Shown here piece after piece: positions 1 to 64,000 of a stretch of 64,000 bases of DNA. A model generated the notes under the pieces. It had not been told where the DNA came from. It searched no databases and worked only from the letters and a program-made list of their open reading frames with translations. The translations under genes and the position numbers were made by a program. Every line of letters starts with the position of its first letter. Within the stretch, counting starts at the first letter, position 1. The stretch is taken from positions 62,001-126,000 of the forward strand of contig CACYQB010000002.1 of assembly GCA_902776435.1 (NCBI GenBank), written 5' to 3'. This DNA comes from an uncultured Bacteroidales bacterium (GTDB taxonomy: Bacteria > Bacteroidota > Bacteroidia > Bacteroidales > Muribaculaceae).

Positions 1-1
1 A

Positions 2-919
2 CCTTCCAAGTTGTTCCTCTATCAGGACGGACCTCGTGGAGAACGTGACTTGCCAGGTATTGAAGCGTGCCGCAAGATTGCTGAGAATATCGACTGGGAA
101 TGCGAGGTTTATCGCAAGTATCAGGAGCGCAACTACGGTTGTGACCCCTCTGAGTACTTGTCACAGACGTGGGCATTCAGCATCGTGGACAAGTGCATTG
201 TCCTGGAGGATGACGATGTGCCTTCGCAGTCATTTTTCCCGTTCTGCAAGGAACTGCTTGACCGATATGAGAGCGATGAGCGCATCACGATGATTTCGGG
301 ATTCAATACTGATGAAATCACTCCTGACATTCAGGATGACTATTTCTTTACATCGGTGCAGAGTATTTGGGGGTGGGCTTCATGGAGACGTGTTATCGAT
401 CGTTGGCAGGGCGATTATGCCTTCCTTGATGATGAGAACAGCATGAGGCTTCTCCGTTCTAGATGCAAGCGCCACGGTTTCCGTCAGGCGATGATTAACA
501 TGGCTCGCGACCACCGTGCATCGGGAAAAGAATATTACGAGACTATCATGTGGGCAGATATGGTGCTTAACTCGGGCTTGGCCATCATGCCCACCCGTAA
601 TCTGATCAACAACCTGGGTGCCGTTAATGATTCCACTCATTTCTCATCTTTGTCAACGATGAATCACCGCATGCGGTGCATCTTCACGATGAAGCGCTAT
701 GAACTGGATTTCCCGCTCAAGCATCCACGTTATGTTATCGAGAATGTGGAGTTCAAGGACCGCTACTTCAAGGTTCATGCATGGAACCACCCATGGATCA
801 AGGTGATGAATTCCTTCGAAGAATTATTCTTAAACCTCAAACAGGGCAACTTCTCATATATCGCCAAATCCATCAATCGCCGTGTAAGCAAGTGGGTGGG
901 CAATTATAAACACAGTTAG
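2..919 (+). CDS. Glycosyltransferase (GT-A type), 5'-truncated by the window edge
   Basis: The reading frame is open from the first bases of the window, so the true start lies upstream; about 305 residues are visible. The visible part has an acidic metal-binding-type motif (VLEDDDVPS) followed by an aromatic patch (SIWGWASWRR). This is typical of Bacteroidales GT-A glycosyltransferases related to the HlpA/GNT-I-like nucleotide-diphospho-sugar transferase group. These are soluble or membrane-associated enzymes that add sugars to surface polysaccharide or glycoprotein glycans. The sugar donor cannot be read from the sequence. The C-terminus is basic and ends shortly before two hairpins that separate it from the convergent rpsP gene. 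The assignment to a glycosyltransferase is fairly sure; the substrate is unknown. Confidence 0.75.
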   Translation, partial: PSKLFLYQDGPRGERDLPGIEACRKIAENIDWECEVYRKYQERNYGCDPSEYLSQTWAFSIVDKCIVLEDDDVPSQSFFPFCKELLDRYESDERITMISGFNTDEITPDIQDDYFFTSVQSIWGWASWRRVIDRWQGDYAFLDDENSMRLLRSRCKRHGFRQAMINMARDHRASGKEYYETIMWADMVLNSGLAIMPTRNLINNLGAVNDSTHFSSLSTMNHRMRCIFTMKRYELDFPLKHPRYVIENVEFKDRYFKVHAWNHPWIKVMNSFEELFLNLKQGNFSYIAKSINRRVSKWVGNYKHS

Positions 920-948
920 AACTAAATAGCAACATTTGTAATAAAATA

Positions 949-981
949 ACAAGCTCCCAACCTTGATGGTTGAGAGCTTGT
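949..981. terminator. Hairpin between convergent glycosyltransferase and rpsP
   Basis: Arms ACAAGCTCCCAACC (949-962) and GGTTGAGAGCTTGT (968-981) pair over 14 positions with one wobble and a 5-nt loop. The sequence after it is only weakly T-rich (GTGGTTTTAAAA). It sits 30 bp after the glycosyltransferase stop and probably ends that transcript. Confidence 0.6.
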
Positions 982-989
982 GTGGTTTT

Positions 990-1010
990 AAAAAGAACGG
1001 GGTTCTTTTT
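990..1010 (-). terminator. rpsP terminator overlapping the stop codon
   Basis: AAAAAGAAC (990-998) and GTTCTTTTT (1002-1010) form a 9-bp stem with a 3-nt loop. On the minus strand the hairpin starts within the rpsP TAA stop (1009-1011), so terminator and stop codon overlap. A second hairpin follows at 949-981. Confidence 0.6.
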
Positions 1011-1590
1011 ATGCCTCGGCAGCGGGAGCTTCCTCAGCAGGAGCCTCAGCGGCGGGTTCCTCGGCGGGAGCCTCAGCCTCCTGAGCGGCCTTTGCAGCCT
1101 CAGCCTCGGCAGCAGCCTTAGCGGCAGCGATCTCGGCTTTCTTCTTGGCTACGGCCTCAGCCTTTGCCTCGTTCTTCTTGGCCTCCTCGGCGATGGCTTT
1201 CTTGTCGGCAGCCTTCTTGTCGTCGCGGTCCTTGTTGCGGATTGCGTCGAGCTTAGCCTGCTTCTGGGCCTTCCAGGCCTCGAAACGCTTCTGAGCCTCT
1301 TCCTCGGTGAAAGCGCCCTTCTTGACGCCACCCTGGAGGTGCTTCATCAGCATCACGCCCTCGCGAGAGAGAATGTTGCGTACAGTGTCGGTGGGAATTG
1401 CACCTACGTTGATCCAATAGAGTGCACGTTCGAAATTCAAACTGATGGTAGCAGGATTAGTGTTGGGGTTATAAGAACCAATCCTTTCGATAAATCTACC
1501 ATCTCGTGGTGCCCTGCTATCGGCAATAACAATGGGATAGAACGCATAGTCCTTGTGACCGTGGCGCTGCAATCTGATCTTTGTTGCCAT
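1009..1590 (-). CDS. rpsP: 30S ribosomal protein S16
   Basis: This 193-residue protein begins [11 protein letters not shown] and carries the S16 fold in roughly the first 85 residues ([20 protein letters not shown], then the [18 protein letters not shown] region). S16 binds 16S rRNA and is needed for assembly of the small subunit. The remaining ~105 residues are a low-complexity tail of Ala, Glu and Lys that ends in repeated PAEE/APAEE units. Extended tails are common in Bacteroidetes S16, while other phyla usually have 80-100 residues. It lies directly downstream of tRNA-Gln on the same strand. I find no separate TAnnTTTG box in the 81 bp between them, so it may be transcribed from the tRNA promoter. 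Confidence 0.97.
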
Positions 1591-1636
1591 AATTCTAACA
1601 GTTTAAATTTTTAATGAGTTATTTAAATTTTTACAT

Positions 1637-1665
1637 AAAAAAAGTGACCTTGTTGAAGGGTCACT
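1637..1665 (-). terminator. Intrinsic terminator between tRNA-Gln and rpsP
   Basis: Read on the minus strand, arms AGTGACC and GGTCACT enclose a 9-nt loop and are followed directly by a run of seven T (plus-strand A run 1637-1643). It lies 6 nt after the tRNA 3' end and ahead of rpsP, so it either ends the tRNA transcript or attenuates read-through into rpsP. Confidence 0.75.
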
Positions 1666-1671
1666 CTCTTG

Positions 1672-1742
1672 TTGTCCTGGAAGGATTCGAACCCTCGCAA
1701 GCGGAACCAGAATCCGATGTGCTACCATTACACCACAGGACA
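1672..1742 (-). tRNA. tRNA-Gln (CUG anticodon)
   Basis: The 71-nt minus-strand sequence folds as a cloverleaf. The acceptor arms are TGTCCTG/CAGGACA, the D arm is GTGT-AATGGTA-GCAC, the anticodon loop is TTCTGGT with anticodon CTG, and the T arm is GAGGG-TTCGAAT-CCTTC with one G-T pair. The discriminator base is A. The 3' CCA is not encoded. The outermost anticodon-stem pair (T27-C43) is a mismatch. An own promoter lies at 1760-1789 and a terminator at 1637-1665. Confidence 0.93.
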
Positions 1743-1759
1743 ATTCCTAATTGCGACTG

Positions 1760-1789
1760 CAAAGGTACTGCTTTTTTTGTTACCACCAA
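1760..1789 (-). promoter_or_regulatory. Bacteroidetes-type promoter for tRNA-Gln
   Basis: On the minus strand TTG is followed by 19 nt and then TACCTTTG (plus 1760-1767). This matches the -33 (TTTG/TTG) and -7 (TAnnTTTG) elements of the primary sigma factor of Bacteroidetes. The -7 box ends 17 nt before the tRNA 5' end. Confidence 0.75.
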
Positions 1790-1850
1790 GAAAAAATTCA
1801 ACTTTTTTTCATTTTTTCTGATTTTTTCTTACTCCAGCAAGTTTCTGGCG

Positions 1851-3104
1851 CTACTCAAACCGCATGGTGGCGGTAGGTTTGATGGTCGAAATGATGTGGC
1901 TTGCGCCAAGCAGCGTGAGGTAAGACACGAGAATAATGCCCACGTTGAGCAACACCAGGGCGGGCACACTCAGCTGAATGGGCACGTAGGGCATATAGTA
2001 AGCCGTCGGGTCCAGACGCACGATGTGGCAGTACTTCTGCAACAAGGCCAGACCGATGCCGATGACGTTGCCGATGATGAGTGCCTTGAGGATGAGTTTG
2101 CCGGTCAGGTAGATGAAGATGCGGCGGATGGAACCGTTTGTCGCACCCATGGCCTTGAAGTTGCCGATAACCCGAATGCGTTCCAGAACAATCATCAGCA
2201 TGGCCGAAATCAGGGTGAATGCAGCCACAATCATCATCAGCGTGAGGATGATCACGACGTTCATGTCCAGCATCTGCAGCCATGCAAAGAAGGGCAGATT
2301 GTTCTGGTGGGTGGTTGTAACAATGAACAGGTTCTTGCTCTCGTGCTTCACTGTACTCTCGGCCAACAGCGAATAGAGGTCATAGGCATCGGCATCCAGA
2401 TTACTTGTGTTCTTCATGTTCATGGCCACCTGTGTGCCGGTGTCTCCATGCCAGCCGTTAACGCCTTGAACAATGCCGATACCTCCCACGATATACGCAT
2501 TGTCAAAGGCTTCGAGGTCGGTCTCAAACACTCCCGCGACAGTCAAGTTCCTCACCTTGATCTTTTCGTCGATGAAGTAGGTGAGCACCTTATCGCCCGC
2601 ATGCAGTTTGAGGCGGTCGGCAACGGTTTTGGAAATGGCGATTTGGTTGCCCAATGCCGTGTCACTCACGGCAGGAACGGTTCCCTCGATAATCTTGGAC
2701 TGCAAGTATCTGAAGTCATACCCCTCGTCAACGCCACGCATGATGATGCCCATGAAGTCTTCGTCTGTCTTGAGAATAGCGCTTTTGTCGGCGATGAGGC
2801 TGATACTCTCAATCTTGGTCGCAACAGCGGGAGCATCTGCAATGGCCTCGCGCACCTCGCGTCCGTTGACGGTGGCATAGTTGTCGTCAAGGCCCAGTGC
2901 GGCGTTGGTGACTCTCAAGTGGGCATCCAGATGCATGATCTTGCCTGAAATCTCCCCCTTGAAACCCATGACGATGGCAATGGACAGGATCATCACGACG
3001 ACAGCCAGCACGATTCCGACAAGGGCGACCGTAAGGCTTGGGGAGCCTTGCTGCCGCTCATTGTCCAGCTTCATGCGCCGTGCGATATAGAGTTCGTGAT
3101 TCAT
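1851..3104 (-). CDS. FtsX/LolE-like ABC transporter permease
   Basis: This 417-residue inner-membrane protein has the MacB/LolCE/FtsX layout. A short cytoplasmic start (MNHELYIARR) is followed by one membrane helix around residues 25-48, a periplasmic domain of about 200 residues, and a C-terminal FtsX domain with three helices. The phrase ERIRVIGNFKAMGATNGSIRRIF is typical of that domain. Such proteins pair with a LolD/MacB-type ATPase to drive lipoprotein release or mechanotransmission. No ATPase is adjacent, so the partner must be elsewhere. I chose the ATG at 3104 over one 54 nt upstream because the downstream protein begins as in homologues and a TACCTTTG box sits at 3113-3120, inside the longer version. 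Which transporter it serves is not clear. Confidence 0.85.
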   Translation of the reverse strand: MNHELYIARRMKLDNERQQGSPSLTVALVGIVLAVVVMILSIAIVMGFKGEISGKIMHLDAHLRVTNAALGLDDNYATVNGREVREAIADAPAVATKIESISLIADKSAILKTDEDFMGIIMRGVDEGYDFRYLQSKIIEGTVPAVSDTALGNQIAISKTVADRLKLHAGDKVLTYFIDEKIKVRNLTVAGVFETDLEAFDNAYIVGGIGIVQGVNGWHGDTGTQVAMNMKNTSNLDADAYDLYSLLAESTVKHESKNLFIVTTTHQNNLPFFAWLQMLDMNVVIILTLMMIVAAFTLISAMLMIVLERIRVIGNFKAMGATNGSIRRIFIYLTGKLILKALIIGNVIGIGLALLQKYCHIVRLDPTAYYMPYVPIQLSVPALVLLNVGIILVSYLTLLGASHIISTIKPTATMRFE

Positions 3105-3112
3105 TTCAGCCG

Positions 3113-3120
3113 CAAAGGTA
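3113..3120 (-). promoter_or_regulatory. -7 box just upstream of the FtsX-like gene
   Basis: TACCTTTG on the minus strand ends 8 nt before the ATG at 3104, which would leave a 5' leader of only a few bases. No good -33 TTTG is seen at the usual distance. Confidence 0.5.
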
Positions 3121-3143
3121 GTGCAATTTTCAATTATTTCTAT

Positions 3144-3151
3144 TACTTTTG
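3144..3151 (+). promoter_or_regulatory. -7 box for the secreted phosphoesterase gene
   Basis: TACTTTTG matches TAnnTTTG and lies 30 nt before the ATG at 3182. It is divergent from the box at 3113-3120, so one 77-bp gap would serve both genes. The -33 element is weak. Confidence 0.45.
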
Positions 3152-3181
3152 TTGACACAAAATGTAATTCGAGTAATAATC

Positions 3182-5020
3182 ATGAAACGTATATTTTCTT
3201 TTTTATTGACGTTAATCGCCTTGTCGCTTGCCGTGCAGGGTGGGGTGGTCAGGTTGGCCATCCTGAGTGATGTGCATGTGACTCCCGGCAATGCCAACGA
3301 GGGCAAACTGCGTGAAGCTGTAGTCGAGATCAATGCGGCCGACGTGGATGCTGTGATGCTCACCGGCGACCTCACCAACGAGGGCAGCGACGAGCAACTG
3401 ATCAATATCAAGGGCATTCTGGATGGCATCACCCACCCGTTTTATATCATCCCCGGCAACCACGAGAATAACTGGAGCCAGAGCGCATGCAAGACATTAA
3501 ATGACTTATGGGGCAGCGACCGTTTTGTCTTTACGGTTGATAACCTGGTGGTCGTGGGTATGAACTGCGGCCCGTTCATGAAGATGGGTGACGGTCACAT
3601 CAAGCAGGAAGACCTCTTGTGGCTTGACAGCACCCTCAATGTGATGGTCAAGCCTGGCATGCGGGTGTTGAGCGTCAACCATTATCCCATACTCGATGAT
3701 CTGGACAATTATCGCGCCTATGTCGATATCCTCAAGAAATATCCCGTTATCACCCACCAGTGCGGCCATTACCACAGCTGGCGCCTGTATGAGACCGACG
3801 GCATCAACGGCGTGATGGTCCGTGCACTCGACATGGGTGGCGGCAATTATGGTTACACGTTGATGAACATCGATTTGGACCGCCAGTGGATTTATATATA
3901 TAATAAGGTGTTAGGCAAGGATCCCGAACAGATGTATGCCTATCACATCAATACCGAATATGATTCGCCCCAACTTACTGAAAGACAATACACCGTGCCC
4001 GAAGGCTTTGTCATTGAGCGCGTGGTAGCGGATAATGCTTCTATCTTTACTCGGGTGGGGATTGACGAAAGGAATATCTACTTTGGGAACTCATTAGGTT
4101 ACTGCAAGGCCGTGGATAAGAAAACTGGCGAATTGCGCTGGCAATACAAGACCGATGCCATGCTCTTTTCCCGTCCCGCTGTGAGCGGCAACTATGTTGT
4201 GCTCCCCACCAGTGACAAGCGCCTCATCTGGCTCGACAAAAAATCGGGCAAGGCCAAGTGGCAGTACAACGCCGATGGCCCTTATGTCGCTGATGGCGTG
4301 GTCAAGGATGGTATCCTCTATCAGGGAGGTTTCAAGACTTTCCAAGCCTGGGACGTGAAGCGGCACCGCTTGTTGTGGCAATATGACGACATCAACAACT
4401 ACTGTCAAGCCTCACCCGTCGTTGACGGTAATGATGTCATCTTCGGCGCTTGGGACACCTACCTGCGTTCATTGGACCGCCGCACGGGTGCCCTGCACTG
4501 GCAATGGAACAACGGCAAGAATGTCAACCTGTACAGCCCCGGCAACGTCGTGCCCGTTGTCACCCCCAATCATGTCGTTACCGTCGCTCCCGACCGCTTT
4601 ACCACCGCTATTGACCGCAAGTCCGGCCAACAGCTATGGCGTGAGAAAAACGATAACAAAGTTCGTGAAAGCTTGGGCCGCAGTGCTGACGGCAAAGTGG
4701 CCTATGCCAAGACCATGGACGGCGAACTTGTTGCCATGAGCACTGGCGACCAATACGAAATGTTGTGGAAAGTGGATTTGGGCTTCGGTTACGAGCATGC
4801 CCCCTGCATTGTGCTGGAGCATGACGGCTTCATCTACTGCGGCTCGCGTCGTGGCATGCTTGCCGTCGTCAATGCCGTGACGCATCAACTGGAGTTCACT
4901 TATCGCCTGGGCTCCAGTGAGGTCAACGGCTTCGAACTCGATCCCACAACAGGCGACATCTACTGCTCCCTCATCGAGGGCACCATCTACCGCATCAATA
5001 AGCAGAAAATCAACAAATAA
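3182..5020 (+). CDS. Secreted calcineurin-like phosphoesterase fused to a PQQ-type beta-propeller
   Basis: The protein has 612 residues. A signal peptide covers residues 1-20 (MKRIFSFLLTLIALSLAVQG). The N-terminal half is a calcineurin-type metallophosphoesterase with the expected metal ligands: D30 and H32 (LSDVHV), D63 (TGDLTNEG), N93-H94 (PGNHE), then NHYP and GHYH. From about residue 290 the chain is a repeated WxY/LWQY beta-propeller of the PQQ/PQQ-like family (KKTGELRWQYK, KKSGKAKWQYN, RRTGALHWQWN). It is probably periplasmic or surface-exposed. The substrate is unknown; the propeller may bind a ligand or partner protein and need not bind PQQ. I used the ATG at 3182 because it opens the signal peptide; the upstream in-frame codon at 3149 adds no signal-like sequence. 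Confidence 0.85.
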   Translation: MKRIFSFLLTLIALSLAVQGGVVRLAILSDVHVTPGNANEGKLREAVVEINAADVDAVMLTGDLTNEGSDEQLINIKGILDGITHPFYIIPGNHENNWSQSACKTLNDLWGSDRFVFTVDNLVVVGMNCGPFMKMGDGHIKQEDLLWLDSTLNVMVKPGMRVLSVNHYPILDDLDNYRAYVDILKKYPVITHQCGHYHSWRLYETDGINGVMVRALDMGGGNYGYTLMNIDLDRQWIYIYNKVLGKDPEQMYAYHINTEYDSPQLTERQYTVPEGFVIERVVADNASIFTRVGIDERNIYFGNSLGYCKAVDKKTGELRWQYKTDAMLFSRPAVSGNYVVLPTSDKRLIWLDKKSGKAKWQYNADGPYVADGVVKDGILYQGGFKTFQAWDVKRHRLLWQYDDINNYCQASPVVDGNDVIFGAWDTYLRSLDRRTGALHWQWNNGKNVNLYSPGNVVPVVTPNHVVTVAPDRFTTAIDRKSGQQLWREKNDNKVRESLGRSADGKVAYAKTMDGELVAMSTGDQYEMLWKVDLGFGYEHAPCIVLEHDGFIYCGSRRGMLAVVNAVTHQLEFTYRLGSSEVNGFELDPTTGDIYCSLIEGTIYRINKQKINK

Positions 5021-5064
5021 AAAGAAAAATCCACGATGATTTAAAAAGGAGCGTGGAACCCCTC

Positions 5065-5116
5065 TTTAAACATTAAACTCTAAACTCTAAACTGCGAGTG
5101 CAGCGAGCATATCAGT
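5065..5116. repeat. Heptamer repeat plus GCGAG element
   Basis: About four copies of a TTAAACT-like 7-bp unit (5065-5093) are followed by GCGAGTGCAGCGAGCATATC. The same composite arrangement recurs at 9730-9777. It lies between the convergent phosphoesterase and lptB genes and runs into the lptB stop codon. Confidence 0.6.
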
Positions 5117-5963
5117 CGAAGTGCTTGCGGCGGAAGATGAAGTTGTGCCCGAGGTATTTATCGCGCACAATCGGGTTCTCGGCGAGTTCTTCACTGGTCC
5201 CTTGGAACAGGATTTTGCCCTCAAACAGCAAATAGGCTCTGTCGGTGATGCTCAGCGTCTCGGGGGCGTTATGGTCGGTGATCAGGATGCCGATGTTTTT
5301 ACTCTTCAGGCTATAAACGATGCTCTGGATGTCCTCAACGGCGATGGGGTCCACACCGGCAAACGGCTCGTCCAGCATGATAAAACGCGGGTTGATGGCA
5401 AGTCCTCGGGCAATCTCGGTGCGGCGGCGTTCGCCACCCGACAAACGGTTACCCAGGTTCTTGCGTACCTTCTGCAAGTGGAATTCGCTGATGAGCTGCT
5501 CTAGGCGGTCCTTTTGTTCGGCAGGCGTGAGGTTAGTCATCTCAAGGATAGTGCGGATGTTGTCCTCAACGCTCAGTGTGCGAAAAACAGAGGCCTCCTG
5601 AGGCAGATAGCCGATACCGAGTTGGGCGCGACGGTACACGGGCAAGGTCGTAATATCCACATCATTGAGAAACACACGGCCCTCATTAGGCGTGACAAGG
5701 CCCGTTGTCATGTAGAATGTGGTGGTTTTGCCTGCTCCGTTAGGCCCTAGCAAACCAACGATTTCACCTTGGTGCACGTCGATAGACACATGATTGACCA
5801 CCGTGCGTTGGCGATATTTTTTCACCAGGTTGTCGGTGCTCAACACGAGTGTGCCAGCCTCGCCAGCCGCATTCAGCCTCGCCGCGGTCTCCTTGTCACC
5901 CGGCTTGGTCGACGGCTTGTCACCCTGAGCGGCTTTGCCGTTGTGTAGCCAGGGCAGTTTCAT
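5112..5963 (-). CDS. lptB: LPS export ABC transporter ATP-binding protein LptB
   Basis: This 283-residue cytoplasmic ATPase powers extraction of lipopolysaccharide from the inner membrane with LptF/LptG. Walker A is at 73-80 (GPNGAGKT), the signature LSGGE at about 175, Walker B at about 194-200 (FIMLDEP), and the switch histidine is in [10 protein letters not shown]. The LptB-typical stretch [13 protein letters not shown] follows Walker B. It carries an N-terminal extension of about 38 residues, rich in Lys, Ala and Asp, before the first beta strand; usual LptB length is about 240-260. The gene overlaps the upstream udk by 4 nt (ATGA), so the two are translationally coupled. The promoter is upstream of udk. 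Confidence 0.95.
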
Positions 5964-6583
5964 TTCTTCTTGTTGGTGGTCAGGCGACCTTTGATGTAAT
6001 CGGTAATCAGGTTGATGGCTACCTCATTGTTACCGCCTTCGGGGATGATGATGTTGGCAAATTTCTTTGTCGGCTCGATGTGCAACTGGTGCATCGGCTT
6101 CAAGACGCGCTGGTAGCGCTCGATAACAGCCTCGGCAGTGCGGCCGCGCTCGATGCAGTCACGCGAGATGACACGGATCAGGCGGTCGTCGCCATCGGCG
6201 TCAACAAACACCTTAATATCCATCATTTTCCTCAAGCGGGCATCGCTCAGGGCCATGATACCCTCGATGAGTACCACGTCGTGCGGACCCATGGGAACGG
6301 TCTCCTTCTGACGTGAGCAGGTCAGATAGCTGTAGGTGGGCATCTCGATGGATTCACCCTTCTTGAGCATCTTCACGTGTTCGAGTAGCAGGTTCCAGTC
6401 AAAGGCAGCAGGCTCGTCAAAGTTGATGTTCTGACGCTCTTCGGGGGGCACGTGACTGGAGTCCTTGTAGTAAGAATCCTGTGAAATCACACCCACCTCG
6501 CCTTCGGGAAGGCGTTCCATGATTTTACGCACCACTGTAGTTTTACCTGAGCCGGTTCCGCCGGCAATACCGATGATAATCAT
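5960..6583 (-). CDS. udk: Uridine kinase
   Basis: This 207-residue enzyme phosphorylates uridine and cytidine in pyrimidine salvage. The P-loop GGTGSGKTT is at residues 8-16. The uridine-kinase pattern follows: SQDSYYKD, then [20 protein letters not shown] and LIEGIMAL. Its length is normal for the family. It is the first gene of a two-gene operon with lptB, which overlaps its stop codon. A well-formed promoter lies at 6652-6683. Confidence 0.96.
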
Positions 6584-6651
6584 AACATTAACTTGATTTT
6601 AGAGTTCACACATTGATAACGAATCACGCCCTTAAGCACAATTCCAACTGA

Positions 6652-6683
6652 CAAAGATAGTGCAAGGTAAACACAATGCCAAA
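6652..6683 (-). promoter_or_regulatory. Promoter of udk-lptB
   Basis: On the minus strand TTTG, 20 nt and TATCTTTG match the Bacteroidetes consensus. The -33 TTTG falls inside the left arm of the inverted repeat at 6674-6712. The predicted leader is about 60 nt. Confidence 0.75.
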
Positions 6684-6794
6684 CAAAAATCGATTTTTTT
6701 GTTTGAGCATTGTTGAACCGCCGCCTATCTTCGCTGCAAGCAAAGTGCCGCAAGGAGAGTGCAATGCCAAACAAAAAAAATTTTTACTGCATTG
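6674..6794. repeat. Two copies of an inverted repeat in the udk / BspA gap
   Basis: Copy one (6674-6712) has CAATGCCAAACAAAAA pairing with a TTTTTTTGTTTG-GCATTG arm. Copy two (6762-6794) starts with the same CAATGCCAAACAAAAA and ends GCATTG. Both are followed by TTGAAC, so the unit is duplicated at about 85-bp spacing. The 308-bp gap (6584-6891) holds no gene, only these repeats and two outward-facing promoters. Confidence 0.65.
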
Positions 6795-6820
6795 TTGAAC
6801 TTCAATTTATCTTGTTTATT

Positions 6821-6851
6821 TTTGTTCTTTAAAGGTTTGTTTGTATATTTG
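6821..6851 (+). promoter_or_regulatory. Promoter of the BspA-like gene
   Basis: TTTG (6821-6824), 19 nt and TATATTTG (6844-6851) are an exact match to the Bacteroidetes consensus. The predicted leader is about 35 nt. Confidence 0.8.
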
Positions 6852-6891
6852 CAGCAAGATATATTGCAAATAATATTTAAAACGAATTATT

Positions 6892-9411
6892 ATGATACAA
6901 CACAGACCTTCCACACGATTCTTGAGCCGCTGGCTCATGTTGTTAATGCTGGTGATGTCCACATCGCTTGCTGCAAGTGCTATCGAGGCCTATGCCTGCT
7001 ACACGCCGTCGAACACGACGCTGACGTTCTACTACGACAATTACCGCAATTCCCGTCCGGGCACGACTTTCGACCTGAGCACGGGCGCTTATCCCTCCTG
7101 GTTAGACATCTCCGATGCTGTGACCCATGTGGTGTTCAACTCCTCATTCGCCAATGCCCGCCCAACAAGCACCCAATATTGGTTTGGAGAAATGGAGGAA
7201 CTGATCTCTATCACGGGCATGCAGTACCTGAACACAAGTCAGGTGACCAACATGAGCGGCATGTTCAATGACTGCATCTCATTGACGAGCCTTGACGTGA
7301 GCCACTTCAACACGTCCCGGGTGACCGATATGTCAAGCATGTTCAGTTCTTGCAGCATAATGGGGCTGGACGTGAGCAACTTCGACACGTCCAAGGTGAT
7401 AGATATGTCTTGGATGTTCAGTTCTTGCAGCGTGACGGCGCTTGACGTGAGCAACTTCAACACGTCCAAGGTGACCAACATGAATCACATGTTCTCTGGT
7501 TGCTCCAATTTGACCCGCCTTGATGTTGCCGTTGACTATGGCAACTGGAACTCGTCCAACGTGACCAACATGGACTACATGTTCAATGACTGCAGTAGCT
7601 TGACGAGCATTGACCTGAGCCAGTTCAATACGTCCAATGTGACTAGTATGGATCACATGTTCAATGGCTGCAGTAGCTTGACGAGCATTGACCTGAGTGG
7701 CTTCAACACGGCCAAAGTGACCAACATGAACGAAATGTTCCGTAACTGTGATGCATTGACGGAACTTGACCTCGAGTTTATTGACTTCAATACATCTAAG
7801 GTGACCAGCATGAACTACATGTTCGCCTACTGTGACAATCTTGTCAGAATCTATGTCGGCAGTGGTTGGAGCACAGTTGCTGTCACCACATCTAACAACA
7901 TGTTCAAGGATAGCTACAGGCTGTATGGTGAAAAGGGCACCACTTACAATGCCAGCCACGTGGACGCGTCATATGCCCACGTTGATGGTGGCCCGAGCAA
8001 TCCGGGATACATGAGCGACAAAAAAGAAGCCTATGCATGCTATACGCCATCGAACCACACGTTGACGTTCTACTACGACGACTACCGTAGTAGCCGCACG
8101 GGAACAACTTACGACCTGAACACGGGTTCTAATGACCCTGCCTGGTACACCGATGGCATCAATAGTGATGTGACTTCAGTGCTTATTGCATCATCGTTTG
8201 CCGATGCACGCCCAACGACAACCTATCGATGGTTTTTTGGTATGAGTCTTCTTCAGTCCATCCGTGCCATCAATTACCTGAACACTAGTAGTGTGACCAA
8301 TATGGCCTATATGTTCTATGGTTGCAACAAGTTGACAAGTTTGGACCTGAGCAATTTCAACACGTCCAAGGTGACCGACATGTCATGCATGTTCGCTTGC
8401 GAGAAACTGACAAGTCTTGACCTGAGCAGTTTCAACACGTCCAATGTGACCAGCATGAATTCCATGTTCGGTGCCTGCATTGAACTGACGAGTATTGACC
8501 TGAGCAGTTTCAACACGTCCAATGTGACCAATATGGCCGGCATGTTCGACTATTGCCTTGGACTGAAGACCCTTGACCTGAGCAGTTTCAACACGTCCAA
8601 AGTGACCAATATGGTCGGCATGTTCGAAAAGTGCAGTAGCTTAACGGGCCTTGACCTGAGCAGCTTCAACACTGCTAATGTGACCCGCATGGATCACATG
8701 TTCCAAGAATGCAGTAGCCTTACGAGCCTTGACCTGAGCAGCTTCAACACTGCGAATGTGACCCGAATGTATAACATGTTCCAAGAATGCAGTAGCCTTA
8801 CGAGCCTTGACCTGAACAGCTTCAACACTGCGAATGTGACCCGAATGGATAACATGTTCCAAGAATGCAGTAGCCTTACGAGCCTTGACCTGAGCAGCTT
8901 CAACACGTCCAATGTGACCAATATGGCTAGCATGTTCGACTATTGCCTTGGACTGAAGACCCTTGACTTGAGCAGTTTCAACACGTCCAATGTGACCAAT
9001 ATGAGCGATATGTTCGAAGAGTGCTACAATCTGCAGACAATATATGTGAGCAATGGTTGGAGCACCGCGTCCGTAATTAGTGGCAATGGCGACAAAGATA
9101 TGTTCACTAATAGCACCCGCCTGGTGGGCGGCAAGGGCACTGTCTACGATGCCAACCATGTGAATGCCGATTATGCCCACATCGACGGCGGTCCCAGCAA
9201 CCCAGGCTATCTCACCGATAAGAATGCCATCAAGCGCGGTGACGTGAACGGCGACGGCAACGTGACCATCAGCGACGTGACGGCTCTGATCGACCTGCTG
9301 TTGGGCGGCGGCACCATCAATAATCCCGCAGCCGATTGCAACAACGACTCCAACGTAACCATCAGCGACGTGACAGCCCTCATCGACTTCCTCCTGGGCG
9401 GCAGTTGGTAA
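6892..9411 (+). CDS. BspA-like (DUF285) surface repeat protein with C-terminal dockerin-like module
   Basis: The 839-residue protein starts with a signal peptide (about residues 1-30, LMLLMLVMSTSLAASA). Two homologous modules follow, at about 30-378 and 380-760. Each opens with EAYACYTPSN, then has about 8 to 10 DUF285/BspA leucine-rich-like repeats of 25-26 residues (pattern LTSLDLSSFNTSNVTNM..MF..C), and closes with a YAHVDGGPSNPGY tail. The last ~60 residues hold two dockerin-like calcium loops (GDVNGDGNVTISDVTALID and DCNNDSNVTISDVTALIDFL). BspA-type proteins act in adhesion and host or community contact. Within 8641-8874 three 78-nt units are nearly identical in DNA, a sign of recent repeat expansion. 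I see no T9SS or LPXTG anchor, so how it is held at the surface is unclear. It has its own promoter and a hairpin downstream. Confidence 0.9.
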   Translation: MIQHRPSTRFLSRWLMLLMLVMSTSLAASAIEAYACYTPSNTTLTFYYDNYRNSRPGTTFDLSTGAYPSWLDISDAVTHVVFNSSFANARPTSTQYWFGEMEELISITGMQYLNTSQVTNMSGMFNDCISLTSLDVSHFNTSRVTDMSSMFSSCSIMGLDVSNFDTSKVIDMSWMFSSCSVTALDVSNFNTSKVTNMNHMFSGCSNLTRLDVAVDYGNWNSSNVTNMDYMFNDCSSLTSIDLSQFNTSNVTSMDHMFNGCSSLTSIDLSGFNTAKVTNMNEMFRNCDALTELDLEFIDFNTSKVTSMNYMFAYCDNLVRIYVGSGWSTVAVTTSNNMFKDSYRLYGEKGTTYNASHVDASYAHVDGGPSNPGYMSDKKEAYACYTPSNHTLTFYYDDYRSSRTGTTYDLNTGSNDPAWYTDGINSDVTSVLIASSFADARPTTTYRWFFGMSLLQSIRAINYLNTSSVTNMAYMFYGCNKLTSLDLSNFNTSKVTDMSCMFACEKLTSLDLSSFNTSNVTSMNSMFGACIELTSIDLSSFNTSNVTNMAGMFDYCLGLKTLDLSSFNTSKVTNMVGMFEKCSSLTGLDLSSFNTANVTRMDHMFQECSSLTSLDLSSFNTANVTRMYNMFQECSSLTSLDLNSFNTANVTRMDNMFQECSSLTSLDLSSFNTSNVTNMASMFDYCLGLKTLDLSSFNTSNVTNMSDMFEECYNLQTIYVSNGWSTASVISGNGDKDMFTNSTRLVGGKGTVYDANHVNADYAHIDGGPSNPGYLTDKNAIKRGDVNGDGNVTISDVTALIDLLLGGGTINNPAADCNNDSNVTISDVTALIDFLLGGSW
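8641..8874 (+). repeat. Three tandem 78-bp repeat units inside the BspA-like gene
   Basis: Units 8641-8718, 8719-8796 and 8797-8874 encode the 26-residue repeat ending NMFQECSS or HMFQECSS and differ by only a few bases. Flanking units at about 8530-8615 and 8920-9003 are also nearly identical to each other, which suggests a larger duplication of about 390 bp. Confidence 0.85.
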
Positions 9412-9449
9412 TGCTCCCTGCGCTGGCAACTGAATAGTTATTTATGATC

Positions 9450-9575
9450 ATTCATGGATATTCATGGTCATTCGTGTTTAAATAATGCTCTGCAATATAT
9501 GATCCCTCTGCAATCATTTACGTTAAGTAAAAAACACGAATAGCCATAAATTCCCACAAATGTCCTTGAATTTCA
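9450..9575. repeat. Imperfect inverted repeat downstream of the BspA-like gene
   Basis: CATTCATGGATATTCATGG...CATTCGTGTTT near 9450-9480 is mirrored by AAACACGAATAGCC...AATTCCCACAAATG near 9531-9562. This is an imperfect inverted repeat of about 30 bp with a 50-bp spacer. The function is unknown; it lies in the 564-bp gap before dnaK. Confidence 0.45.
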
Positions 9576-9583
9576 AGATTAGT

Positions 9584-9634
9584 GGCATCCGCATTCCTGC
9601 CAACGGGCAACGGAGTGCGGATGCCGATATTTTT
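9584..9634 (+). terminator. Long nested hairpin with T-rich tail
   Basis: GGCATCCGCATTCC (9584-9597) pairs with GGAGTGCGGATGCC (9612-9625) with a single wobble. The loop itself can pair (TGCC-AACG-GGCA). A T-rich run (ATATTTTT) follows. It is 170 bp past the BspA-like stop and may be its terminator or a small structured RNA. Confidence 0.5.
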
Positions 9635-9729
9635 GCGAGCCACTTGCGAGCATATAAACTTAGCGACTTCGCGACTTAGCGTGCGCTCAAAAGGAACGCG
9701 TAAGCCCATGGAAGAACGCGTAAGCCCCC

Positions 9730-9777
9730 TTAAACTCTAAACTCTAAACTTTAAACCGCGAGCGCAGCTCGCATATC
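9730..9777. repeat. Heptamer repeat plus GCGAGC-GCA-GCTCGC palindrome
   Basis: Four TAAACTC/TAAACTT units (9730-9756) are followed by a perfect inverted repeat GCGAGC/GCTCGC (9758-9772) and CATATC. The arrangement parallels 5065-5116. Just before it, GAACGCGTAAGCCC occurs twice (9692-9728). Confidence 0.6.
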
Positions 9778-9778
9778 C

Positions 9779-9831
9779 TGTCAGTTTTGCTGACAATGTG
9801 TCAGCCTGCCACTTTTGGCACACGGTTTGCA
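9779..9831 (+). promoter_or_regulatory. Putative sigma-54 promoter with inverted-repeat operator upstream of dnaK
   Basis: TGGCACACGGTTTGCA (9816-9831) fits the sigma-54 -24/-12 pattern (TGGCAC, 5 nt, TTGCA) with GG and GC 12 bp apart. Next to it are three half-sites: TGTCAG (9779-9784), CTGACA (9790-9795) and TGTCAG (9799-9804). The last two form a perfect GCTGACA-ATG-TGTCAGC palindrome (9789-9805). The predicted start is near 9842, giving a dnaK leader of about 134 nt. This is seen in sequence; the sigma-54 assignment is an inference. Confidence 0.55.
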
Positions 9832-9898
9832 AGACTAGGGGCGGTGACCTGTGTCATGCAGGCATCCGAGTTCAGTTTTTAGCCGACAGTAATCGCAC

Positions 9899-9945
9899 TT
9901 ACAACTAAAAACTTACAACTTACGACTAAAACAAGAATTAAAAAC
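9899..9945. repeat. Degenerate heptamer tract in the dnaK leader
   Basis: Repeated AACTAAA / AACTTAC-type 7- to 8-bp units run through the dnaK leader up to about 30 bp before the ATG. The tract resembles those at 13941-13983 and 59815-59850. Confidence 0.5.
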
Positions 9946-9975
9946 ATAAAAAACAAAAGAAAGAGAGATTTTATT

Positions 9976-11904
9976 ATGGGAAAGATTATTGGTATCGATT
10001 TAGGAACAACTAACTCGTGTGTTTCGGTTCTCGAAGGCTCCAAGCCTGTTGTGATTCCCAACAGCGAAGGCCGCAACACGACACCTTCGGTAGTTGCTTT
10101 CAAGGATGGCGGTGAGCGCATTGTGGGTGATCCCGCTAAGCGTCAGGCCATCATGAACCCCACGGGTACCGTATTTTCTATCAAACGCTTCATGGGCGAG
10201 CAGTATGACCATGTCCTAAAGGATGTGGAGCGCATGCCCTACAAGGTGGTGAACAACGGCAGCAACCAGCCCCGCGTGGAGATTGCAGGCCGTCAGTACA
10301 CACCGCAAGAGATTTCGGCCATGATTCTCCAAAAGATGAAGAAGACCGCCGAGGATTACCTGGGCACCACCGTTGACGAGGCAGTCATCACCGTGCCTGC
10401 CTATTTCAACGACGCTCAGCGCAAGGCTACCAAGGAAGCCGGTGAGGTTGCCGGACTCAAGGTGCAGCGCATCGTGAACGAACCCACCGCAGCCGCTCTG
10501 GCCTATGGCCTAGACAAGGACAACAGCGACAAGCGCATTGCCGTGTTTGACTTGGGTGGCGGTACATTTGATATCTCTATCCTGGAATTGGGTGACGGCG
10601 TGTTTGAGGTTAAGGCCACCAATGGTGACACCCACCTGGGTGGTGACGACTTCGACCAGCGCATCATCACCTGGCTGGCCGATGAGTTCCAGCAGGAGAA
10701 CAACATGGACCTCCGTAAGGATCCCATGGCACTGCAGCGCTTGAAAGAGGCTGCCGAGAAGGCCAAGATTGAACTCTCCAGCTCCACCAGCACCGAAATT
10801 AACCTGCCCTATATCACCCAGCTCGACGGTATGCCCAAGCACTTGGTAAAGACTTTGTCGCGTGCCAAATTTGAGCAACTGTGCGATGATCTGATTCAGA
10901 GCACTATCGAGCCCTGTCGCAAGGCCCTGGCCGATGCTGGCTTGAGCACCAGTGACATCAACGAGGTGATCCTCGTGGGCGGTTCGACCCGTATCCCCGC
11001 CGTTCAACAGGTGGTAGAGAAATTCTTTGGCAAGGCTCCCTCTAAGGGCGTGAACCCCGACGAGGTGGTAGCAGTGGGTGCCGCTATCCAGGGCGGTGTG
11101 CTCACCGGTGACGTCAAGGACGTGCTGCTGCTCGACGTGGTGCCCCTGAGTGTGGGTATCGAGACACTGGGTGGCGTGATGACCAAGCTCATCGAGGCTA
11201 ACACCACCATCCCCGCCCGTCGCAGCCAGGTCTTCTCGACCGCTGCCGACAACCAGCCCGAGGTTGAAATCCACGTGCTGCAGGGTGAACGTCCCATGGC
11301 TAAGGACTGCAAGACTCTGGGTCGTTTCCATCTCGATGGCATCGCTCCCGCTCCCCGTGGCATTCCGCAGATCGAAGTCACCTTTGAGGTGGATGCCAAC
11401 GGTATCATGAACGTGAGCGCTAAGGACAAGGCTACTGGCAAGGAGCAAAGCATCCGCATCGAGGCCTCCAGTGGCTTGAGCGACGCCGAAATCCAGCGTA
11501 TGAAGGATGAGGCAACTGCCAATGCCGCCGCCGATGCCGCCGAGAAGGAGCGCATCGACAAGATCAATGGCGCTGACGCCCTCATCTTCCAAACCGAGAA
11601 GGTGCTGAAGGATAGCGGTGACAAACTGCCCGCCGACATCAAGGGTCAGATCGAAGGTGCATTGAACAAGCTGAAAGATGCCCACAAGAGCCAAGACCTC
11701 GCTGCCATCGACACCGCAACCGCTGAACTCAACTCGCTCTTCGAGAAGATGTATCAGCAGGCAGGTGGCGCACAGGGCGGACCTCAAGGCGCTGGCTTCG
11801 ACCCCAATAACATGGGCGGCTTCCAGGGAGGTCCCCAGCAGGGTGGAACCCCCAACCAAGGTGGTGACAACGTCGAAGACACTACCTATGAAGAAGTGAA
11901 ATAA
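9976..11904 (+). CDS. dnaK: Molecular chaperone DnaK (Hsp70)
   Basis: This 642-residue cytoplasmic chaperone has the usual Hsp70 layout. The ATPase domain begins [15 protein letters not shown], with the phosphate and hinge motifs [11 protein letters not shown] and [13 protein letters not shown] substrate-binding domain follows from about residue 390 ([14 protein letters not shown]). A helical lid and a Gly/Gln-rich linker end in EEVK, the C-terminal motif that docks co-chaperones. No dnaJ or grpE is adjacent. The upstream region has no recognisable CIRCE element and no clear TAnnTTTG promoter; it carries a sigma-54-like element instead (9779-9831). A strong terminator follows 51 bp after the stop. 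Confidence 0.98.
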
Positions 11905-11955
11905 TAGTAATAGTATTTTTCATAGTATTTAGCAATAATTAGGGTTAATAATTAG

Positions 11956-11993
11956 GTGGCGCGAAGCAGTGATTGCCTCGCGCCACTTTTTTT
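11956..11993 (+). terminator. dnaK intrinsic terminator
   Basis: A perfect 9-bp stem, GTGGCGCGA (11956-11964) with TCGCGCCAC (11978-11986), is followed by seven T. The rest of the 342-bp gap to 12246 holds no gene; only a -7 box near its end is visible. Confidence 0.9.
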
Positions 11994-12207
11994 ACTTGTT
12001 GGATCTAATCTGCCCCCAAGAGTGGCAAATGTGCTGGTTAAACGATTGCATTTTCCTCATGTGCCTGATATTCAACGGGTAATGGTTTACGTTCATTGTT
12101 TTGTGTTATCGCTATAATGAGTTGATTATAAGGGGTTTGTTGTGTAAAAGTATAGAGTTGATGAGGATAATTGATGGGAAAGAGTGATATTTTGAGGATT
12201 TTTTTGT

Positions 12208-12215
12208 ACCTTTGT
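12208..12215 (+). promoter_or_regulatory. -7 box upstream of glycogen synthase
   Basis: TACCTTTG lies 31 nt before the ATG at 12247. A TTTG occurs only 12 nt upstream, so the -33 element is not standard. Confidence 0.45.
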
Positions 12216-12246
12216 GCCCAAATTTTCAATGTTTAACTGCTAAGCA

Positions 12247-13890
12247 ATGTTGGACTTACTGTTTGAAACCAGTTGGGAAGTGTGCAATAAGGTGGGTGGC
12301 ATCTACGCGGTGCTTTCGACCAAAGCCAAGACCCTTCAAAAACGATATAAAGACAACTTGATCTTTATCGGTCCCGACCTGTGGAGCGAGGAGCACCCGT
12401 CCCCGACCTTTGTCGAGGCACGCACCCCGCTTGCAGCATGGCTCCGCCAGGCGCAACTGCCCGAAGGGATGCGAGTGAGGGTAGGGCGCTGGGATATCCC
12501 CGGCAAACCCATCGCGGTGCTGGTGACCTTCGGGTCGCTCTATACCTACAAGAATGCCCTGTATTCCGAGATGTGGGAGCGTTATCGCGTGGATTCCCTT
12601 CACGGCTATGGGGACTATGACGAGTCGTGCATGTTTGCCTATGCCGCTGCACTCATCATCGAGAGCATCGTCAAGTGGAAGAAAGCCCCCAAGATGAAGG
12701 TGGTTGCCCACTTCGACGAGTGGACGACAGGCATGGGGCTGCTCTATGTCAAGGCCCATCAGCCTCAAGTGGCCACGGTATTCACTACCCACGCCACGAG
12801 TATCGGCCGTAGCATCTGCGGCAACGGTAAGCCCTTGTACGATTACATGGAGGGCTATAATGGCGACCAGATGGCAGGAGAACTCAACATGCAATCCAAA
12901 CACTCGCTGGAGAAGGCTGCGGCCCATGCTGCTGACGTGTTCACCACGGTGAGCGACGTCACCGCCCGCGAGTGTCGCCAGCTACTTGAGCGTTACCCCA
13001 TGGTGACGCCCAACGGCTTTGAACAGAACTATGTCCCCAAGGGCGCAAAATTCACCGCCATGAGGAAGGCCGCACGCCAGCGCATGTTGCAGGTGGCAGC
13101 TTGTCTCACGGGACAGCGCTACGCCGACGACACGTTGATTGTCGCCACCTCAGGACGCCTTGAGATGCGAAACAAGGGCATCGATGTCTATCTTGACTCC
13201 GTTTCATCGTTGCGTGATTCCCTCCGATTTGTGTCGAGCAAGGCCCGCAAGGTGGTCGCCCTGGTGCTGGTGCCCGCGTGGATGAAGTCGCCACGTGCCG
13301 ACTTGATCGAGAATCTCCACAAAGCCTATCCTCATCGCCTGTTTGATCCCGTGATTACCCATCACCTGCACAATCAGGACAGCGATCCCGTCTATAACCG
13401 CATCAATATGCTAGGCTTCCATAACGAGCCTGAGGACAAGGTGACCGTCATAGACGTGCCTTGCTACCTGAACGGCAACGACGGCATTTTTGGCATGTCC
13501 TACTATGACCTCCTGGCAGGCCTTGATGCCGCAGTGTTCCCGTCCTACTATGAGCCGTGGGGCTACACACCGCTGGAGAGTGCGGCATTTGGCGTGCCCA
13601 CCATAACAACCGACCTGGCTGGCTTCGGCCAATGGGTGCTGGACCGTTTTGGTGACGATTCTGACCGTTACGGCGTGAAGGTGCTCCACCGCACCGATAG
13701 CAACTACGACGAGAACGTGAGGGCCATCGCGATGAGCCTGATGAACCTGTATGTGATGAGCGATAAGGACAACCGCGCTATTCGCAACGCTAACCGCACA
13801 ACAAGCAAGGCTGCCTCTTGGGACAATTTCATCGAGTATTACGACAAGGCCTACGAGCAGGCACTCAAGCGTGCCGCTGAAAGGCTTTAG
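12247..13890 (+). CDS. Glycogen synthase, GT3-like family
   Basis: The 547-residue enzyme begins MLDLLFETSWEVCNKVGGIYAVLSTK, the glycine-loop start of the Bacteroidetes glycogen synthase related to the GT3 (eukaryotic-type) family. It transfers glucose from a nucleotide sugar to a growing alpha-1,4-glucan in the cytosol. The C-terminal donor site shows the retaining GT-B pattern YEPWGYTPLESAAFGVPTITTD, with its two glutamates near residues 440-450. Length is typical. It is followed after 125 bp by alpha-glucan phosphorylase, so synthesis and breakdown of glycogen are encoded side by side. The donor (UDP- or ADP-glucose) cannot be read from sequence. No branching enzyme is in the window. Confidence 0.92.
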   Translation: MLDLLFETSWEVCNKVGGIYAVLSTKAKTLQKRYKDNLIFIGPDLWSEEHPSPTFVEARTPLAAWLRQAQLPEGMRVRVGRWDIPGKPIAVLVTFGSLYTYKNALYSEMWERYRVDSLHGYGDYDESCMFAYAAALIIESIVKWKKAPKMKVVAHFDEWTTGMGLLYVKAHQPQVATVFTTHATSIGRSICGNGKPLYDYMEGYNGDQMAGELNMQSKHSLEKAAAHAADVFTTVSDVTARECRQLLERYPMVTPNGFEQNYVPKGAKFTAMRKAARQRMLQVAACLTGQRYADDTLIVATSGRLEMRNKGIDVYLDSVSSLRDSLRFVSSKARKVVALVLVPAWMKSPRADLIENLHKAYPHRLFDPVITHHLHNQDSDPVYNRINMLGFHNEPEDKVTVIDVPCYLNGNDGIFGMSYYDLLAGLDAAVFPSYYEPWGYTPLESAAFGVPTITTDLAGFGQWVLDRFGDDSDRYGVKVLHRTDSNYDENVRAIAMSLMNLYVMSDKDNRAIRNANRTTSKAASWDNFIEYYDKAYEQALKRAAERL

Positions 13891-13983
13891 GTTTTAGGCG
13901 TTAGGTTTTAGGTATTAGGTATTAGGCGTTAGTAACTGTACTTAAAACTTAAAACTTAAAACTAACAACTAAAAACTAAAAAA
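13886..13983. repeat. Heptamer repeat tract between glycogen genes
   Basis: The gap holds TTAGGTT/TTAGGTA/TTAGGCG-type units (13886-13932), then AAAACTT/AACTAAA units (13941-13983). The two halves are roughly complementary in pattern. No gene and no standard promoter is seen. Confidence 0.6.
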
Positions 13984-14015
13984 CAGAATATTAACAACTT
14001 ACTATATAAATTATT

Positions 14016-16568
14016 ATGAAAATTCAAGTCAGTAACAGCAATGAGCCTCAGTGGAGGAATATTACTGTAAAGTCCGAACTTCCGGGCAAACTTAATAAAC
14101 TTAATGAACTGTCACGCAACCTGTGGTGGGCTTGGAACACCGAGGGTAAGACCCTGTTCCATGACCTGGACCGCGACACGTGGCGTGCTACTAGCGAGAA
14201 CCCGGTGAAGATGCTTCAGCGCCTCTCTAACGAGAAGGTCGAAGCAATCCAGAAGGATTCGGCAATGTTGGCGCGCATCGATAGCACCTACGAACTCTAC
14301 AAGGAGTATATGAAGAAGCCGTTGCGCAAGGACCTTCCTTCGGTGGCCTACTTCTGCATGGAGTACGGTTTGTGCAACGCCCTCAAGATCTATTCCGGTG
14401 GCTTGGGTATCCTTGCCGGTGACTATGTCAAGGAGGCCAGCGACCGTTGTGTCAATATGACAGCTGTGGGTTTCCTGTATCGTTACGGTTACTTCACCCA
14501 GACCCTGTCGATGGACGGACAGCAGATCGCTAACTACGAGGCCCAGAACTTCCATCAGCTTCCCATCGAGCCCGTTCTCGACAAGGATGGCCGCCAGCTG
14601 GTTCATGAGGTACCTTATCCTGGCCGCACCATCTATGCCAACGTGTGGAAGGCCAACGTGGGACGTGTCACCCTTTACCTGTTGGACACTGACCTCGACC
14701 TCAACAGCGAATATGACCGCGAGATTACCCATAAGCTCTATGGCGGTGATTGGGAAAACCGTATCAAGCAGGAGTACCTGCTCGGTATCGGAGGCGTGCT
14801 GCTGCTCAAGCGCCTTGGCATCAAGGCCGACATCTACCATTGCAACGAAGGCCATGCCGCATTGCTCAACCTGCAGCGTCTGGCCGACTATGTACAGGAT
14901 GATGGCTTGAACATCAGCGAGGCGCTGGAGATTGTTCGCGCAACTTCACTTTACACGGTGCACACTCCTGTGCCTGCAGGCCATGACTACTTCGACGAGG
15001 AACTCTTCGGCAAATACATGGGCGAATATCCCGAGCGTCTGGGCATCTCATGGCAGGAACTCATGGACATGGGCCGTGAGAACCCTGGCAGCAACGAGCG
15101 CTTCAGCATGAGCACCTTCGCCTTGAACACCACCCAGGAGAGCAACGGCGTCAGCTGGCTCCACGGTGAAGTGAGCAAGAAGATGTTTGCTGGTCTCTGG
15201 AAGGGCTATGCTCCTGAGGAGTCTCATGTGGGTTATGTCACCAATGGTGTACACATGCCCACTTGGGCCGCCAGCGAGTGGAAGGTATTCTACCGTCAAG
15301 TCCTCGGTGATGATTTCCTGGACCATCAGGAACTCGAATCGGCATGGGCTCCTCTGTTGAATGTGCCTGATGAGGAAATCTGGAAGATGCGCATGACCTT
15401 GAAGCAGAAGTTTATCCGCTTTGTTAAGCGTGACTTCAAGGAGAGCTGGCTCAAGAACCAGGGCGATCCCACCCGCATCACCAGCATTGTGGACAAGATC
15501 AATCCCGATGCCCTCCTCATTGGTTTTGCACGTCGTTTTGCTACCTACAAGCGTGCCCACCTGATTTTTAACGATTTGGACCGTCTCAAGAAGATTGTTA
15601 ACGATGAGCGCTACCCCGTGCAGTTCATCTTTGCTGGTAAGGCACATCCCGCCGATGGCGCTGGCCAGGGCCTGATCAAGCGCATCATCGAGATCAGCAA
15701 GATGCCCGAATTCCTTGGCAAGATCATCTTCCTCGAGAACTACGACATGACGCTCTCCAAGCGCCTCATCACCGGTGTTGACGTGTGGCTGAATACGCCC
15801 ACCCGTCCCCTGGAGGCCTCTGGTACCTCGGGTGAGAAGGCCGAGATGAACGGTCTGCTCAACTTCTCGGTGCTCGACGGCTGGTGGTACGAGGGTTATC
15901 GTGAGGGCGCTGGCTGGGCATTGACCAGCAAACGCACCTACACCGATCAGTCCCAGCAGGATAAACTCGACTCGGCTACCATCTACTCGATGCTCGAGAA
16001 CGAGATCATCCCCCTGTACTTCGCCAAGAACAGTAAGGGTTACTCCCCCGAGTGGATCCAGTACATCAAGAACTCCATTGTCCACATCGCGCCCAACTAC
16101 ACCATGTCGCGCATGATGAGGGATTACTTCGTGAAGTTCTACAAACCCCAGGCCGAACGTGCTCATCGCTTGATGGCCGATAACTATGACTTGGCTAAGA
16201 AGATTGTCGCTTGGAAGGAGAATGTCGCCGCTCATTGGGACGAAGTTCATCTCGTGGGTGATATCATGGGCAACCGTGAGGCTATTTCCAGTGGCACGGC
16301 CGATATCGATGTAACCATGAGGCTTGACACCGCTGGCTTGGGCCGTGACGTGCAGCTCGAACTGGTAGTTTACAAGGAAGAAGACGGTCAGTCCAAGTTC
16401 TACCGCAAAGCCTTGTTCGATATCATTACTGAGGATGGTAATGTATTGACCTATAACTGCAAAGTGCCCTTCCGCGAGAACGGTATTTTCCGCTACGCTT
16501 ACCGTGCTTTCCCGTGGAACGAGAACCTGCCTCATCGCCAAGACTTCGCCTACCTCAAGTGGTTCTAA
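14016..16568 (+). CDS. glgP: Alpha-glucan (glycogen) phosphorylase, GT35
   Basis: This 850-residue cytosolic enzyme releases glucose 1-phosphate from alpha-1,4-glucans. The N-terminus ([13 protein letters not shown]) and the pattern [20 protein letters not shown] mark the bacterial alpha-glucan phosphorylase subgroup rather than the MalP/mammalian type. The pyridoxal-phosphate lysine is K608 in [14 protein letters not shown]; many relatives have Met before this Lys where Glu stands here. The acidic stretch [10 protein letters not shown] follows. About 100 residues at the C-terminus form an extra beta-rich domain. It lies directly downstream of glycogen synthase and ends at a clear terminator. 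Confidence 0.95.
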
Positions 16569-16605
16569 GGCATTAGAATTGGTATTTGACGGGCAACCGT
16601 ATACT

Positions 16606-16636
16606 AGAGACGCAAGTATTTTGCGTCTCTTTTTTT
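16606..16636 (+). terminator. glgP intrinsic terminator
   Basis: AGAGACGCAA (16606-16615) pairs with TTGCGTCTCT (16621-16630) and a T run follows to 16636. It lies 38 bp after the glgP stop. Confidence 0.9.
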
Positions 16637-16697
16637 GCAATTTTATTGTCTGGCGTCCTTCAAATGTGATATTCTGTAGAACTTAAAAAAAGTGTTT

Positions 16698-16731
16698 TTT
16701 GCTTGTGGTTTCCGATAATTTTGTATTTTTG
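16698..16731 (+). promoter_or_regulatory. Promoter of tamB-tamL
   Basis: TATTTTTG (16724-16731) matches TAnnTTTG. TTTG at 16698-16701 (22 nt upstream) or TTG at 16703-16705 (18 nt) could be the -33 box. The predicted leader is about 42 nt. Confidence 0.6.
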
Positions 16732-16778
16732 CAAGTTAATATGGAGTATTAGGCGGATTGCCGAAAAGCTTGATTTGA

Positions 16779-19700
16779 ATGTTTGGCAAAAAGGGAAATA
16801 TTTTTTCTAAGCTCGCTGCTTGGGTAGGCGGCGGAATATTAGGCATGGTGGCAGCGCTGCCGTTTGCCGCATATATCCCTTGGGTCCAGAATAAAGTCGC
16901 CGACATGGCCGCCGAGTATGCCAGCGAGAAGACGGGCATGGACATCAGCGTGGGTGACGTGAGGGTGAAATTCCCGCTGGATGTCAGTGCAACCGATGTT
17001 CAGGTCATTGATCAGAACGGAGACACCCTGTTCAAGGCCGATGAGGTTAAGGCCAATGTCAAGCCCAAACCCCTGCTTGACAAGAAAGTGGAAGTGGAAA
17101 ACGCATCGCTCAAGGGCGCCAAGAGCCAAGTCAAGACCGATGATGGCTCGATGGACTTAGACGTGGATGTGGACGATGCCAAAATCGACAAGGCCAAGGT
17201 TGACCTGAATAACAACAAGGTCGATGTGGGCAACGCTGCACTCAAGGGCGGCAAAGCCAAGATGAGCTATAAGCCCGAGAAGAAAAAGCCTGATCCCGAT
17301 AAGAAACCGAGCAAGCCATGGAAAGTCAACGCTGACAAAGTCACTGCTGACGACGTGGACTTCAAGATGGACATGAAGCCCACCGTCGATAACCTTGATG
17401 CCAAGGTAGGCCATGCCGAGGCCAAGGATGTAAAGGTCGATACTGGAGAGAAGACGGTTGATGTCGGCGAACTTGACGTCGATAAGGCCGACGTGAAATA
17501 CGAACATCCCAGCGAGAAATATGCCAAGCAGTACAGCAAGGACCATCCCATGCCCAAGGATACACCCAAGGATGAAGACGACAAGCCCTGGAAAGTCAAG
17601 GCCGACAAGGTGAGATTATCCAACAGCAAGGGCAAATATGCCCAAACGGGCAAGAAGCCGAATAAGCCCGGAACGACATTGGATCCAGACAATATCGAGG
17701 TTGAGGACGTGAATGCCGCTATCGATGACTTTGAATATGACGGCGAGAATCTCAAGGTGCCTGTCAAGCACTTGTCGGGTAAGGAACGCAGCGGCCTGCA
17801 AGTCAAGGATGCCAAGGGCACTGTCAGCAAGGACAAGAATGGTTTGGACCTCAATGATGTGAAACTCAAGACCAAGGGCAGCGACATCAAGCTTGATGCT
17901 CATGTGGACCAGGATATGCTCGATGGTAAGCCCAATGGAAAAGCCTCCATTGATACCGACAGCAAAATCGACCTAAACGAAGTCGAAAAACTTGTACCCG
18001 AAGCCCGCAAGGCTCTCAAGGACATCCCTCACAACAAGCCCGTGAAGATCAAGGCCAAAGCCCGTGGCAATGACAAGCGCCTCGACGTGCACTCGCTGGA
18101 TGCTGACGTGCCAGGAATCGGCCGCATCAAGGGCAAGGGCACCATCTATAATCCCACTGACATGGATCGTATGAAGGCCGACATGGATACCGAGGTGGAC
18201 CTGCGTGACCCCAGCGTGCTGAACAAGATGCTGGGACTGAAGGGTGTGAAACTTCCGCCCATGAAGATGAGCGGCAAGATTAACAAGGAGGGTTGCCGTT
18301 GGGTAGCCCGCAACCTGCGCGTTTCAGCGGGCGGCGGCACCTTGCGGGGTGATGGCTACTACGACATCTGTAACGAGAATTATGACGTGGATGCCTCATT
18401 CAACAATTTCCCTGTCAAGTCGTTCCTGCCTGACTATGATGTTCGCAACCTGACGGGCAGCATCAATGCACGCGGTCATGGTTTTGACTTTACCGATTGC
18501 GGCTCCACTTGGACCGACGCCACGGTCAATTTGGCCAGCGTGCGCTACAACGGCACTCACTACGGAAACGTCAAGGCGCGCGGCAAACTGCGTGGTGGCT
18601 ATGCCGACGTCTATGCCTCCAGTGCCAACAAGGGTTGTGACTTTGATGCCAATGCCCACGGCACCATCTGTAACGATCACTATGTGTTTACGGCCGATGG
18701 TAATGTGCGTGATTTGGACCTGAAGCGCCTGGGCTTGTACGATGGCCAGTGCAATGGCTCTACACGTCTGCATGCCGAGGGCGACATCAACCTGCGCACC
18801 CAGGAATGGGATGCAGACCTCGCGTTGCGTGACTTGGATTGGGTTTTGGATAGCACGCTGCTGGTTGCCGATGATGCTTATGCCTCGCTGCACAGCACAC
18901 CGTGGCGGACGTGTTTCACCCTCGAGAACGAGGACAATTATGCTCACCTGAATGCTCCCAGTGGCATCATGCCGCTTATCGAGGATTTCCAGAATACCGC
19001 CGAGGAAATTAAGCGACAATATACCGAACGATGGCTTGATGTCGAGCGCTTGAAGGCGCCGATGCCCCGATTTGACTTTGACATGCACATGGGTGCCGAT
19101 GGTATCATTCAGCGCTATGCTCAACAGCACGATGTGGACTTCCGCCACATCAGTTGCGAAATCAACCGTGACACGACGCTCACTATCAACGGCCGTGCTC
19201 TCGGTATCAGTTCTGGAGAAACCAATATCGACTCGATTACCGTTAACGCCCATGAGTTGAACAATCAGTACCTAGCATTTAATGCCCACATGGGCAACCG
19301 TCCTGGCACTTGGGATGAGTTCGCCCAAGTGGATATCGAGGGAGGCTTGAAGGGGCAGGCTGTGGACTTCATGCTTCACCAGCGCAACATCAAGGGTGAG
19401 ACCGGATATCGTTTGGGCTGCAACGCTCATTTGGCCGAGGATCAAGTGCAGATGCGTCTCTTCGGCAAAGACCCGGTGATCGGCTACCGCAACTGGACCT
19501 TCAATGACGACAACTATGTCAACGTGCACTACCGCACACGCATGCTTGATGCCAACCTGTCACTAAAGAGTGACAGCAGCAGTGTAGAACTTTATACTAC
19601 ACGCGAGTTGGGTGACAGTTCTGAGAATGTACGCCTCAATATCGACAATCTGCGACTTGAAGAATGGACACGCATCATGCCCATGCTGGATCGTACCAGC

Positions 19701-21698
19701 GGCACGCTGAATGCCAATATCGATATCAATTGGGACGGTGCCAACGCTGATGGTGAAGGAACTATCGACATCAAGGACTTCTACTATAACGGCAAGCACG
19801 AGGGTGACGTGACGCTGAATGCCGACTTTGACCTTGATCCCGTTACGGCTTCCACCCGCTTGACGGCTGATGTTGTCCTTGATGGCAAGCAGTCTATTGT
19901 GCTGCAAGGCTCTCTCAACGACAATAATGATGGCTCACCGCTCAATTTGTCTGCCAGGTTCAACCGCTTCCCGTTGAATCGGGCCAATCCGTTCATCCCT
20001 GGAGACTATATTTGGCTCGAGGGCTATGCTGTGGGCAACATGGAGATTTCAGGTTCGGCTGACGATCCGCATGTCAACGGCTACCTTGTCGCAGACTCTG
20101 CCACTCTCAACCTGCCTCGATATGGCAGTTCGCTCAAGTTTGCGACTGACCGCATCCCCGTCGAGGACAATGTGATTACCTTCAGCAATTATCGCTTGAC
20201 GGGTGCCAACCGCAGTCCAGTGACCATCAACGGCCAGGTGGATTTGCGCGACATGAATAATATGGTGATTGACCTGCGTGCTGTGGGACGTGAAGTGCAG
20301 TTTATGGACAGCAAGCAGGATGAATTAACGCAGCTCTTCGGTAAGGGCTTGGCCGATATCGATGCGACAGTCAAGAGTTATGGCAATATCATGAGTGTGA
20401 GGGCCAATGCAACACTGCTGAACGGCTCTAATATCACCTACGTCATGAAGGATGACATTTCTCAACTCTCCACTGCCGCGGATGAGAACATGGTGACCTT
20501 TACCGATTTCAACAACACTTCTGGCACAGAAACCATTTTGGTCACCGCCAGCGGCAGCAGCGCGACTGACATCCAGGCCAACATCGAAGTCGAGGAAGGT
20601 GCCAAGATTAACGTCTTCCTTTCTGAGGATGGTCAGAACCGTGCCACTATCGACGGTAGCGGCCGTCTCAAGTATTCGGTTGACTTCGCTGGCAGGGACA
20701 ACCTCACGGGCTCTTATATTATCTCCAGCGGCAACCTGCGTTACACGCCCCCGTTGATTTCTCAGAAGAACTTTAATATCGCCAGCGGCAGCACTATCTC
20801 CTGGACAGGAGAAATGCTCAACCCCCAACTTAACCTTAAGGGTACCGAACGCCTCAAGACCAGTGTGTCCACCGAGAAGGAGGGCGCTCGTCCCGTAGAT
20901 TTCGTGATTGAAGCCACTGTAGGTGGAACCTTGAGCACTATCGACCTGGACTTTGACTTGAGTTGTGAAGGTGATCTCGCTGTGCAGAATGAATTGCAGT
21001 CGATGAGTGAAAATCAGCGCTCACAGGCCGCTATCAACCTGCTGCTCTACAATACCTACTCGGGCACCAACAGCGCTGGCAATATCAATAACCTGACTGC
21101 CAGCTCGGCCTTGTTCTCATTCCTGCAGTCCAAACTTAACGCCTGGGCTGCCAAGACCCTGCCGGGCATCGACCTCTCGTTTGGCATCAACCAGTATGAG
21201 GGCACCCGCAAAGGTGGCACCGAGACCAGTTACAGTTATCGCTTGGCCAAGACCTTGTTTAATGACCGTTTCAAGATTGTGGTGGGTGGTGAATACAGCA
21301 CCGATGCAGCCGAGGCTGAACACATCGCCGACAAATTGTTTAACGACGTGTCGATTGAGTATTACCTCAACGACAACGCCTCGCGTTATCTGAAACTCTT
21401 CCGCCACTCGAGCTACGAGAATGTGCTGGAGGGTCAGGTGACCGAAACGGGTGTGGCCTATGTGCTGAAGCGCAAACTGACCAACCTGCGAAACCTGTTC
21501 ACCTTCAAGCACTCGCGTGAATACCTACTGCGTGACTCGTTGGAGAAAGCCCGCAAGGCCCAACTCAAGTTGCAGGAGGACGCTATCGATGCTATCCAGG
21601 CCGATGAGACCTTCATCGTCCCCCTCGACAACAACAAGCCTGACAATGAGGCAATCGATAAACCTACCGTAAACCGCAAGAAAGATGAGAACGAATAA
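16779..21698 (+). CDS. tamB: Translocation and assembly module protein TamB (DUF490/AsmA-like)
   Basis: The protein has 1639 residues. One membrane helix near residues 10-32 anchors it in the inner membrane, and the rest is a periplasmic beta-rich rod that bridges to the outer membrane. TamB family proteins move lipids and help outer-membrane protein assembly with a TamA-type partner. Residues ~60-400 are very rich in Lys and Asp, with short repeats such as KPWKVNADKV and KPWKVKADKV. The C-terminal ~350 residues match the DUF490 region (SGSTISWTGEMLNPQLNLKGTERLKTSV in parts, then QSMSENQRSQAAINLLLYNTY). The downstream tamL overlaps its last 14 nt, which gives translational coupling and supports a TamB-TamL pair. 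Confidence 0.92.
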   Translation: MFGKKGNIFSKLAAWVGGGILGMVAALPFAAYIPWVQNKVADMAAEYASEKTGMDISVGDVRVKFPLDVSATDVQVIDQNGDTLFKADEVKANVKPKPLLDKKVEVENASLKGAKSQVKTDDGSMDLDVDVDDAKIDKAKVDLNNNKVDVGNAALKGGKAKMSYKPEKKKPDPDKKPSKPWKVNADKVTADDVDFKMDMKPTVDNLDAKVGHAEAKDVKVDTGEKTVDVGELDVDKADVKYEHPSEKYAKQYSKDHPMPKDTPKDEDDKPWKVKADKVRLSNSKGKYAQTGKKPNKPGTTLDPDNIEVEDVNAAIDDFEYDGENLKVPVKHLSGKERSGLQVKDAKGTVSKDKNGLDLNDVKLKTKGSDIKLDAHVDQDMLDGKPNGKASIDTDSKIDLNEVEKLVPEARKALKDIPHNKPVKIKAKARGNDKRLDVHSLDADVPGIGRIKGKGTIYNPTDMDRMKADMDTEVDLRDPSVLNKMLGLKGVKLPPMKMSGKINKEGCRWVARNLRVSAGGGTLRGDGYYDICNENYDVDASFNNFPVKSFLPDYDVRNLTGSINARGHGFDFTDCGSTWTDATVNLASVRYNGTHYGNVKARGKLRGGYADVYASSANKGCDFDANAHGTICNDHYVFTADGNVRDLDLKRLGLYDGQCNGSTRLHAEGDINLRTQEWDADLALRDLDWVLDSTLLVADDAYASLHSTPWRTCFTLENEDNYAHLNAPSGIMPLIEDFQNTAEEIKRQYTERWLDVERLKAPMPRFDFDMHMGADGIIQRYAQQHDVDFRHISCEINRDTTLTINGRALGISSGETNIDSITVNAHELNNQYLAFNAHMGNRPGTWDEFAQVDIEGGLKGQAVDFMLHQRNIKGETGYRLGCNAHLAEDQVQMRLFGKDPVIGYRNWTFNDDNYVNVHYRTRMLDANLSLKSDSSSVELYTTRELGDSSENVRLNIDNLRLEEWTRIMPMLDRTSGTLNANIDINWDGANADGEGTIDIKDFYYNGKHEGDVTLNADFDLDPVTASTRLTADVVLDGKQSIVLQGSLNDNNDGSPLNLSARFNRFPLNRANPFIPGDYIWLEGYAVGNMEISGSADDPHVNGYLVADSATLNLPRYGSSLKFATDRIPVEDNVITFSNYRLTGANRSPVTINGQVDLRDMNNMVIDLRAVGREVQFMDSKQDELTQLFGKGLADIDATVKSYGNIMSVRANATLLNGSNITYVMKDDISQLSTAADENMVTFTDFNNTSGTETILVTASGSSATDIQANIEVEEGAKINVFLSEDGQNRATIDGSGRLKYSVDFAGRDNLTGSYIISSGNLRYTPPLISQKNFNIASGSTISWTGEMLNPQLNLKGTERLKTSVSTEKEGARPVDFVIEATVGGTLSTIDLDFDLSCEGDLAVQNELQSMSENQRSQAAINLLLYNTYSGTNSAGNINNLTASSALFSFLQSKLNAWAAKTLPGIDLSFGINQYEGTRKGGTETSYSYRLAKTLFNDRFKIVVGGEYSTDAAEAEHIADKLFNDVSIEYYLNDNASRYLKLFRHSSYENVLEGQVTETGVAYVLKRKLTNLRNLFTFKHSREYLLRDSLEKARKAQLKLQEDAIDAIQADETFIVPLDNNKPDNEAIDKPTVNRKKDENE

Positions 21699-24030
21699 TC
21701 AACGACATATTATCCCGCTGCTCGTAATCGCATCGGTTCTCCTCATGCTCGCGACGGCTTGCTCGACAACCAAGAAATTGGGCGAGAACGATATCCTCTA
21801 TACGGGCGTCAAAAGTCTGAAGTACCATGAGGAAGGCGTCAAGATTGATGAGGGTGTGAAAACCGACATCTTCACCGCTATCAACGTCCGTCCCAACAAT
21901 CCGCTCTATTCGCCCTATTACCGCACGCCGTTCCCCTTCGGCTTGATGCTCTATAATAATATCGATGAGGACGCTACCGGTTTCAAGGGCTGGCTATACA
22001 AGCACTTCGCTGCCAAGCCGGTACTCATTCGCCGCGTCAATCCGCAGAGGCGTGTTGAAATGATTAACACCATCCTGAGAAACAACGGCTATTTTACCTC
22101 CTCGGCCAGTTATCAGTTACATCCAGCCAAGAATCCCAAGAAAGCTAAGATTTCCTATGATGTGACGGTGAACCCGCCTTACACTCTGGGCGATATCCGG
22201 TATATTGAAAGCAAGGAGCCTGTGCTCCAACTTGTGGACTCGCTGGCGCGGGTCAACCATTACCTGCAGACGGGCAGCCGCTATTGTCTGGACTCGCTGA
22301 GCGCTGTCCGTATCGACATCACCAATGCTGTCCGCAATCAGGGTTACTATTTTTTCCGCCCTGAGTATATCCAGTATCTTGCCGACAGCGTACAGGACAA
22401 GGGCGTGATACACATGCGCCTGGTGGAATCTGGTGATATCCCCAACAATGCCAAGATACGTTACATCACCCATGAGATCACTGCTACAGTGGTCAACGAT
22501 GATGCAAAGGGCGAACCCGATACGGTGGAGGCCAGGAATTGCCGACTGATACGCTATGAGCCGGTTTATATCAAGGACAAGGTGATTCCCTCATGCATCC
22601 GTGCCCGCAGGGGGCGTCTCTTCCGTGTGAACAGCATTGACCGCACCCAGGCAGCTCTGTCTCGCTTGGGCATCTTCAGCACGGTCGATATTCAGGTCGT
22701 GCCCCTCGATAGCGTGACACCCGAGGGCGATGGTCTGCTGGACTTGAACGTGTATTGCCAGTTGGACAAACCGTGGGAGGTGACGTTTGAGATGCATGGC
22801 TTGTCTAAGAGCAATAGCTTTATCGGCCCTGGTGTGGAAATCGGAGCGAGCCATAAAAATGCATTTGGGGCAGGGGAGAAGTTCACCGTGGATATTTACG
22901 GTGATTACGAATGGCAGACTGGTGGCGCTGGCAAATATAAAGGCGCTGACTTCAATTCCTACGAGTTCGGTATCGAATCCAAGTTGGATTTCCCGCGTTT
23001 GTTGGCGCCTAAATTCCTGTACCCTTCACGACGTTACACCAACTGGACCCGTTTCTCGCTGAGCGCCGACTTGCTGAACCGCCCGAATTACTTCAAGATG
23101 TCACAGCTCTCGTTCGCTGCAACGTGGGAGTGGCATGCCGACCGTTACTCCACCCATGTGTTGACGCCTTTCAAATTGACCTATAACCGCTTGATAAGCA
23201 AGAGTGAGAAGTTTGATAGCCTGTTGAACAACAAGGTGGATCCCGATTCGATACTGCCGAGGAGAACCGCCTTGCAAGAGTCTTTCATGAACGTATTTAT
23301 CCCCAAGATTGAATACACTTACACCTATGACCGCGATATTACCCACCGTGACCACATCACTTTCGTCGGCACCTTGGCCGAGGCTGGTAATATCGCATCG
23401 GGACTCTGGTCGATGTTTGGGGCTAAAGGCACCAAGAAACTGTTGGGCACACCCTTCTCGCAGTTTGTCAAAGCACAAGGGCAGGTGGTGTGGACGCGAC
23501 ACTTTGGCCTTAAGAGTGCACTGGCTACGAGGCTGATGTTGGGTGTGGCCCATGCCTATGGAAATGTCAATGAGATGCCTTACAGGGAACAGTTCTATGT
23601 GGGTGGCTCCAACTCGGTAAGAGCATTTGCCGTGCGCACACTGGGACCCGGCAGTTTCCATCTCCCGGACAGTGTGCCATACGGCTACTACGACCAGACG
23701 GGTACATTCAAGTTTGAGGCCAATGTCGAGTATCGTTTCCCCATCCTGGGTTATTTCAACGGTGCTGTCTTTCTTGACGCCGGCAACATCTGGTTGCTGG
23801 AGGATGACGAGAACCGTCCTGGCGGAAAGCTGAAGATGAAGAATTTCTTTGACGAACTGGCGCTGGGAACTGGTTTGGGTTTGCGCTTTGACATGACTAT
23901 GCTCGTGGTGAGGGCCGATTTGGGTATCGCTATCCATGCTCCCTATGATACGGGCAAGAGCGGCTATTTCAATATAACCAGTTTGAAAAACGCCTTGGCC
24001 TTCCACTTGGCGATTGGTTACCCGTTCTAG
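21685..24030 (+). CDS. tamL: TamL: lipoprotein TamA/BamA-family outer-membrane protein
   Basis: This 781-residue protein begins with a lipoprotein signal peptide whose lipobox LATAC places the lipidated cysteine at residue 26. POTRA-like segments follow (VNPPYTLGDIRYIE; RARRGRLFRVNSIDRTQAALSRLGIFSTVDIQVVP), then a C-terminal Omp85 barrel ending HLAIGYPF with an aromatic last residue. The barrel signature YREQFYVGGSNSVRAF, corresponding to the (V/I)RG(F/Y) loop of Omp85 proteins, is present with VRAF. In Bacteroidetes the TamA role is taken by such lipoproteins, encoded next to tamB as here. It probably forms an envelope-spanning conduit with TamB. Confidence 0.9.
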   Translation: MRTNNQRHIIPLLVIASVLLMLATACSTTKKLGENDILYTGVKSLKYHEEGVKIDEGVKTDIFTAINVRPNNPLYSPYYRTPFPFGLMLYNNIDEDATGFKGWLYKHFAAKPVLIRRVNPQRRVEMINTILRNNGYFTSSASYQLHPAKNPKKAKISYDVTVNPPYTLGDIRYIESKEPVLQLVDSLARVNHYLQTGSRYCLDSLSAVRIDITNAVRNQGYYFFRPEYIQYLADSVQDKGVIHMRLVESGDIPNNAKIRYITHEITATVVNDDAKGEPDTVEARNCRLIRYEPVYIKDKVIPSCIRARRGRLFRVNSIDRTQAALSRLGIFSTVDIQVVPLDSVTPEGDGLLDLNVYCQLDKPWEVTFEMHGLSKSNSFIGPGVEIGASHKNAFGAGEKFTVDIYGDYEWQTGGAGKYKGADFNSYEFGIESKLDFPRLLAPKFLYPSRRYTNWTRFSLSADLLNRPNYFKMSQLSFAATWEWHADRYSTHVLTPFKLTYNRLISKSEKFDSLLNNKVDPDSILPRRTALQESFMNVFIPKIEYTYTYDRDITHRDHITFVGTLAEAGNIASGLWSMFGAKGTKKLLGTPFSQFVKAQGQVVWTRHFGLKSALATRLMLGVAHAYGNVNEMPYREQFYVGGSNSVRAFAVRTLGPGSFHLPDSVPYGYYDQTGTFKFEANVEYRFPILGYFNGAVFLDAGNIWLLEDDENRPGGKLKMKNFFDELALGTGLGLRFDMTMLVVRADLGIAIHAPYDTGKSGYFNITSLKNALAFHLAIGYPF

Positions 24031-24051
24031 AAAAATCCATTTTATTTATAT

Positions 24052-24969
24052 ATGAAAAGAATACCACTTACCGCTTTGTTGTTGATCATAGCGTCACAGA
24101 TGCTTTGTGCCCAAATGCTTGTGGGCTCCTATAACATCAGATATAAAAACAATGGTGACAGCATCAATGGGGATGTATGGAACAAGCGTTGTCAAGTAAT
24201 TTGTGACCAGGTCAATTTCATGTCGCCCGACATCTTTGGCGCTCAGGAGGTCCTCCATGGCCAGCTGATCGATATGCTCAATGGTCTGGATGGCTATGAC
24301 TATATCGGTGTCGGGCGTGATGATGGTAAGACTGGCGGTGAGTATGCCGCTATCTTCTACAAGAATGACCGCTTGCGCCTGCTGGACCACGGTGACTTTT
24401 GGTTGAGCGAGACGCCTGACCGTCCCGGACTCGGTTGGGACGCTGCCTGTGTCCGCATCTGCACTTGGGGACGGTTCACGCGGCAGACGGCGACAAGCGA
24501 CGAGGCCTTCTATTTCTTTAACCTGCACATGGATCACGTGGGCGTGGTAGCCCGCCGTGAGGCCGCTAAACTCATTGTAAGGAAAATCCGCGAGATTGCT
24601 CAAGGCGCACCAGTCGTCGTCACGGGCGATTTCAATGTGGATCAGACGGATGAGATTTATACCATCTTCACGCATTCCGGATTGTTGAAGGACTCCTATA
24701 ATGTGGCACGCCTGCGTTTTGCCGAGAACGGCACGTTCAACTCCTTTGACCCTGATCTGTTCACCGAGAGCCGCATTGACCATGTGTTTGTCTCGCCAGA
24801 GGTCAAGGTCGATGCCTATGGCATGTTGACCAATGGCTATTGGGTACCGGCTACTGATTCCCAACAGCAGATCAAGGCTCCCAATGCACCTCAGGAAATC
24901 TCCTTCAGAACTTACAAGCGCCGCTTGCCGTCTGACCATTATCCTGTCTTTGTACGCCTCTCCATGTAA
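24052..24969 (+). CDS. Secreted endonuclease/exonuclease/phosphatase-family protein
   Basis: The 305-residue protein has a signal peptide (residues 1-20, ending in SQMLCA). The EEP fold follows, with VGSYNIRY at the first strand, GAQEVLHGQ (metal-binding Glu), FNLHMDHVG, VVTGDFNVDQTD and the closing SDHYPVFVRL. Members hydrolyse phosphodiester or phosphomonoester bonds in nucleic acids, phospholipids or inositol phosphates. The signal peptide points to a periplasmic or extracellular enzyme; the substrate is not evident. The length is typical of Bacteroidales secreted EEP proteins. The gene starts 21 bp after tamL and could be read from the tamB promoter. Confidence 0.88.
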   Translation: MKRIPLTALLLIIASQMLCAQMLVGSYNIRYKNNGDSINGDVWNKRCQVICDQVNFMSPDIFGAQEVLHGQLIDMLNGLDGYDYIGVGRDDGKTGGEYAAIFYKNDRLRLLDHGDFWLSETPDRPGLGWDAACVRICTWGRFTRQTATSDEAFYFFNLHMDHVGVVARREAAKLIVRKIREIAQGAPVVVTGDFNVDQTDEIYTIFTHSGLLKDSYNVARLRFAENGTFNSFDPDLFTESRIDHVFVSPEVKVDAYGMLTNGYWVPATDSQQQIKAPNAPQEISFRTYKRRLPSDHYPVFVRLSM

Positions 24970-25027
24970 CTAAGCAGTGCTCTTGATGCCGTGTGAATGG
25001 CTATTAACGATTATTAATCATGGACCA

Positions 25028-25060
25028 TTGCTGATATATGGCAAAAAAGCGTTATCTTTG
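25028..25060 (+). promoter_or_regulatory. Promoter of the nrnA-like gene
   Basis: TATCTTTG (25053-25060) lies 23 nt before the ATG at 25084. TTG at 25028-25030 is 22 nt upstream, slightly longer than the optimum. Confidence 0.6.
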
Positions 25061-25083
25061 CCGATTAATGCGTAAAATAAGCA

Positions 25084-26163
25084 ATGATTAGTTCAATTAT
25101 AGACCAGACGACCATCGAACGTTTGCGTGCCCTTATCAATGGCGCGCAACGCATCGCCATCACCTGCCACAAGTCGCCCGACGGGGATGCCTTGGGCTCG
25201 ACCTTGGCGCTGTGCCATGTCCTTCGGCGATTGGGCAAAGATGCTGTCGTGGTCACGCCCGATATGGCTCCCAAGTCGTTGGAGTTCATTCCGGGTGTAC
25301 GGGAACTTGTCGTGTTCACCCGGCAGGAAGCCAGGGCACGGCTTGTCCTGAATGAGGCTCAACTCATCTTTTGCTTGGATTTCAACTCTCTCAAGCGCAT
25401 TGACCGATTAGGCGAAATCATCGAGCCGCTCAAGACCAAGCGGGTGCTCATAGACCATCACCTCGAGCCAGAGAACATCTTTGACGTCATGATTTCTCAT
25501 CCTGAGGCGTCTTCGACCTGTGAGCTGGTCTTCAGGGTTCTCATGCAGATGGGCCTGTTGCGCTTCATGGATCGCATGACAGCAAGTTGCTTGTATGTGG
25601 GCCTGACAACCGACACGGGAGGTTTTGCTTACAGTTGCGACTCTCCGGAGTTCTATGAGATTTTGGCCTCTGTCATGCGACGTCGCATCGACCGCATCGA
25701 CCTTTATAACAAGGCCATGAACACCTTCAGCGCCGACAGTCTGCGCCTCCAGGGCTATGCCATCAGCGAGAAGATGCAACTCTTTCCTGAACATGGCGCG
25801 TCGCTCATCACCCTGAGCAAGGAGGAACTGGAACGCTTTAACTACACCCGTGGGGACACCGAGTCACTGGTGAATAAACCTCTCGCCATCCCTGGCATCT
25901 ATTGGAGTGTCTTCTTGCGTGAGGATGCCGACAAAATCAAGGTTTCCTGCCGTTCGCAGGGCTCATTCTCGGTAAGCGACATCTGCGCTCGCTACTTCAA
26001 CGGCGGCGGGCACGAGAATGCTGCCGGCGGAGATTTCTGCGGCACGCTTGATGAGGCGGTCGCCAGATTCTACCAGGTCCTTACAGACCTCTTCCCCGAT
26101 CTCCCAATTCAACATAATGAACAACAATCACAACCCATCAACAATAATGAAAATGACATTTAG
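25084..26163 (+). CDS. DHH/DHHA1 phosphoesterase, NrnA-like oligoribonuclease / pAp phosphatase
   Basis: This 359-residue cytoplasmic enzyme carries the DHH motifs: HKSPDGDALGST with H29, D33 and D35, DFNSLKRI, DHH at residues 124-126, and TDTGGF. The C-terminal DHHA1 motif is GGGHENAAGG. NrnA-type enzymes degrade 2-5 nt RNA and dephosphorylate 3'-phosphoadenosine 5'-phosphate. The length fits (NrnA is about 310-350). The start of the next gene, a DUF4827 lipoprotein, overlaps its end by 17 nt. Functional assignment within the DHH family is by similarity only. Confidence 0.88.
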   Translation: MISSIIDQTTIERLRALINGAQRIAITCHKSPDGDALGSTLALCHVLRRLGKDAVVVTPDMAPKSLEFIPGVRELVVFTRQEARARLVLNEAQLIFCLDFNSLKRIDRLGEIIEPLKTKRVLIDHHLEPENIFDVMISHPEASSTCELVFRVLMQMGLLRFMDRMTASCLYVGLTTDTGGFAYSCDSPEFYEILASVMRRRIDRIDLYNKAMNTFSADSLRLQGYAISEKMQLFPEHGASLITLSKEELERFNYTRGDTESLVNKPLAIPGIYWSVFLREDADKIKVSCRSQGSFSVSDICARYFNGGGHENAAGGDFCGTLDEAVARFYQVLTDLFPDLPIQHNEQQSQPINNNENDI

Positions 26164-26728
26164 CAAACACATCATGTTTTTAGGCATGATGCTCCTGGTG
26201 TTACTCACTGCTTGTAACGACGATCAGAGCTATGCCGATCGCCTTAACCAGGAGCGCTATGCCATTAATGCCTATTTGGCTAACCACCGCGTAGTCATGT
26301 CCATCCCCGAGGATTCAGTGTTTGAAGTAGGCGAGGATGCCCCCTTCTACCGCGTTGACCCTGATGGCAACGTCTATATGCAGGTACTCAAGGCAGGCGA
26401 CCGCAAGAACGATCGCGCCAAGAAGGGCGACCGCATCTATTTCCGTTATTCTCGCTACAGCCTTTCAATTTGGTATGCTGACAAGAGTTGGGAGGTTTAC
26501 AGTGGCAATGAGAACTCGATGGATGCCCAGGATTGCTCATTCAACTATGCCGACTATTCGTTGCCCTCAACGTCACAGTGGGGGTATGGCCTGCAGTATC
26601 CTTTGAATTTCCTCGGAGTGGAGTGCGAGGTCAATCTCGTTATCAAGTCACAGTACGGCTTTACCAACGAGATTTCCTACGTGATGCCCTTCTTCTATCA
26701 CATCCGCTACTTCCACAGCCAAATCTAA
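26147..26728 (+). CDS. DUF4827-type lipoprotein
   Basis: The 193-residue protein (from the ATG at 26147) starts MKMTFSKHIMFLGMMLLVLLTAC, a lipoprotein signal peptide with the cysteine at about residue 23-24. The mature part resembles the DUF4827 family of Bacteroidales and the FKBP-like fold sometimes suggested for it (KAGDRKNDRAKKGDRIYFRYSRY). It has no obvious catalytic motif. It overlaps the nrnA-like gene and precedes glmM by 37 bp, so all three are probably co-transcribed. In-frame ATGs at 26117 and 26153 are alternative starts; 26147 or 26153 gives the best signal peptide. Its role is unknown. Confidence 0.8.
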   Translation: MKMTFSKHIMFLGMMLLVLLTACNDDQSYADRLNQERYAINAYLANHRVVMSIPEDSVFEVGEDAPFYRVDPDGNVYMQVLKAGDRKNDRAKKGDRIYFRYSRYSLSIWYADKSWEVYSGNENSMDAQDCSFNYADYSLPSTSQWGYGLQYPLNFLGVECEVNLVIKSQYGFTNEISYVMPFFYHIRYFHSQI

Positions 26729-26730
26729 CC

Positions 26731-26764
26731 CTTTAAACTCTAAACTTTAAACTTTAAACTAAAT
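26731..26764. repeat. Heptamer repeat before glmM
   Basis: CTTTAAA-CTCTAAA-CTTTAAA-CTTTAAA-type units fill the gap between the DUF4827 gene and glmM. They end right at the glmM ATG. Confidence 0.65.
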
Positions 26765-26765
26765 A

Positions 26766-28151
26766 ATGTCTCTCATCAAATCAATCTCAGGAATCCGCGG
26801 CACCATCGGCGGCAAGGCCGGTGATGGGTTATCGCCCCTCGATATCGTCAAGTTTACCTCGGCTTATGCCACCTTCATGCGTCGCAATTCGCCCGTGAAG
26901 TCCAATGTCATCGTCGTCGGACGCGATGCGCGTCTCTCGGGCCGCATGGTGCTCAACACCGTCGTCGGCACCCTCATGGGCATGGGCTTTGACGTGGTCA
27001 ACATCGGCCTCGCTACCACTCCCACGACCGAACTTGCCGTGGTGGGCGAGCATGCTTGTGGCGGTATCATTATCACCGCTTCCCACAATCCCAAACAGTG
27101 GAATGCCCTTAAACTCCTCAATCACAATGGAGAATTCCTGACCGATGCCGAGGGCAAAGAGGTACTGAGGCTGGCCGAACTCGAAGACTTTGACTATGCC
27201 GATGTGGACCACCTGGGACGTGAGATGAAGAACTACACGTGGCTGCGACGCCACATCGACCAAGTGCTGGCGCTTGAACTCGTCGATGTCGAGGCTATCC
27301 GCAAGGCCGATTTCACAGTAGCGGTCGATGCGGTCAATAGCGTCGGTGGTGTTGCAATCCCCATGTTGCTCGAGGCCCTCGGTGTGAAGCGTGTGGAGAA
27401 ACTTTTCTGCGACCCCACGGGCAACTTCGGCCACACACCCGAACCCATCCCCGAGAACCTGACTGCCATCAGCGATTTCATGCGCCAGGGCAAGGCTGAC
27501 GTGGGCTTTGTCGTTGACCCTGATGTGGATCGTCTGGCCATTGTGATGGAAAATGGCGAGTTCTTTGTCGAGGAATATACCTTGGTTGCCGTTGCCGACT
27601 ATGTGCTGGCACACACCCCTGGTTCCACAGTGAGCAACCTGTCATCATCGCGAGCCCTGCGTGACGTGACCGTTAACCATGGCTGCAGCTACACTGCTGC
27701 CGCCGTCGGTGAGGTGAACGTGACTACCGAGATGCGCCGCACGGGTGCCGTCATCGGTGGCGAGGGAAACGGTGGTGTCATCTATCCCGCTAGCCATTAC
27801 GGCCGTGATGCCCTCGTGGGTGTCGCCTTGTTCCTTTCCTTGCTGGCTCACAGTGGCAAGACGGTTAGTGAACTCAAAGCCACTTATCCCCAGTACAGTA
27901 TCGCCAAGACCAAACTCGAACTCAAACCCGAGATGGACGTTGATGCCATCCTCAAAGCGGTCGAGAAGCACTATCAGGGCGAACAGATGACCACCATCGA
28001 TGGCGTCAAGATTGACTTTGCCGACAGCTGGGTGCACCTGCGCAAGAGCAACACCGAGCCCATCATCCGCATCTACAGCGAAGCCCACACCATGCAAGAG
28101 GCTGAACGCCTCGGCGAGGACGTCAAACAAATCGTCCTCTCCCTCATCTGA
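26766..28151 (+). CDS. glmM: Phosphoglucosamine mutase
   Basis: This 461-residue enzyme converts glucosamine 6-phosphate to glucosamine 1-phosphate for peptidoglycan and lipid A precursors. The start ISGIRGTIGG, the phosphoserine loop TASHNPKQWNA (S106), the metal loop DPDVDRLAIV (near 251-258), the sugar-binding GGEGNGGVIYP and the C-terminal phosphate site RKSNTEPIIRIYSEA are all present and in order. It belongs to the Bacteroidetes phosphomannomutase/phosphoglucosamine mutase group. It follows nrnA-like and the DUF4827 gene and ends near a long inverted repeat. Confidence 0.93.
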   Translation: MSLIKSISGIRGTIGGKAGDGLSPLDIVKFTSAYATFMRRNSPVKSNVIVVGRDARLSGRMVLNTVVGTLMGMGFDVVNIGLATTPTTELAVVGEHACGGIIITASHNPKQWNALKLLNHNGEFLTDAEGKEVLRLAELEDFDYADVDHLGREMKNYTWLRRHIDQVLALELVDVEAIRKADFTVAVDAVNSVGGVAIPMLLEALGVKRVEKLFCDPTGNFGHTPEPIPENLTAISDFMRQGKADVGFVVDPDVDRLAIVMENGEFFVEEYTLVAVADYVLAHTPGSTVSNLSSSRALRDVTVNHGCSYTAAAVGEVNVTTEMRRTGAVIGGEGNGGVIYPASHYGRDALVGVALFLSLLAHSGKTVSELKATYPQYSIAKTKLELKPEMDVDAILKAVEKHYQGEQMTTIDGVKIDFADSWVHLRKSNTEPIIRIYSEAHTMQEAERLGEDVKQIVLSLI

Positions 28152-28225
28152 ACCCAAACCGCACAGATTTCAAACAACCATAACAACTCGTTTACAACCT
28201 AAACAACCGTTTTATATTATTGAAA

Positions 28226-28288
28226 ACAAGAGATACAAGAAGTACAATATTTTGATAATCAATTTATTGTATATCTTGTATTTCTTGT
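28226..28288. terminator. Long AT-rich inverted repeat between convergent glmM and comEC
   Basis: A 24-nt arm starting ACAAGAGATACAAGAAG (28226-28249) pairs with one ending TCTTGTATTTCTTGT (28265-28288) with three mismatches and a 15-nt loop. Both genes read toward it, so a bidirectional terminator is likely. The stem is unusually AT-rich for that role. Confidence 0.55.
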
Positions 28289-28343
28289 CTTTAGTTGATA
28301 TAGTGCGCGGATGCCATTAGTACAAGTCGCGCAATTCGTAGTT

Positions 28344-30395
28344 TTAAAAATACGTAGTTATGGCGCCGTGGGTGGCGAGGTTGATGTGGTTAATGTTGAG
28401 GGAATCGCATTCGTAGAGGATAGGTGAGGCGTCATGCATCGCTCCCGAGAGGATGAGCCTGTCGAAGCGGTATAATTCTTGTAGTTTGGCTGCCGTGCCG
28501 TGGTAGCGCTTGGTGATGATGATATCATCGACGGTTGTTGGGTGCTCTGTGGTTAGATGTTTCCATTTGCCTGGGCCGACGGCTACGATGCGGCGCCCCA
28601 TCAGGTAAGCATAAGGTGGGCGTATCATTGCCTCGTCAAGCCGCAGGGTGTCACTGCCGGTGAAAAACTGCAACTGGTCAATGCCGTGGTGGGCAAGGAA
28701 ACCAGCATAATAGCGGCTGAAGGCTATGGAGTCAGTATCTTCCTCGTCGGGTATCCAGACGTATCCCTGGCCATCATCATAATATAATAGAGGTGTCGAT
28801 GAAAAAGAGTTAAAGACGACCAACCCGCGGCGTGGTGTGCGGGCTTCGACCCACAGCGAGTGGCCTAACAGAATCGCCAGAGCGATACCTGCTGCCAACA
28901 GGTAGCGGTAATTGCGCCGATACAGCCACAGCACGACCAGTGCCATGATGATGAAATAGGCGATAACACCAAAGGAGCTCACATAGACTCCTCCGAGGTG
29001 CGACAATGGTATGGCATTAACCGCTTCCGTCACCCATGAGATATAGCGATAGATAACATCAAGGATCCAATCAAGCACCGGCCAATGCAAGCCTGCGGCA
29101 ATTACAATCAGGAACAGGGCACCGAGCACCATAAACACTGGCAGGATGGGGAGAATGAGCAGATTGGCGAGCACCGACATCAGCGAGATAGTGTGAAAAT
29201 AATGGGCACTCAACGCTACGGTGGCCAGCATCGCCACGAGCGAGGTGATGACGGTCGATGTAAGGCTGTTTACCCATCTGTGGCGGCTCTCAAGACGTTG
29301 CGGCAGGCGGGCGAGCAACAATATCGCCCCCACGGTGATGAAACTCAACTGGAATCCTACGCTATATAGTGCTGAGGGTGAAAAAACAAGGATGCACAGA
29401 GCAGCCAGCGCCAATGCGTTGATGGATACTGAACGGCGGTAAAAAACCATGGTGGCAAATACCATCCCAATCATCACCGTGGAACGCACGACACTAGGCG
29501 ACAAACCCGTGAACACGGCAAACAGGGCAATGGCCGCAAGGGTGATGGCGAGGCGCAGCTTCTTGAGTCGCAAATAGTCAAGAGGAAACAGCAACCACCA
29601 AATGATGAGTGCGATAAATCCCACATGCAGGCCGCTCAACGCAAGCACGTGTGCCACACCTGCCGACGAGAACTCCTGACGTGTAGCCTTGTCAATCAGA
29701 CTGCTGTCACCCAACAGCAGTGCTGCTACAAACTGCTGTGTAGCGGGAGACAGGTGCGAGGAGAACACCATGAGGCACAATCCGCGTCGCACGTTAGCCA
29801 GGCGCGTTAGCAGAGTGGGGGAGTGGCCCACCTTCTTCACTTGCCCTACTGGCAAATGCTGCGTGTAGCGTATTCCTTTGTTGTCAAGCAGATAAGACGC
29901 ATAGTCCATTTCATCGGGATTGCCCATCGATGTGATTTCAACAAGCTGCCCTTGCCACGCGATGAGGTCTCCTGTTTGCATAGTATAGTCGCAGCCTCGC
30001 GTCGATACCATCAACTTGCAGGGCGGCAAGTCGTTATCCAGCAACTCAACCGTCATACGCATCGAGAAATCTGTGTATTGCAGGTCAATCACCCTTCCCA
30101 TGAGCACTTTGCAATCTGCTTGTCCTGGCTGGAGTCGCGGGGGACAATGTATGATTGCCGCCAGCCAACCTAATGACAGGGCGATAACGGACAAAGGAAC
30201 AATGAACACCGATCTCCACTTCCACCGTCCTTCGACAGAGCGTGAGGCCATGGATATCATGAGGTAGGCCGCCACACCGATGAGGATGAGCACGAGTGGC
30301 GCCCACCAGCAATGCCATAACCGGTGCAACAGGATGCCAGCCATGAACGGTATGAGAACGCGCAGCACTGGAACCTTAGAGAGCACCTGAGACAT
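28344..30395 (-). CDS. comEC: ComEC/Rec2-family membrane protein
   Basis: The 683-residue protein is polytopic. Two or three helices in the first 75 residues lead into a DUF4131-like segment to about 200. The Competence domain occupies roughly 210-490, with the family phrases LLLGDSSLID, AGVAHVLALSGLHVGFIA and TGLSPSVVRSTVMIG. ComEC forms the channel for single-stranded DNA uptake. The last ~160 residues are where many ComEC proteins carry a metallo-beta-lactamase domain. Here I see beta-rich sequence but no HxHxDH motif, so that domain is either absent or degenerate. aroE lies 52 bp upstream on the same strand. Natural competence is not proven by this gene alone. Confidence 0.9.
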   Translation of the reverse strand: MSQVLSKVPVLRVLIPFMAGILLHRLWHCWWAPLVLILIGVAAYLMISMASRSVEGRWKWRSVFIVPLSVIALSLGWLAAIIHCPPRLQPGQADCKVLMGRVIDLQYTDFSMRMTVELLDNDLPPCKLMVSTRGCDYTMQTGDLIAWQGQLVEITSMGNPDEMDYASYLLDNKGIRYTQHLPVGQVKKVGHSPTLLTRLANVRRGLCLMVFSSHLSPATQQFVAALLLGDSSLIDKATRQEFSSAGVAHVLALSGLHVGFIALIIWWLLFPLDYLRLKKLRLAITLAAIALFAVFTGLSPSVVRSTVMIGMVFATMVFYRRSVSINALALAALCILVFSPSALYSVGFQLSFITVGAILLLARLPQRLESRHRWVNSLTSTVITSLVAMLATVALSAHYFHTISLMSVLANLLILPILPVFMVLGALFLIVIAAGLHWPVLDWILDVIYRYISWVTEAVNAIPLSHLGGVYVSSFGVIAYFIIMALVVLWLYRRNYRYLLAAGIALAILLGHSLWVEARTPRRGLVVFNSFSSTPLLYYDDGQGYVWIPDEEDTDSIAFSRYYAGFLAHHGIDQLQFFTGSDTLRLDEAMIRPPYAYLMGRRIVAVGPGKWKHLTTEHPTTVDDIIITKRYHGTAAKLQELYRFDRLILSGAMHDASPILYECDSLNINHINLATHGAITTYF

Positions 30396-30447
30396 AAGGA
30401 ATCAGTCTATAAGAATAAGGAAGATGAAAATAGGAAGGTTGACGGAC

Positions 30448-31221
30448 TTATTTATCGGTAGTCCAGATGTCGTAAGAATCAAAGGCCTGCAACAGGAGCA
30501 TCTCAATGCCGTTCTTCGTCTCGGCGCCATACTTGGCAGCACGTTTCATGAACAGCGTTTCCTCGGGGTTGTAAACCAGGTCATAGCAGATGTGTTCCTT
30601 GGTCAGGAAGCGGTAGGGAAAATCGGGACACAGGTTGTCATCAGGGTATTTTCCCAGCGGGGTGGCGTTGACAATGATTTTGTAATTGGCAACCATGGCT
30701 CGTGTGATTTCCTCATACACCACGATGTGTTCCGACTTGCGTCTTGACACCAGTTGCACGTCGATGCCATGTTTGAGCAGGGCGGCACGCACAGCCTTGG
30801 CAGCACCGCCGGTGCCGAGCACCATGGCGCTGGTGCGTTGTGGCGTGAGGATGCTGTTGATGGTCCTCCCGAACCCCACCACGTCACTGTTGTAGCCGCG
30901 CAGTTCCATCAAGTTGCCCTTGGCATCGCGGATGAACTTGATCACATTGACTGCGCCAATCTCTCTGGCGTCATCATCGAGAGAGTCGAGATAGGGGATG
31001 ACAGCTTCCTTGTAGGGCGCTGTGACATTCAGTCCGTTCAGGTTTGGATACTCGGCAATCACTTCCATCAGCTGCCCCAAGTTCTCAATCTCAAAGTTGA
31101 TGTACTGGGCATCGATATCCTCGGCGATGAACTTGCGGTTAAAGAAATCGCGAGAGAAGGAATGGACCAGCGGATAGCCTATCAGTCCGTACAGGTATTT
31201 ACAGTCAAGTGGAGATTTCAT
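30448..31221 (-). CDS. aroE: Shikimate dehydrogenase
   Basis: This 257-residue enzyme reduces 3-dehydroshikimate in aromatic amino acid synthesis. The substrate site is shown by LIGYPLVHSFS at the N-terminus and NVTAPYK with catalytic K71. The paired aspartate is in GYNSDVVGF. The nucleotide-binding loop is GTGGAAKAVRAAL, followed by VSRRKS, which would contact the NADP phosphate. It ends with NGIEMLLLQAF. The length is slightly short but complete. A -7 box lies at 31279-31286. Confidence 0.95.
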   Translation of the reverse strand: MKSPLDCKYLYGLIGYPLVHSFSRDFFNRKFIAEDIDAQYINFEIENLGQLMEVIAEYPNLNGLNVTAPYKEAVIPYLDSLDDDAREIGAVNVIKFIRDAKGNLMELRGYNSDVVGFGRTINSILTPQRTSAMVLGTGGAAKAVRAALLKHGIDVQLVSRRKSEHIVVYEEITRAMVANYKIIVNATPLGKYPDDNLCPDFPYRFLTKEHICYDLVYNPEETLFMKRAAKYGAETKNGIEMLLLQAFDSYDIWTTDK

Positions 31222-31278
31222 ATTTCATCAAGTTTTAAGAGGACAGCCCTAAAGCTTGCCTGAATGCCTAAACTACCG

Positions 31279-31286
31279 CAAAAATA
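31279..31286 (-). promoter_or_regulatory. -7 box for aroE
   Basis: TATTTTTG on the minus strand matches TAnnTTTG about 57 nt before the aroE ATG. The -33 element is not clear. Confidence 0.45.
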
Positions 31287-31434
31287 GTGACAAAACTTGT
31301 AACCATCACCCGCAAGAGGGATTTTTTTGAAGATTTGGCTGAATTTTTAGTCCAATAACGCCTTAAACATTATTAATAGGGTGTGAAATATGCTGAAATT
31401 TGACAAAAAATCGGATTTTTAGGAAACAAATTAG

Positions 31435-31442
31435 TAATTTTG
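31435..31442 (+). promoter_or_regulatory. -7 box for the MCE/MlaD gene
   Basis: TAATTTTG lies 36 nt before the ATG at 31479. No good -33 TTTG is seen at 19-21 nt. Confidence 0.45.
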
Positions 31443-31478
31443 CCGTTTAAAGCAAGAAAAGAACTAGATTGATTAAAA

Positions 31479-32381
31479 ATGAAGTTTCTCAATAAGAATG
31501 TAAAAATTGCGCTCACCGTGCTTGTGGGCCTGGCTTTGCTCTACTGGGGCGTCAACTATCTCAAGGGTGTTAACCTGTTGACTCCTGTTAATCATTTTTA
31601 TACCGAGGTCGAGAGTGTTGACGGACTGCTCGAATCAGCCCCCATTACTGTCAATGGATTTACTGTGGGACAAGTGAGGGAAATCAATTATGACTACGCA
31701 AATAACAAAATCTCTATCCAGCTCGCCTTTGAGCCCAAGATGAAGATTCCCGAGGGCAGTACACTGAACATGGTGTCGGGATTGATGGGTGGAGCTTCGC
31801 TTGTCCTTAATCTGGGAACCGGACCGGCCTTGCCATCAGGCAGCATGATACCCACAACGGACACTCCGGGCTTGATTGATAATGTCAAGGATAACGTCAT
31901 TCCCATGGTGACCGACATGATTCCTAAGGTGGATTCCATCATGAGTAATGTCAATGGTCTGACCAGTGATCCCGCACTGCTTGCTGCACTGGCACGTCTT
32001 GACGGCATCACTCGTCAGATTCAGATCAGCGCTCAACAGCTCACTACGCTCATGAATGGTTTGAACCGCAGTGTGCCGGGCGTGATGAACAACGTGAACG
32101 GCATTACCAATAATCTGAATGGTACCACAGGAAACCTGACTGACTTTTCGACATCACTCAAGCAGTTGCCCCTGGACTCGACCATCAATACCCTTAATGC
32201 CACATTGGCCAATCTGCAAGCTCTCAGCGAGCAGTTGAACGACAAGAATTCAACCCTGGGCAAGGTCGTGAACGACCGCGAGCTGTATGACAATGCCAAC
32301 CATGCCATTGCCAGTCTCGACTCCCTGTTGACTGACTTCAAAGCCAATCCTAAGCGTTACATTAACATTAAAGTGTTCTAA
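31479..32381 (+). CDS. MCE/MlaD-family lipid transport protein
   Basis: The 300-residue protein has one N-terminal membrane helix (about residues 8-28). An MCE domain follows at about 38-115 (FYTEVESVDGLLESAPITVNGFTVGQVREI), then a long helical C-terminal region with a repeated N-N/G-N pattern (NNVNGITNNLNGTTGNL). MCE proteins bind lipids in the periplasm as hexamers for Mla-type phospholipid traffic. The matching MlaE permease and MlaF ATPase are not in the window. The gene stands alone between its own -7 box and a strong terminator. The domain is clear; the transport direction is not. Confidence 0.88.
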   Translation: MKFLNKNVKIALTVLVGLALLYWGVNYLKGVNLLTPVNHFYTEVESVDGLLESAPITVNGFTVGQVREINYDYANNKISIQLAFEPKMKIPEGSTLNMVSGLMGGASLVLNLGTGPALPSGSMIPTTDTPGLIDNVKDNVIPMVTDMIPKVDSIMSNVNGLTSDPALLAALARLDGITRQIQISAQQLTTLMNGLNRSVPGVMNNVNGITNNLNGTTGNLTDFSTSLKQLPLDSTINTLNATLANLQALSEQLNDKNSTLGKVVNDRELYDNANHAIASLDSLLTDFKANPKRYINIKVF

Positions 32382-32457
32382 TGTGCTGACATGTTTGGAT
32401 ATAACAAGGAAATATCATTCTGAGAGACCATTTTCTCTCTTTTGAATGGGGTGAAAA

Positions 32458-32493
32458 ACTCTATTTGGATTGTGTCCAAATAGAGTTTTTTTT
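32458..32493 (+). terminator. Terminator of the MCE/MlaD gene
   Basis: ACTCTATTTGGA (32458-32469) pairs perfectly with TCCAAATAGAGT (32475-32486) and is followed by a run of T to 32493. The remaining 310 bp to dnaA is AT-rich; I see no gene, no clear promoter and no cluster of DnaA boxes there. Confidence 0.9.
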
Positions 32494-32803
32494 GATTTTT
32501 ATTGTTTTCGGGATTTGCAAAATCAAACCCCTGCAATTACAGCCATTTGCGAGTTTGATAAATGAAACAGGCAAAAGATGCATAAAACGTAACTTGTTGA
32601 TTATTAGGTGTATTGATAAAGTTAATCGCCATAAAATGCAAAAAAAATATAATGATGTTCTAACCCTTTGTTTTTCAACATCGTTACACTCAAAATGATA
32701 TTTCCAAATTTTTTAAGCATTTTTTTATAAGAAAATATTGGGCGAAATTTGTACTGCTAAAAAGCACAAAACAAACCAACCGTTACTAAGAAAATATTAG
32801 AAA

Positions 32804-34207
32804 ATGTTTAACGTTGCACAACAGTGGAACCGTTGCCTTGACGTCATTAAGGCAAACATTCCGGCCGAGCAGTTCAATGCTTGGTTCGCACCCATTGTTG
32901 CCGTTGACTTTGACCCTGAAACCGACCGTGTGACACTCCGTGTGCCCTCGCAGTTCTTTGTGGAAAAGATCGAGGACCGCTATATTACTATTCTCTCGGC
33001 AGCCTTGAGGAAGGTTTTCGGTGAGAATGTAAAGCTCAATTATAAATATAATGTGGTGGGCGCCGACGACGCAAGCGCTGTGGAGCAGACCGAGGACAAC
33101 TCGAGTGTAAAACTCAAGCAGGAACTCAAGATCCGCAAACCCCGTGTCGCCAATCCCTTCCACCAGGATGACACGTTCGACGACATTGATCCGCAACTTA
33201 ATCCGAAATACACCTTCGAGAACTATTGCAGCAGCATGAGCAACAGGCTTGCTGTGAGCATCGGTCAGGCGATAACCGACCACCCGGAGATGAAGACCTA
33301 TAATCCCTTATTCGTCTTTGGCTCGACGGGTGTCGGCAAGACTCACCTCTTGCAGGCCATCGGCATTAAGTTCAAGGAGCAGAATCCGCGCCTGCGAGTG
33401 CTCTATGTCAATGCCAGAGTCTTTGAGAGCCAGTACACGACAGCTGTGATACAGAAGAAAGTCAACGACTTCATCAATTTTTATCAGAGTATCGACGTCC
33501 TCTTGCTCGACGACATTCAGGAGTTTGCAGGCAAGGAGAAGACTCAGAATACCTTCTTCCACATCTTCAATCACCTGCACCTGCACCAGCGCCAGTTGGT
33601 GATGTCCAGTGACTGCCGCCCCAGTGATTTGGACGGCATGGTGCCCAGGCTCATCTCCCGCTTCAAGTGGGGCATGACGGTAGAGCTGGAGAAACCGGAC
33701 TTCGAGTTACGCCGCAAGTTCCTGGCCATGAAAGCGGCTCAGGATGGACTCAACATCAGTGACGAGGTTCTTGACTTTATTGCCACTAATGTTACTGAAA
33801 GCGTGCGTGTGCTCGAGGGTGTCATGGTCGCATTATTGGCTCACGCCACCATGTTGGGGCAGGACATCACGATCGACTTGGCGCGCAGTATCATCGGCAA
33901 CACCGTCAAGGTAAGCCAGAAACAGGTGACCTTTGAGTCGATCGCCGAAACCGTGGCCGATTTCTATAACCTGCCCACCGAACTCATTTACGGCAAATCC
34001 CGCAAGCGCGAAATCAGCGACGCCCGACAACTGGTGATGTATTTGGCCAAGAAGGAGGCCCAGATGTCCTCGCCAAGCATTGGCGCAAAACTTGATCGCA
34101 CCCATGCGACGGTATTGCATGCTTGTATCCAGATTGAACAACGCATGTCGATAGAAAAAGATTTCTCAAGAGAAGTTCAGGCAATTACTGCCAGCCTGAC
34201 TCAATAA
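32804..34207 (+). CDS. dnaA: Chromosomal replication initiator DnaA
   Basis: The 467-residue protein binds and opens the replication origin. Domain I is at the N-terminus (QQWNRCLDVIKANIPAEQFNAWFAPI) and a variable linker runs to about 130. The AAA+ domain has Walker A GSTGVGKTHL near residue 173 and Walker B VLLLDDIQEFAGKEKTQ. The C-terminal helix-turn-helix carries the DnaA-box recognition signature IGAKLDRTHATVLHA. Its length is normal. A long hairpin follows the gene, and gyrA comes next, 314 bp downstream. Confidence 0.97.
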   Translation: MFNVAQQWNRCLDVIKANIPAEQFNAWFAPIVAVDFDPETDRVTLRVPSQFFVEKIEDRYITILSAALRKVFGENVKLNYKYNVVGADDASAVEQTEDNSSVKLKQELKIRKPRVANPFHQDDTFDDIDPQLNPKYTFENYCSSMSNRLAVSIGQAITDHPEMKTYNPLFVFGSTGVGKTHLLQAIGIKFKEQNPRLRVLYVNARVFESQYTTAVIQKKVNDFINFYQSIDVLLLDDIQEFAGKEKTQNTFFHIFNHLHLHQRQLVMSSDCRPSDLDGMVPRLISRFKWGMTVELEKPDFELRRKFLAMKAAQDGLNISDEVLDFIATNVTESVRVLEGVMVALLAHATMLGQDITIDLARSIIGNTVKVSQKQVTFESIAETVADFYNLPTELIYGKSRKREISDARQLVMYLAKKEAQMSSPSIGAKLDRTHATVLHACIQIEQRMSIEKDFSREVQAITASLTQ

Positions 34208-34228
34208 CTCAAGTCAAGAGAATCGTGT

Positions 34229-34267
34229 AATGAGGATGGACCCAGCGGCTGCGGGTCCATCCTCATT
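34229..34267. terminator. 15-bp perfect hairpin after dnaA
   Basis: AATGAGGATGGACCC (34229-34243) pairs with GGGTCCATCCTCATT (34253-34267) around a 9-nt loop. No U-tract follows, so it may end transcription with Rho or stabilise the dnaA 3' end. Confidence 0.6.
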
Positions 34268-34396
34268 CTGTTACATTACACCTTTTGAGCAGCTAAAATA
34301 GCCTATTCATTGGGAATTTACTCGCGTTGACAGAGAAAAATCATGGCCTTTTAAACATTTTGGCACATCGGTAGTCAAAAAGTGGCGCAAAACGAA

Positions 34397-34426
34397 TTGC
34401 CATATGAGAAATTATGCGTAAATTTG
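34397..34426 (+). promoter_or_regulatory. Promoter of gyrA
   Basis: TTG (34397-34399), 19 nt and TAAATTTG (34419-34426) match the consensus. The ~90-nt leader is markedly GC-rich and contains the perfect palindrome GCACGCGTGC (34448-34457). Confidence 0.75.
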
Positions 34427-34521
34427 TAGGTTAAACCTAATGTCGTGGCACGCGTGCTAGCCTGGGGCGGAATTTTGCCTGCGGTGCGGTGCCCGGAACA
34501 GATTTAAAAGAAGTAATAATA

Positions 34522-37092
34522 ATGGACAACGATCGAATTTTAGAGATCAACATTGAGAACGAAATGAAGTCCAGTTACATCGATTATTCGATGTCGGTCA
34601 TCGTTTCGCGTGCGCTACCCGATGTGCGCGACGGCTTCAAGCCGGTGCACCGCAGGGTACTCTATGGCATGGACAAGTTGCGTAACTATTCTAATGCCCC
34701 CTACAAGAAATCGGCCCGTATCGTGGGTGATGTGCTTGGTAAGTACCATCCCCATGGCGATTCTTCGGTTTACTTTGCCATGGTTCGTCTGGCCCAGGAG
34801 TGGGCAATGCGTTATCCGCTGGTAGATGGCCAGGGTAACTTCGGTTCGGTGGATGGTGACAGCCCCGCTGCCATGCGTTACACCGAGGTGCGTCTCGACA
34901 AGATGGGCGAGAGCATGATGGAGGACATGGACAAGGATACCGTGGACTTTGTGCCTAACTTCGACAACACGCTTGAGGAGCCTTCTGTATTGCCCACCCG
35001 CATCCCTAACCTGCTGGTGAACGGTGCGACGGGTATTGCCGTGGGTATGGCGACCAACATGGCGCCCCACAACCTGGGCGAATGCATCGACGCCTGCCTG
35101 GCACTGCTCGAGGATCCCGAACTGTCGGTTAGCGACCTGATGAACTATATCAAGGCGCCTGACTTCCCCACTGGTGGCATCATCTATGGCTATCAGGGTG
35201 TGAAAGATGCCTTTGAGACTGGTCGCGGACGCATCGTAGTTCGTGCTAAGGCCGAAATTGAAACTGAACATAACCACGAGCGCATCGTGGTCAACGAGAT
35301 TCCTTATAATGTCAACAAGAAGGATCTCATCGAGAATATCGCGCGCCTGGTAGAGGAAAAGAGGCTCGACGGTATCGCCGACATTAACGACGAGAGCGAC
35401 CGTCACGGTATGCGCATCGTTATCGACGTGAAGAAGGACTTCAACCCCAATGTGCTGCTCAACAAGCTGTACAAGATGACCGAGCTGCAGTCGTCCTTCA
35501 GCGTCAACAACGTCTGCTTGGTGAACGGACGTCCCATGCTCCTCAACCTCAAGCAGTTGTTGCACTACTTCCTGGAGCACCGCCACGAGGTGGTTATCCG
35601 CCGCACTCAGTTTGACCTCAAAAAGGCCATGGAACGCGCACACATCCTGGAAGGACTCATCATCGCCAGCGACAATATCGACGAGGTGATCGCTATCATC
35701 AAGAGCAGTGACTCGACCGACCACGCAATTCAGCGTCTGTGTGAGCGCTTCAACCTGTCCGATGTACAAGCCCGCGCCATTGTCGAGATGCGTCTGCGTC
35801 AGCTCACTGGATTGGAGCAGGAGAAACTGCACAACGAGTTGGCCGAGGTGCGCAAGACCATCGAGCACCTGCAGGCCGTTCTCGACGATCCTGCCGAGTG
35901 CCGCAAGGTCATCGAGGAGGAATTGCTCGAAGTCAAGGCTAAATTCGGCGACGAGCGCCGCACCCAGATTGTTTATTCCAGCGAGGAGATGAATGCTGAG
36001 GACTTCTACAGCGATGATCCCATGATTATCACTATCTCCCACTTCGGTTATATCAAGCGCACCCCGCTCAAGGAATACCGTGCTCAGGCACGTGGTGGCG
36101 TGGGCGCTAGAGGCAGTGACACGCGCGATGAGGACTTCATCGAGTATGTCTATGAAGCCACCAACCACAATTACATGTTGTTCTTCACTGCAACGGGACG
36201 TTGCTTCTGGTTGCGTGTGTTCGAGATTCCCGAGGGCACCAAGAACAGCAAGGGACGTGCTATCCAGAACCTGCTCAACCTGGATGCCGAGAACCGCATC
36301 ATGGCCTTTGTCCGTGCGACGGCTCTTACCGATCCTGAATATAATCAGTCACATTATATTGTATTTGCCACTAAGAACGGTATCGTTAAGCGTACGAGCC
36401 TGAGTGCATACTCTCGTCCTCGTGCCAATGGCGTTAGGGCACTCAATATTGCCGAGGACGACCAACTCGTGGGCGCCATTCTCACCGAGGGTGACAGCGA
36501 AGTGATTCTGGCCAATAGCAAGGGCTATGCCATCCGCTTCCCCGAAACCAAGGTGCGCGCTATGGGACGTACCGCTACCGGTGTCAAGGGCATGACCTTG
36601 AGCGAAGGTGATGAAGTCATCGGCATGATCTGCATGCGTGCCGGTACCCGTGACGACGTACTCGTCGTTTCAGAGCAGGGTATGGGCAAGCGCAGCGCTC
36701 TCGATGACTACCGTGTGACCAACCGTGGCGGTAAAGGTGTTAAAACTATTAACATTACCCCCAAGACTGGCAAGCTAATTGCAATTAAGAATGTGAACGA
36801 CGATAACGACCTTGTCATCATCAACAAGAGTGGCATCGCAATCAGGCTACGGGTTAGCTCTCTCCGCATTGTCGGTCGCGCCACTCAGGGCGTAAGGCTG
36901 ATCAACCTGGAAAAGAAAAACGACGAGATAGCAAGCGTTTGCAAGGTGGATACCGAGCCCGAGTCGACTGATGAGGAAAGCGTTCGCGAAGCTTTCAACC
37001 AGGAGGTGGTTGAAGACCAGAACATCCAGAATGACCAGGATGTACCGAGTGAAGATAATGAACAACAAAACGATAACGAACAAACATTATAA
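34522..37092 (+). CDS. gyrA: DNA gyrase subunit A
   Basis: This 856-residue subunit of type II topoisomerase cuts and rejoins DNA to introduce negative supercoils with GyrB. The N-terminal DNA-gate domain is typical ([29 protein letters not shown]), with the quinolone-region sequence [10 protein letters not shown] and the catalytic Tyr in [10 protein letters not shown]. The C-terminal beta-pinwheel carries a GyrA-box-like segment ([11 protein letters not shown], where the canonical box is QRRGGKG). It ends with an acidic Gln/Asn/Glu-rich tail. The ATG at 34522 was chosen because GyrA proteins start just before this point; a GTG 33 nt upstream is in frame. A TPR protein follows 22 bp downstream, probably in the same transcript. 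Confidence 0.96.
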
Positions 37093-37114
37093 ACCAACTT
37101 AATTGTTAACAAAA

Positions 37115-38251
37115 ATGAAAAAGATGATTCTTTTCGCCGCTGCCATCATGATGGCGTTCGGCGCATCGGCTCAGATGAGCCTCGTGAAAGACCTCGCCAA
37201 GAAGGCTGGTTCGGGCAACCCTCAAGATCTGATGGAGGTGCTTCAGAACATTGAGCCTGCTTTCACCAACCCTGAGAGTGCCAACGACGTGCTCACTTGG
37301 GTCACCGCAGGTAAGGCAGCTTTTGCTCTGTATGATGAGCTCTACAAGATGAAACTCATGCAGCAGCCCGTTGATGACACCATGATGAACCAGGTGCTCA
37401 GTGGTGCTTATGAGTATTACATGAAGGCTCTGCCTCTGGACAGTATCGTCGAGATGGACAAGAAAACCGGTATGCCCAAGCTGAACAGTGACGGCACCAA
37501 GAAGGTGAAGACCAAATACAGCAAGGACATCATCGGTGCGCTCACCTCACACATGGGTGACATTGCCAATGCCGGTAACGTTTATCTGCAGAACAGCGAT
37601 TGGAACAATGCTGCTGACGCTTTTGGCAACTATGCCGATCTCGCTGTATCTGATTTCGCTGTTAAGAATGGCGTTGCTGCTCCCGATAGCACACTGGCTC
37701 AAGTGCGTTTCTTCCAGGCTTACTCACAGTATCAGGTTCAGAAGTTTGCCGAGGCTTACGACAACTTCACCAAGGCCCGCAAACTGGGTTACACCGACAA
37801 TAACATCGTGGACTTCCAGACTTCTTCACTGGCCAACATGGTACAGGGCATGCTTGACAAGAATGAGTATGACAAGGCCAACAACTTTATCGACAACGCT
37901 CTGAAGGGTGATCCCATGAACGGTACCCTCCATGACATCAAGGGCTTCACTGTTGAGCTGATGAATGGTGTTGATGCTGCTTTGCCCTTCTATCGCAAGG
38001 CAACCGAGGTTGATCCCGACTATGCTAACGGATTCTTTGATGTTGGTCGTTGCCTCTACCTGCAGGCCCAGAAGATTATCGATGATAATCCCAATGCCAC
38101 CAACAAGGAACTCGTTCCCAAGATCAAACCGATCTATGACGAGGCTATTCCTTTCTTGCAGAAGGCTGCTGCCCTTAACCCCGATGACACCAAGGCTAAG
38201 AACGTCCTTGATGATATCCTCTACAAATTTGAGGTGATGGGCGTGAAGTAA
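37115..38251 (+). CDS. Secreted tetratricopeptide-repeat protein (copy 1 of a paralogous pair)
   Basis: The 378-residue protein has a signal peptide (MKKMILFAAAIMMAFGASAQ) and is otherwise alpha-helical with TPR-like units. Recognisable ones are FFQAYSQYQVQKFAEAYDNFTKARKLG, DKANNFIDNALKGDPMNGTLHDIKG and DAALPFYRKATEVDPDYANGFFDVG. TPR proteins scaffold protein complexes; this one would sit in the periplasm or outer envelope. It shares TWxxA/VKTKYSKDIIG and the overall repeat order with the next gene. It begins 22 bp after gyrA. The ATG at 37115 opens the signal peptide; the one at 37103 only adds four residues. The function is unknown. Confidence 0.85.
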   Translation: MKKMILFAAAIMMAFGASAQMSLVKDLAKKAGSGNPQDLMEVLQNIEPAFTNPESANDVLTWVTAGKAAFALYDELYKMKLMQQPVDDTMMNQVLSGAYEYYMKALPLDSIVEMDKKTGMPKLNSDGTKKVKTKYSKDIIGALTSHMGDIANAGNVYLQNSDWNNAADAFGNYADLAVSDFAVKNGVAAPDSTLAQVRFFQAYSQYQVQKFAEAYDNFTKARKLGYTDNNIVDFQTSSLANMVQGMLDKNEYDKANNFIDNALKGDPMNGTLHDIKGFTVELMNGVDAALPFYRKATEVDPDYANGFFDVGRCLYLQAQKIIDDNPNATNKELVPKIKPIYDEAIPFLQKAAALNPDDTKAKNVLDDILYKFEVMGVK

Positions 38252-38274
38252 TACGGTATTAATCATAAACTATA

Positions 38275-38301
38275 AGGCGGTGGGGCATTGCTTCACCGCC
38301 T
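38275..38301 (+). terminator. Hairpin after TPR gene 1
   Basis: AGGCGGTG (38275-38282) pairs with CACCGCCT (38294-38301). The following TGTTTGTT is only weakly T-rich. Confidence 0.65.
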
Positions 38302-38327
38302 GTTTGTTGGGAAGAGAATGGTAAGAA

Positions 38328-38359
38328 TTTGCAGGGGATGTGAAAAAAGAGTAATTTTG
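38328..38359 (+). promoter_or_regulatory. Promoter of TPR gene 2
   Basis: TTTG (38328-38331), 20 nt and TAATTTTG (38352-38359) match the consensus. Downstream, AGGAG (38373-38377) stands 8 nt before a GTG start, one of the few Shine-Dalgarno-like sites in this window. Confidence 0.75.
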
Positions 38360-38385
38360 CAGCGGTTTTAATAGGAGAGACTATT

Positions 38386-39627
38386 GTGAAAAAGAACATA
38401 TTACTATTAACTGCGGCATTAATAGCGTCATTGACTGTGTCCGGTCAGCATCTGCTTGTTGACCAGACCAAAAAGATGATCAGTGGACTCACGATGACCG
38501 TGGACAGTTATGAGAAAGCGTTCAACAAGTTGAAGCCTGCGTTGACCAACGACGAGACGCGCAACCGTGCCGAGACTTGGGCGCTTGCCAACCGCATCAA
38601 GGTTGAACAGTATGACAAGTACATGGATAACCGCCGTGTGGGCAAGAAAATGGATGTCAAAGCAATGGGACATACGCTTATCGACGCCTATGACTATAGC
38701 CTGATTGCTCTCAAACTCGATACCATTCGCGTCTTGGACAAGAAGGGGAATCCCGCCATTGACAAGAAAACCCGCAAGCAGCAAGTCAAGACCAAGTACA
38801 GCAAGGAAGTCGTGAACCGCCTGGTGGAGCATCATGATGACTACCGCCTCGTGGGCAGCGAGTTATATAATGTCAAGGATTGGGATGGCGCTTACAAGGC
38901 TTGGGACTACTACTGCCAGATGGCTGCCCGTACGGATGACCCTCGCTGGATCAAGCCTGACAGTCTTGTGGCCGAAGCGCGTTACTATCAAGGCATCGCC
39001 TCCTGGCAGAAAGGTGATACCATCGATGCCGTTCGGTTGTTCAGTGTCGCCCGCCATTCGGGATATAACCACAAGGAGGCATATGATTATGCACTCGTCT
39101 GCCTCAGCGACATGGGTAATGATGCTGAGGTGGTGAAACTTGCATGGGATGCTTTTCTTAAATTTGGTGTCTCTGATCCCCAGTATATCCGTATCCTCAT
39201 CAACGACTTCGTCAGCCGTGAGGATTATACAGGAGCCAACGACTTGATTGACGACGCAATGGCAGCTAATCCCGATGATGATGAACTGTATAACCTTAAG
39301 GGGCTGGTTATCGAAAGCTATCAGAACATCTATGATGCTTTTCCTTACTACCAGCGTTGCATCGAGCTCAACGACAGCAATGCCAATGGTCTGTTCAATG
39401 CGGGACGATTCTTCTACAACAAGGCAATGGAAACCCGCCAAAACAGCCACCTCTATGGCAAGAAATTAGCCGATCTTGTCAACCCCATCTATCGTGAGGC
39501 CCTGCCTTATTTCGAGAAATCTTACGCCATCAACCCCCGCAACACAGAACTGGTAAATGCCTTGCGCGACATCTACTATAAACTGGGCGAAGCCGACAAA
39601 CTACAATCCATAGAATCCGCCCAATAA
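38386..39627 (+). CDS. Secreted tetratricopeptide-repeat protein (copy 2 of a paralogous pair)
   Basis: This 413-residue protein starts at GTG with a Shine-Dalgarno-like AGGAG 8 nt upstream. A signal peptide (KKNILLLTAALIASLTVSGQ) is followed by an N-terminal region parallel to the preceding protein (LKPALTNDETRNRAETWALANR; QVKTKYSKEVVNRL) and TPR-like helical repeats (EARYYQGIASWQKGDTIDAVRLFSVARHSGY; GANDLIDDAMAANPDDDELYNLKGL). The pair probably arose by tandem duplication and has diverged strongly. Unlike copy 1 it has its own promoter. It ends before a strong hairpin shared with the convergent lpx operon. Its role is unknown; periplasmic scaffolding is a guess. Confidence 0.83.
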   Translation: MKKNILLLTAALIASLTVSGQHLLVDQTKKMISGLTMTVDSYEKAFNKLKPALTNDETRNRAETWALANRIKVEQYDKYMDNRRVGKKMDVKAMGHTLIDAYDYSLIALKLDTIRVLDKKGNPAIDKKTRKQQVKTKYSKEVVNRLVEHHDDYRLVGSELYNVKDWDGAYKAWDYYCQMAARTDDPRWIKPDSLVAEARYYQGIASWQKGDTIDAVRLFSVARHSGYNHKEAYDYALVCLSDMGNDAEVVKLAWDAFLKFGVSDPQYIRILINDFVSREDYTGANDLIDDAMAANPDDDELYNLKGLVIESYQNIYDAFPYYQRCIELNDSNANGLFNAGRFFYNKAMETRQNSHLYGKKLADLVNPIYREALPYFEKSYAINPRNTELVNALRDIYYKLGEADKLQSIESAQ

Positions 39628-39646
39628 TACATTTATTAAAAAAACA

Positions 39647-39689
39647 ACTAGCCCTATGTTTGACTATGAGGAGCAAACATAGGGCTAGT
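39647..39689. terminator. Bidirectional terminator between TPR gene 2 and lpxA
   Basis: A perfect 16-bp stem, ACTAGCCCTATGTTTG (39647-39662) with CAAACATAGGGCTAGT (39674-39689). On the minus strand it is followed by a T-rich run (plus-strand A run before 39645), so it best serves lpxA. On the plus strand only CTTATTGT follows. Confidence 0.85.
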
Positions 39690-39729
39690 CTTATTGTATT
39701 CTGTGTAATCTGAAAACCGAATGAGGGAA

Positions 39730-40503
39730 TTACGGCTTGCGGACGATACCGCGCTTGCTGGCACGCACGAAATTGATAATGATGTCTCGCTCAGGGCTTG
39801 CCGGCAGTTTTTCAGCCTCGGCCAGCGACTGGGTGACATTCAGCCCTGAATCGTAGATAGTGCGGTAAACGTCGGCAATGGCGTCTATCTGTTCGCTGGT
39901 GTATCCACGACGATGCAGGCCCACCTTGTTCACGCCTTCATAGGCGATGGGGTAGCGTGCAGCCATACAATAGGGCGGGATGTCCTTGTTGACAAGTGCT
40001 CCACCTTGAATCATGACGTGGCAACCGATCAAGGTGAATTGATGCACGAGTGCTCCACCGCCAATAATTGCCCAATCACCGGCTTCAACCTCACCGGCAA
40101 GTTGCGAAGCATTTGACATGATGACGTGGTCACCTACGATGCAGTCATGAGCCACATGGCAGTAAGCCATAATCAGGCAGTTGTTGCCCACGACGGTTTT
40201 GCCCTTGGAAGCAGTGCCACGGTGAATGGTGACGAACTCACGGATAACCGTGTTGTCTCCGATAATAGCCAGCGTGTCCTCGCCTTGGAACTTGAGGTCC
40301 TGGGGAATGTCGCCGACAACAGCATTGGAGTGAATGTGGCAGTTCTTGCCGATGCGTGCGCCACTGCGCACGACTGCGCCACTGTCTATGATGGTGCCGT
40401 CACCAATCTCTACGTTGGCGTCAATGGTCACAAAAGGACCTATTTTAACGTCTTTCCCGATTTTTGCGTCAGGGTGAACTACGGCATACTGATGAATGTT
40501 CAT
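39730..40503 (-). CDS. lpxA: UDP-N-acetylglucosamine acyltransferase LpxA
   Basis: This 257-residue enzyme adds the first acyl chain to UDP-GlcNAc in lipid A synthesis. The left-handed beta-helix of hexapeptide repeats fills residues 1-190 (PDAKIGKDVKIGPFVTIDANVEIGDGTIID and on). The catalytic histidine is in AYCHVAHDC (H119). The C-terminal helical domain starts near GVNKVGLHRRGYTSEQI, as in other LpxA proteins. It is the last gene of the minus-strand operon lpxD, lpxC-fabZ, lpxA, 21 bp after lpxC-fabZ. Confidence 0.96.
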   Translation of the reverse strand: MNIHQYAVVHPDAKIGKDVKIGPFVTIDANVEIGDGTIIDSGAVVRSGARIGKNCHIHSNAVVGDIPQDLKFQGEDTLAIIGDNTVIREFVTIHRGTASKGKTVVGNNCLIMAYCHVAHDCIVGDHVIMSNASQLAGEVEAGDWAIIGGGALVHQFTLIGCHVMIQGGALVNKDIPPYCMAARYPIAYEGVNKVGLHRRGYTSEQIDAIADVYRTIYDSGLNVTQSLAEAEKLPASPERDIIINFVRASKRGIVRKP

Positions 40504-40524
40504 TATTGTGTTTTGATTATAGTG

Positions 40525-41919
40525 TTATTCGGGATTCTTTACGATTTGTGCCATGAACTCGGCCTCGGTGACAATCTTCTCGCCCACAAAGGCGTAACCC
40601 TTCATGATGGCAGTACCGCGGCGGATGGGCGTCATCAGCGACAGGTGGAAGATGAGCGTGTCGCCAGGGACAACCTTGTGACGGAACTTGACGTTATCAA
40701 TCTTGAGGAAGTAGGTAGAGTAATTCTCGGGATCATCCACACTGCTCAGCACGAGGATGCCACCCACTTGTGCCATCGCCTCGACTTGCAGAACGCCAGG
40801 CATGATGGGCTCATTAGGAAAATGGCCCTGGAAGAATGGTTCGTTGGCTGTTACGTTCTTGATGCCCACGATGTGCTTCTTGCCCTTCTCGATAATCTTG
40901 TCAACGAGGAGCATGGGGTAGCGGTGAGGCAACATGGAGCGAATCTGGTTGATATCGTAGAGCGGTTCCTTGTTCGGGTCATAGATAGGGGCCTGAACAT
41001 TCTGGTAACGCAACTCCTGACGTATCTTCTTGGACAGTTGGGTGTTGATGGTGTGACCGGGGCGAGTGGCAACGATACGTCCCTTCAAGGGGCGGCCGAT
41101 CAGTGCCAGGTCTCCCATGACGTCAAGCAATTTGTGACGGGCAGGTTCGTTCTTGAATGCCAAGGGCTTGTTGTTCAGGTAACCCAATTCATTGGCTGGC
41201 TTATGAGGCACTTTCATCACATCAGCCATGTGGTCCAGATCATCCTGCTTCATGGGTGAATCATAGATAACAATGGCGTTATCCAAGTCTCCGCCCTTAA
41301 TGAGGCCCAATTGGATGAGTGGCAATACCTCGCGCACGAAAACAAAGGTGCGGCTGGCAGCAATCTGGTTCTTGAACTGTCGGATGTCGGTCAACGAAGC
41401 AAACTGGTTGCCAAGCACTGGAGAATCAAACTCAATCATGCAGTCAATCGACAAATCATCGTCGGGGAGGACGATAAGCGATGAGCCCGTTTCTTTGTCA
41501 ACAACCTTGATGCGCTGTTTCACAACATAGAATTCCTTCTCGGCTTCCTGCTCAACGATGCCGGCTTTCTCAATCTCCTCACACCAGATGATGGCGCTAC
41601 CGTCAAGAATTGGCACCTCGCCACAATTCACTTCAATCAAGCAGTTGTCAATGCCCGCAGCATACAGGGCGGCAAGCGCATGCTCGATAGTGCTCACGCG
41701 CACTTCCTTGTTGCTCTTGCTGGCAATCACCGTGCCGCGCGTTGTCTCGATAACGTGCTCGGCAAGGGCTTGAATCGTGGGCTCTCCTTCCAAATCAATG
41801 CGCTTGAACACATAACCCGTGTTCACATCGGCAGGCTTGAAAGTTGCCGTCGACAGCTGTCCCGTGTGAAGTCCTTTGCCCGTCACCGTGAAGGCATTCT
41901 TCAATGTTGTCTGTTTCAT
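40525..41919 (-). CDS. lpxC-fabZ: Bifunctional LpxC deacetylase / FabZ dehydratase
   Basis: The 464-residue fusion joins two lipid A and fatty acid steps. Residues 1-305 are LpxC, the zinc UDP-3-O-acyl-GlcNAc deacetylase, with metal ligand H80 in STIEHALAAL, EVPILDGSA, and the HKLLDVMGD motif (H262, D266). Residues ~320-464 are FabZ, the hydroxyacyl-ACP dehydratase, with LPHRYPMLLVD, catalytic His in GHFPNEPIMPG (H366) and catalytic Glu in VEAMAQ (E380). The fusion is usual for Bacteroidetes. It sits between lpxD and lpxA and shares the lpxD promoter. Fusion of these two activities would tie lipid A output to acyl-ACP supply. Confidence 0.97.
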   Translation of the reverse strand: MKQTTLKNAFTVTGKGLHTGQLSTATFKPADVNTGYVFKRIDLEGEPTIQALAEHVIETTRGTVIASKSNKEVRVSTIEHALAALYAAGIDNCLIEVNCGEVPILDGSAIIWCEEIEKAGIVEQEAEKEFYVVKQRIKVVDKETGSSLIVLPDDDLSIDCMIEFDSPVLGNQFASLTDIRQFKNQIAASRTFVFVREVLPLIQLGLIKGGDLDNAIVIYDSPMKQDDLDHMADVMKVPHKPANELGYLNNKPLAFKNEPARHKLLDVMGDLALIGRPLKGRIVATRPGHTINTQLSKKIRQELRYQNVQAPIYDPNKEPLYDINQIRSMLPHRYPMLLVDKIIEKGKKHIVGIKNVTANEPFFQGHFPNEPIMPGVLQVEAMAQVGGILVLSSVDDPENYSTYFLKIDNVKFRHKVVPGDTLIFHLSLMTPIRRGTAIMKGYAFVGEKIVTEAEFMAQIVKNPE

Positions 41920-41955
41920 TATCTCGTTTGTCTTTACTTCGTTCTTGATAACCGA

Positions 41956-41972
41956 CCTAAAGCCTAAAGCCT
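41956..41972. repeat. Short heptamer repeat at the lpxD stop codon
   Basis: CCTAAAG-CCTAAAG-CCT gives just over two 7-bp units in the lpxD to lpxC gap, running into the lpxD stop. It resembles the other heptamer tracts but is short. Confidence 0.4.
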
Positions 41973-42990
41973 ACTGAATCTTCTTCTTCAGGTCCTTGAT
42001 GTCACTGTACATCTCTCCTAAGCGTTTCAGATAGACCGTTTGGCGGGCAAACTCCATCGCAGGTTGTACGGGAGCACCTAACCACTTGCCATTACTGCCG
42101 ATGCTGTTGTCAACGCCTGTCTGGGCACCGATGCCGTTCTTGTCACCGACGGTGATATGTCCGGCAAAACCGACTTGTCCACCGATCATGTTGTATTTAC
42201 CGATCTTGGTAGAACCGGCGACACCCACCTGGGCTGCCATGACAGTGCTTTCGCCCACCTCAACGTTATGGGCAATCTGGATCAGGTTATCGAGTTTAGC
42301 GCCTCTCTTGACCACGGTAGCACCCATGGTGGCTCGGTCAATCGTCGTGTTTGCGCCGATTTCCACGTCATCTTCGAGGATGACAATACCCACCTGGGAA
42401 ATCTTCTCATAGGTGCCGTCTTCCTTGGGTGCGAAGCCAAAGCCGTCACCACCGATGATGGCACCACCCTGCACAATGCAGCGGTTGCCGATGCGGCAGC
42501 CGTGGTAAATTTTCACACCAGGATACAGGATAACGTTGTCACCGAGGGTCACGCCATCACCCACATACACCTGCGGATAAATCTTGACGTTCTTACCGAT
42601 GGTGACACCGTCGCCAATATAAGCAAAAGCACCCACATACACGTCATCGGGCAGGGTAGTGCCTTGACCGACGTGGACGGGTTGCTCCACACCGCGTTTT
42701 TCAGGACGCTGGCTGTTGACAAAGTTCAGCAGGTCAGCGAGCGTCTTATAGGGATCATCTACACGAATCAATGTCGCTTTCACTTCTTGCTCGGCAACAA
42801 AATCCTTGCTCACAAGCACGGCAGATGCTTGAGTCGTGTAAATAAAATGCGTGTATTTGGGATTGGCCAGGAATGTCAAGCATCCAGGCGTAGCCTCTTC
42901 GATTTTAGCATAGTTGTTGATGACGGTCGTGGGGTCACCATCAACCGTACCGTTTACCATCGCTGCAAGTTGTTGTGCAGTAATCTCCAT
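41971..42990 (-). CDS. lpxD: UDP-3-O-acylglucosamine N-acyltransferase LpxD
   Basis: This 339-residue enzyme adds the second acyl chain to the lipid A precursor. The N-terminal uridine-binding domain spans about 1-100 ([42 protein letters not shown]). The hexapeptide beta-helix occupies about 105-305. The catalytic-type histidine lies in [13 protein letters not shown]-terminal helix closes the trimer. It is the first gene of the lpx operon, with a good promoter at 43035-43066. Confidence 0.96.
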
Positions 42991-43034
42991 GATGTAGCTA
43001 TATATTGACTAAACTGTTATTTCAAAATCGGCTG

Positions 43035-43066
43035 CAAAGGTACGAAAAATCAAGCAATAAGCCAAA
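43035..43066 (-). promoter_or_regulatory. Promoter of the lpxD-lpxC/fabZ-lpxA operon
   Basis: On the minus strand TTTG, 20 nt and TACCTTTG match the consensus. It lies right at the end of the thioredoxin gene (stop at 43068), so the -33 box abuts the upstream coding region. The leader is about 40 nt. Confidence 0.75.
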
Positions 43067-43067
43067 T

Positions 43068-43529
43068 TTAATTTGCACTGCGGGTGAGCAGTTCGGCAAT
43101 CTTGGCCTCAATGACGGGAGCCTCTTGATAACCCATAATGGATTGATACTCGCCTTTAGGCGTGACAAACAGCAGCATAGGAATGGCTTCGACATTGAAT
43201 TCCTGAGCCAATTCGGGTTCCTTGTCAACGTCAATGCGCTGAAAGATGACATCGCCCTTGTGTTTCTGTTCCAACTCATCCAGAATGGGGGCGAGTTCTT
43301 TGCAGGGGCCGCACCAGGTAGCGAAAAAATCAATAACCATGGGCTTGGAGCTCATGATAGTGGTTTGCTTGTTCCACTCGGTTTGACCCTCGTCTTCGGA
43401 ATTGGCGACGGGCATCTCACTCTTTACGGTCTCATTGCCATCAATAGCCTCATTGGCGTTCTGTTCACTCTTGCTGTTGCATGATACCAGCACTACGAGT
43501 GCTGCCATATAAATGAATAATTTCTTCAT
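43068..43529 (-). CDS. Thioredoxin-fold lipoprotein
   Basis: The 153-residue protein has a lipoprotein signal peptide (MKKLFIYMAALVVLVSC, Cys17). An acidic linker to about residue 50 follows, then a thioredoxin domain with the WCGPCK active site (C73 and C76) and the cis-proline loop EAIPMLLF. Lipidation would place it at the periplasmic face of the inner membrane or on the outer membrane, where it may reduce or rearrange disulfides. It is the last gene of the B3/B4, tsaC, thioredoxin series; spacing to tsaC is 32 bp. Its partner protein is unknown. Confidence 0.9.
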   Translation of the reverse strand: MKKLFIYMAALVVLVSCNSKSEQNANEAIDGNETVKSEMPVANSEDEGQTEWNKQTTIMSSKPMVIDFFATWCGPCKELAPILDELEQKHKGDVIFQRIDVDKEPELAQEFNVEAIPMLLFVTPKGEYQSIMGYQEAPVIEAKIAELLTRSAN

Positions 43530-43561
43530 CGTCTTGAATAATACTTTATTTTGTACTGTAA

Positions 43562-44167
43562 TTAACTAACAAGTTTCCCTTTTCCGACGCGGGTGATTTC
43601 GGGTTCGCCATTGGTGCAGTCCACAATGGTAGAGGGCAGCAACTGGCCACGGCCGGAGTCGATCACGATGTCGACCTGGGACTCGAAGGCTTCGGCCATT
43701 AAGCCGGGTTCGCAACGGTAATCCTCATCATCACCGGGAACCGATGTCGTCAGGATGGGACCTCCCAAAGTGCGCACGATAGCCAAGGCTACCTCGTTAT
43801 CGGGAATACGGATGCCCACTGTGCGGCGGCCCTTGAATGCCTTGGGCAACTTGGATAGGGCAGGGAAGATAAAGGTGAACGGGCCAGGCAGGTTTGACTT
43901 CATCATGCGGAATTGTGTGTTGTCAAACTTAGCGTACTGTGCCACCTGCGAAATGTCGTCACAGATGATGGACAGATTGGTCTTGGCTGACTTCATCAGT
44001 TTGATTGCACAAATGCGCTCAATGGCCTGATTGTTAAGCGCGTCACAGCCAAGCGCATAGACGGTGTCCGTCGGATAGATGATGAGACCGCCGTCCTTGA
44101 GCGTTCTGACCACCTGGTCAATGTGACGTTGATTGATGTTGTTTTCTAATATTTCGAGAATTTCCAT
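43562..44167 (-). CDS. tsaC: L-threonylcarbamoyladenylate synthase (TsaC/Sua5/YrdC family)
   Basis: The 201-residue protein carries the YrdC fold: DGGLIIYPTDTVYALGCDA near the N-terminus, KLMKSAKTNLSIICDD, NLPGPFTFIFPA, VGIRIPDNEVAL, and STIVDC at the end. It makes threonylcarbamoyl-AMP from threonine, bicarbonate and ATP for the t6A37 modification of ANN-decoding tRNAs. It is the short TsaC form without the C-terminal Sua5 domain. In other proteins the substrate loop often reads KxR; here it is KLMKSAK. It sits between a stand-alone B3/B4 editing-like gene and a thioredoxin lipoprotein. Confidence 0.92.
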   Translation of the reverse strand: MEILEILENNINQRHIDQVVRTLKDGGLIIYPTDTVYALGCDALNNQAIERICAIKLMKSAKTNLSIICDDISQVAQYAKFDNTQFRMMKSNLPGPFTFIFPALSKLPKAFKGRRTVGIRIPDNEVALAIVRTLGGPILTTSVPGDDEDYRCEPGLMAEAFESQVDIVIDSGRGQLLPSTIVDCTNGEPEITRVGKGKLVS

Positions 44168-44205
44168 ATTCAGTTATTTGTTAATATTAATACACGATTG
44201 AACTC

Positions 44206-44880
44206 CTATTGCCCAAAATCTACAACCTCGGTTTCCACATGGGTGGCACAGGCATATTTCTTCAAGAGGTCAGCCATCCAGTCCACGGCTTCCTTGATGG
44301 GCATTTCGGGAGCAAAGGCATTGATGTTGATTTGTGCCGTTACCGTATCCTCGGTGAACTTAGTCCGCTCCTCGTCACTCGTCGGGGTGGCAATGGGGCC
44401 AGCGGCATCACGGTAGACGGGCATTCCTTCGATGTTGAGAGGACCTCGCCCGATGCCATTAAACACGTCATCATGCCTGCCTACACTCATCGTCAACGTA
44501 TCGCCCACGATGCGGTCGCCGTCCAAGCCGCTGATGGCATAGCCGCTCTTGATAGACACTAGATTGACCACGTCGATGAGTGTTGTCAGACGGTAGATGC
44601 CCAACCCACGAATGAGTCGGCGGCACAGGGCCTCACTGGACACGCGGTAGCGGCTCGGGTCTTTCCCTAAAAACTTGTACAGGTGACGTGTGCCGGCAAT
44701 AGCGGGTCGCTGGTTGATTTCCAGCAGTTCGTAGCGTTGACGGATTTCCTCGGCAGCAGCCTCGATTTCAGCCCACAGTTCATCACTCGTCGGTCCGTTG
44801 ACGACCGTCGCGCGGATGAGTCCGATACAGCATTTCGGGCAAGCCTCGAGTATCCTCGGGTCTATTTTGACGTTAATCAT
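44206..44880 (-). CDS. Stand-alone B3/B4 domain protein (PheRS beta-like tRNA-editing fold)
   Basis: This 224-residue protein matches the B3/B4 domain found in phenylalanyl-tRNA synthetase beta subunits. The core pattern is TRHLYKFLGKDPSRYRVSSEALCRRLIRGLGIYRLTTLIDVVNLVSIKSGYAISGLD. In PheRS this fold hydrolyses mis-charged Tyr-tRNA(Phe). Free-standing versions are widespread and are thought to clear mis-acylated tRNAs or free amino acid adducts, but their substrates are mostly unknown. The pairing with tsaC, 38 bp downstream, is consistent with a tRNA quality role. It has a -7 box at 44905-44912 and shares its short control region with the divergent serine hydrolase gene. Confidence 0.85.
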   Translation of the reverse strand: MINVKIDPRILEACPKCCIGLIRATVVNGPTSDELWAEIEAAAEEIRQRYELLEINQRPAIAGTRHLYKFLGKDPSRYRVSSEALCRRLIRGLGIYRLTTLIDVVNLVSIKSGYAISGLDGDRIVGDTLTMSVGRHDDVFNGIGRGPLNIEGMPVYRDAAGPIATPTSDEERTKFTEDTVTAQININAFAPEMPIKEAVDWMADLLKKYACATHVETEVVDFGQ

Positions 44881-44904
44881 TGCTATCTATCTAAAAAATC
44901 GCTG

Positions 44905-44944
44905 CAAAGATACAACTTTATATCCAAAAAAGTCCCTATCTTTG
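44905..44944. promoter_or_regulatory. Back-to-back -7 boxes in a 68-bp divergent gap
   Basis: TATCTTTG on the minus strand (44905-44912) faces the B3/B4 gene, and TATCTTTG on the plus strand (44937-44944) faces the serine hydrolase gene. The plus-strand box ends 4 nt before the ATG, which predicts a leaderless mRNA. The -33 elements are poor. Confidence 0.65.
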
Positions 44945-44948
44945 CCGC

Positions 44949-46061
44949 ATGAAGAAGTTTTTTTTGATGATTGCGGTGTTGATGATATCTTTTTCCGCCG
45001 CCCATGGACATGAAATGAATGACGAGATAGCGAAACGCATCGACCAAGTATTCGGAACAGTGTATAATAATGCAGATGAACCTGGTGCCGCTGTGCTTAT
45101 TATGCAAGGCAAGGATATCATCTACAGCAAGTGCTTTGGCTTGGCCGATATGGAGACCAAGGAACCTGTAACGCTGGAGACGAATTTCTGTATCGCTTCG
45201 GTATCCAAGCAGTTCTCGGCTGTAGCCTTGTTGCAGTTGGCCGAAGAAGGCAAACTCTCGCTGAACGATCCGTTGTCCAAGTTCTTCCCCGAGTTCCAGG
45301 CTCCATTCTTCAAGGAAATCACCTTGCATCACATCTTGAGTCACACCTCAGGTATTCCTGACGCACGTCCTCGCGATGACCGTAACTTTGTACTGTATTC
45401 AACCGATGTCAATTCGGTTCAATATATGCGTACACTCGACCATCTCAATTTCCAGCCAGGCTCAAAATATGAGTATATCAATCCGACTTTCCAACTGATA
45501 TACCAGATTGTGGAGCGGGTTTCAGGCGTCCCCTTCGAAACCTATATGCAAAATAACATTTTCGGCAGGATTGGAATGCGGACTTGCCAATATTTTGAGC
45601 CTAACCGCAAGATTGCCAATATGGCCCATGGTTACGAGCGTAATAGCGACGGCACTTGGCGTGAGTATGACTACGGCGAGGAAAGTTTCTTTGCCACCAA
45701 GGCTGATGGCGCCCTCTACTGCTCGATTAGCGATTTCGTTCGTTGGGAGCACGCATTGCGTGATAACCGCGTGTGGATTGCTTCCAGTAAACGTCAGGCC
45801 TATACACCATGGATCAGGATTCCTGCCGACGCTGAATATGGCTACCAGCCTTATACGGGCTATGGTTATGGCTTCTTCATCCAGGATTACCCTGGTCAGC
45901 CCACCCATGTCTATCATCTGGGGGACAACGGCGGCTTCACTATCTATGCTGGCAAAATCCCCGAACGTGACCTGATTTTCCTTTTCTTCTCAACGCGTCC
46001 CGACATCGAACGCCTTAACATTGTCAATCAGGTCTATCATATCCTTGGCTTTGACTTCTGA
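44949..46061 (+). CDS. Secreted serine hydrolase, class C beta-lactamase/AmpC-like family
   Basis: The 370-residue protein has a signal peptide (MKKFFLMIAVLMISFSAAHG). The serine beta-lactamase fold is shown by SVSK (nucleophile S84, K87), the Tyr motif YEYINP, and HLGDNGG in place of the KTG box. It belongs to the beta-lactamase-related family (Pfam PF00144), whose members are mostly esterases, D-amino peptidases or penicillin-binding-like enzymes. Resistance is not implied. It is probably periplasmic. No operon partner follows. Confidence 0.88.
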   Translation: MKKFFLMIAVLMISFSAAHGHEMNDEIAKRIDQVFGTVYNNADEPGAAVLIMQGKDIIYSKCFGLADMETKEPVTLETNFCIASVSKQFSAVALLQLAEEGKLSLNDPLSKFFPEFQAPFFKEITLHHILSHTSGIPDARPRDDRNFVLYSTDVNSVQYMRTLDHLNFQPGSKYEYINPTFQLIYQIVERVSGVPFETYMQNNIFGRIGMRTCQYFEPNRKIANMAHGYERNSDGTWREYDYGEESFFATKADGALYCSISDFVRWEHALRDNRVWIASSKRQAYTPWIRIPADAEYGYQPYTGYGYGFFIQDYPGQPTHVYHLGDNGGFTIYAGKIPERDLIFLFFSTRPDIERLNIVNQVYHILGFDF

Positions 46062-46200
46062 TCCAGAACTGTATCATTTTAGGCTTCTGGTTTTTAAACG
46101 GCCTAGTGGCTGTGAAATTTGTTATTTCTCGCGCGGAGGGCGATTCAATTAGCTGCAGATGAATTATGACACAGCCTGGTGGGTAATCTGCGAGGTTGTT

Positions 46201-47211
46201 TCATGGCTTCATAACTCCGTTCCACACCGTGTTGCGCAACGTGCCGACTTCATCGTCACATCGGTATTCCCAGTACATTGCGCCGCGCATTCCTGTCTCG
46301 TGGATGAACTTGCATTTCCAGGCAAGTGACTCTTCGTCTTCATAGGTGCAGACACATTCTCCGTCGTCATTGACCAGATAGGGCGCCTTGGCTATATCAT
46401 CCCACCTGCGCGTTACGTCGGTGCGTTTTTTAAGGGCGCCATAGGATGTGTCACCAAATCCTTTGACCGAACGGCCATAAAATGGCACACCCAGCACCAG
46501 TTTGTTGGCGGGCATTCCTGCGTCAAGATGCGCTTGCAAGGCTTCTTGGGCAGTCACACGGCCCGACATCTCACTGCGGTATAGCGCCGCGTGGTGATAG
46601 GGTGGGTTGTCCACGTCATACATCATGATGTTCACCAGGTCAACGTAGGGTTCTATCGCCTTGAAATCCACATAGCGGGCATCGGCAATCGTAGCGCATG
46701 ACAATAGGTAACTCTTACCTAGAGCCTTGCGCAGTTCCTTCATCAGCAGTGTGAAATTGTCGATATCGGCTGGCGATGATGAGATCCCGGCTTCGTTGCT
46801 GCTGGGATATTCCCAATCGATGTCAATGCCGTCGAGCCCAAAATCTTTTACAATGCGCTTGCAGTCCTTAGCAAACGCCTTGCGCCGCCGATCGGTCGAT
46901 GCCATCTCACTGAACCCGCCAGCCGTCCAGCCACCGATGCTCAGTACAATATAGATATCGTTATTTTTCTTCAGTTCGACCAGTTGACGCAGCCGCTCAG
47001 GATGCTGAATGGTAACCCCGTCATAAGTCTTGTTCACGTTCCCGAACGCGTAGTTGATATGGGTGAGCACCGTGCAGTCAGGCAACTCCATGGTTTCGTT
47101 CCATCCCGTCACATAGGCAGCCACAACTGGCCCGTTATCCTTATGCTTCCCTGCCTGCAACGGTAGGACAAGTGCCAACAAGCACCCCAAAATTAATACC
47201 CTCTTCATCAT
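46201..47211 (-). CDS. Secreted glycoside hydrolase family 18 protein (chitinase-like)
   Basis: This 336-residue protein has a signal peptide (about residues 1-20, LGCLLALVLPLQA). The GH18 TIM barrel has the substrate strand SIGGW, the catalytic motif DGIDIDWEYP (D127, D130, D132, acid E134), MYDVD and a terminal tryptophan region (MYWEYRCDDE). GH18 enzymes cleave beta-1,4-N-acetylglucosamine linkages in chitin or in N-glycans (ENGase type). All catalytic residues are intact, so it is likely active. The exact linkage cannot be read. The second ATG (47208) is an equally possible start. A -7 box lies at 47237-47244. Confidence 0.9.
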   Translation of the reverse strand: MMKRVLILGCLLALVLPLQAGKHKDNGPVVAAYVTGWNETMELPDCTVLTHINYAFGNVNKTYDGVTIQHPERLRQLVELKKNNDIYIVLSIGGWTAGGFSEMASTDRRRKAFAKDCKRIVKDFGLDGIDIDWEYPSSNEAGISSSPADIDNFTLLMKELRKALGKSYLLSCATIADARYVDFKAIEPYVDLVNIMMYDVDNPPYHHAALYRSEMSGRVTAQEALQAHLDAGMPANKLVLGVPFYGRSVKGFGDTSYGALKKRTDVTRRWDDIAKAPYLVNDDGECVCTYEDEESLAWKCKFIHETGMRGAMYWEYRCDDEVGTLRNTVWNGVMKP

Positions 47212-47236
47212 TTTCTTTCTTTTATAAAATGTTTGT

Positions 47237-47244
47237 CAAAGATA
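47237..47244 (-). promoter_or_regulatory. -7 box for the GH18 gene
   Basis: TATCTTTG on the minus strand lies about 25 nt before the GH18 ATG. The -33 element is unclear. Confidence 0.5.
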
Positions 47245-47359
47245 ATGATTTTTGCCAAGTGAAGCGTCATACATGTCACCAAATGATTGTCTTTGCCCTC
47301 AAAAATCGTTTTTTTGAATGAATATCTATGAAAAAGGGCATTAGTTCAAGAAATTGTAG

Positions 47360-47395
47360 TACCTTTGCAGATTGAAATGTCCTCTTATGAGGACA
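47360..47395 (+). promoter_or_regulatory. -7 box and 5' hairpin upstream of mutA
   Basis: TACCTTTG (47360-47367) is followed by the inverted repeat TGTCCTC-TTAT-GAGGACA (47378-47395), which would begin about 6 nt into the transcript. The leader to the mutA ATG is about 90 nt. Confidence 0.5.
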
Positions 47396-47463
47396 CATTG
47401 ATCAACATAGACTATACTGACAAAAATAAAAATTTTTAAGGTTACTATATAATTTTCATTTTT

Positions 47464-49308
47464 ATGGCAGAAACAAAAAAATTGTTCGACCAATTCGCGC
47501 CTGTCACTCCCGAGGAGTGGCGTGCCAAGGCCGAAGTTGACCTCAAAGGGGCCGACTTTGAGAAGAAAATGGTTTGGCGGACAAACGAGGGTTTCAATGC
47601 CCAGCCGCTGTATCGCAGCGTGGACATTGCTGACCTGAAGCAGACCAAATCACTCCCCGGCGAGTTCCCCTATGTCCGCGGAACACGCCACAACAACGAC
47701 TGGAAGGTTCGCCAGGACATCGACGTTGACGATGTGAAGGCAGCCAATGCCAAGGCGGTCGAGGTGCTCAACAAGGGCATTAATTCGATTGGTTTCCACA
47801 TGCACAATGGTGATGTGGACCTGAAGGAACTCTTCAAGGGTATTTCCCTTCCCGCTTGTGAAATCAACCTGATGTGCTGCCCCAAGTGTGCAATCAAGTA
47901 TGCCAAGGAACTCGTTGAACTCTGCAAGGAGGCTGGTTGCGAAGACACTTTTGTCGGTTCAATCAACTTCAACCCGTTCAAGCGCACTTTCAAGCACGGT
48001 GAGCCCTTCCCTGGCGACATCGTTGCTATGGCTACCGAGTTGATGAATGCCGTCAAGCCCGTCGCCCACCTGCGCGTGCTCAGCGTTGACTCGCTGGCAT
48101 TGAACAACGCTGGTGCCTACATTTACCAGGAGTTGGGTTATGCCCTCGCTTGGGGTGCCGAGTGGATGGCTATGCTGACCGAAGCCGGCTTCACTGCCGA
48201 TGAGGTGGCTAACCGCATCAAGTTCAACATGGGTGTTTCGACTGTTTACTTCATGGAGATTGCCAAGTTCCGTGCTGCACGTGAGCTGTGGGCTCTTATC
48301 GTGAAGCAGTTCAATCCCGCTAACGACTACTCGTGCATGATGAATGTCAATGCCGTGACCAGTTGTTTCAACCTGACAATCTACGACAGCTATGTGAACC
48401 TCCTGCGTTCGCAGACCGAGGCCATGAGTGCAGCTCTCGCATGCGTTGACTCAATTGTCGTTACCCCGTTTGACGCTCCCTACAAGAAGAGCGACGACTT
48501 CAGCGAGCGCATCGCCCGCAATCAGCAGATCCTGCTCAAGGAAGAGAGCCACCTCGACAAGGTCGTTGACCCCGCCGGCGGTTCCTACTATGTGGAGATG
48601 CTGACCAAGAACCTCGCCGAACAGGGTTGGAAACTCTTCCTCGACGTGGAGGACAAGGGTGGCTTCAAGGCTGCGCTTGAGAGCGGCGACATCATCAATG
48701 CCGTCAACGCTACCGCCAAGGAGCGCTTCGACAAGGTGGCTAAGCGCCGTGAGCAGTTGCTGGGTACCAACCAGTTCCCCAACTTCACCGAGAAGGCTGC
48801 CGACAAGGCCGACGCCCGTGAGGCTTGCTGCTGCCACTGCGGTTGCAACCACGAGGAGGCTGAGGGTGCCGTAACGCTCAACACCAAGCGTCTGGCTGAG
48901 CAGTTCGAGGAGGTTCGCCTCGCAACCGAACATGCCGCTAACACGCCCAAGGTGTTCATGCTCACCATCGGCAACCTGGCTATGCGTCTGGCTCGTGCCC
49001 AGTTCAGCGATAACTTCTTCGCTTGCGCTGGCTATGAGCTCATCGACAACAACGGTTTCAAGACCGTCAAGGAGGGTATGGATGCCGCTATGGAGAAGAA
49101 GGCCGACGTTGTCGTGCTCTGCTCCAGCGATGACGAGTATGCAGCCCTCATTCCCGAGGCAGTGAAGGAACTCAACGGCCGTGCCGAGCTCGTGCTCGCT
49201 GGTCCTGAGACCGACGAATTCAAGGCTATGGGCATCACTAACTTTATCAATGTACGCACCAACGTGCTTGCTACGTTAAAAGCCTTCAACGCTAAACTTT
49301 TAAAATGA
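47464..49308 (+). CDS. mutA: Methylmalonyl-CoA mutase small (alpha-type) subunit
   Basis: This 614-residue subunit pairs with MutB to interconvert succinyl-CoA and methylmalonyl-CoA, part of the succinate to propionate route. It has the mutase barrel fold but not the DxHxxG cobalamin motif, as expected for the non-catalytic subunit. The C-terminal part keeps the Rossmann-like B12-domain fold ([18 protein letters not shown]...). A cluster CCCHCGCNH at residues 455-463 sits in the linker between barrel and C-terminal domain. I do not know this cluster as a standard family feature. mutB follows after 10 bp. No cobalamin riboswitch is visible upstream. Confidence 0.94.
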
Positions 49309-49318
49309 CGAGACGACT

Positions 49319-51457
49319 ATGAGACCGAATTTTAAGAATATAGATATTGCAAATGATGCTTTTAATGTAAAGCACAATCCCCTGCCCAAGGGCGAAGTGT
49401 GGAAGAATGCCGAGTTGATCGACATCAAGCCCATTTATACTCATGAGGACATCGAGGGTCTGGAGCACCTGGAATTCGTTGCCGGTATTCCTCCCTTCCT
49501 GGGTGGCCCCTATTCACTGATGTACCCGTTCCGTCCGTGGACCGTCCGTCAGTACGCTGGCTTCTCGACCGCTGCCGAGTCCAATGCTTTCTATCGCCGC
49601 AACCTGGCTTCTGGTCAGAAAGGTCTTTCCGTGGCCTTTGACCTTCCCACCCACCGTGGCTATAACGCCGACAACCAGCGAGTGGTCGGTGATGTTGGTA
49701 AGGCTGGTGTGTCCATCTGCTCTGTAGAGGACATGAAGGTCCTGTTCGATGGTATCCCCTTGAACAAGATGTCAGTTTCCATGACCATGAACGGTGCCGT
49801 GCTGCCCATCATGGCGTTCTACATCGTTTCAGGTCTGGAGCAGGGTGCTAAGCTCGAAGAGATGGCCGGTACCATCCAGAACGATATCTTGAAGGAGTTC
49901 ATGGTGCGTAACACCTATATCTATCCTCCCAAGTTCTCGATGCAGATTATCGCCAGCATCTTTGAGTACACCTCAAAGTATATGCCCAAGTTCAACTCTA
50001 TCTCCATCTCGGGTTACCACATGCAGGAAGCCGGTGCTACCGCCGACATCGAGCTGGCTTACACCTTGGCCGATGGTATGGACTACATCCGCACGGGTGT
50101 TAATGCAGGTTTGTCGGTTGACGCTTTTGCTCCCCGTCTGTCGTTCTTCTGGGGTATCTCGATGAACTTCTTCACCGAGATTGCCAAGATGCGTGCAGGT
50201 CGTCTGTTGTGGGCCAAGATCGTGAAGAGCTTTGGCGCTGAAAATCCCAAGTCGATGTCACTGCGCACCCACAGCCAGACCTCTGGCTGGTCGCTGACGG
50301 CTCAGGATCCCTTCAACAACGTTGGCCGCACTTGTATCGAGGCTATGGCTGCCGCACAGGGTCACACCCAGTCGCTGCACACCAACGCTCTCGACGAGGC
50401 CATCGCACTGCCCACTGACTTCTCGGCTCGTATCGCTCGTAACACCCAGATCTACATCCAACAGGAAACCTATATCACCAAGGTGATTGACCCGTGGGCT
50501 GGTTCCTACTATGTAGAGGCTCTGACCAACGAACTCGTGCAGAAGGCATGGGCTCACATCGAGGAGATCGAGAAGCTTGGCGGTATGGCCAAGGCTATTG
50601 AGACCGGCGTGCCCAAGATGCGTATCGAGGAAGCTGCCGCTCGTACCCAGGCTCGTATCGACAGTGGCCGCCAAACCATCGTCGGCATCAACAAGTATGC
50701 CCTCGAGAAGGAGGCTCCCATCGACATCCTGGAGATCGACAACACCGAGGTTCGCAAGGAACAGGTTGAAGGACTTGAGAAACTGCGTGCTAACCGTGAC
50801 GAGGCAAAGGTTAAGGCCGACCTCGCTGCTATCACCGAGTGCGTGAAGACCGGTAAGGGCAACCTGCTCGAACTTGCTGTCGAGGCCGCTAAGGACCGTG
50901 CTTCGCTGGGTGAGATTTCGGATGCCTGCGAGGAAATCGTGGGACGTTATAAAGCAGTCGTTAAAACCATTTCAGGCGTGTATTCAGCAGAAACCAAATC
51001 AGATCCCGACCTGGAAGAGGCTCGTCGCTTGACCGCCCTCTTTGCCAGGAAGGAAGGCCGTCAGCCCCGTATCATGATTGCCAAGATGGGTCAGGACGGT
51101 CACGACCGTGGCGCCAAGGTTGTTGCCACTGGCTATGCCGACTGTGGCTTTGACGTGGACATGGGTCCCTTGTTCCAGACTCCCGAAGAGAGTGCCCGCG
51201 AGGCTGTCGAGAACGACGTGAATGTTCTCGGTGTATCTTCGCTTGCCGCTGGTCACAAGACCCTCGTTCCCGCTGTTATTGAGGAACTCAAGAAGTTAGG
51301 TCGTGAGGATATCATCGTTACAGCTGGTGGTGTAATCCCCATGCAGGACTATGACTACCTTTATAAGGCTGGTGTAGCTGCCATCTTCGGCCCTGGCACT
51401 AACGTCATGAAGAGTGCCATCGAGGTGATGCACATCCTCCTCGACGATCAGGAGTAA
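49319..51457 (+). CDS. mutB: Methylmalonyl-CoA mutase large (catalytic) subunit
   Basis: The 712-residue subunit binds adenosylcobalamin and carries out the radical rearrangement. The barrel shows [22 protein letters not shown] and [12 protein letters not shown], with substrate contacts such as [12 protein letters not shown]. The C-terminal domain has the cobalamin-ligating DGHDRGAKV motif, with His as lower ligand. Length is normal for the family. It is co-transcribed with mutA; no epimerase, MeaB or decarboxylase is adjacent. A terminator-like hairpin follows. Confidence 0.97.
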
Positions 51458-51494
51458 TCCTATCCTTCACTGAGTATTACATTATGTAAATAAT

Positions 51495-51530
51495 CGAGAG
51501 CGCCGTGACGTAGATGCCGTGGCGCTCTCG
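51495..51530 (+). terminator. Hairpin after mutB
   Basis: CGAGAGCGCC (51495-51504) pairs perfectly with GGCGCTCTCG (51521-51530). TTATATTT follows. Confidence 0.75.
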
Positions 51531-51623
51531 TTATATTTCCTGATAATACATCGAAGAAGATTTCCAAAATAAGCTGATTGATCAAAATCACTCGAAAACA
51601 AATGGTAATTGAGAATTAATCAT

Positions 51624-51631
51624 TAATTTTG
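51624..51631 (+). promoter_or_regulatory. -7 box for the unknown membrane-anchored protein
   Basis: TAATTTTG lies 32 nt before the ATG at 51664. The -33 box is not clear. Confidence 0.45.
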
Positions 51632-51663
51632 CGTGAAATTATTCACCGAAACGATTCAGAGAT

Positions 51664-52431
51664 ATGAATGTTAAAGTACATACTCCCAGCACGCTTAAGA
51701 CAGGCAGCGGAATGTCATCATTCAAACAGTTCCTTTTGTCACTTCTAGCCACTACGGTTTCTATTGTGCTTACTTTTGGTACCGCAGCTATTATCGACTA
51801 TCGCAAGAATCAAGCCGCCAAGAGGGAGATGACAATGATGATCATTAGCGACTTTGACAATACCATAGCGTTAGTAAAGAAAATTGACACCTCGCTGCGT
51901 GAATGCAGGCGAATACAGCATAATATTGCTTGCCACCCTGAATTTTTTGATACGCTGCAGTACAATATTCCTACACAAATGGCGTCGTGGATTATAGATG
52001 AGTTTCCTGAAACTACCGAAAAAATCTTCTCTTCAAACATCGAGACATTCAATATCATCGGTGATGTCAACTTTGTCAATGAGGTTTCATCGTTCTATAT
52101 GAAGCGCCGCAAGTACAAGGAGTTGATTATGACAGAAATTAAGGATGAAGTGTTAGAAGAAGACAGTTTTGAATCGTTAGACTCGCTATTAGAAATTGAC
52201 TTTCCCCAATATGTTTTCTTGAATATGGGTAATCTGGCTTCTTTCAAAGATTCACGTAAAAAATGTATGGAGTTGATGAATGTAAGCGAGGAAGATATCG
52301 CTGCTTTCAACAGAGAACGTAAAATAAAACATGACAAATCCAGGACAAAAGCCCAAATTGATAAGGCATTAGATGAATATATGAAATATGAGGAAGCCCT
52401 TGAACAAGCAAGGGAAAAACTCAAGAAATGA
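51664..52431 (+). CDS. Membrane-anchored protein of unknown function
   Basis: I do not recognise this 255-residue protein. After ~18 polar residues there is one membrane helix at about 20-45 (FLLSLLATTVSIVLTFGTAAII). A mostly helical soluble part follows, rich in Glu, Lys and Asp, ending in a likely coiled coil (DKALDEYMKYEEALEQAREKLKK). No catalytic motif, signal-peptidase site or lipobox is seen, so it is probably a signal anchor with the bulk in the periplasm. Its DNA is visibly more AT-rich than the neighbouring genes and its codon use differs (many TTA, ATA, AAA), which may mean recent acquisition. It stands alone between the mutB hairpin and the convergent GH3 gene. Some two-component-adjacent proteins of Bacteroidetes share this layout, but I cannot name a family. 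Confidence 0.75.
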   Translation: MNVKVHTPSTLKTGSGMSSFKQFLLSLLATTVSIVLTFGTAAIIDYRKNQAAKREMTMMIISDFDNTIALVKKIDTSLRECRRIQHNIACHPEFFDTLQYNIPTQMASWIIDEFPETTEKIFSSNIETFNIIGDVNFVNEVSSFYMKRRKYKELIMTEIKDEVLEEDSFESLDSLLEIDFPQYVFLNMGNLASFKDSRKKCMELMNVSEEDIAAFNRERKIKHDKSRTKAQIDKALDEYMKYEEALEQAREKLKK

Positions 52432-52449
52432 CGTAAAGGCACGTGATCT

Positions 52450-54717
52450 CTATCTGAGGAATATGTGCTGACCTTCGACAATCCATTGCATCTTGTCGTT
52501 GACAATCTTCAGGTCGATGTCCTTGAATAGGAAAGTCACTCTGCGGGTTTCTCCTGGTTCCAGAGTGATGCGCTTGAAAGCCTTCAACTGACGTTCGGGT
52601 TGCACCACCGTTGTTCCCGTATTCTTTACATACAACTGTACCACCTCATCACCTTTTCTCGTTCCGGTATTGGTTATATTATATGAGATTCCATCTGGTG
52701 TGGTAATAGAGTCACTGTATTCAAATGTCGTGTAGCTCAATCCGTAGCCGAAGGGGTAGAGGGGTTGTGCACTCATCTCCACGTAATCGTGAGCCGCTGG
52801 GCGGGGTTTGTTGTAGTATACAGGCAGTTGGCCCACATGACGAGGAACGCTCACTGGCAGTCTGCCCGATGGGTTGTAGTCGCCGAACAGCACATCGGCA
52901 ATGGCGCTGCCACCCTGTTCGCCAGGGTAGTAGGCGGTGAGCAGGGCATCGGCGTTTTCATCTGCCCAATTCTTATTGAGCGGACGTCCTTCGATATATA
53001 CAACAACCAAGGGCTTGCCTGTCTTTTTCAATGCTTCAAGTAAATCAATCTGTTTACCAAGCAGGTCCAGCGTGGCGCGGTCAAAGCCCTCACCGCATTC
53101 CATGTCACTGATGAAATTCTGCTCGGCAGTGGCGGCACCCGTGTCCTCGTATGAAGTCTTGAAATCCCTGGCCGATGAGCCTCCCACAACGGCAATCACC
53201 ACATCGACTTGTCGGGCGGCTTCGACAGCAGCGGGAATGTCGCAGTCCATCGTGTCGCGGATGGCACAACCCTTGGCATAAATGCACTGGTTGGAACCTA
53301 ACATCGATTTGATACCCTGATAGACGGTGATGACCTTACCCTCGGGCTGCGGTGCGGTATAGTCCCCTAACATATTATATAAATTGTCGGCATTGGGGCC
53401 AATGACTGCCACTTTCTTATCTTTGCTCAATGGTAAGATGCCATCGTTCTTGAGCAAAGTAATGGATTGCTGCGCCACTTGTCGAGCCAGCGCAATGGCA
53501 TTGGTATTATTCACTTCTTTACCAGCCGTTTTGCTATCGACGTAGGGGTGTTCAAACAGTCCCATCTCAAATTTCAGCCTCAATACCCGCCTAACGGCTT
53601 GATCAAGTGCTGTCTCATCCACTTTACCGCTGCGAACGGCCTCGACGAGTTGAGCGTAGCAGTTACCGCCCAGATCCACGTCAACACCTGCCAGCAAGGC
53701 TTGAATAGCGGCCTCCTGGGAACTGGTTGCAGTGCGGTGTGTGCCCTTGAGCCCGTCGATACTGAAAAGGTCACTCACGACAAAACCGCGGTCAAATCCC
53801 CATTCTTCCCTGAGCATCTCGGTCAATAATTGTTTGTTTGATGTGCACGGCACGCCGTCAAGTGAATTATAAGAGGTCATCACCGACAAGGCGCCAGCAT
53901 CAATCGCCCGTTTGAAAGGCGGGAGGAATACCTGTTTCATTTCCCTTGGACCCACAATGCTGCGTGCCCCGTTCTGTCCTCCCTCACTGATTCCGTAAGC
54001 TATAAAATGCTTCAGCGTGGCAGTGGTTGAGTAGGGGAGACTCAGATTTCCACCGCCCAAGCCTTTAATCATTGCGGCTGCCATTTCGCCGCTCAGATAA
54101 TGGTCCTCGCCCAGTGTCTCTTCAACTCGTGACCAACGAGGTTCGCGTGCTAAATCCAGCACTGGCCCGTAACTGATGTGTCCGCCTTGCAGCCTGATTT
54201 CCTTACCAATCACTTCACCCACTTGCTGCATCAGCTCTGTATTCCATGTGGCAGCCATGCCCAGTCCCGTCGGGAAAACGGTTGATCCGATTGCCATGTG
54301 CCCGTGAGGGGCTTCCTCGGCAAGGAAGATGGGAATACCCAGACGGGTGTGTTCGATGGCATATCGTTGCATGGCATTTGCCGCTTCGGCAGCGAGCGTT
54401 GGGTTCAAGCCGTTTGCAATCGTCTTGCGGGTCCAGGGATCGGCTCGAAAGACCGCCCAATACATCCCCACGTGCAGGCTATCCACTTCATGGCGGAATT
54501 TATCGCTTGTGGTCACTTTTTTGCCATTGATTTGGTAGGAATCCCAACCCATGAGGCACACGAGTTGTCCCGCTTTCTCTTCAATAGTCATGTGCGACAG
54601 CAGGTCCTCAACCCGTTGGTCAATAGGTAGATTAGCATCCCGATAGGGATATTTTCCCGCTGCACTGCCTATCAGGGCAATGAGAGCAAGGGCTATGGTG
54701 ACGAGAGGTCTCTTCAT
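52450..54717 (-). CDS. Secreted glycoside hydrolase family 3 (beta-glucosidase-like)
   Basis: The 755-residue protein has a signal peptide (about 1-21, LALIALIGSAAG). The GH3 N-terminal barrel has LKHFIAYG (Lys-His pair near 236-237) and the nucleophile D316 in VVSDLFSID, where many relatives have SDW. The (alpha/beta)6 domain follows, with VAVIGPNADN, VAVVGG-like strands and the acid/base region near residue 500. A C-terminal fibronectin-III-like domain (VQLYVKNTGTTVVQPERQLKAF) completes the family layout. It removes terminal beta-linked sugars from oligosaccharides, probably in the periplasm. It starts within the GH2 stop codon (ATGA overlap), so the two work as an operon. Confidence 0.93.
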   Translation of the reverse strand: MKRPLVTIALALIALIGSAAGKYPYRDANLPIDQRVEDLLSHMTIEEKAGQLVCLMGWDSYQINGKKVTTSDKFRHEVDSLHVGMYWAVFRADPWTRKTIANGLNPTLAAEAANAMQRYAIEHTRLGIPIFLAEEAPHGHMAIGSTVFPTGLGMAATWNTELMQQVGEVIGKEIRLQGGHISYGPVLDLAREPRWSRVEETLGEDHYLSGEMAAAMIKGLGGGNLSLPYSTTATLKHFIAYGISEGGQNGARSIVGPREMKQVFLPPFKRAIDAGALSVMTSYNSLDGVPCTSNKQLLTEMLREEWGFDRGFVVSDLFSIDGLKGTHRTATSSQEAAIQALLAGVDVDLGGNCYAQLVEAVRSGKVDETALDQAVRRVLRLKFEMGLFEHPYVDSKTAGKEVNNTNAIALARQVAQQSITLLKNDGILPLSKDKKVAVIGPNADNLYNMLGDYTAPQPEGKVITVYQGIKSMLGSNQCIYAKGCAIRDTMDCDIPAAVEAARQVDVVIAVVGGSSARDFKTSYEDTGAATAEQNFISDMECGEGFDRATLDLLGKQIDLLEALKKTGKPLVVVYIEGRPLNKNWADENADALLTAYYPGEQGGSAIADVLFGDYNPSGRLPVSVPRHVGQLPVYYNKPRPAAHDYVEMSAQPLYPFGYGLSYTTFEYSDSITTPDGISYNITNTGTRKGDEVVQLYVKNTGTTVVQPERQLKAFKRITLEPGETRRVTFLFKDIDLKIVNDKMQWIVEGQHIFLR

Positions 54718-57700
54718 AACTTGAGTGTAGATTTTGCGATGTTTGTGCCAGAGATTTCAAGAATTGGCTTCGTGCCGCGTGCATCCTCAGCTTTCCATTC
54801 GATGTCAATGGTGCGGACCTCGCCTGGCATCAGGTGGAAGTAATTATCGCTATAGATGACAGGCAAAGTCTGTTCACCGTCATCTCCCTTGAGGTTGAGC
54901 CTCAGCATCACGGCGGGCACATTGGCGCTATTAGATAATGTAATGCTCTTGCCATCGACGGCGGTAGTAACTTGAGCGCGTCGCAGGTCATGAAGCGAAG
55001 TGCGGTCATTCTCATCGGTGGTGTTCACATAATCGTTCATCGAGCGCATTTGTCCCTTGTCGTCAATCAATGTCAGGCGCAGGAAATAGGCTCCGGCAAT
55101 CTCTTCAGGCACCTCCACCTGCATCATGTCAAGCGTCATGTCCTCATCGCAGACGTAGCCTTGCGTCTGTTCCCACAAGGTATTGCCGTTCAGGTCGATG
55201 ATGGTGGCCTTGGCAGTGCCTTGCTGGCGGCCTGCCGAGCGGTTAACCACCTCGACATAATTGGTCACTGGATTCCATTGCACGTGCAGCGGTTCGCAAG
55301 CGTGTTTCACGCCATAGTATGCTGCCGTGGGTTCCAGATAGTAGTCATAGGTCTGCCATACCATCGATGGCCAGCAGGGATGACTCATCCAGATAAGCAG
55401 TCCCATTCGGTCCTTGCTGCCGCTCTCGTACATAGCACGATAGCCCTCGTAGTTGATCCATTGTGCCCATTCACAGAACTCTTGAGCCGATGTCGGCTCA
55501 CCGAAATTGTCGGCAATTAATTGGTTGAACGAGGCACCGCGCTGCGCTCCTTCCTTCGTGTAGTCGTGGCGTCCCCAATAGAGGTTCTGCGGCCACAGGT
55601 GTTCGGCGTTAAGCGTGCGGCTCAAGCCTTCAAAGGTCATCACGTTGGGCATGCCGCGTTCAGTGTGCAGTTTGCCCGTCTGTTTCTCAAAATATTCCTT
55701 GGCGCTTATAGCCCAATACGGTCCGTGGCCGCTCACGCCATCGTCAGCCGAACTGGAAATGTAGTCCAGGCCAGGATGCAGCGTTGCAATGGTGTTACGC
55801 AGTCCCTCGTCAAGCGTTTTGGGAGGATATCCCTCGTTGCGCCCACAGTAGATGCCGATGCACGGGTGGTTGCGGATTTTCAGCACAAAGTCACGGGCGT
55901 TATCCATGAACATGGCGTTATCATCGGGGTCGGGACCGTCGGCGGGGTTGGCCAGCCAAAAGTCCTGCCAAACCATAATGCCATAGCGGTCACAGGCTTC
56001 AAAGAATTCCTTGTCGCCGGTCATGCCCACCCAGTTGCGAATCATGTTGTAGTTCATCTCCTTGTGGTGACGCACGGCAGCGTCAAATTCTCGACCACGG
56101 TAATTCAGGTTGTTCTCGCTGAATGCCCAATTGCCGCCCAAGGGAATTAGCCTGCGGTGGTTAATATAGATTCTCAGCTCTGTGTCTTTATCTGTGGTTT
56201 TTACCTCACGGATGCCTGCCTTGTAGTTGACGGCATCGCTCTGCACACCATCAACCGTGAACGAGAAACTGGCGTCATACAGGTAGGGCTCTCCATAACC
56301 ATTGGGCCACCATAAGCGCATCCGTTGGTCTTTAAGTTGTGTGAATTCGTTCGGATTAAAGGATTCCTCGATTGTCTTTCCAGCATCAATTGAGACCTGT
56401 TTATCAAAACAAATTTCACCGATATGTCCGTGTAGTGTTCCAGTAATTGCCTTGTCGCTATGATTGGTGAGCATAACGGCAGGTCTCATAGAGGCAAGGG
56501 TATCGCCCTCGGCCAGCGTAGTGGTCACGATGGGGTCGCTCACGGTCACGTCGCTGGCAGTCGTCAAGTAAACGTCATCCCAGATGCCGATGTTTCGGCC
56601 TCGAATGGTAGAAATCCAGTCCCAGCCAATGGTAGCGTGGAACGTGGGATTATCAGCCCCGAGGATACCGCCGTTATAGTCGGTATTTTTCTCGGTCTTG
56701 ACCTTCACGCCACCTGGATTGGCATTAGCGATAACGAGTACCTGTAACTCGTTGCCAACGGGCTTGAGATAGGGTGTGATATCAAATTTTCCACGCTTGA
56801 AGGCTCCCTCTATACGTCCCAAATTGGTGTCGTTGAGCGTCACTTCGGCTTTCCAGTTGATGCCGTCAAAGTTGAGGAATACGCGCTTGCCCTGTATTTC
56901 CTTGGGCAAGTCAAAATGTCTCGTGTAAATGAAATCACCATTAAAGAATGACTCCGATGCCAGCATCAGGTTATCATCAAAATTCATGTCGGGTAGCGCC
57001 CCAGCATTGACATAACTCGACAATACCGTGGCTGGAACGGTGGCAGTGATGGATGGCCATTTGTACCGTGGTTTTGTCGAAGAATAGATGTGTGATGCCC
57101 GCTGTAATTGCCAGTCGCCTCCATTGAGCAGCCACTTGCCATCTTGCCAACCACCCTCAGCATGTGCCTTGACTATCAACCCGCCAGGGCTATTACCACC
57201 GATGTTAATCTCTCTTAGGCAAAAGGGTTGACCGTTTTTGTTAGGTTCGATCATATTGATGCGAACATACCTGCCTTGGCCTTCTAGCAAGATTTGATCA
57301 TGTTTTTTGTTCCAATTTCCTTTTTGTTTGGATAGCTCACCGATAGTTTGCCAGTGGATATTATCCTCGCTGACCTGAATGTTTCCACTTGATGGTCTAT
57401 TCACCCACCGTAAATAAATCTCTTTAAATTTAGTGCTGACGCCCAAGTCCACAGTGACCCATTCATCCCTATTGCCCAGGCTGCGCCAGGCGCTGACGAA
57501 ATGCTCTGACGGCAGAATGCCTGTGGCACGCTTACCGTCTTTCTTCATCTTCAATTCGGTGATGGTCCAGTGTACAGCACTGGGGGTGACCATTTCAAGT
57601 TTCATGTGCGAGAATTGTTTCCCGTTCAAGTGGAATGTATGGTCTATGTTGCGAGTGGGCAACAGGTCATCGCCCGAGTTTTTGTTGGGATCACTATGGA

Positions 57701-58253
57701 CGCGGTTCCATGACGGTTCGCCGGGCAGTGAGTCGCCTTTCCATTCATCGGCGACTTTCCATTTCTTTCCGTTTGTTGACGTGAGAAGCCTAATCTTGAA
57801 TCCACGTGGTGCCTCCTCACGGTAGGCCATGCTGCACACCATCTCTACTTCATCAATGTCAATGGCCATGTTTTCCCAGTCATATTGTAGCCAGGTGTCA
57901 CCGCCCATCAGGATGTTGCTGGTCCACTCATTTCCGTCAATGCAGGCTTCTCGCTTGTGTGGTGGCAACGGCCCTTCTGGCGTGGTAACGTTCAGCCAAG
58001 CGGGCGATTCTTTATCATAAATGCCATCGGTGAGCAGTTGTGATGTCAAGTTAAAATCCCATGATGAGGATTGATAGACTGTGCGGAATAGTGCAAGATT
58101 ACGGTAACCGTAACCATTGTCTTGAACCAATTCTGGCCCATAATACTCATTAGGATTCCCTGGATATTGTCCGATAGGACGGTTCATCACCTGCGCTGTA
58201 GTGCCCAATGCCATTACTGCCATTAATATAAAAAAGAATCGTTTCTGTTTCAT
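54714..58253 (-). CDS. Secreted glycoside hydrolase family 2 with F5/8-type carbohydrate-binding module
   Basis: The 1179-residue protein has a signal peptide (MKQKRFFFILMAVMALGTTAQ). A long N-terminal region includes one or two F5/8C (discoidin-like) modules at about 55-360 (WVTVDLGVSTKFKEIYLRWVNRPSSGNIQVSEDNIHW in parts). The GH2 sugar-binding, immunoglobulin-like and barrel domains then follow. The general acid is the Glu of GRNEGYPP near residue 806. The nucleophile is probably the Glu of MTFEGLSR near 873, a spacing close to that in exo-beta-glucosaminidases. The specificity could be beta-mannosidase or exo-beta-D-glucosaminidase. The gene overlaps GH3 by 4 nt and has a near-perfect promoter. 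I chose the ATG at 58253 because it opens the signal peptide. Confidence 0.9.
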   Translation of the reverse strand: MKQKRFFFILMAVMALGTTAQVMNRPIGQYPGNPNEYYGPELVQDNGYGYRNLALFRTVYQSSSWDFNLTSQLLTDGIYDKESPAWLNVTTPEGPLPPHKREACIDGNEWTSNILMGGDTWLQYDWENMAIDIDEVEMVCSMAYREEAPRGFKIRLLTSTNGKKWKVADEWKGDSLPGEPSWNRVHSDPNKNSGDDLLPTRNIDHTFHLNGKQFSHMKLEMVTPSAVHWTITELKMKKDGKRATGILPSEHFVSAWRSLGNRDEWVTVDLGVSTKFKEIYLRWVNRPSSGNIQVSEDNIHWQTIGELSKQKGNWNKKHDQILLEGQGRYVRINMIEPNKNGQPFCLREINIGGNSPGGLIVKAHAEGGWQDGKWLLNGGDWQLQRASHIYSSTKPRYKWPSITATVPATVLSSYVNAGALPDMNFDDNLMLASESFFNGDFIYTRHFDLPKEIQGKRVFLNFDGINWKAEVTLNDTNLGRIEGAFKRGKFDITPYLKPVGNELQVLVIANANPGGVKVKTEKNTDYNGGILGADNPTFHATIGWDWISTIRGRNIGIWDDVYLTTASDVTVSDPIVTTTLAEGDTLASMRPAVMLTNHSDKAITGTLHGHIGEICFDKQVSIDAGKTIEESFNPNEFTQLKDQRMRLWWPNGYGEPYLYDASFSFTVDGVQSDAVNYKAGIREVKTTDKDTELRIYINHRRLIPLGGNWAFSENNLNYRGREFDAAVRHHKEMNYNMIRNWVGMTGDKEFFEACDRYGIMVWQDFWLANPADGPDPDDNAMFMDNARDFVLKIRNHPCIGIYCGRNEGYPPKTLDEGLRNTIATLHPGLDYISSSADDGVSGHGPYWAISAKEYFEKQTGKLHTERGMPNVMTFEGLSRTLNAEHLWPQNLYWGRHDYTKEGAQRGASFNQLIADNFGEPTSAQEFCEWAQWINYEGYRAMYESGSKDRMGLLIWMSHPCWPSMVWQTYDYYLEPTAAYYGVKHACEPLHVQWNPVTNYVEVVNRSAGRQQGTAKATIIDLNGNTLWEQTQGYVCDEDMTLDMMQVEVPEEIAGAYFLRLTLIDDKGQMRSMNDYVNTTDENDRTSLHDLRRAQVTTAVDGKSITLSNSANVPAVMLRLNLKGDDGEQTLPVIYSDNYFHLMPGEVRTIDIEWKAEDARGTKPILEISGTNIAKSTLKL

Positions 58254-58273
58254 AATTTCTTGCAATTAAGTCG

Positions 58274-58304
58274 CAAATATACTCATTAAAGGGCAAATTT
58301 CAAA
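58274..58304 (-). promoter_or_regulatory. Promoter of the GH2-GH3 operon
   Basis: On the minus strand TTTG, 19 nt and TATATTTG are an exact consensus match. It ends about 20 nt before the GH2 ATG. Confidence 0.8.
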
Positions 58305-58367
58305 CTATTTACCACCTGTTTCAAGAAAAAGCAGTACCTTTAGGGGCAAATTCTGATATGAAATCCC

Positions 58368-59780
58368 ATGACGTTAAACCTTGACGCCCTCAATAATATA
58401 ATCACATCGGTCAACGATGCCTTATGGGCCTATCTGCTGATAGGGGCCCTTATCCTGTGTGGATTGTATTTCTCAATTCGAACGCGATTTGTCCAGTTCA
58501 CAATGATTGGCGATATGTTCCGCCAACTCGTGGACTCGTCTTCTAAGAGTAACAAGAGGCACATTTCTTCGTTCCAGGCCTTTGCAGTTTCGATGGCTAC
58601 TCGTGTGGGCACTGGCAACTTGGCCGGTGTGGCAACGGCTATTGCTGTGGGTGGTCCAGGTGCCATCTTTTGGATGTGGTTGATTGCACTTTTCGGTTCG
58701 GCGACAGCCTTTGTCGAGGCGACGCTTGCTCAGTTGTTCAAGCGTCCGTCAAGTGAATCCTTTATAGGCGGCCCAGCCTATTACATTAGCCGTGGTCTAC
58801 ACAGCAAGTGGATGGCAGGACTGTTTGCGGTGCTCATCACGCTTACGTTTGGCCTCTCCTATAATTCCATCCAGAGCAACGCCATCTGCGGAGCTTTGAA
58901 TAAGGCTTTTGGCTTTGATCCTTTGGTGGTCGGCTGCATTATCACTGCGATAGCCCTGTTTATCGCGTTCGGCGGCATTCGGCGTATTGCTCATGTGAGC
59001 AGTGTTCTTGTGCCTATTATGGCAATAGGCTATTTCATCCTTGCTCTGTATGTCGTTATCATGAACATCAACATGGTGCCTCATGTGTTCAAACTGATTA
59101 TCGAGAACGCATTCGGTTTTAATCAGGTGGCTGGCGGCGGCTTGGGCATGACTATCATGGTGGGTATCAAACGAGGCCTATTCAGTAACGAGGCGGGCGA
59201 GGGTAGTGCCCCTAATGTTGCCGCTACTGCCGATGTCTCGCATCCTGTCAAGCAGGGACTGATACAAGCTCTCGGTGTTTTCACCGATACCTTGCTCGTG
59301 TGCAGTTGCACCGCTTTCATGGTGCTTGTCAGCGGTTTTTACAACACCCAAGGCCTTGAGGGTATCCAACTCACTCAAGCTTCACTGGAGTCGCAGGTGG
59401 GCAGTTGGGGAACTATATTTGTTGCCATTGCCCTTTTCCTGTTCGCCTTCAGCAGCATCATCGGCAACTATTATTATGGCGAGGCCAACATCCGCTTTTT
59501 GACTGATAAGAAATGGGTGCTCACGGTTTTCCGCTTCCTCTCGGGTGGCGCTTTTGTTTTCCTCGGTGCCGTGGCCAGTTTTGAGTTTGTGTGGAACCTC
59601 GGTGACTTGTTCATGGCACTTGTTACCTTGTGCAACTTGGTTGCTTTGGTGTTCCTCTGCAAATATGCCTTCAAGTTGTTGAAAAACTATCGTGACCAGC
59701 GTCGTCGTGGCATCAAGGATCCTGAATTCCACCGCAGTGACCTCCCCGAGATTGCCGACGAACTCGACGCTTGGGAATAA
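58368..59780 (+). CDS. Sodium:alanine/glycine symporter (AGCS family)
   Basis: This 470-residue polytopic inner-membrane protein has about 11 hydrophobic helices. The AGCS pattern is present: TRVGTGNLAGVATAIAVGGPGAIFWMW, FGLSYNSIQSNAI and SNEAGEGSAPNVAATADVSHPVKQG. It imports alanine or glycine with sodium ions. Length is standard. The start at 58368 lies inside an upstream out-of-frame 8-codon mini-ORF (58359-58385). The nearest promoter-like element, TACCTTTA at 58335-58342, is one base off consensus. rsgA follows 73 bp later. Confidence 0.92.
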   Translation: MTLNLDALNNIITSVNDALWAYLLIGALILCGLYFSIRTRFVQFTMIGDMFRQLVDSSSKSNKRHISSFQAFAVSMATRVGTGNLAGVATAIAVGGPGAIFWMWLIALFGSATAFVEATLAQLFKRPSSESFIGGPAYYISRGLHSKWMAGLFAVLITLTFGLSYNSIQSNAICGALNKAFGFDPLVVGCIITAIALFIAFGGIRRIAHVSSVLVPIMAIGYFILALYVVIMNINMVPHVFKLIIENAFGFNQVAGGGLGMTIMVGIKRGLFSNEAGEGSAPNVAATADVSHPVKQGLIQALGVFTDTLLVCSCTAFMVLVSGFYNTQGLEGIQLTQASLESQVGSWGTIFVAIALFLFAFSSIIGNYYYGEANIRFLTDKKWVLTVFRFLSGGAFVFLGAVASFEFVWNLGDLFMALVTLCNLVALVFLCKYAFKLLKNYRDQRRRGIKDPEFHRSDLPEIADELDAWE

Positions 59781-59814
59781 ATGCTTGATGCGCGTACGGA
59801 TTCATTTAATAAAT

Positions 59815-59850
59815 AAACTAAGGACTAAGGACTAAAAACTAAGGACTAAA
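59815..59850. repeat. Heptamer repeat before rsgA
   Basis: AAGGACT / AAAAACT 7-bp units repeat five times and end 3 nt before the rsgA ATG. Confidence 0.65.
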
Positions 59851-59853
59851 TCA

Positions 59854-60789
59854 ATGAAAGGACTAGTCATAAAGAATACTGGCAGCTGGGTAACCGTGCG
59901 TCTCGATGATGGCAACACGGTGAACTGCAAGATGCGCGGTGTGCTGCGCCTCAAGGGGCTGCGTTGCACCAATCCTGTGGCTGTGGGCGACATGGTCCAG
60001 GTCGAGGACAAAGGTGGCGATGCTCCTGTCGTGGGTGCCATCGAGCCACGCAAGAATTACATCATCCGCCGCGCAAGCAACCTGTCTAAGGAATTCCAGA
60101 TTATCGCTGCCAACCTTGACCAGGCTGTCCTTGTTGCCACACTCATCAACCCAGAAACCAGCACCACGTTTATCGACCGCTTTTTGGCCACGGCCGAGGC
60201 CTACCAGGTGCCCGCCGTCCTTGCATTCAACAAGGTCGATTTGCTCACCACCGATGAACTGCGTCAGCAGGTGGAGGATTTAAAGACCATGTATGAGCAC
60301 ATCGGCTATCCTGTTATCACCATGTCGGCGGCAACGGGTGAGGGAACCGACCAGTTGCGCGCCCTCTTGCAAGGCAAGATGTCGCTCCTCTCGGGCAACA
60401 GCGGCGTGGGCAAGTCATCCATTATCAATCTGCTGGTGCCCGACGCCCATGTCAAGGTGGGAGATGTGAGCCACACCCATCACAAGGGAATGCACACGAC
60501 TACGTTCAGCGAATTGCTTGACCTCCCGGGCGGGGGCGCCATCATTGACACCCCGGGCGTGAAGGCTTTCGGCACCATCGACTTTGAGAGAGCCCAAGTA
60601 GCCCATTATTTCCCTGAGATTTTCAGGATTTCAGACGATTGCCGTTTCAACAACTGTACCCATACCCATGAACCTGGCTGTGCAGTGCGTGATGCCGTTG
60701 AACAGGGCCAAATTTCCATGTCGCGCTACACCAGCTACTTGAGCATCCTCGACGAGGATCCTAACAACAAATACCGAAAACCTTTCTAA
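59854..60789 (+). CDS. rsgA: Ribosome small subunit-dependent GTPase A
   Basis: The 311-residue GTPase checks late 30S assembly and 3'-end maturation of 16S rRNA. An OB-fold domain occupies about 1-75. The circularly permuted G domain then shows the motifs in the diagnostic order G4 (NKVD), G1 (GNSGVGKSS), G3 (DTPG). The C-terminal zinc finger is CRFNNCTHTHEPGC. Its length and all motifs are normal. It lies downstream of the AGCS symporter with a heptamer repeat at its start, and is convergent with the M16 peptidase gene. Confidence 0.96.
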   Translation: MKGLVIKNTGSWVTVRLDDGNTVNCKMRGVLRLKGLRCTNPVAVGDMVQVEDKGGDAPVVGAIEPRKNYIIRRASNLSKEFQIIAANLDQAVLVATLINPETSTTFIDRFLATAEAYQVPAVLAFNKVDLLTTDELRQQVEDLKTMYEHIGYPVITMSAATGEGTDQLRALLQGKMSLLSGNSGVGKSSIINLLVPDAHVKVGDVSHTHHKGMHTTTFSELLDLPGGGAIIDTPGVKAFGTIDFERAQVAHYFPEIFRISDDCRFNNCTHTHEPGCAVRDAVEQGQISMSRYTSYLSILDEDPNNKYRKPF

Positions 60790-60832
60790 CCTCTTAATGA
60801 AAAGAGAGTGAAACTGGACCAAGGACACGTGA

Positions 60833-63643
60833 TCAATTCATGACAATTCTAAGCCGCGTGTGCGGTCGGAGCGCTTCGATGTAATTATTGAAGCGTTCTT
60901 GTGTTAGGGTGGGGAACAGGTGATCAAAACCGTTAATGATGTCAACACCTAATGCACGCATTTGTAAAGCATGGAGCCAATAGGCATTGCTTTTCAAGGC
61001 TACCTCATGTTGATGGCTGACTCTTTCCTTCATCTTAGCAAACAAATCCTCGCTCACACCATTATAGAAGATGGCATTGACGGCATAGTCGGCATAGACA
61101 AGCATACTGTCCCGGTCTGCCGTACTGGTCTCAAATTCATAGTTGATCATCCATCGGTTGTGATAAATGGATAAGGACCCGTCTGAAGCCACGTCATAGG
61201 TGCCGTGTTTCTCGTGGCGAAGGAAAGTGAGCAATGCTGTCCCTACTGATTCGCCCACGAGATCCATCATGAACTCATCATCAAAACTGTACTGCTTGTC
61301 ACCCATGATAGAAACATAGATGCTTGATTTAGGATTACGCATGGGTATCTCAAAGAAGTTATCCACAGCGCCCGTCGCCATCTTGGGTAGGTAACCGCTG
61401 CCGTAAGTCTCACGCACGCCATAATCAGGCAATGACGCAAGATATTTCCTGATGAGCAGCCTCACCTGGTCAATGTCGAACGCGCCCACCAGCGAGAAAG
61501 TGAAATCGCCAGCATTGGCAACACGTTGGCGGTAGAGTTCCAGCACTCGTTGGCCGTCAAGGTGATCCACTTCCTCGGGGCGGATGTTGCGGTACATCGC
61601 ATTACCTTGATAGATCGTGCTGCCAATCGAGTCACTATAGATCATCTTGGGATCATACATGGCCTGTGACGCTTGGGACTGGATTCTTGTCTTTATACTC
61701 TGGAAAGCGTCCTCGTCAAGGGTGACGTCAGTAAAGTAGAGATAGCATAACTGGAACAGGAGTTCCAAATCACTACTCAGGCATCCTCCAGCCAATTGTT
61801 CATTGGCGTCGTTGAGAACAAATTCAAGCCCTAACTGGTGACCGCTCAATATCCTGTATAGTTGGTTGAGAGTGTGACCACCGAAGGTGCACTCTTCAAC
61901 GACCTGGTCCATGAGACGTACATTGATATCAGCAGAGTCGCCGTAGGCCCACTTGCCGCCTAAACTGAAAGCGTTGAACAACACCTCGTTGTTCTTGAAT
62001 GTGGTGGGTTTGAGTCGAACAGTGGCACCGTTTCTCAACGTCATCGTGGTGATGCCCGTCGATTCGTCATAGGTTTCAGTGATGATGCTTCCTGGAGTGG
62101 GTTCATTTTCTATTAATCGCTCACTAGATACCTGGTCGATGTAGGGTGTCTGTGGCGTATTCATGATTCGCCCGAAGTGTCCTATCACATCCCGGGATGT
62201 GGGGTAGCGGCTAGTACCTGATATTGTTTGTGGTCCTGAAATAAGGACACTCACATTATCTTTGCCGACAATGTCTCTCAGATAGTTGTTCACATCATCA
62301 AGGGTGATCAGTTGTAAAGCGTTGATGAGCAACTGGGACTCTGCAATCACGCCTGGGATATAACCTCCATGCTCGTAGTGGTCGATGTATTCATCGGTAT
62401 ATTGACGGTTGGTGCGTGTGCTGGCTTCAATTCGAAGGTTGGCGTAAAAGGATTGTAGGTCACGTTTGGCTCGCTCCAGTTCAGTGGCTGTAAATCCATG
62501 TTGAAGGGCTCGTGCGGCATGGGTAATGAGCGAGTCGAGGGTTTCCAGAGTGCGCCCTTCCTTGCTCAACGCCACCATCGTGAGGGCATCACAAGTGGTC
62601 GCAACGAGGTATTTGCGGTCATACACCATGCTATAGTCGATGGGTGACGACTGGGTGCGCGACATCTCTTCAAGGCGATTGGAGAGCATCTCTTGCACCA
62701 GGTTGGAAATGATATTGTGTTTAAGGAAAACCTCAGTGTTGCGCAACGCCAGCGGAACTTGCTGATGCTTGAACATCAAGTACGTCATTGAATTTGATGC
62801 CTCCGGGTCGGTATGAAGGGCATAGTTGACACCCGCATGATCAGGGACAGCGCTGATGGCATCATCTAATTGTTCGTCGTTCACCTTGGGGATGAGTGAC
62901 ATGGTCTGTTTGACCATACGCTCCATGCGGTCGGGATCAAAGTCGCCCACAATGACCAAGGCTTGATGCCCTGGAGTGTACCAGCGATGATAGAATGAAA
63001 GCAACTTGCCGCGGGTAACGTTACGGATAACCGCCATGTCGCCGATGGGGATACGATAAGCGTAACGGCTGCCTGACAACAGGATGGGTAGTGCGTTCTC
63101 ATACATACGCATCGTTTGGTCGGCGTGCATGCGCCATTCTTCCTGAACCACGCCGCGTTCTTCTTCAATAGCGCGGTCATCAAAGTTGAGCTCACAGGAC
63201 AGGTCCCTGAGCATCAGCAGTACAGTATCGAGCAATTCAACGCGGCTGGTAGGCACATTGGATATTTGAAAACGGGTGTCATCAAACCCCGTCGAGGCAT
63301 TGATGTCAGCACCGTAGGACACACCGTTGTTCTGCAAGATATCCACCATGTCGATATCTGGGAAGTTTCGAGTGCCCTGAAAGGCGATATGCTCAATAAA
63401 GTGGGCCAGTCCTCGCTCGTCTTCTTCTTCAACGAGGGATCCGGTATTCTGCACCAGCCAGAATTCGGCGCGCCCTTTGGGTTGCTCGTTGTGGCGGATA
63501 TAATATGTCATGCCGTTATCCAGCCTGCCTATCCTTAATTCCGGATCCACGGGCAACTCTCGATCATCTCTTGCAACGGCCGCGAGCGATATAGCGGCAA
63601 TAAACGCCAACAATATCGTTTTTCTCAAGTTCATATGTGTCAT
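60833..63643 (-). CDS. Secreted M16-family zinc peptidase (pitrilysin-like)
   Basis: The 936-residue protein has a signal peptide (NLRKTILLAFIAAISLAAVA). The N-terminal M16 domain has the inverted zinc motif HFIEH (H81, E84, H85) and a distal Glu in the EERGVVQEEW segment about 75 residues later. Several M16 half-domains follow in series, as in the ~930-residue single-chain family of Bacteroidetes. The C-terminal half lacks a second HxxEH and is the inactive partner domain. It degrades peptides in the periplasm. An ATG three codons in (63634) is an alternative start. The cyclo-ligase gene ends 28 bp upstream on the same strand. Confidence 0.93.
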   Translation of the reverse strand: MTHMNLRKTILLAFIAAISLAAVARDDRELPVDPELRIGRLDNGMTYYIRHNEQPKGRAEFWLVQNTGSLVEEEDERGLAHFIEHIAFQGTRNFPDIDMVDILQNNGVSYGADINASTGFDDTRFQISNVPTSRVELLDTVLLMLRDLSCELNFDDRAIEEERGVVQEEWRMHADQTMRMYENALPILLSGSRYAYRIPIGDMAVIRNVTRGKLLSFYHRWYTPGHQALVIVGDFDPDRMERMVKQTMSLIPKVNDEQLDDAISAVPDHAGVNYALHTDPEASNSMTYLMFKHQQVPLALRNTEVFLKHNIISNLVQEMLSNRLEEMSRTQSSPIDYSMVYDRKYLVATTCDALTMVALSKEGRTLETLDSLITHAARALQHGFTATELERAKRDLQSFYANLRIEASTRTNRQYTDEYIDHYEHGGYIPGVIAESQLLINALQLITLDDVNNYLRDIVGKDNVSVLISGPQTISGTSRYPTSRDVIGHFGRIMNTPQTPYIDQVSSERLIENEPTPGSIITETYDESTGITTMTLRNGATVRLKPTTFKNNEVLFNAFSLGGKWAYGDSADINVRLMDQVVEECTFGGHTLNQLYRILSGHQLGLEFVLNDANEQLAGGCLSSDLELLFQLCYLYFTDVTLDEDAFQSIKTRIQSQASQAMYDPKMIYSDSIGSTIYQGNAMYRNIRPEEVDHLDGQRVLELYRQRVANAGDFTFSLVGAFDIDQVRLLIRKYLASLPDYGVRETYGSGYLPKMATGAVDNFFEIPMRNPKSSIYVSIMGDKQYSFDDEFMMDLVGESVGTALLTFLRHEKHGTYDVASDGSLSIYHNRWMINYEFETSTADRDSMLVYADYAVNAIFYNGVSEDLFAKMKERVSHQHEVALKSNAYWLHALQMRALGVDIINGFDHLFPTLTQERFNNYIEALRPHTRLRIVMN

Positions 63644-63671
63644 TCGGTATTGTGTGATTCTATCACGCTCG

Positions 63672-64000
63672 TTATTTGAACAGTTCTAGCTTCTCGTCGT
63701 CAGCGATGACGACATCACTAGTGACCACGCAATCCAATGGGCGGTCATGAGGCTCAACGGGCACTTCGTCAACCAACTGGAAATCACAGGCCACGCCGAT
63801 AGTCGGGCAATGGGTAGTACTCAGCAAACGGTCGTAAAAGCCTTTACCGCGGCCCAAGCGGTTACGCTTCTCGTCAAGTGCTACAGCGGGCACGATGATA
63901 AGTTCCAGACAAGAGGGGTCAACAGGTTCTCCCACGGGCTCACCGATGTGAAACTTGTTATTGTCGTCCAGACTCTGGGCACCATGGTAGGGCACAATCT
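63672..64000 (-). CDS. 5-formyltetrahydrofolate cyclo-ligase, C-terminal part
   Basis: Only the last ~109 residues are in the window; the frame stays open to the edge, so the start lies beyond 64000. The visible part carries the family signature LGRGKGFYDRLL, preceded by IIVPAVALDEKRNRLG and followed by VACDFQLVDEVPVEPHDRPLD. The enzyme turns 5-formyl-THF into 5,10-methenyl-THF in the cytosol, using ATP. A GTG at 63995 could be read as a start but would cut the protein in half, so truncation by the window is far more likely. It is co-directional with the M16 peptidase 28 bp downstream. Confidence 0.9.
   Translation of the reverse strand, partial: IVPYHGAQSLDDNNKFHIGEPVGEPVDPSCLELIIVPAVALDEKRNRLGRGKGFYDRLLSTTHCPTIGVACDFQLVDEVPVEPHDRPLDCVVTSDVVIADDEKLELFK

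Follow-up and report, generated by a model that had tools for sequence, protein, structure and literature searches.

In the window, the whole 64-kb stretch of DNA analysed here, dnaK is preceded by a compact set of promoter and operator elements (Table 1). The -24/-12 element, TTGGCACACGGTTTGC (9815-9830), matches the sigma-54 promoter pattern TGGCAC-N5-TTGCW, with GG (9817-9818) and GC (9829-9830) 12 bp apart from start to start. This agrees with the -24/-12 spacing given in a preliminary description of this DNA, and places the predicted start around 9842. The operator, whose half-sites are CTGACA (9790-9795) and TGTCAG (9799-9804) as read from the window sequence, ends 10 bp upstream of the -24/-12 element. 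Upstream of dnaK, positions 6892-9411 encode a repetitive surface-type protein; by eye, it contains many DLSSFNTSNVTNM-like repeats and its end resembles a dockerin.

Table 1. Elements of the dnaK upstream region, with positions in the window
Feature	Position	Strand	Remark
Accessory half-site TGTCAG	9779..9784	.	5 bp before the main palindrome
Main operator CTGACA-N3-TGTCAG	9790..9804	.	centre at about -45 relative to the predicted start
Degenerate half-site CTGCCA	9806..9811	.	sits between operator and -24 element
-24 element TTGGCAC	9815..9821	+	
-12 element TTTGC	9826..9830	+	its G is position 9829
Predicted transcription start	9842..9842	+	inferred as 12 bp past the C of the -12 GC
Weak short inverted repeat, 5' end of leader	9845..9864	+	5 predicted pairs, -2.85 kcal/mol
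dnaK (Hsp70 by Pfam), 642 aa	9976..11904	+	

Two overlapping inverted repeats are present at dnaK, and the middle half-site is common to both. The preliminary description had noted the TGTCAG, CTGACA and TGTCAG half-sites, all of which are there, and had singled out a 17-bp palindrome. As the recurring unit, this palindrome did not stand. An exact copy of TGTCAG-N5-CTGACA with the same spacing was found at 6 of the 24 dnaK loci among the matches listed in our collection scan (see below). Judged from these sequences, the 17-bp repeat is local, while the 15-bp CTGACA-N3-TGTCAG is the widely recurring unit.

In CIRCE/HrcA, HAIR/HspR and sigma-32 systems too, chaperone genes have a palindromic operator or a dedicated promoter. 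The dnaK promoter described here differs from these in being of sigma-54 type and in lacking the CIRCE and HAIR patterns. In the region 9412-9975 near dnaK, we found no exact copy of the known CIRCE motif, TTAGCACTC-N9-GAGTGCTAA, in line with what had been stated earlier, and no exact copy of the known HAIR motif, CTTGAGT-N7-ACTCAAG. The TAnnTTTG box had also been reported as absent. One copy does occur in 9412-9975, at 9628, but it is far from the site and, as it comes just after the GGCATCCGCA/TGCGGATGCC inverted repeat, it looks by eye like the end of a terminator lying upstream. Near the dnaK site itself, there is no TAnnTTTG, the Bacteroidota sigma-A -7 box, at a suitable distance, and a sigma-A promoter at dnaK was rejected on this ground. 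In the fuller form of that alternative, transcription would come from a standard sigma-A promoter (TTTG at -33, TAnnTTTG at -7) with an activator bound around -41, and GG-N10-GC would be a coincidence. Genome-wide, the -24/-12 pattern gave 71 sites versus 14 for the reversed pattern, a count that overstates the number of sigma-54 promoters because 16 of the 70 sites fetched contain TAnnTTTG, and which is not taken here as the size of the regulon; these 16 may be sigma-A promoters, which lends the sigma-A alternative some general plausibility.

To analyze conservation, we aligned the window to sequences from five relatives, of which three are recorded as Prevotellaceae, one as Muribaculaceae and one as Bacteroidales. 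In 9778-9830, 45 of 53 positions were invariant across the six sequences, versus 0 of the 48 positions before it. As the pattern used to retrieve the relatives had fixed 18 of the 53 block positions, the fair count is 27 of 35 unsearched positions versus 0 of 48. CCTGCC (9805-9810), between operator and promoter, was invariant in the window and all five relatives. The expectation that the two elements are conserved together was thus borne out by this alignment, and also by the multi-genome scans below.

Where the dnaK transcript is predicted to begin, CGGTGA (9842-9847) was also invariant in the window and the five relatives. With the weak inverted repeat that follows, 9842-9864 may form a 5'-end stem-loop; two of the five consensus pairs are unformed in the window, and Rfam returned no RNA family in 9400-10100.

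We also asked whether the block might have no regulatory role, being kept only by recent descent or matching by chance. Counts in the 64-kb window would allow this: a loose pattern with at most one mismatch gave 5 matches (2.1 expected), a second with at most two mismatches gave 1 (3.1 expected), and neither was significant. In the whole genome, the palindrome at two or fewer mismatches was not enriched either (99 per strand versus 87 for the reversed pattern). The exact 12-base palindrome, by contrast, has 4 copies in 3.45 Mb versus about 0.2 expected from 4^-12 by simple arithmetic; three of them precede dnaK, clpB and hsp20, and the fourth lies inside an open frame. Given that the block is conserved while its flanks have diverged, and that the element recurs before different chaperone genes in several Bacteroidota lineages, we consider the absence of regulation extremely improbable.

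Copies of the operator in this genome, with genes named by Pfam, differ in quality and spacing. The clpB copy is perfect and has the same spacing to TTGG as that of dnaK, 10. Weaker copies are found at groES (GTGACAAAATGTCGG, spacing 21), clpP (GTGACAAAGTGTCGC, spacing 0) and htpG (read by eye as GTGACGATTTGTCAC, spacing 11, with the box ATGGCATATTATTTGAG), and hsp20 has a perfect copy at spacing 72 and an imperfect one at 31. Upstream of grpE in the same genome, no clear palindrome was seen by eye, and upstream of lon there was no operator copy.

We searched a genome collection with CTGACA-N3-TGTCAG-N{6,14}-TTGGCA and obtained at least 116 loci; all 116 listed were examined, and the gene at each was called from the best phmmer match within 450 bp. 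At least 86 loci (86 of the 116 among the matches listed) precede dnaK, grpE, groES, Clp, htpG, hsp20 or lon. Among the matches listed, dnaK accounted for 24 loci, grpE for 22, groES for 19, clpB for 9, other Clp ATPases for 6, htpG for 3, hsp20 for 2 and lon for 1, and 30 had none of these genes. The range searched was 6-14; of the chaperone/protease loci among the matches listed, 85 of 86 had a spacing of 9-11, versus spacings scattered over 6-14 at the 30 loci without such a gene. The -12 G, which is outside the search pattern, was present in all 85 chaperone loci at spacing 9-11 among the matches listed, and their alignment revealed no further conserved block downstream of -24/-12. This is as sigma-54 predicts, and sigma-A does not.

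Tallied by record title among the matches listed, 82 of the 89 Bacteroidota-named loci had such a gene, and 23 of the 25 loci named for other phyla had none. The remaining two (L134 and L146) precede grpE, and both derive from a single metagenome bin that carries the label Rickettsiales NP5. Their protein start resembles by eye that of the Marinoscillum locus L104, so the Rickettsiales labelling, or the binning itself, may be in error. The matches listed also include a Melioribacter record with groES at spacing 13 and, with grpE, a record whose name says no more than "bacterium".

Further, we scanned genomes of the same order and class with the looser pattern TGACANNNTGTCA-N{0,30}-TTGGCA, where the gap is the spacing from the 15-base operator plus 1. 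The order scan (295 genomes) gave 47 sites in 37 genomes versus 6 for the reversed pattern, and the class scan (395 genomes) gave 36 rows in 32 genomes versus 7, as tallied, with 4 rows also in the order scan. The strict element pair occurred in 2 of the 295 genomes of the order, and the looser pair in 37 of 295 (order) and 32 of 395 (class), that is, in a minority, so that many genomes would have a degenerate operator or a different one in its place. The collection, order and class sets overlap in records (e.g., L138/L238 and L076/L323), and since the genomes are related and partly shared between scans, the counts are not independent.

The two scans together contained 46 chaperone-linked sites, 41 of them with the -12 G. 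Of these 41, 39 had gaps of 9-12 or 20-22, and the other two had gaps of 26 and 27. The five chaperone sites lacking the -12 G had gaps of 2, 2, 10, 15 and 24, the one at 10 belonging to a locus that has two TTGGCA copies and was counted at 20 as well. Across 76 sites, a phased gap and the -12 G coincided (46/4/5/21, Fisher p 2e-10, a value that is too small because the bins 9-12 and 20-23 were set after inspection and the genomes are related). Among the 30 sites without a chaperone match, there was no gap grouping overall. On these sequence comparisons, operator and promoter mostly appear to stand at one of two distances one helical turn apart. The Rayleigh test scored periods of 9-13 nearly alike and did not single out 10.5 bp. 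We also considered a distal spacing class, but operators 31-61 bp away were near background (21 versus 12, tallied) and indistinguishable from it. With two classes one turn apart, the bound protein seems to work from a single face of the helix, at several distances. An activator in contact with the holoenzyme would fit this pattern; a blocking repressor would fit it poorly.

As looked for on the basis of the preliminary description, the genome contains rpoN, in one copy. In the order, an rpoN match was obtained in 278 of the 295 genomes and not found in 17. Two genomes, G298 and G415 (98% and 99% complete), have chaperone sites and yet gave no rpoN match, which would favour a sigma-A promoter; as their assemblies consist of about 170 and 80 contigs, a missed rpoN gene is likely, and both have matches to the enhancer-binding protein (bEBP) described below. 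The mapped starts of Flavobacterium psychrophilum fit sigma-54, according to the available sections of PMC9723704. Together with the lack of TAnnTTTG near the dnaK site and the sole conservation of -24/-12, with its invariant -12 G, downstream of the operator in the 85 aligned loci among the matches listed, this makes the sigma-A alternative very improbable, and we regard the use of sigma-54 at dnaK as highly probable.

The search for AAA+ activators yielded one strong bEBP, encoded beside lptE. Four proteins of the genome matched PF00158 above the family cut-off, one at 222 bits and three at 27-37 bits. PF00158 matches occurred in 14 of 14 control genomes, whether or not these had rpoN, so the three weak ones probably represent other AAA+ proteins. 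When the strong bEBP served as query, one match was obtained in its own genome at E<=1e-20. This protein has 413 aa, with Sigma54_activat, AAA lid and Fis HTH_8 domains, about 97 residues between the AAA lid and the HTH, and no receiver domain; its gene lies between an acyltransferase gene and lptE. The HTH motif ISERTLYRKI was identical in all 30 bEBP sequences fetched, its own included (the best of 293 genomes). A bEBP match was found in 293 of the 295 genomes of the order, and for this reason the co-occurrence of bEBP and operator is uninformative.

Since sigma-54 needs a bEBP and the genome has one strong one, this protein is the candidate binder of the palindrome. We examined whether the palindrome is the general activator site of all sigma-54 promoters here, and this idea failed. 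At 66 sigma-54-like sites (dnaK, hsp20, groES and clpP excluded), an operator-like sequence at p<0.05 was present in 4, with 3.3 expected; the test took in 70 of the 71 sites, which are predicted promoters. When the set was narrowed to the 43 sites that keep GG and lack TAnnTTTG, it was present in 1, and in an earlier hand-picked set of 27 sites in 1 of 23 non-chaperone sites. In addition, five loci of this genome (L006, L010, L011, L012 and L013) have a perfect TTGGCAC-N4-TTTGC and no palindrome; the genes that follow are a DUF1232 gene, panC, asd, a LolA-like gene and one for a primary-type sigma factor. These sites would belong to a broader sigma-54 regulon, of which the main sigma factor may itself be a part. 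If some of the sigma-54-like sites tested are true promoters served by this bEBP, the palindrome does not act as its general site, and as this protein would also serve the palindrome-free panC, asd, primary-type sigma factor and other genes, there is room for a second regulator.

Such a dedicated stress regulator, a repressor or co-activator, would bind the palindrome and make the chaperone promoters responsive to heat; the bEBP would serve every sigma-54 promoter and need no specific site close by. Consistent with this, the palindrome is largely restricted to proteostasis genes in this genome, the panC, asd, primary-type sigma factor and LolA-like genes have a perfect -24/-12 without it, and an operator adjoining the holoenzyme at spacings of 0-11 suits a repressor. 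Operators at 20-22, 31 and 72, on the other hand, would not overlap the promoter. An RprY-like response regulator is a candidate for this role, against which it speaks that OmpR-type regulators usually bind direct repeats. In the available text of PMC3646045, Porphyromonas gingivalis RprY behaves as a repressor and binds groES, clpB and dnaK promoter DNA in gel shifts but does not bind htpG DNA, yet htpG carries the element here and elsewhere. Taken together, we consider a second regulator at the palindrome possible but rather unlikely.

Our preferred reading, which we hold to be somewhat probable, is a proteostasis regulon driven by an activator that sits on the palindrome at one DNA face; the orphan bEBP is the likeliest such activator. 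RNA polymerase with sigma-54 would transcribe dnaK from 9815-9830, starting at about 9842. A dimeric activator on CTGACA-N3-TGTCAG, directly upstream, would touch the holoenzyme from the same helix face, and at other genes one or more additional turns of the helix may separate the operator from the promoter. The predicted binder is probably an activator rather than a repressor, and the chances that it is the bEBP seem evenly balanced. That protein would most likely be the orphan AAA+ bEBP encoded beside lptE, with its Fis-type HTH and no receiver, and the roughly 97 residues that separate its AAA lid from its HTH could allow it to bind this close. A signal of misfolded protein or envelope stress would presumably reach it; we infer heat as the stimulus. 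The regulon would comprise dnaK, clpB, groES, hsp20, htpG and clpP in this genome, and elsewhere dnaK, grpE, groES, Clp ATPases, htpG, hsp20 and lon, with rsfS and an FtsH-like frame in one genome.

To our knowledge, chaperone control in Bacteroidota, a dominant gut phylum, is largely open. Classical bEBP sites, such as those of NtrC, NorR and PspF, usually lie about 80-150 bp upstream. The site described here resembles them in being a palindrome upstream of -24/-12, but in its main class about 38 bp separate it from the predicted start, and its spacings are set.

In F. psychrophilum, starts with a sigma-54 motif were mapped before groES, lon, dnaK, grpE, htpG and clpB, and there is one sigma-54, a motif SM4 and a sigma-54 regulator gene adjoining lptE (available sections of PMC9723704). 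The system here thus resembles the SM4 regulon in its chaperone genes, single sigma-54 and lptE-linked regulator. It differs in having one strong PF00158 protein versus the three given for F. psychrophilum, and those sections describe no palindrome or spacing rule, nor does the main text mention palindromes (PMC9723704). A 2025 matrix survey found chaperones enriched in Bacteroidota sigma-54 regulons and, citing another source, gives grpE of Bacteroides thetaiotaomicron and F. psychrophilum and groES of B. thetaiotaomicron as sigma-54 dependent (PMC12316311, in the parts available). Its predicted Bacteroidota/Planctomycetota chaperone cluster covers the same chaperone families, from promoter matrices; unlike the palindrome here, no operator is described in those parts (PMC12316311). 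Sigma-54 control of Bacteroidota chaperones is therefore already in print, and the sigma factor is not new. A literature search mostly at title and abstract level, with subscription papers mostly outside its range, returned no report of the palindrome, gene set or spacing rule in Bacteroidota chaperone promoters; within that range, palindrome and spacing are what is new. The pairing of a sigma-54 promoter with a palindromic operator, proposed in the preliminary description, is upheld in part, by rpoN, by the joint conservation and by the lack of any TAnnTTTG box other than the distant terminator-like one, but the surprise lies in the phased operator and not in the sigma factor (PMC9723704, PMC12316311, as available).

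Extended to the phylum, the reading would be a Bacteroidota-wide sigma-54 heat-shock response, in which an lptE-linked orphan AAA+ activator without a receiver binds CTGACA-N3-TGTCAG right beside the polymerase, or farther off by whole turns of the helix, and thereby links the state of the envelope to chaperone and protease supply. We put this forward tentatively, with some doubt. If true, a sigma-54 activator site would adjoin the holoenzyme instead of lying far upstream. A defined operator with a spacing rule allows a direct test with one sigma factor, one candidate activator and one 15-bp site.

Phased elements were also seen before other genes. One with the -12 G precedes a 124-aa frame (L293, 359-733) that has no Pfam match at E<=1e-5, and one phased site without a chaperone match precedes an OsmC-like gene. 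In another genome of the order (L235, 1500-3040), a phased element stands before rsfS, which is followed by a frame resembling FtsH by eye.
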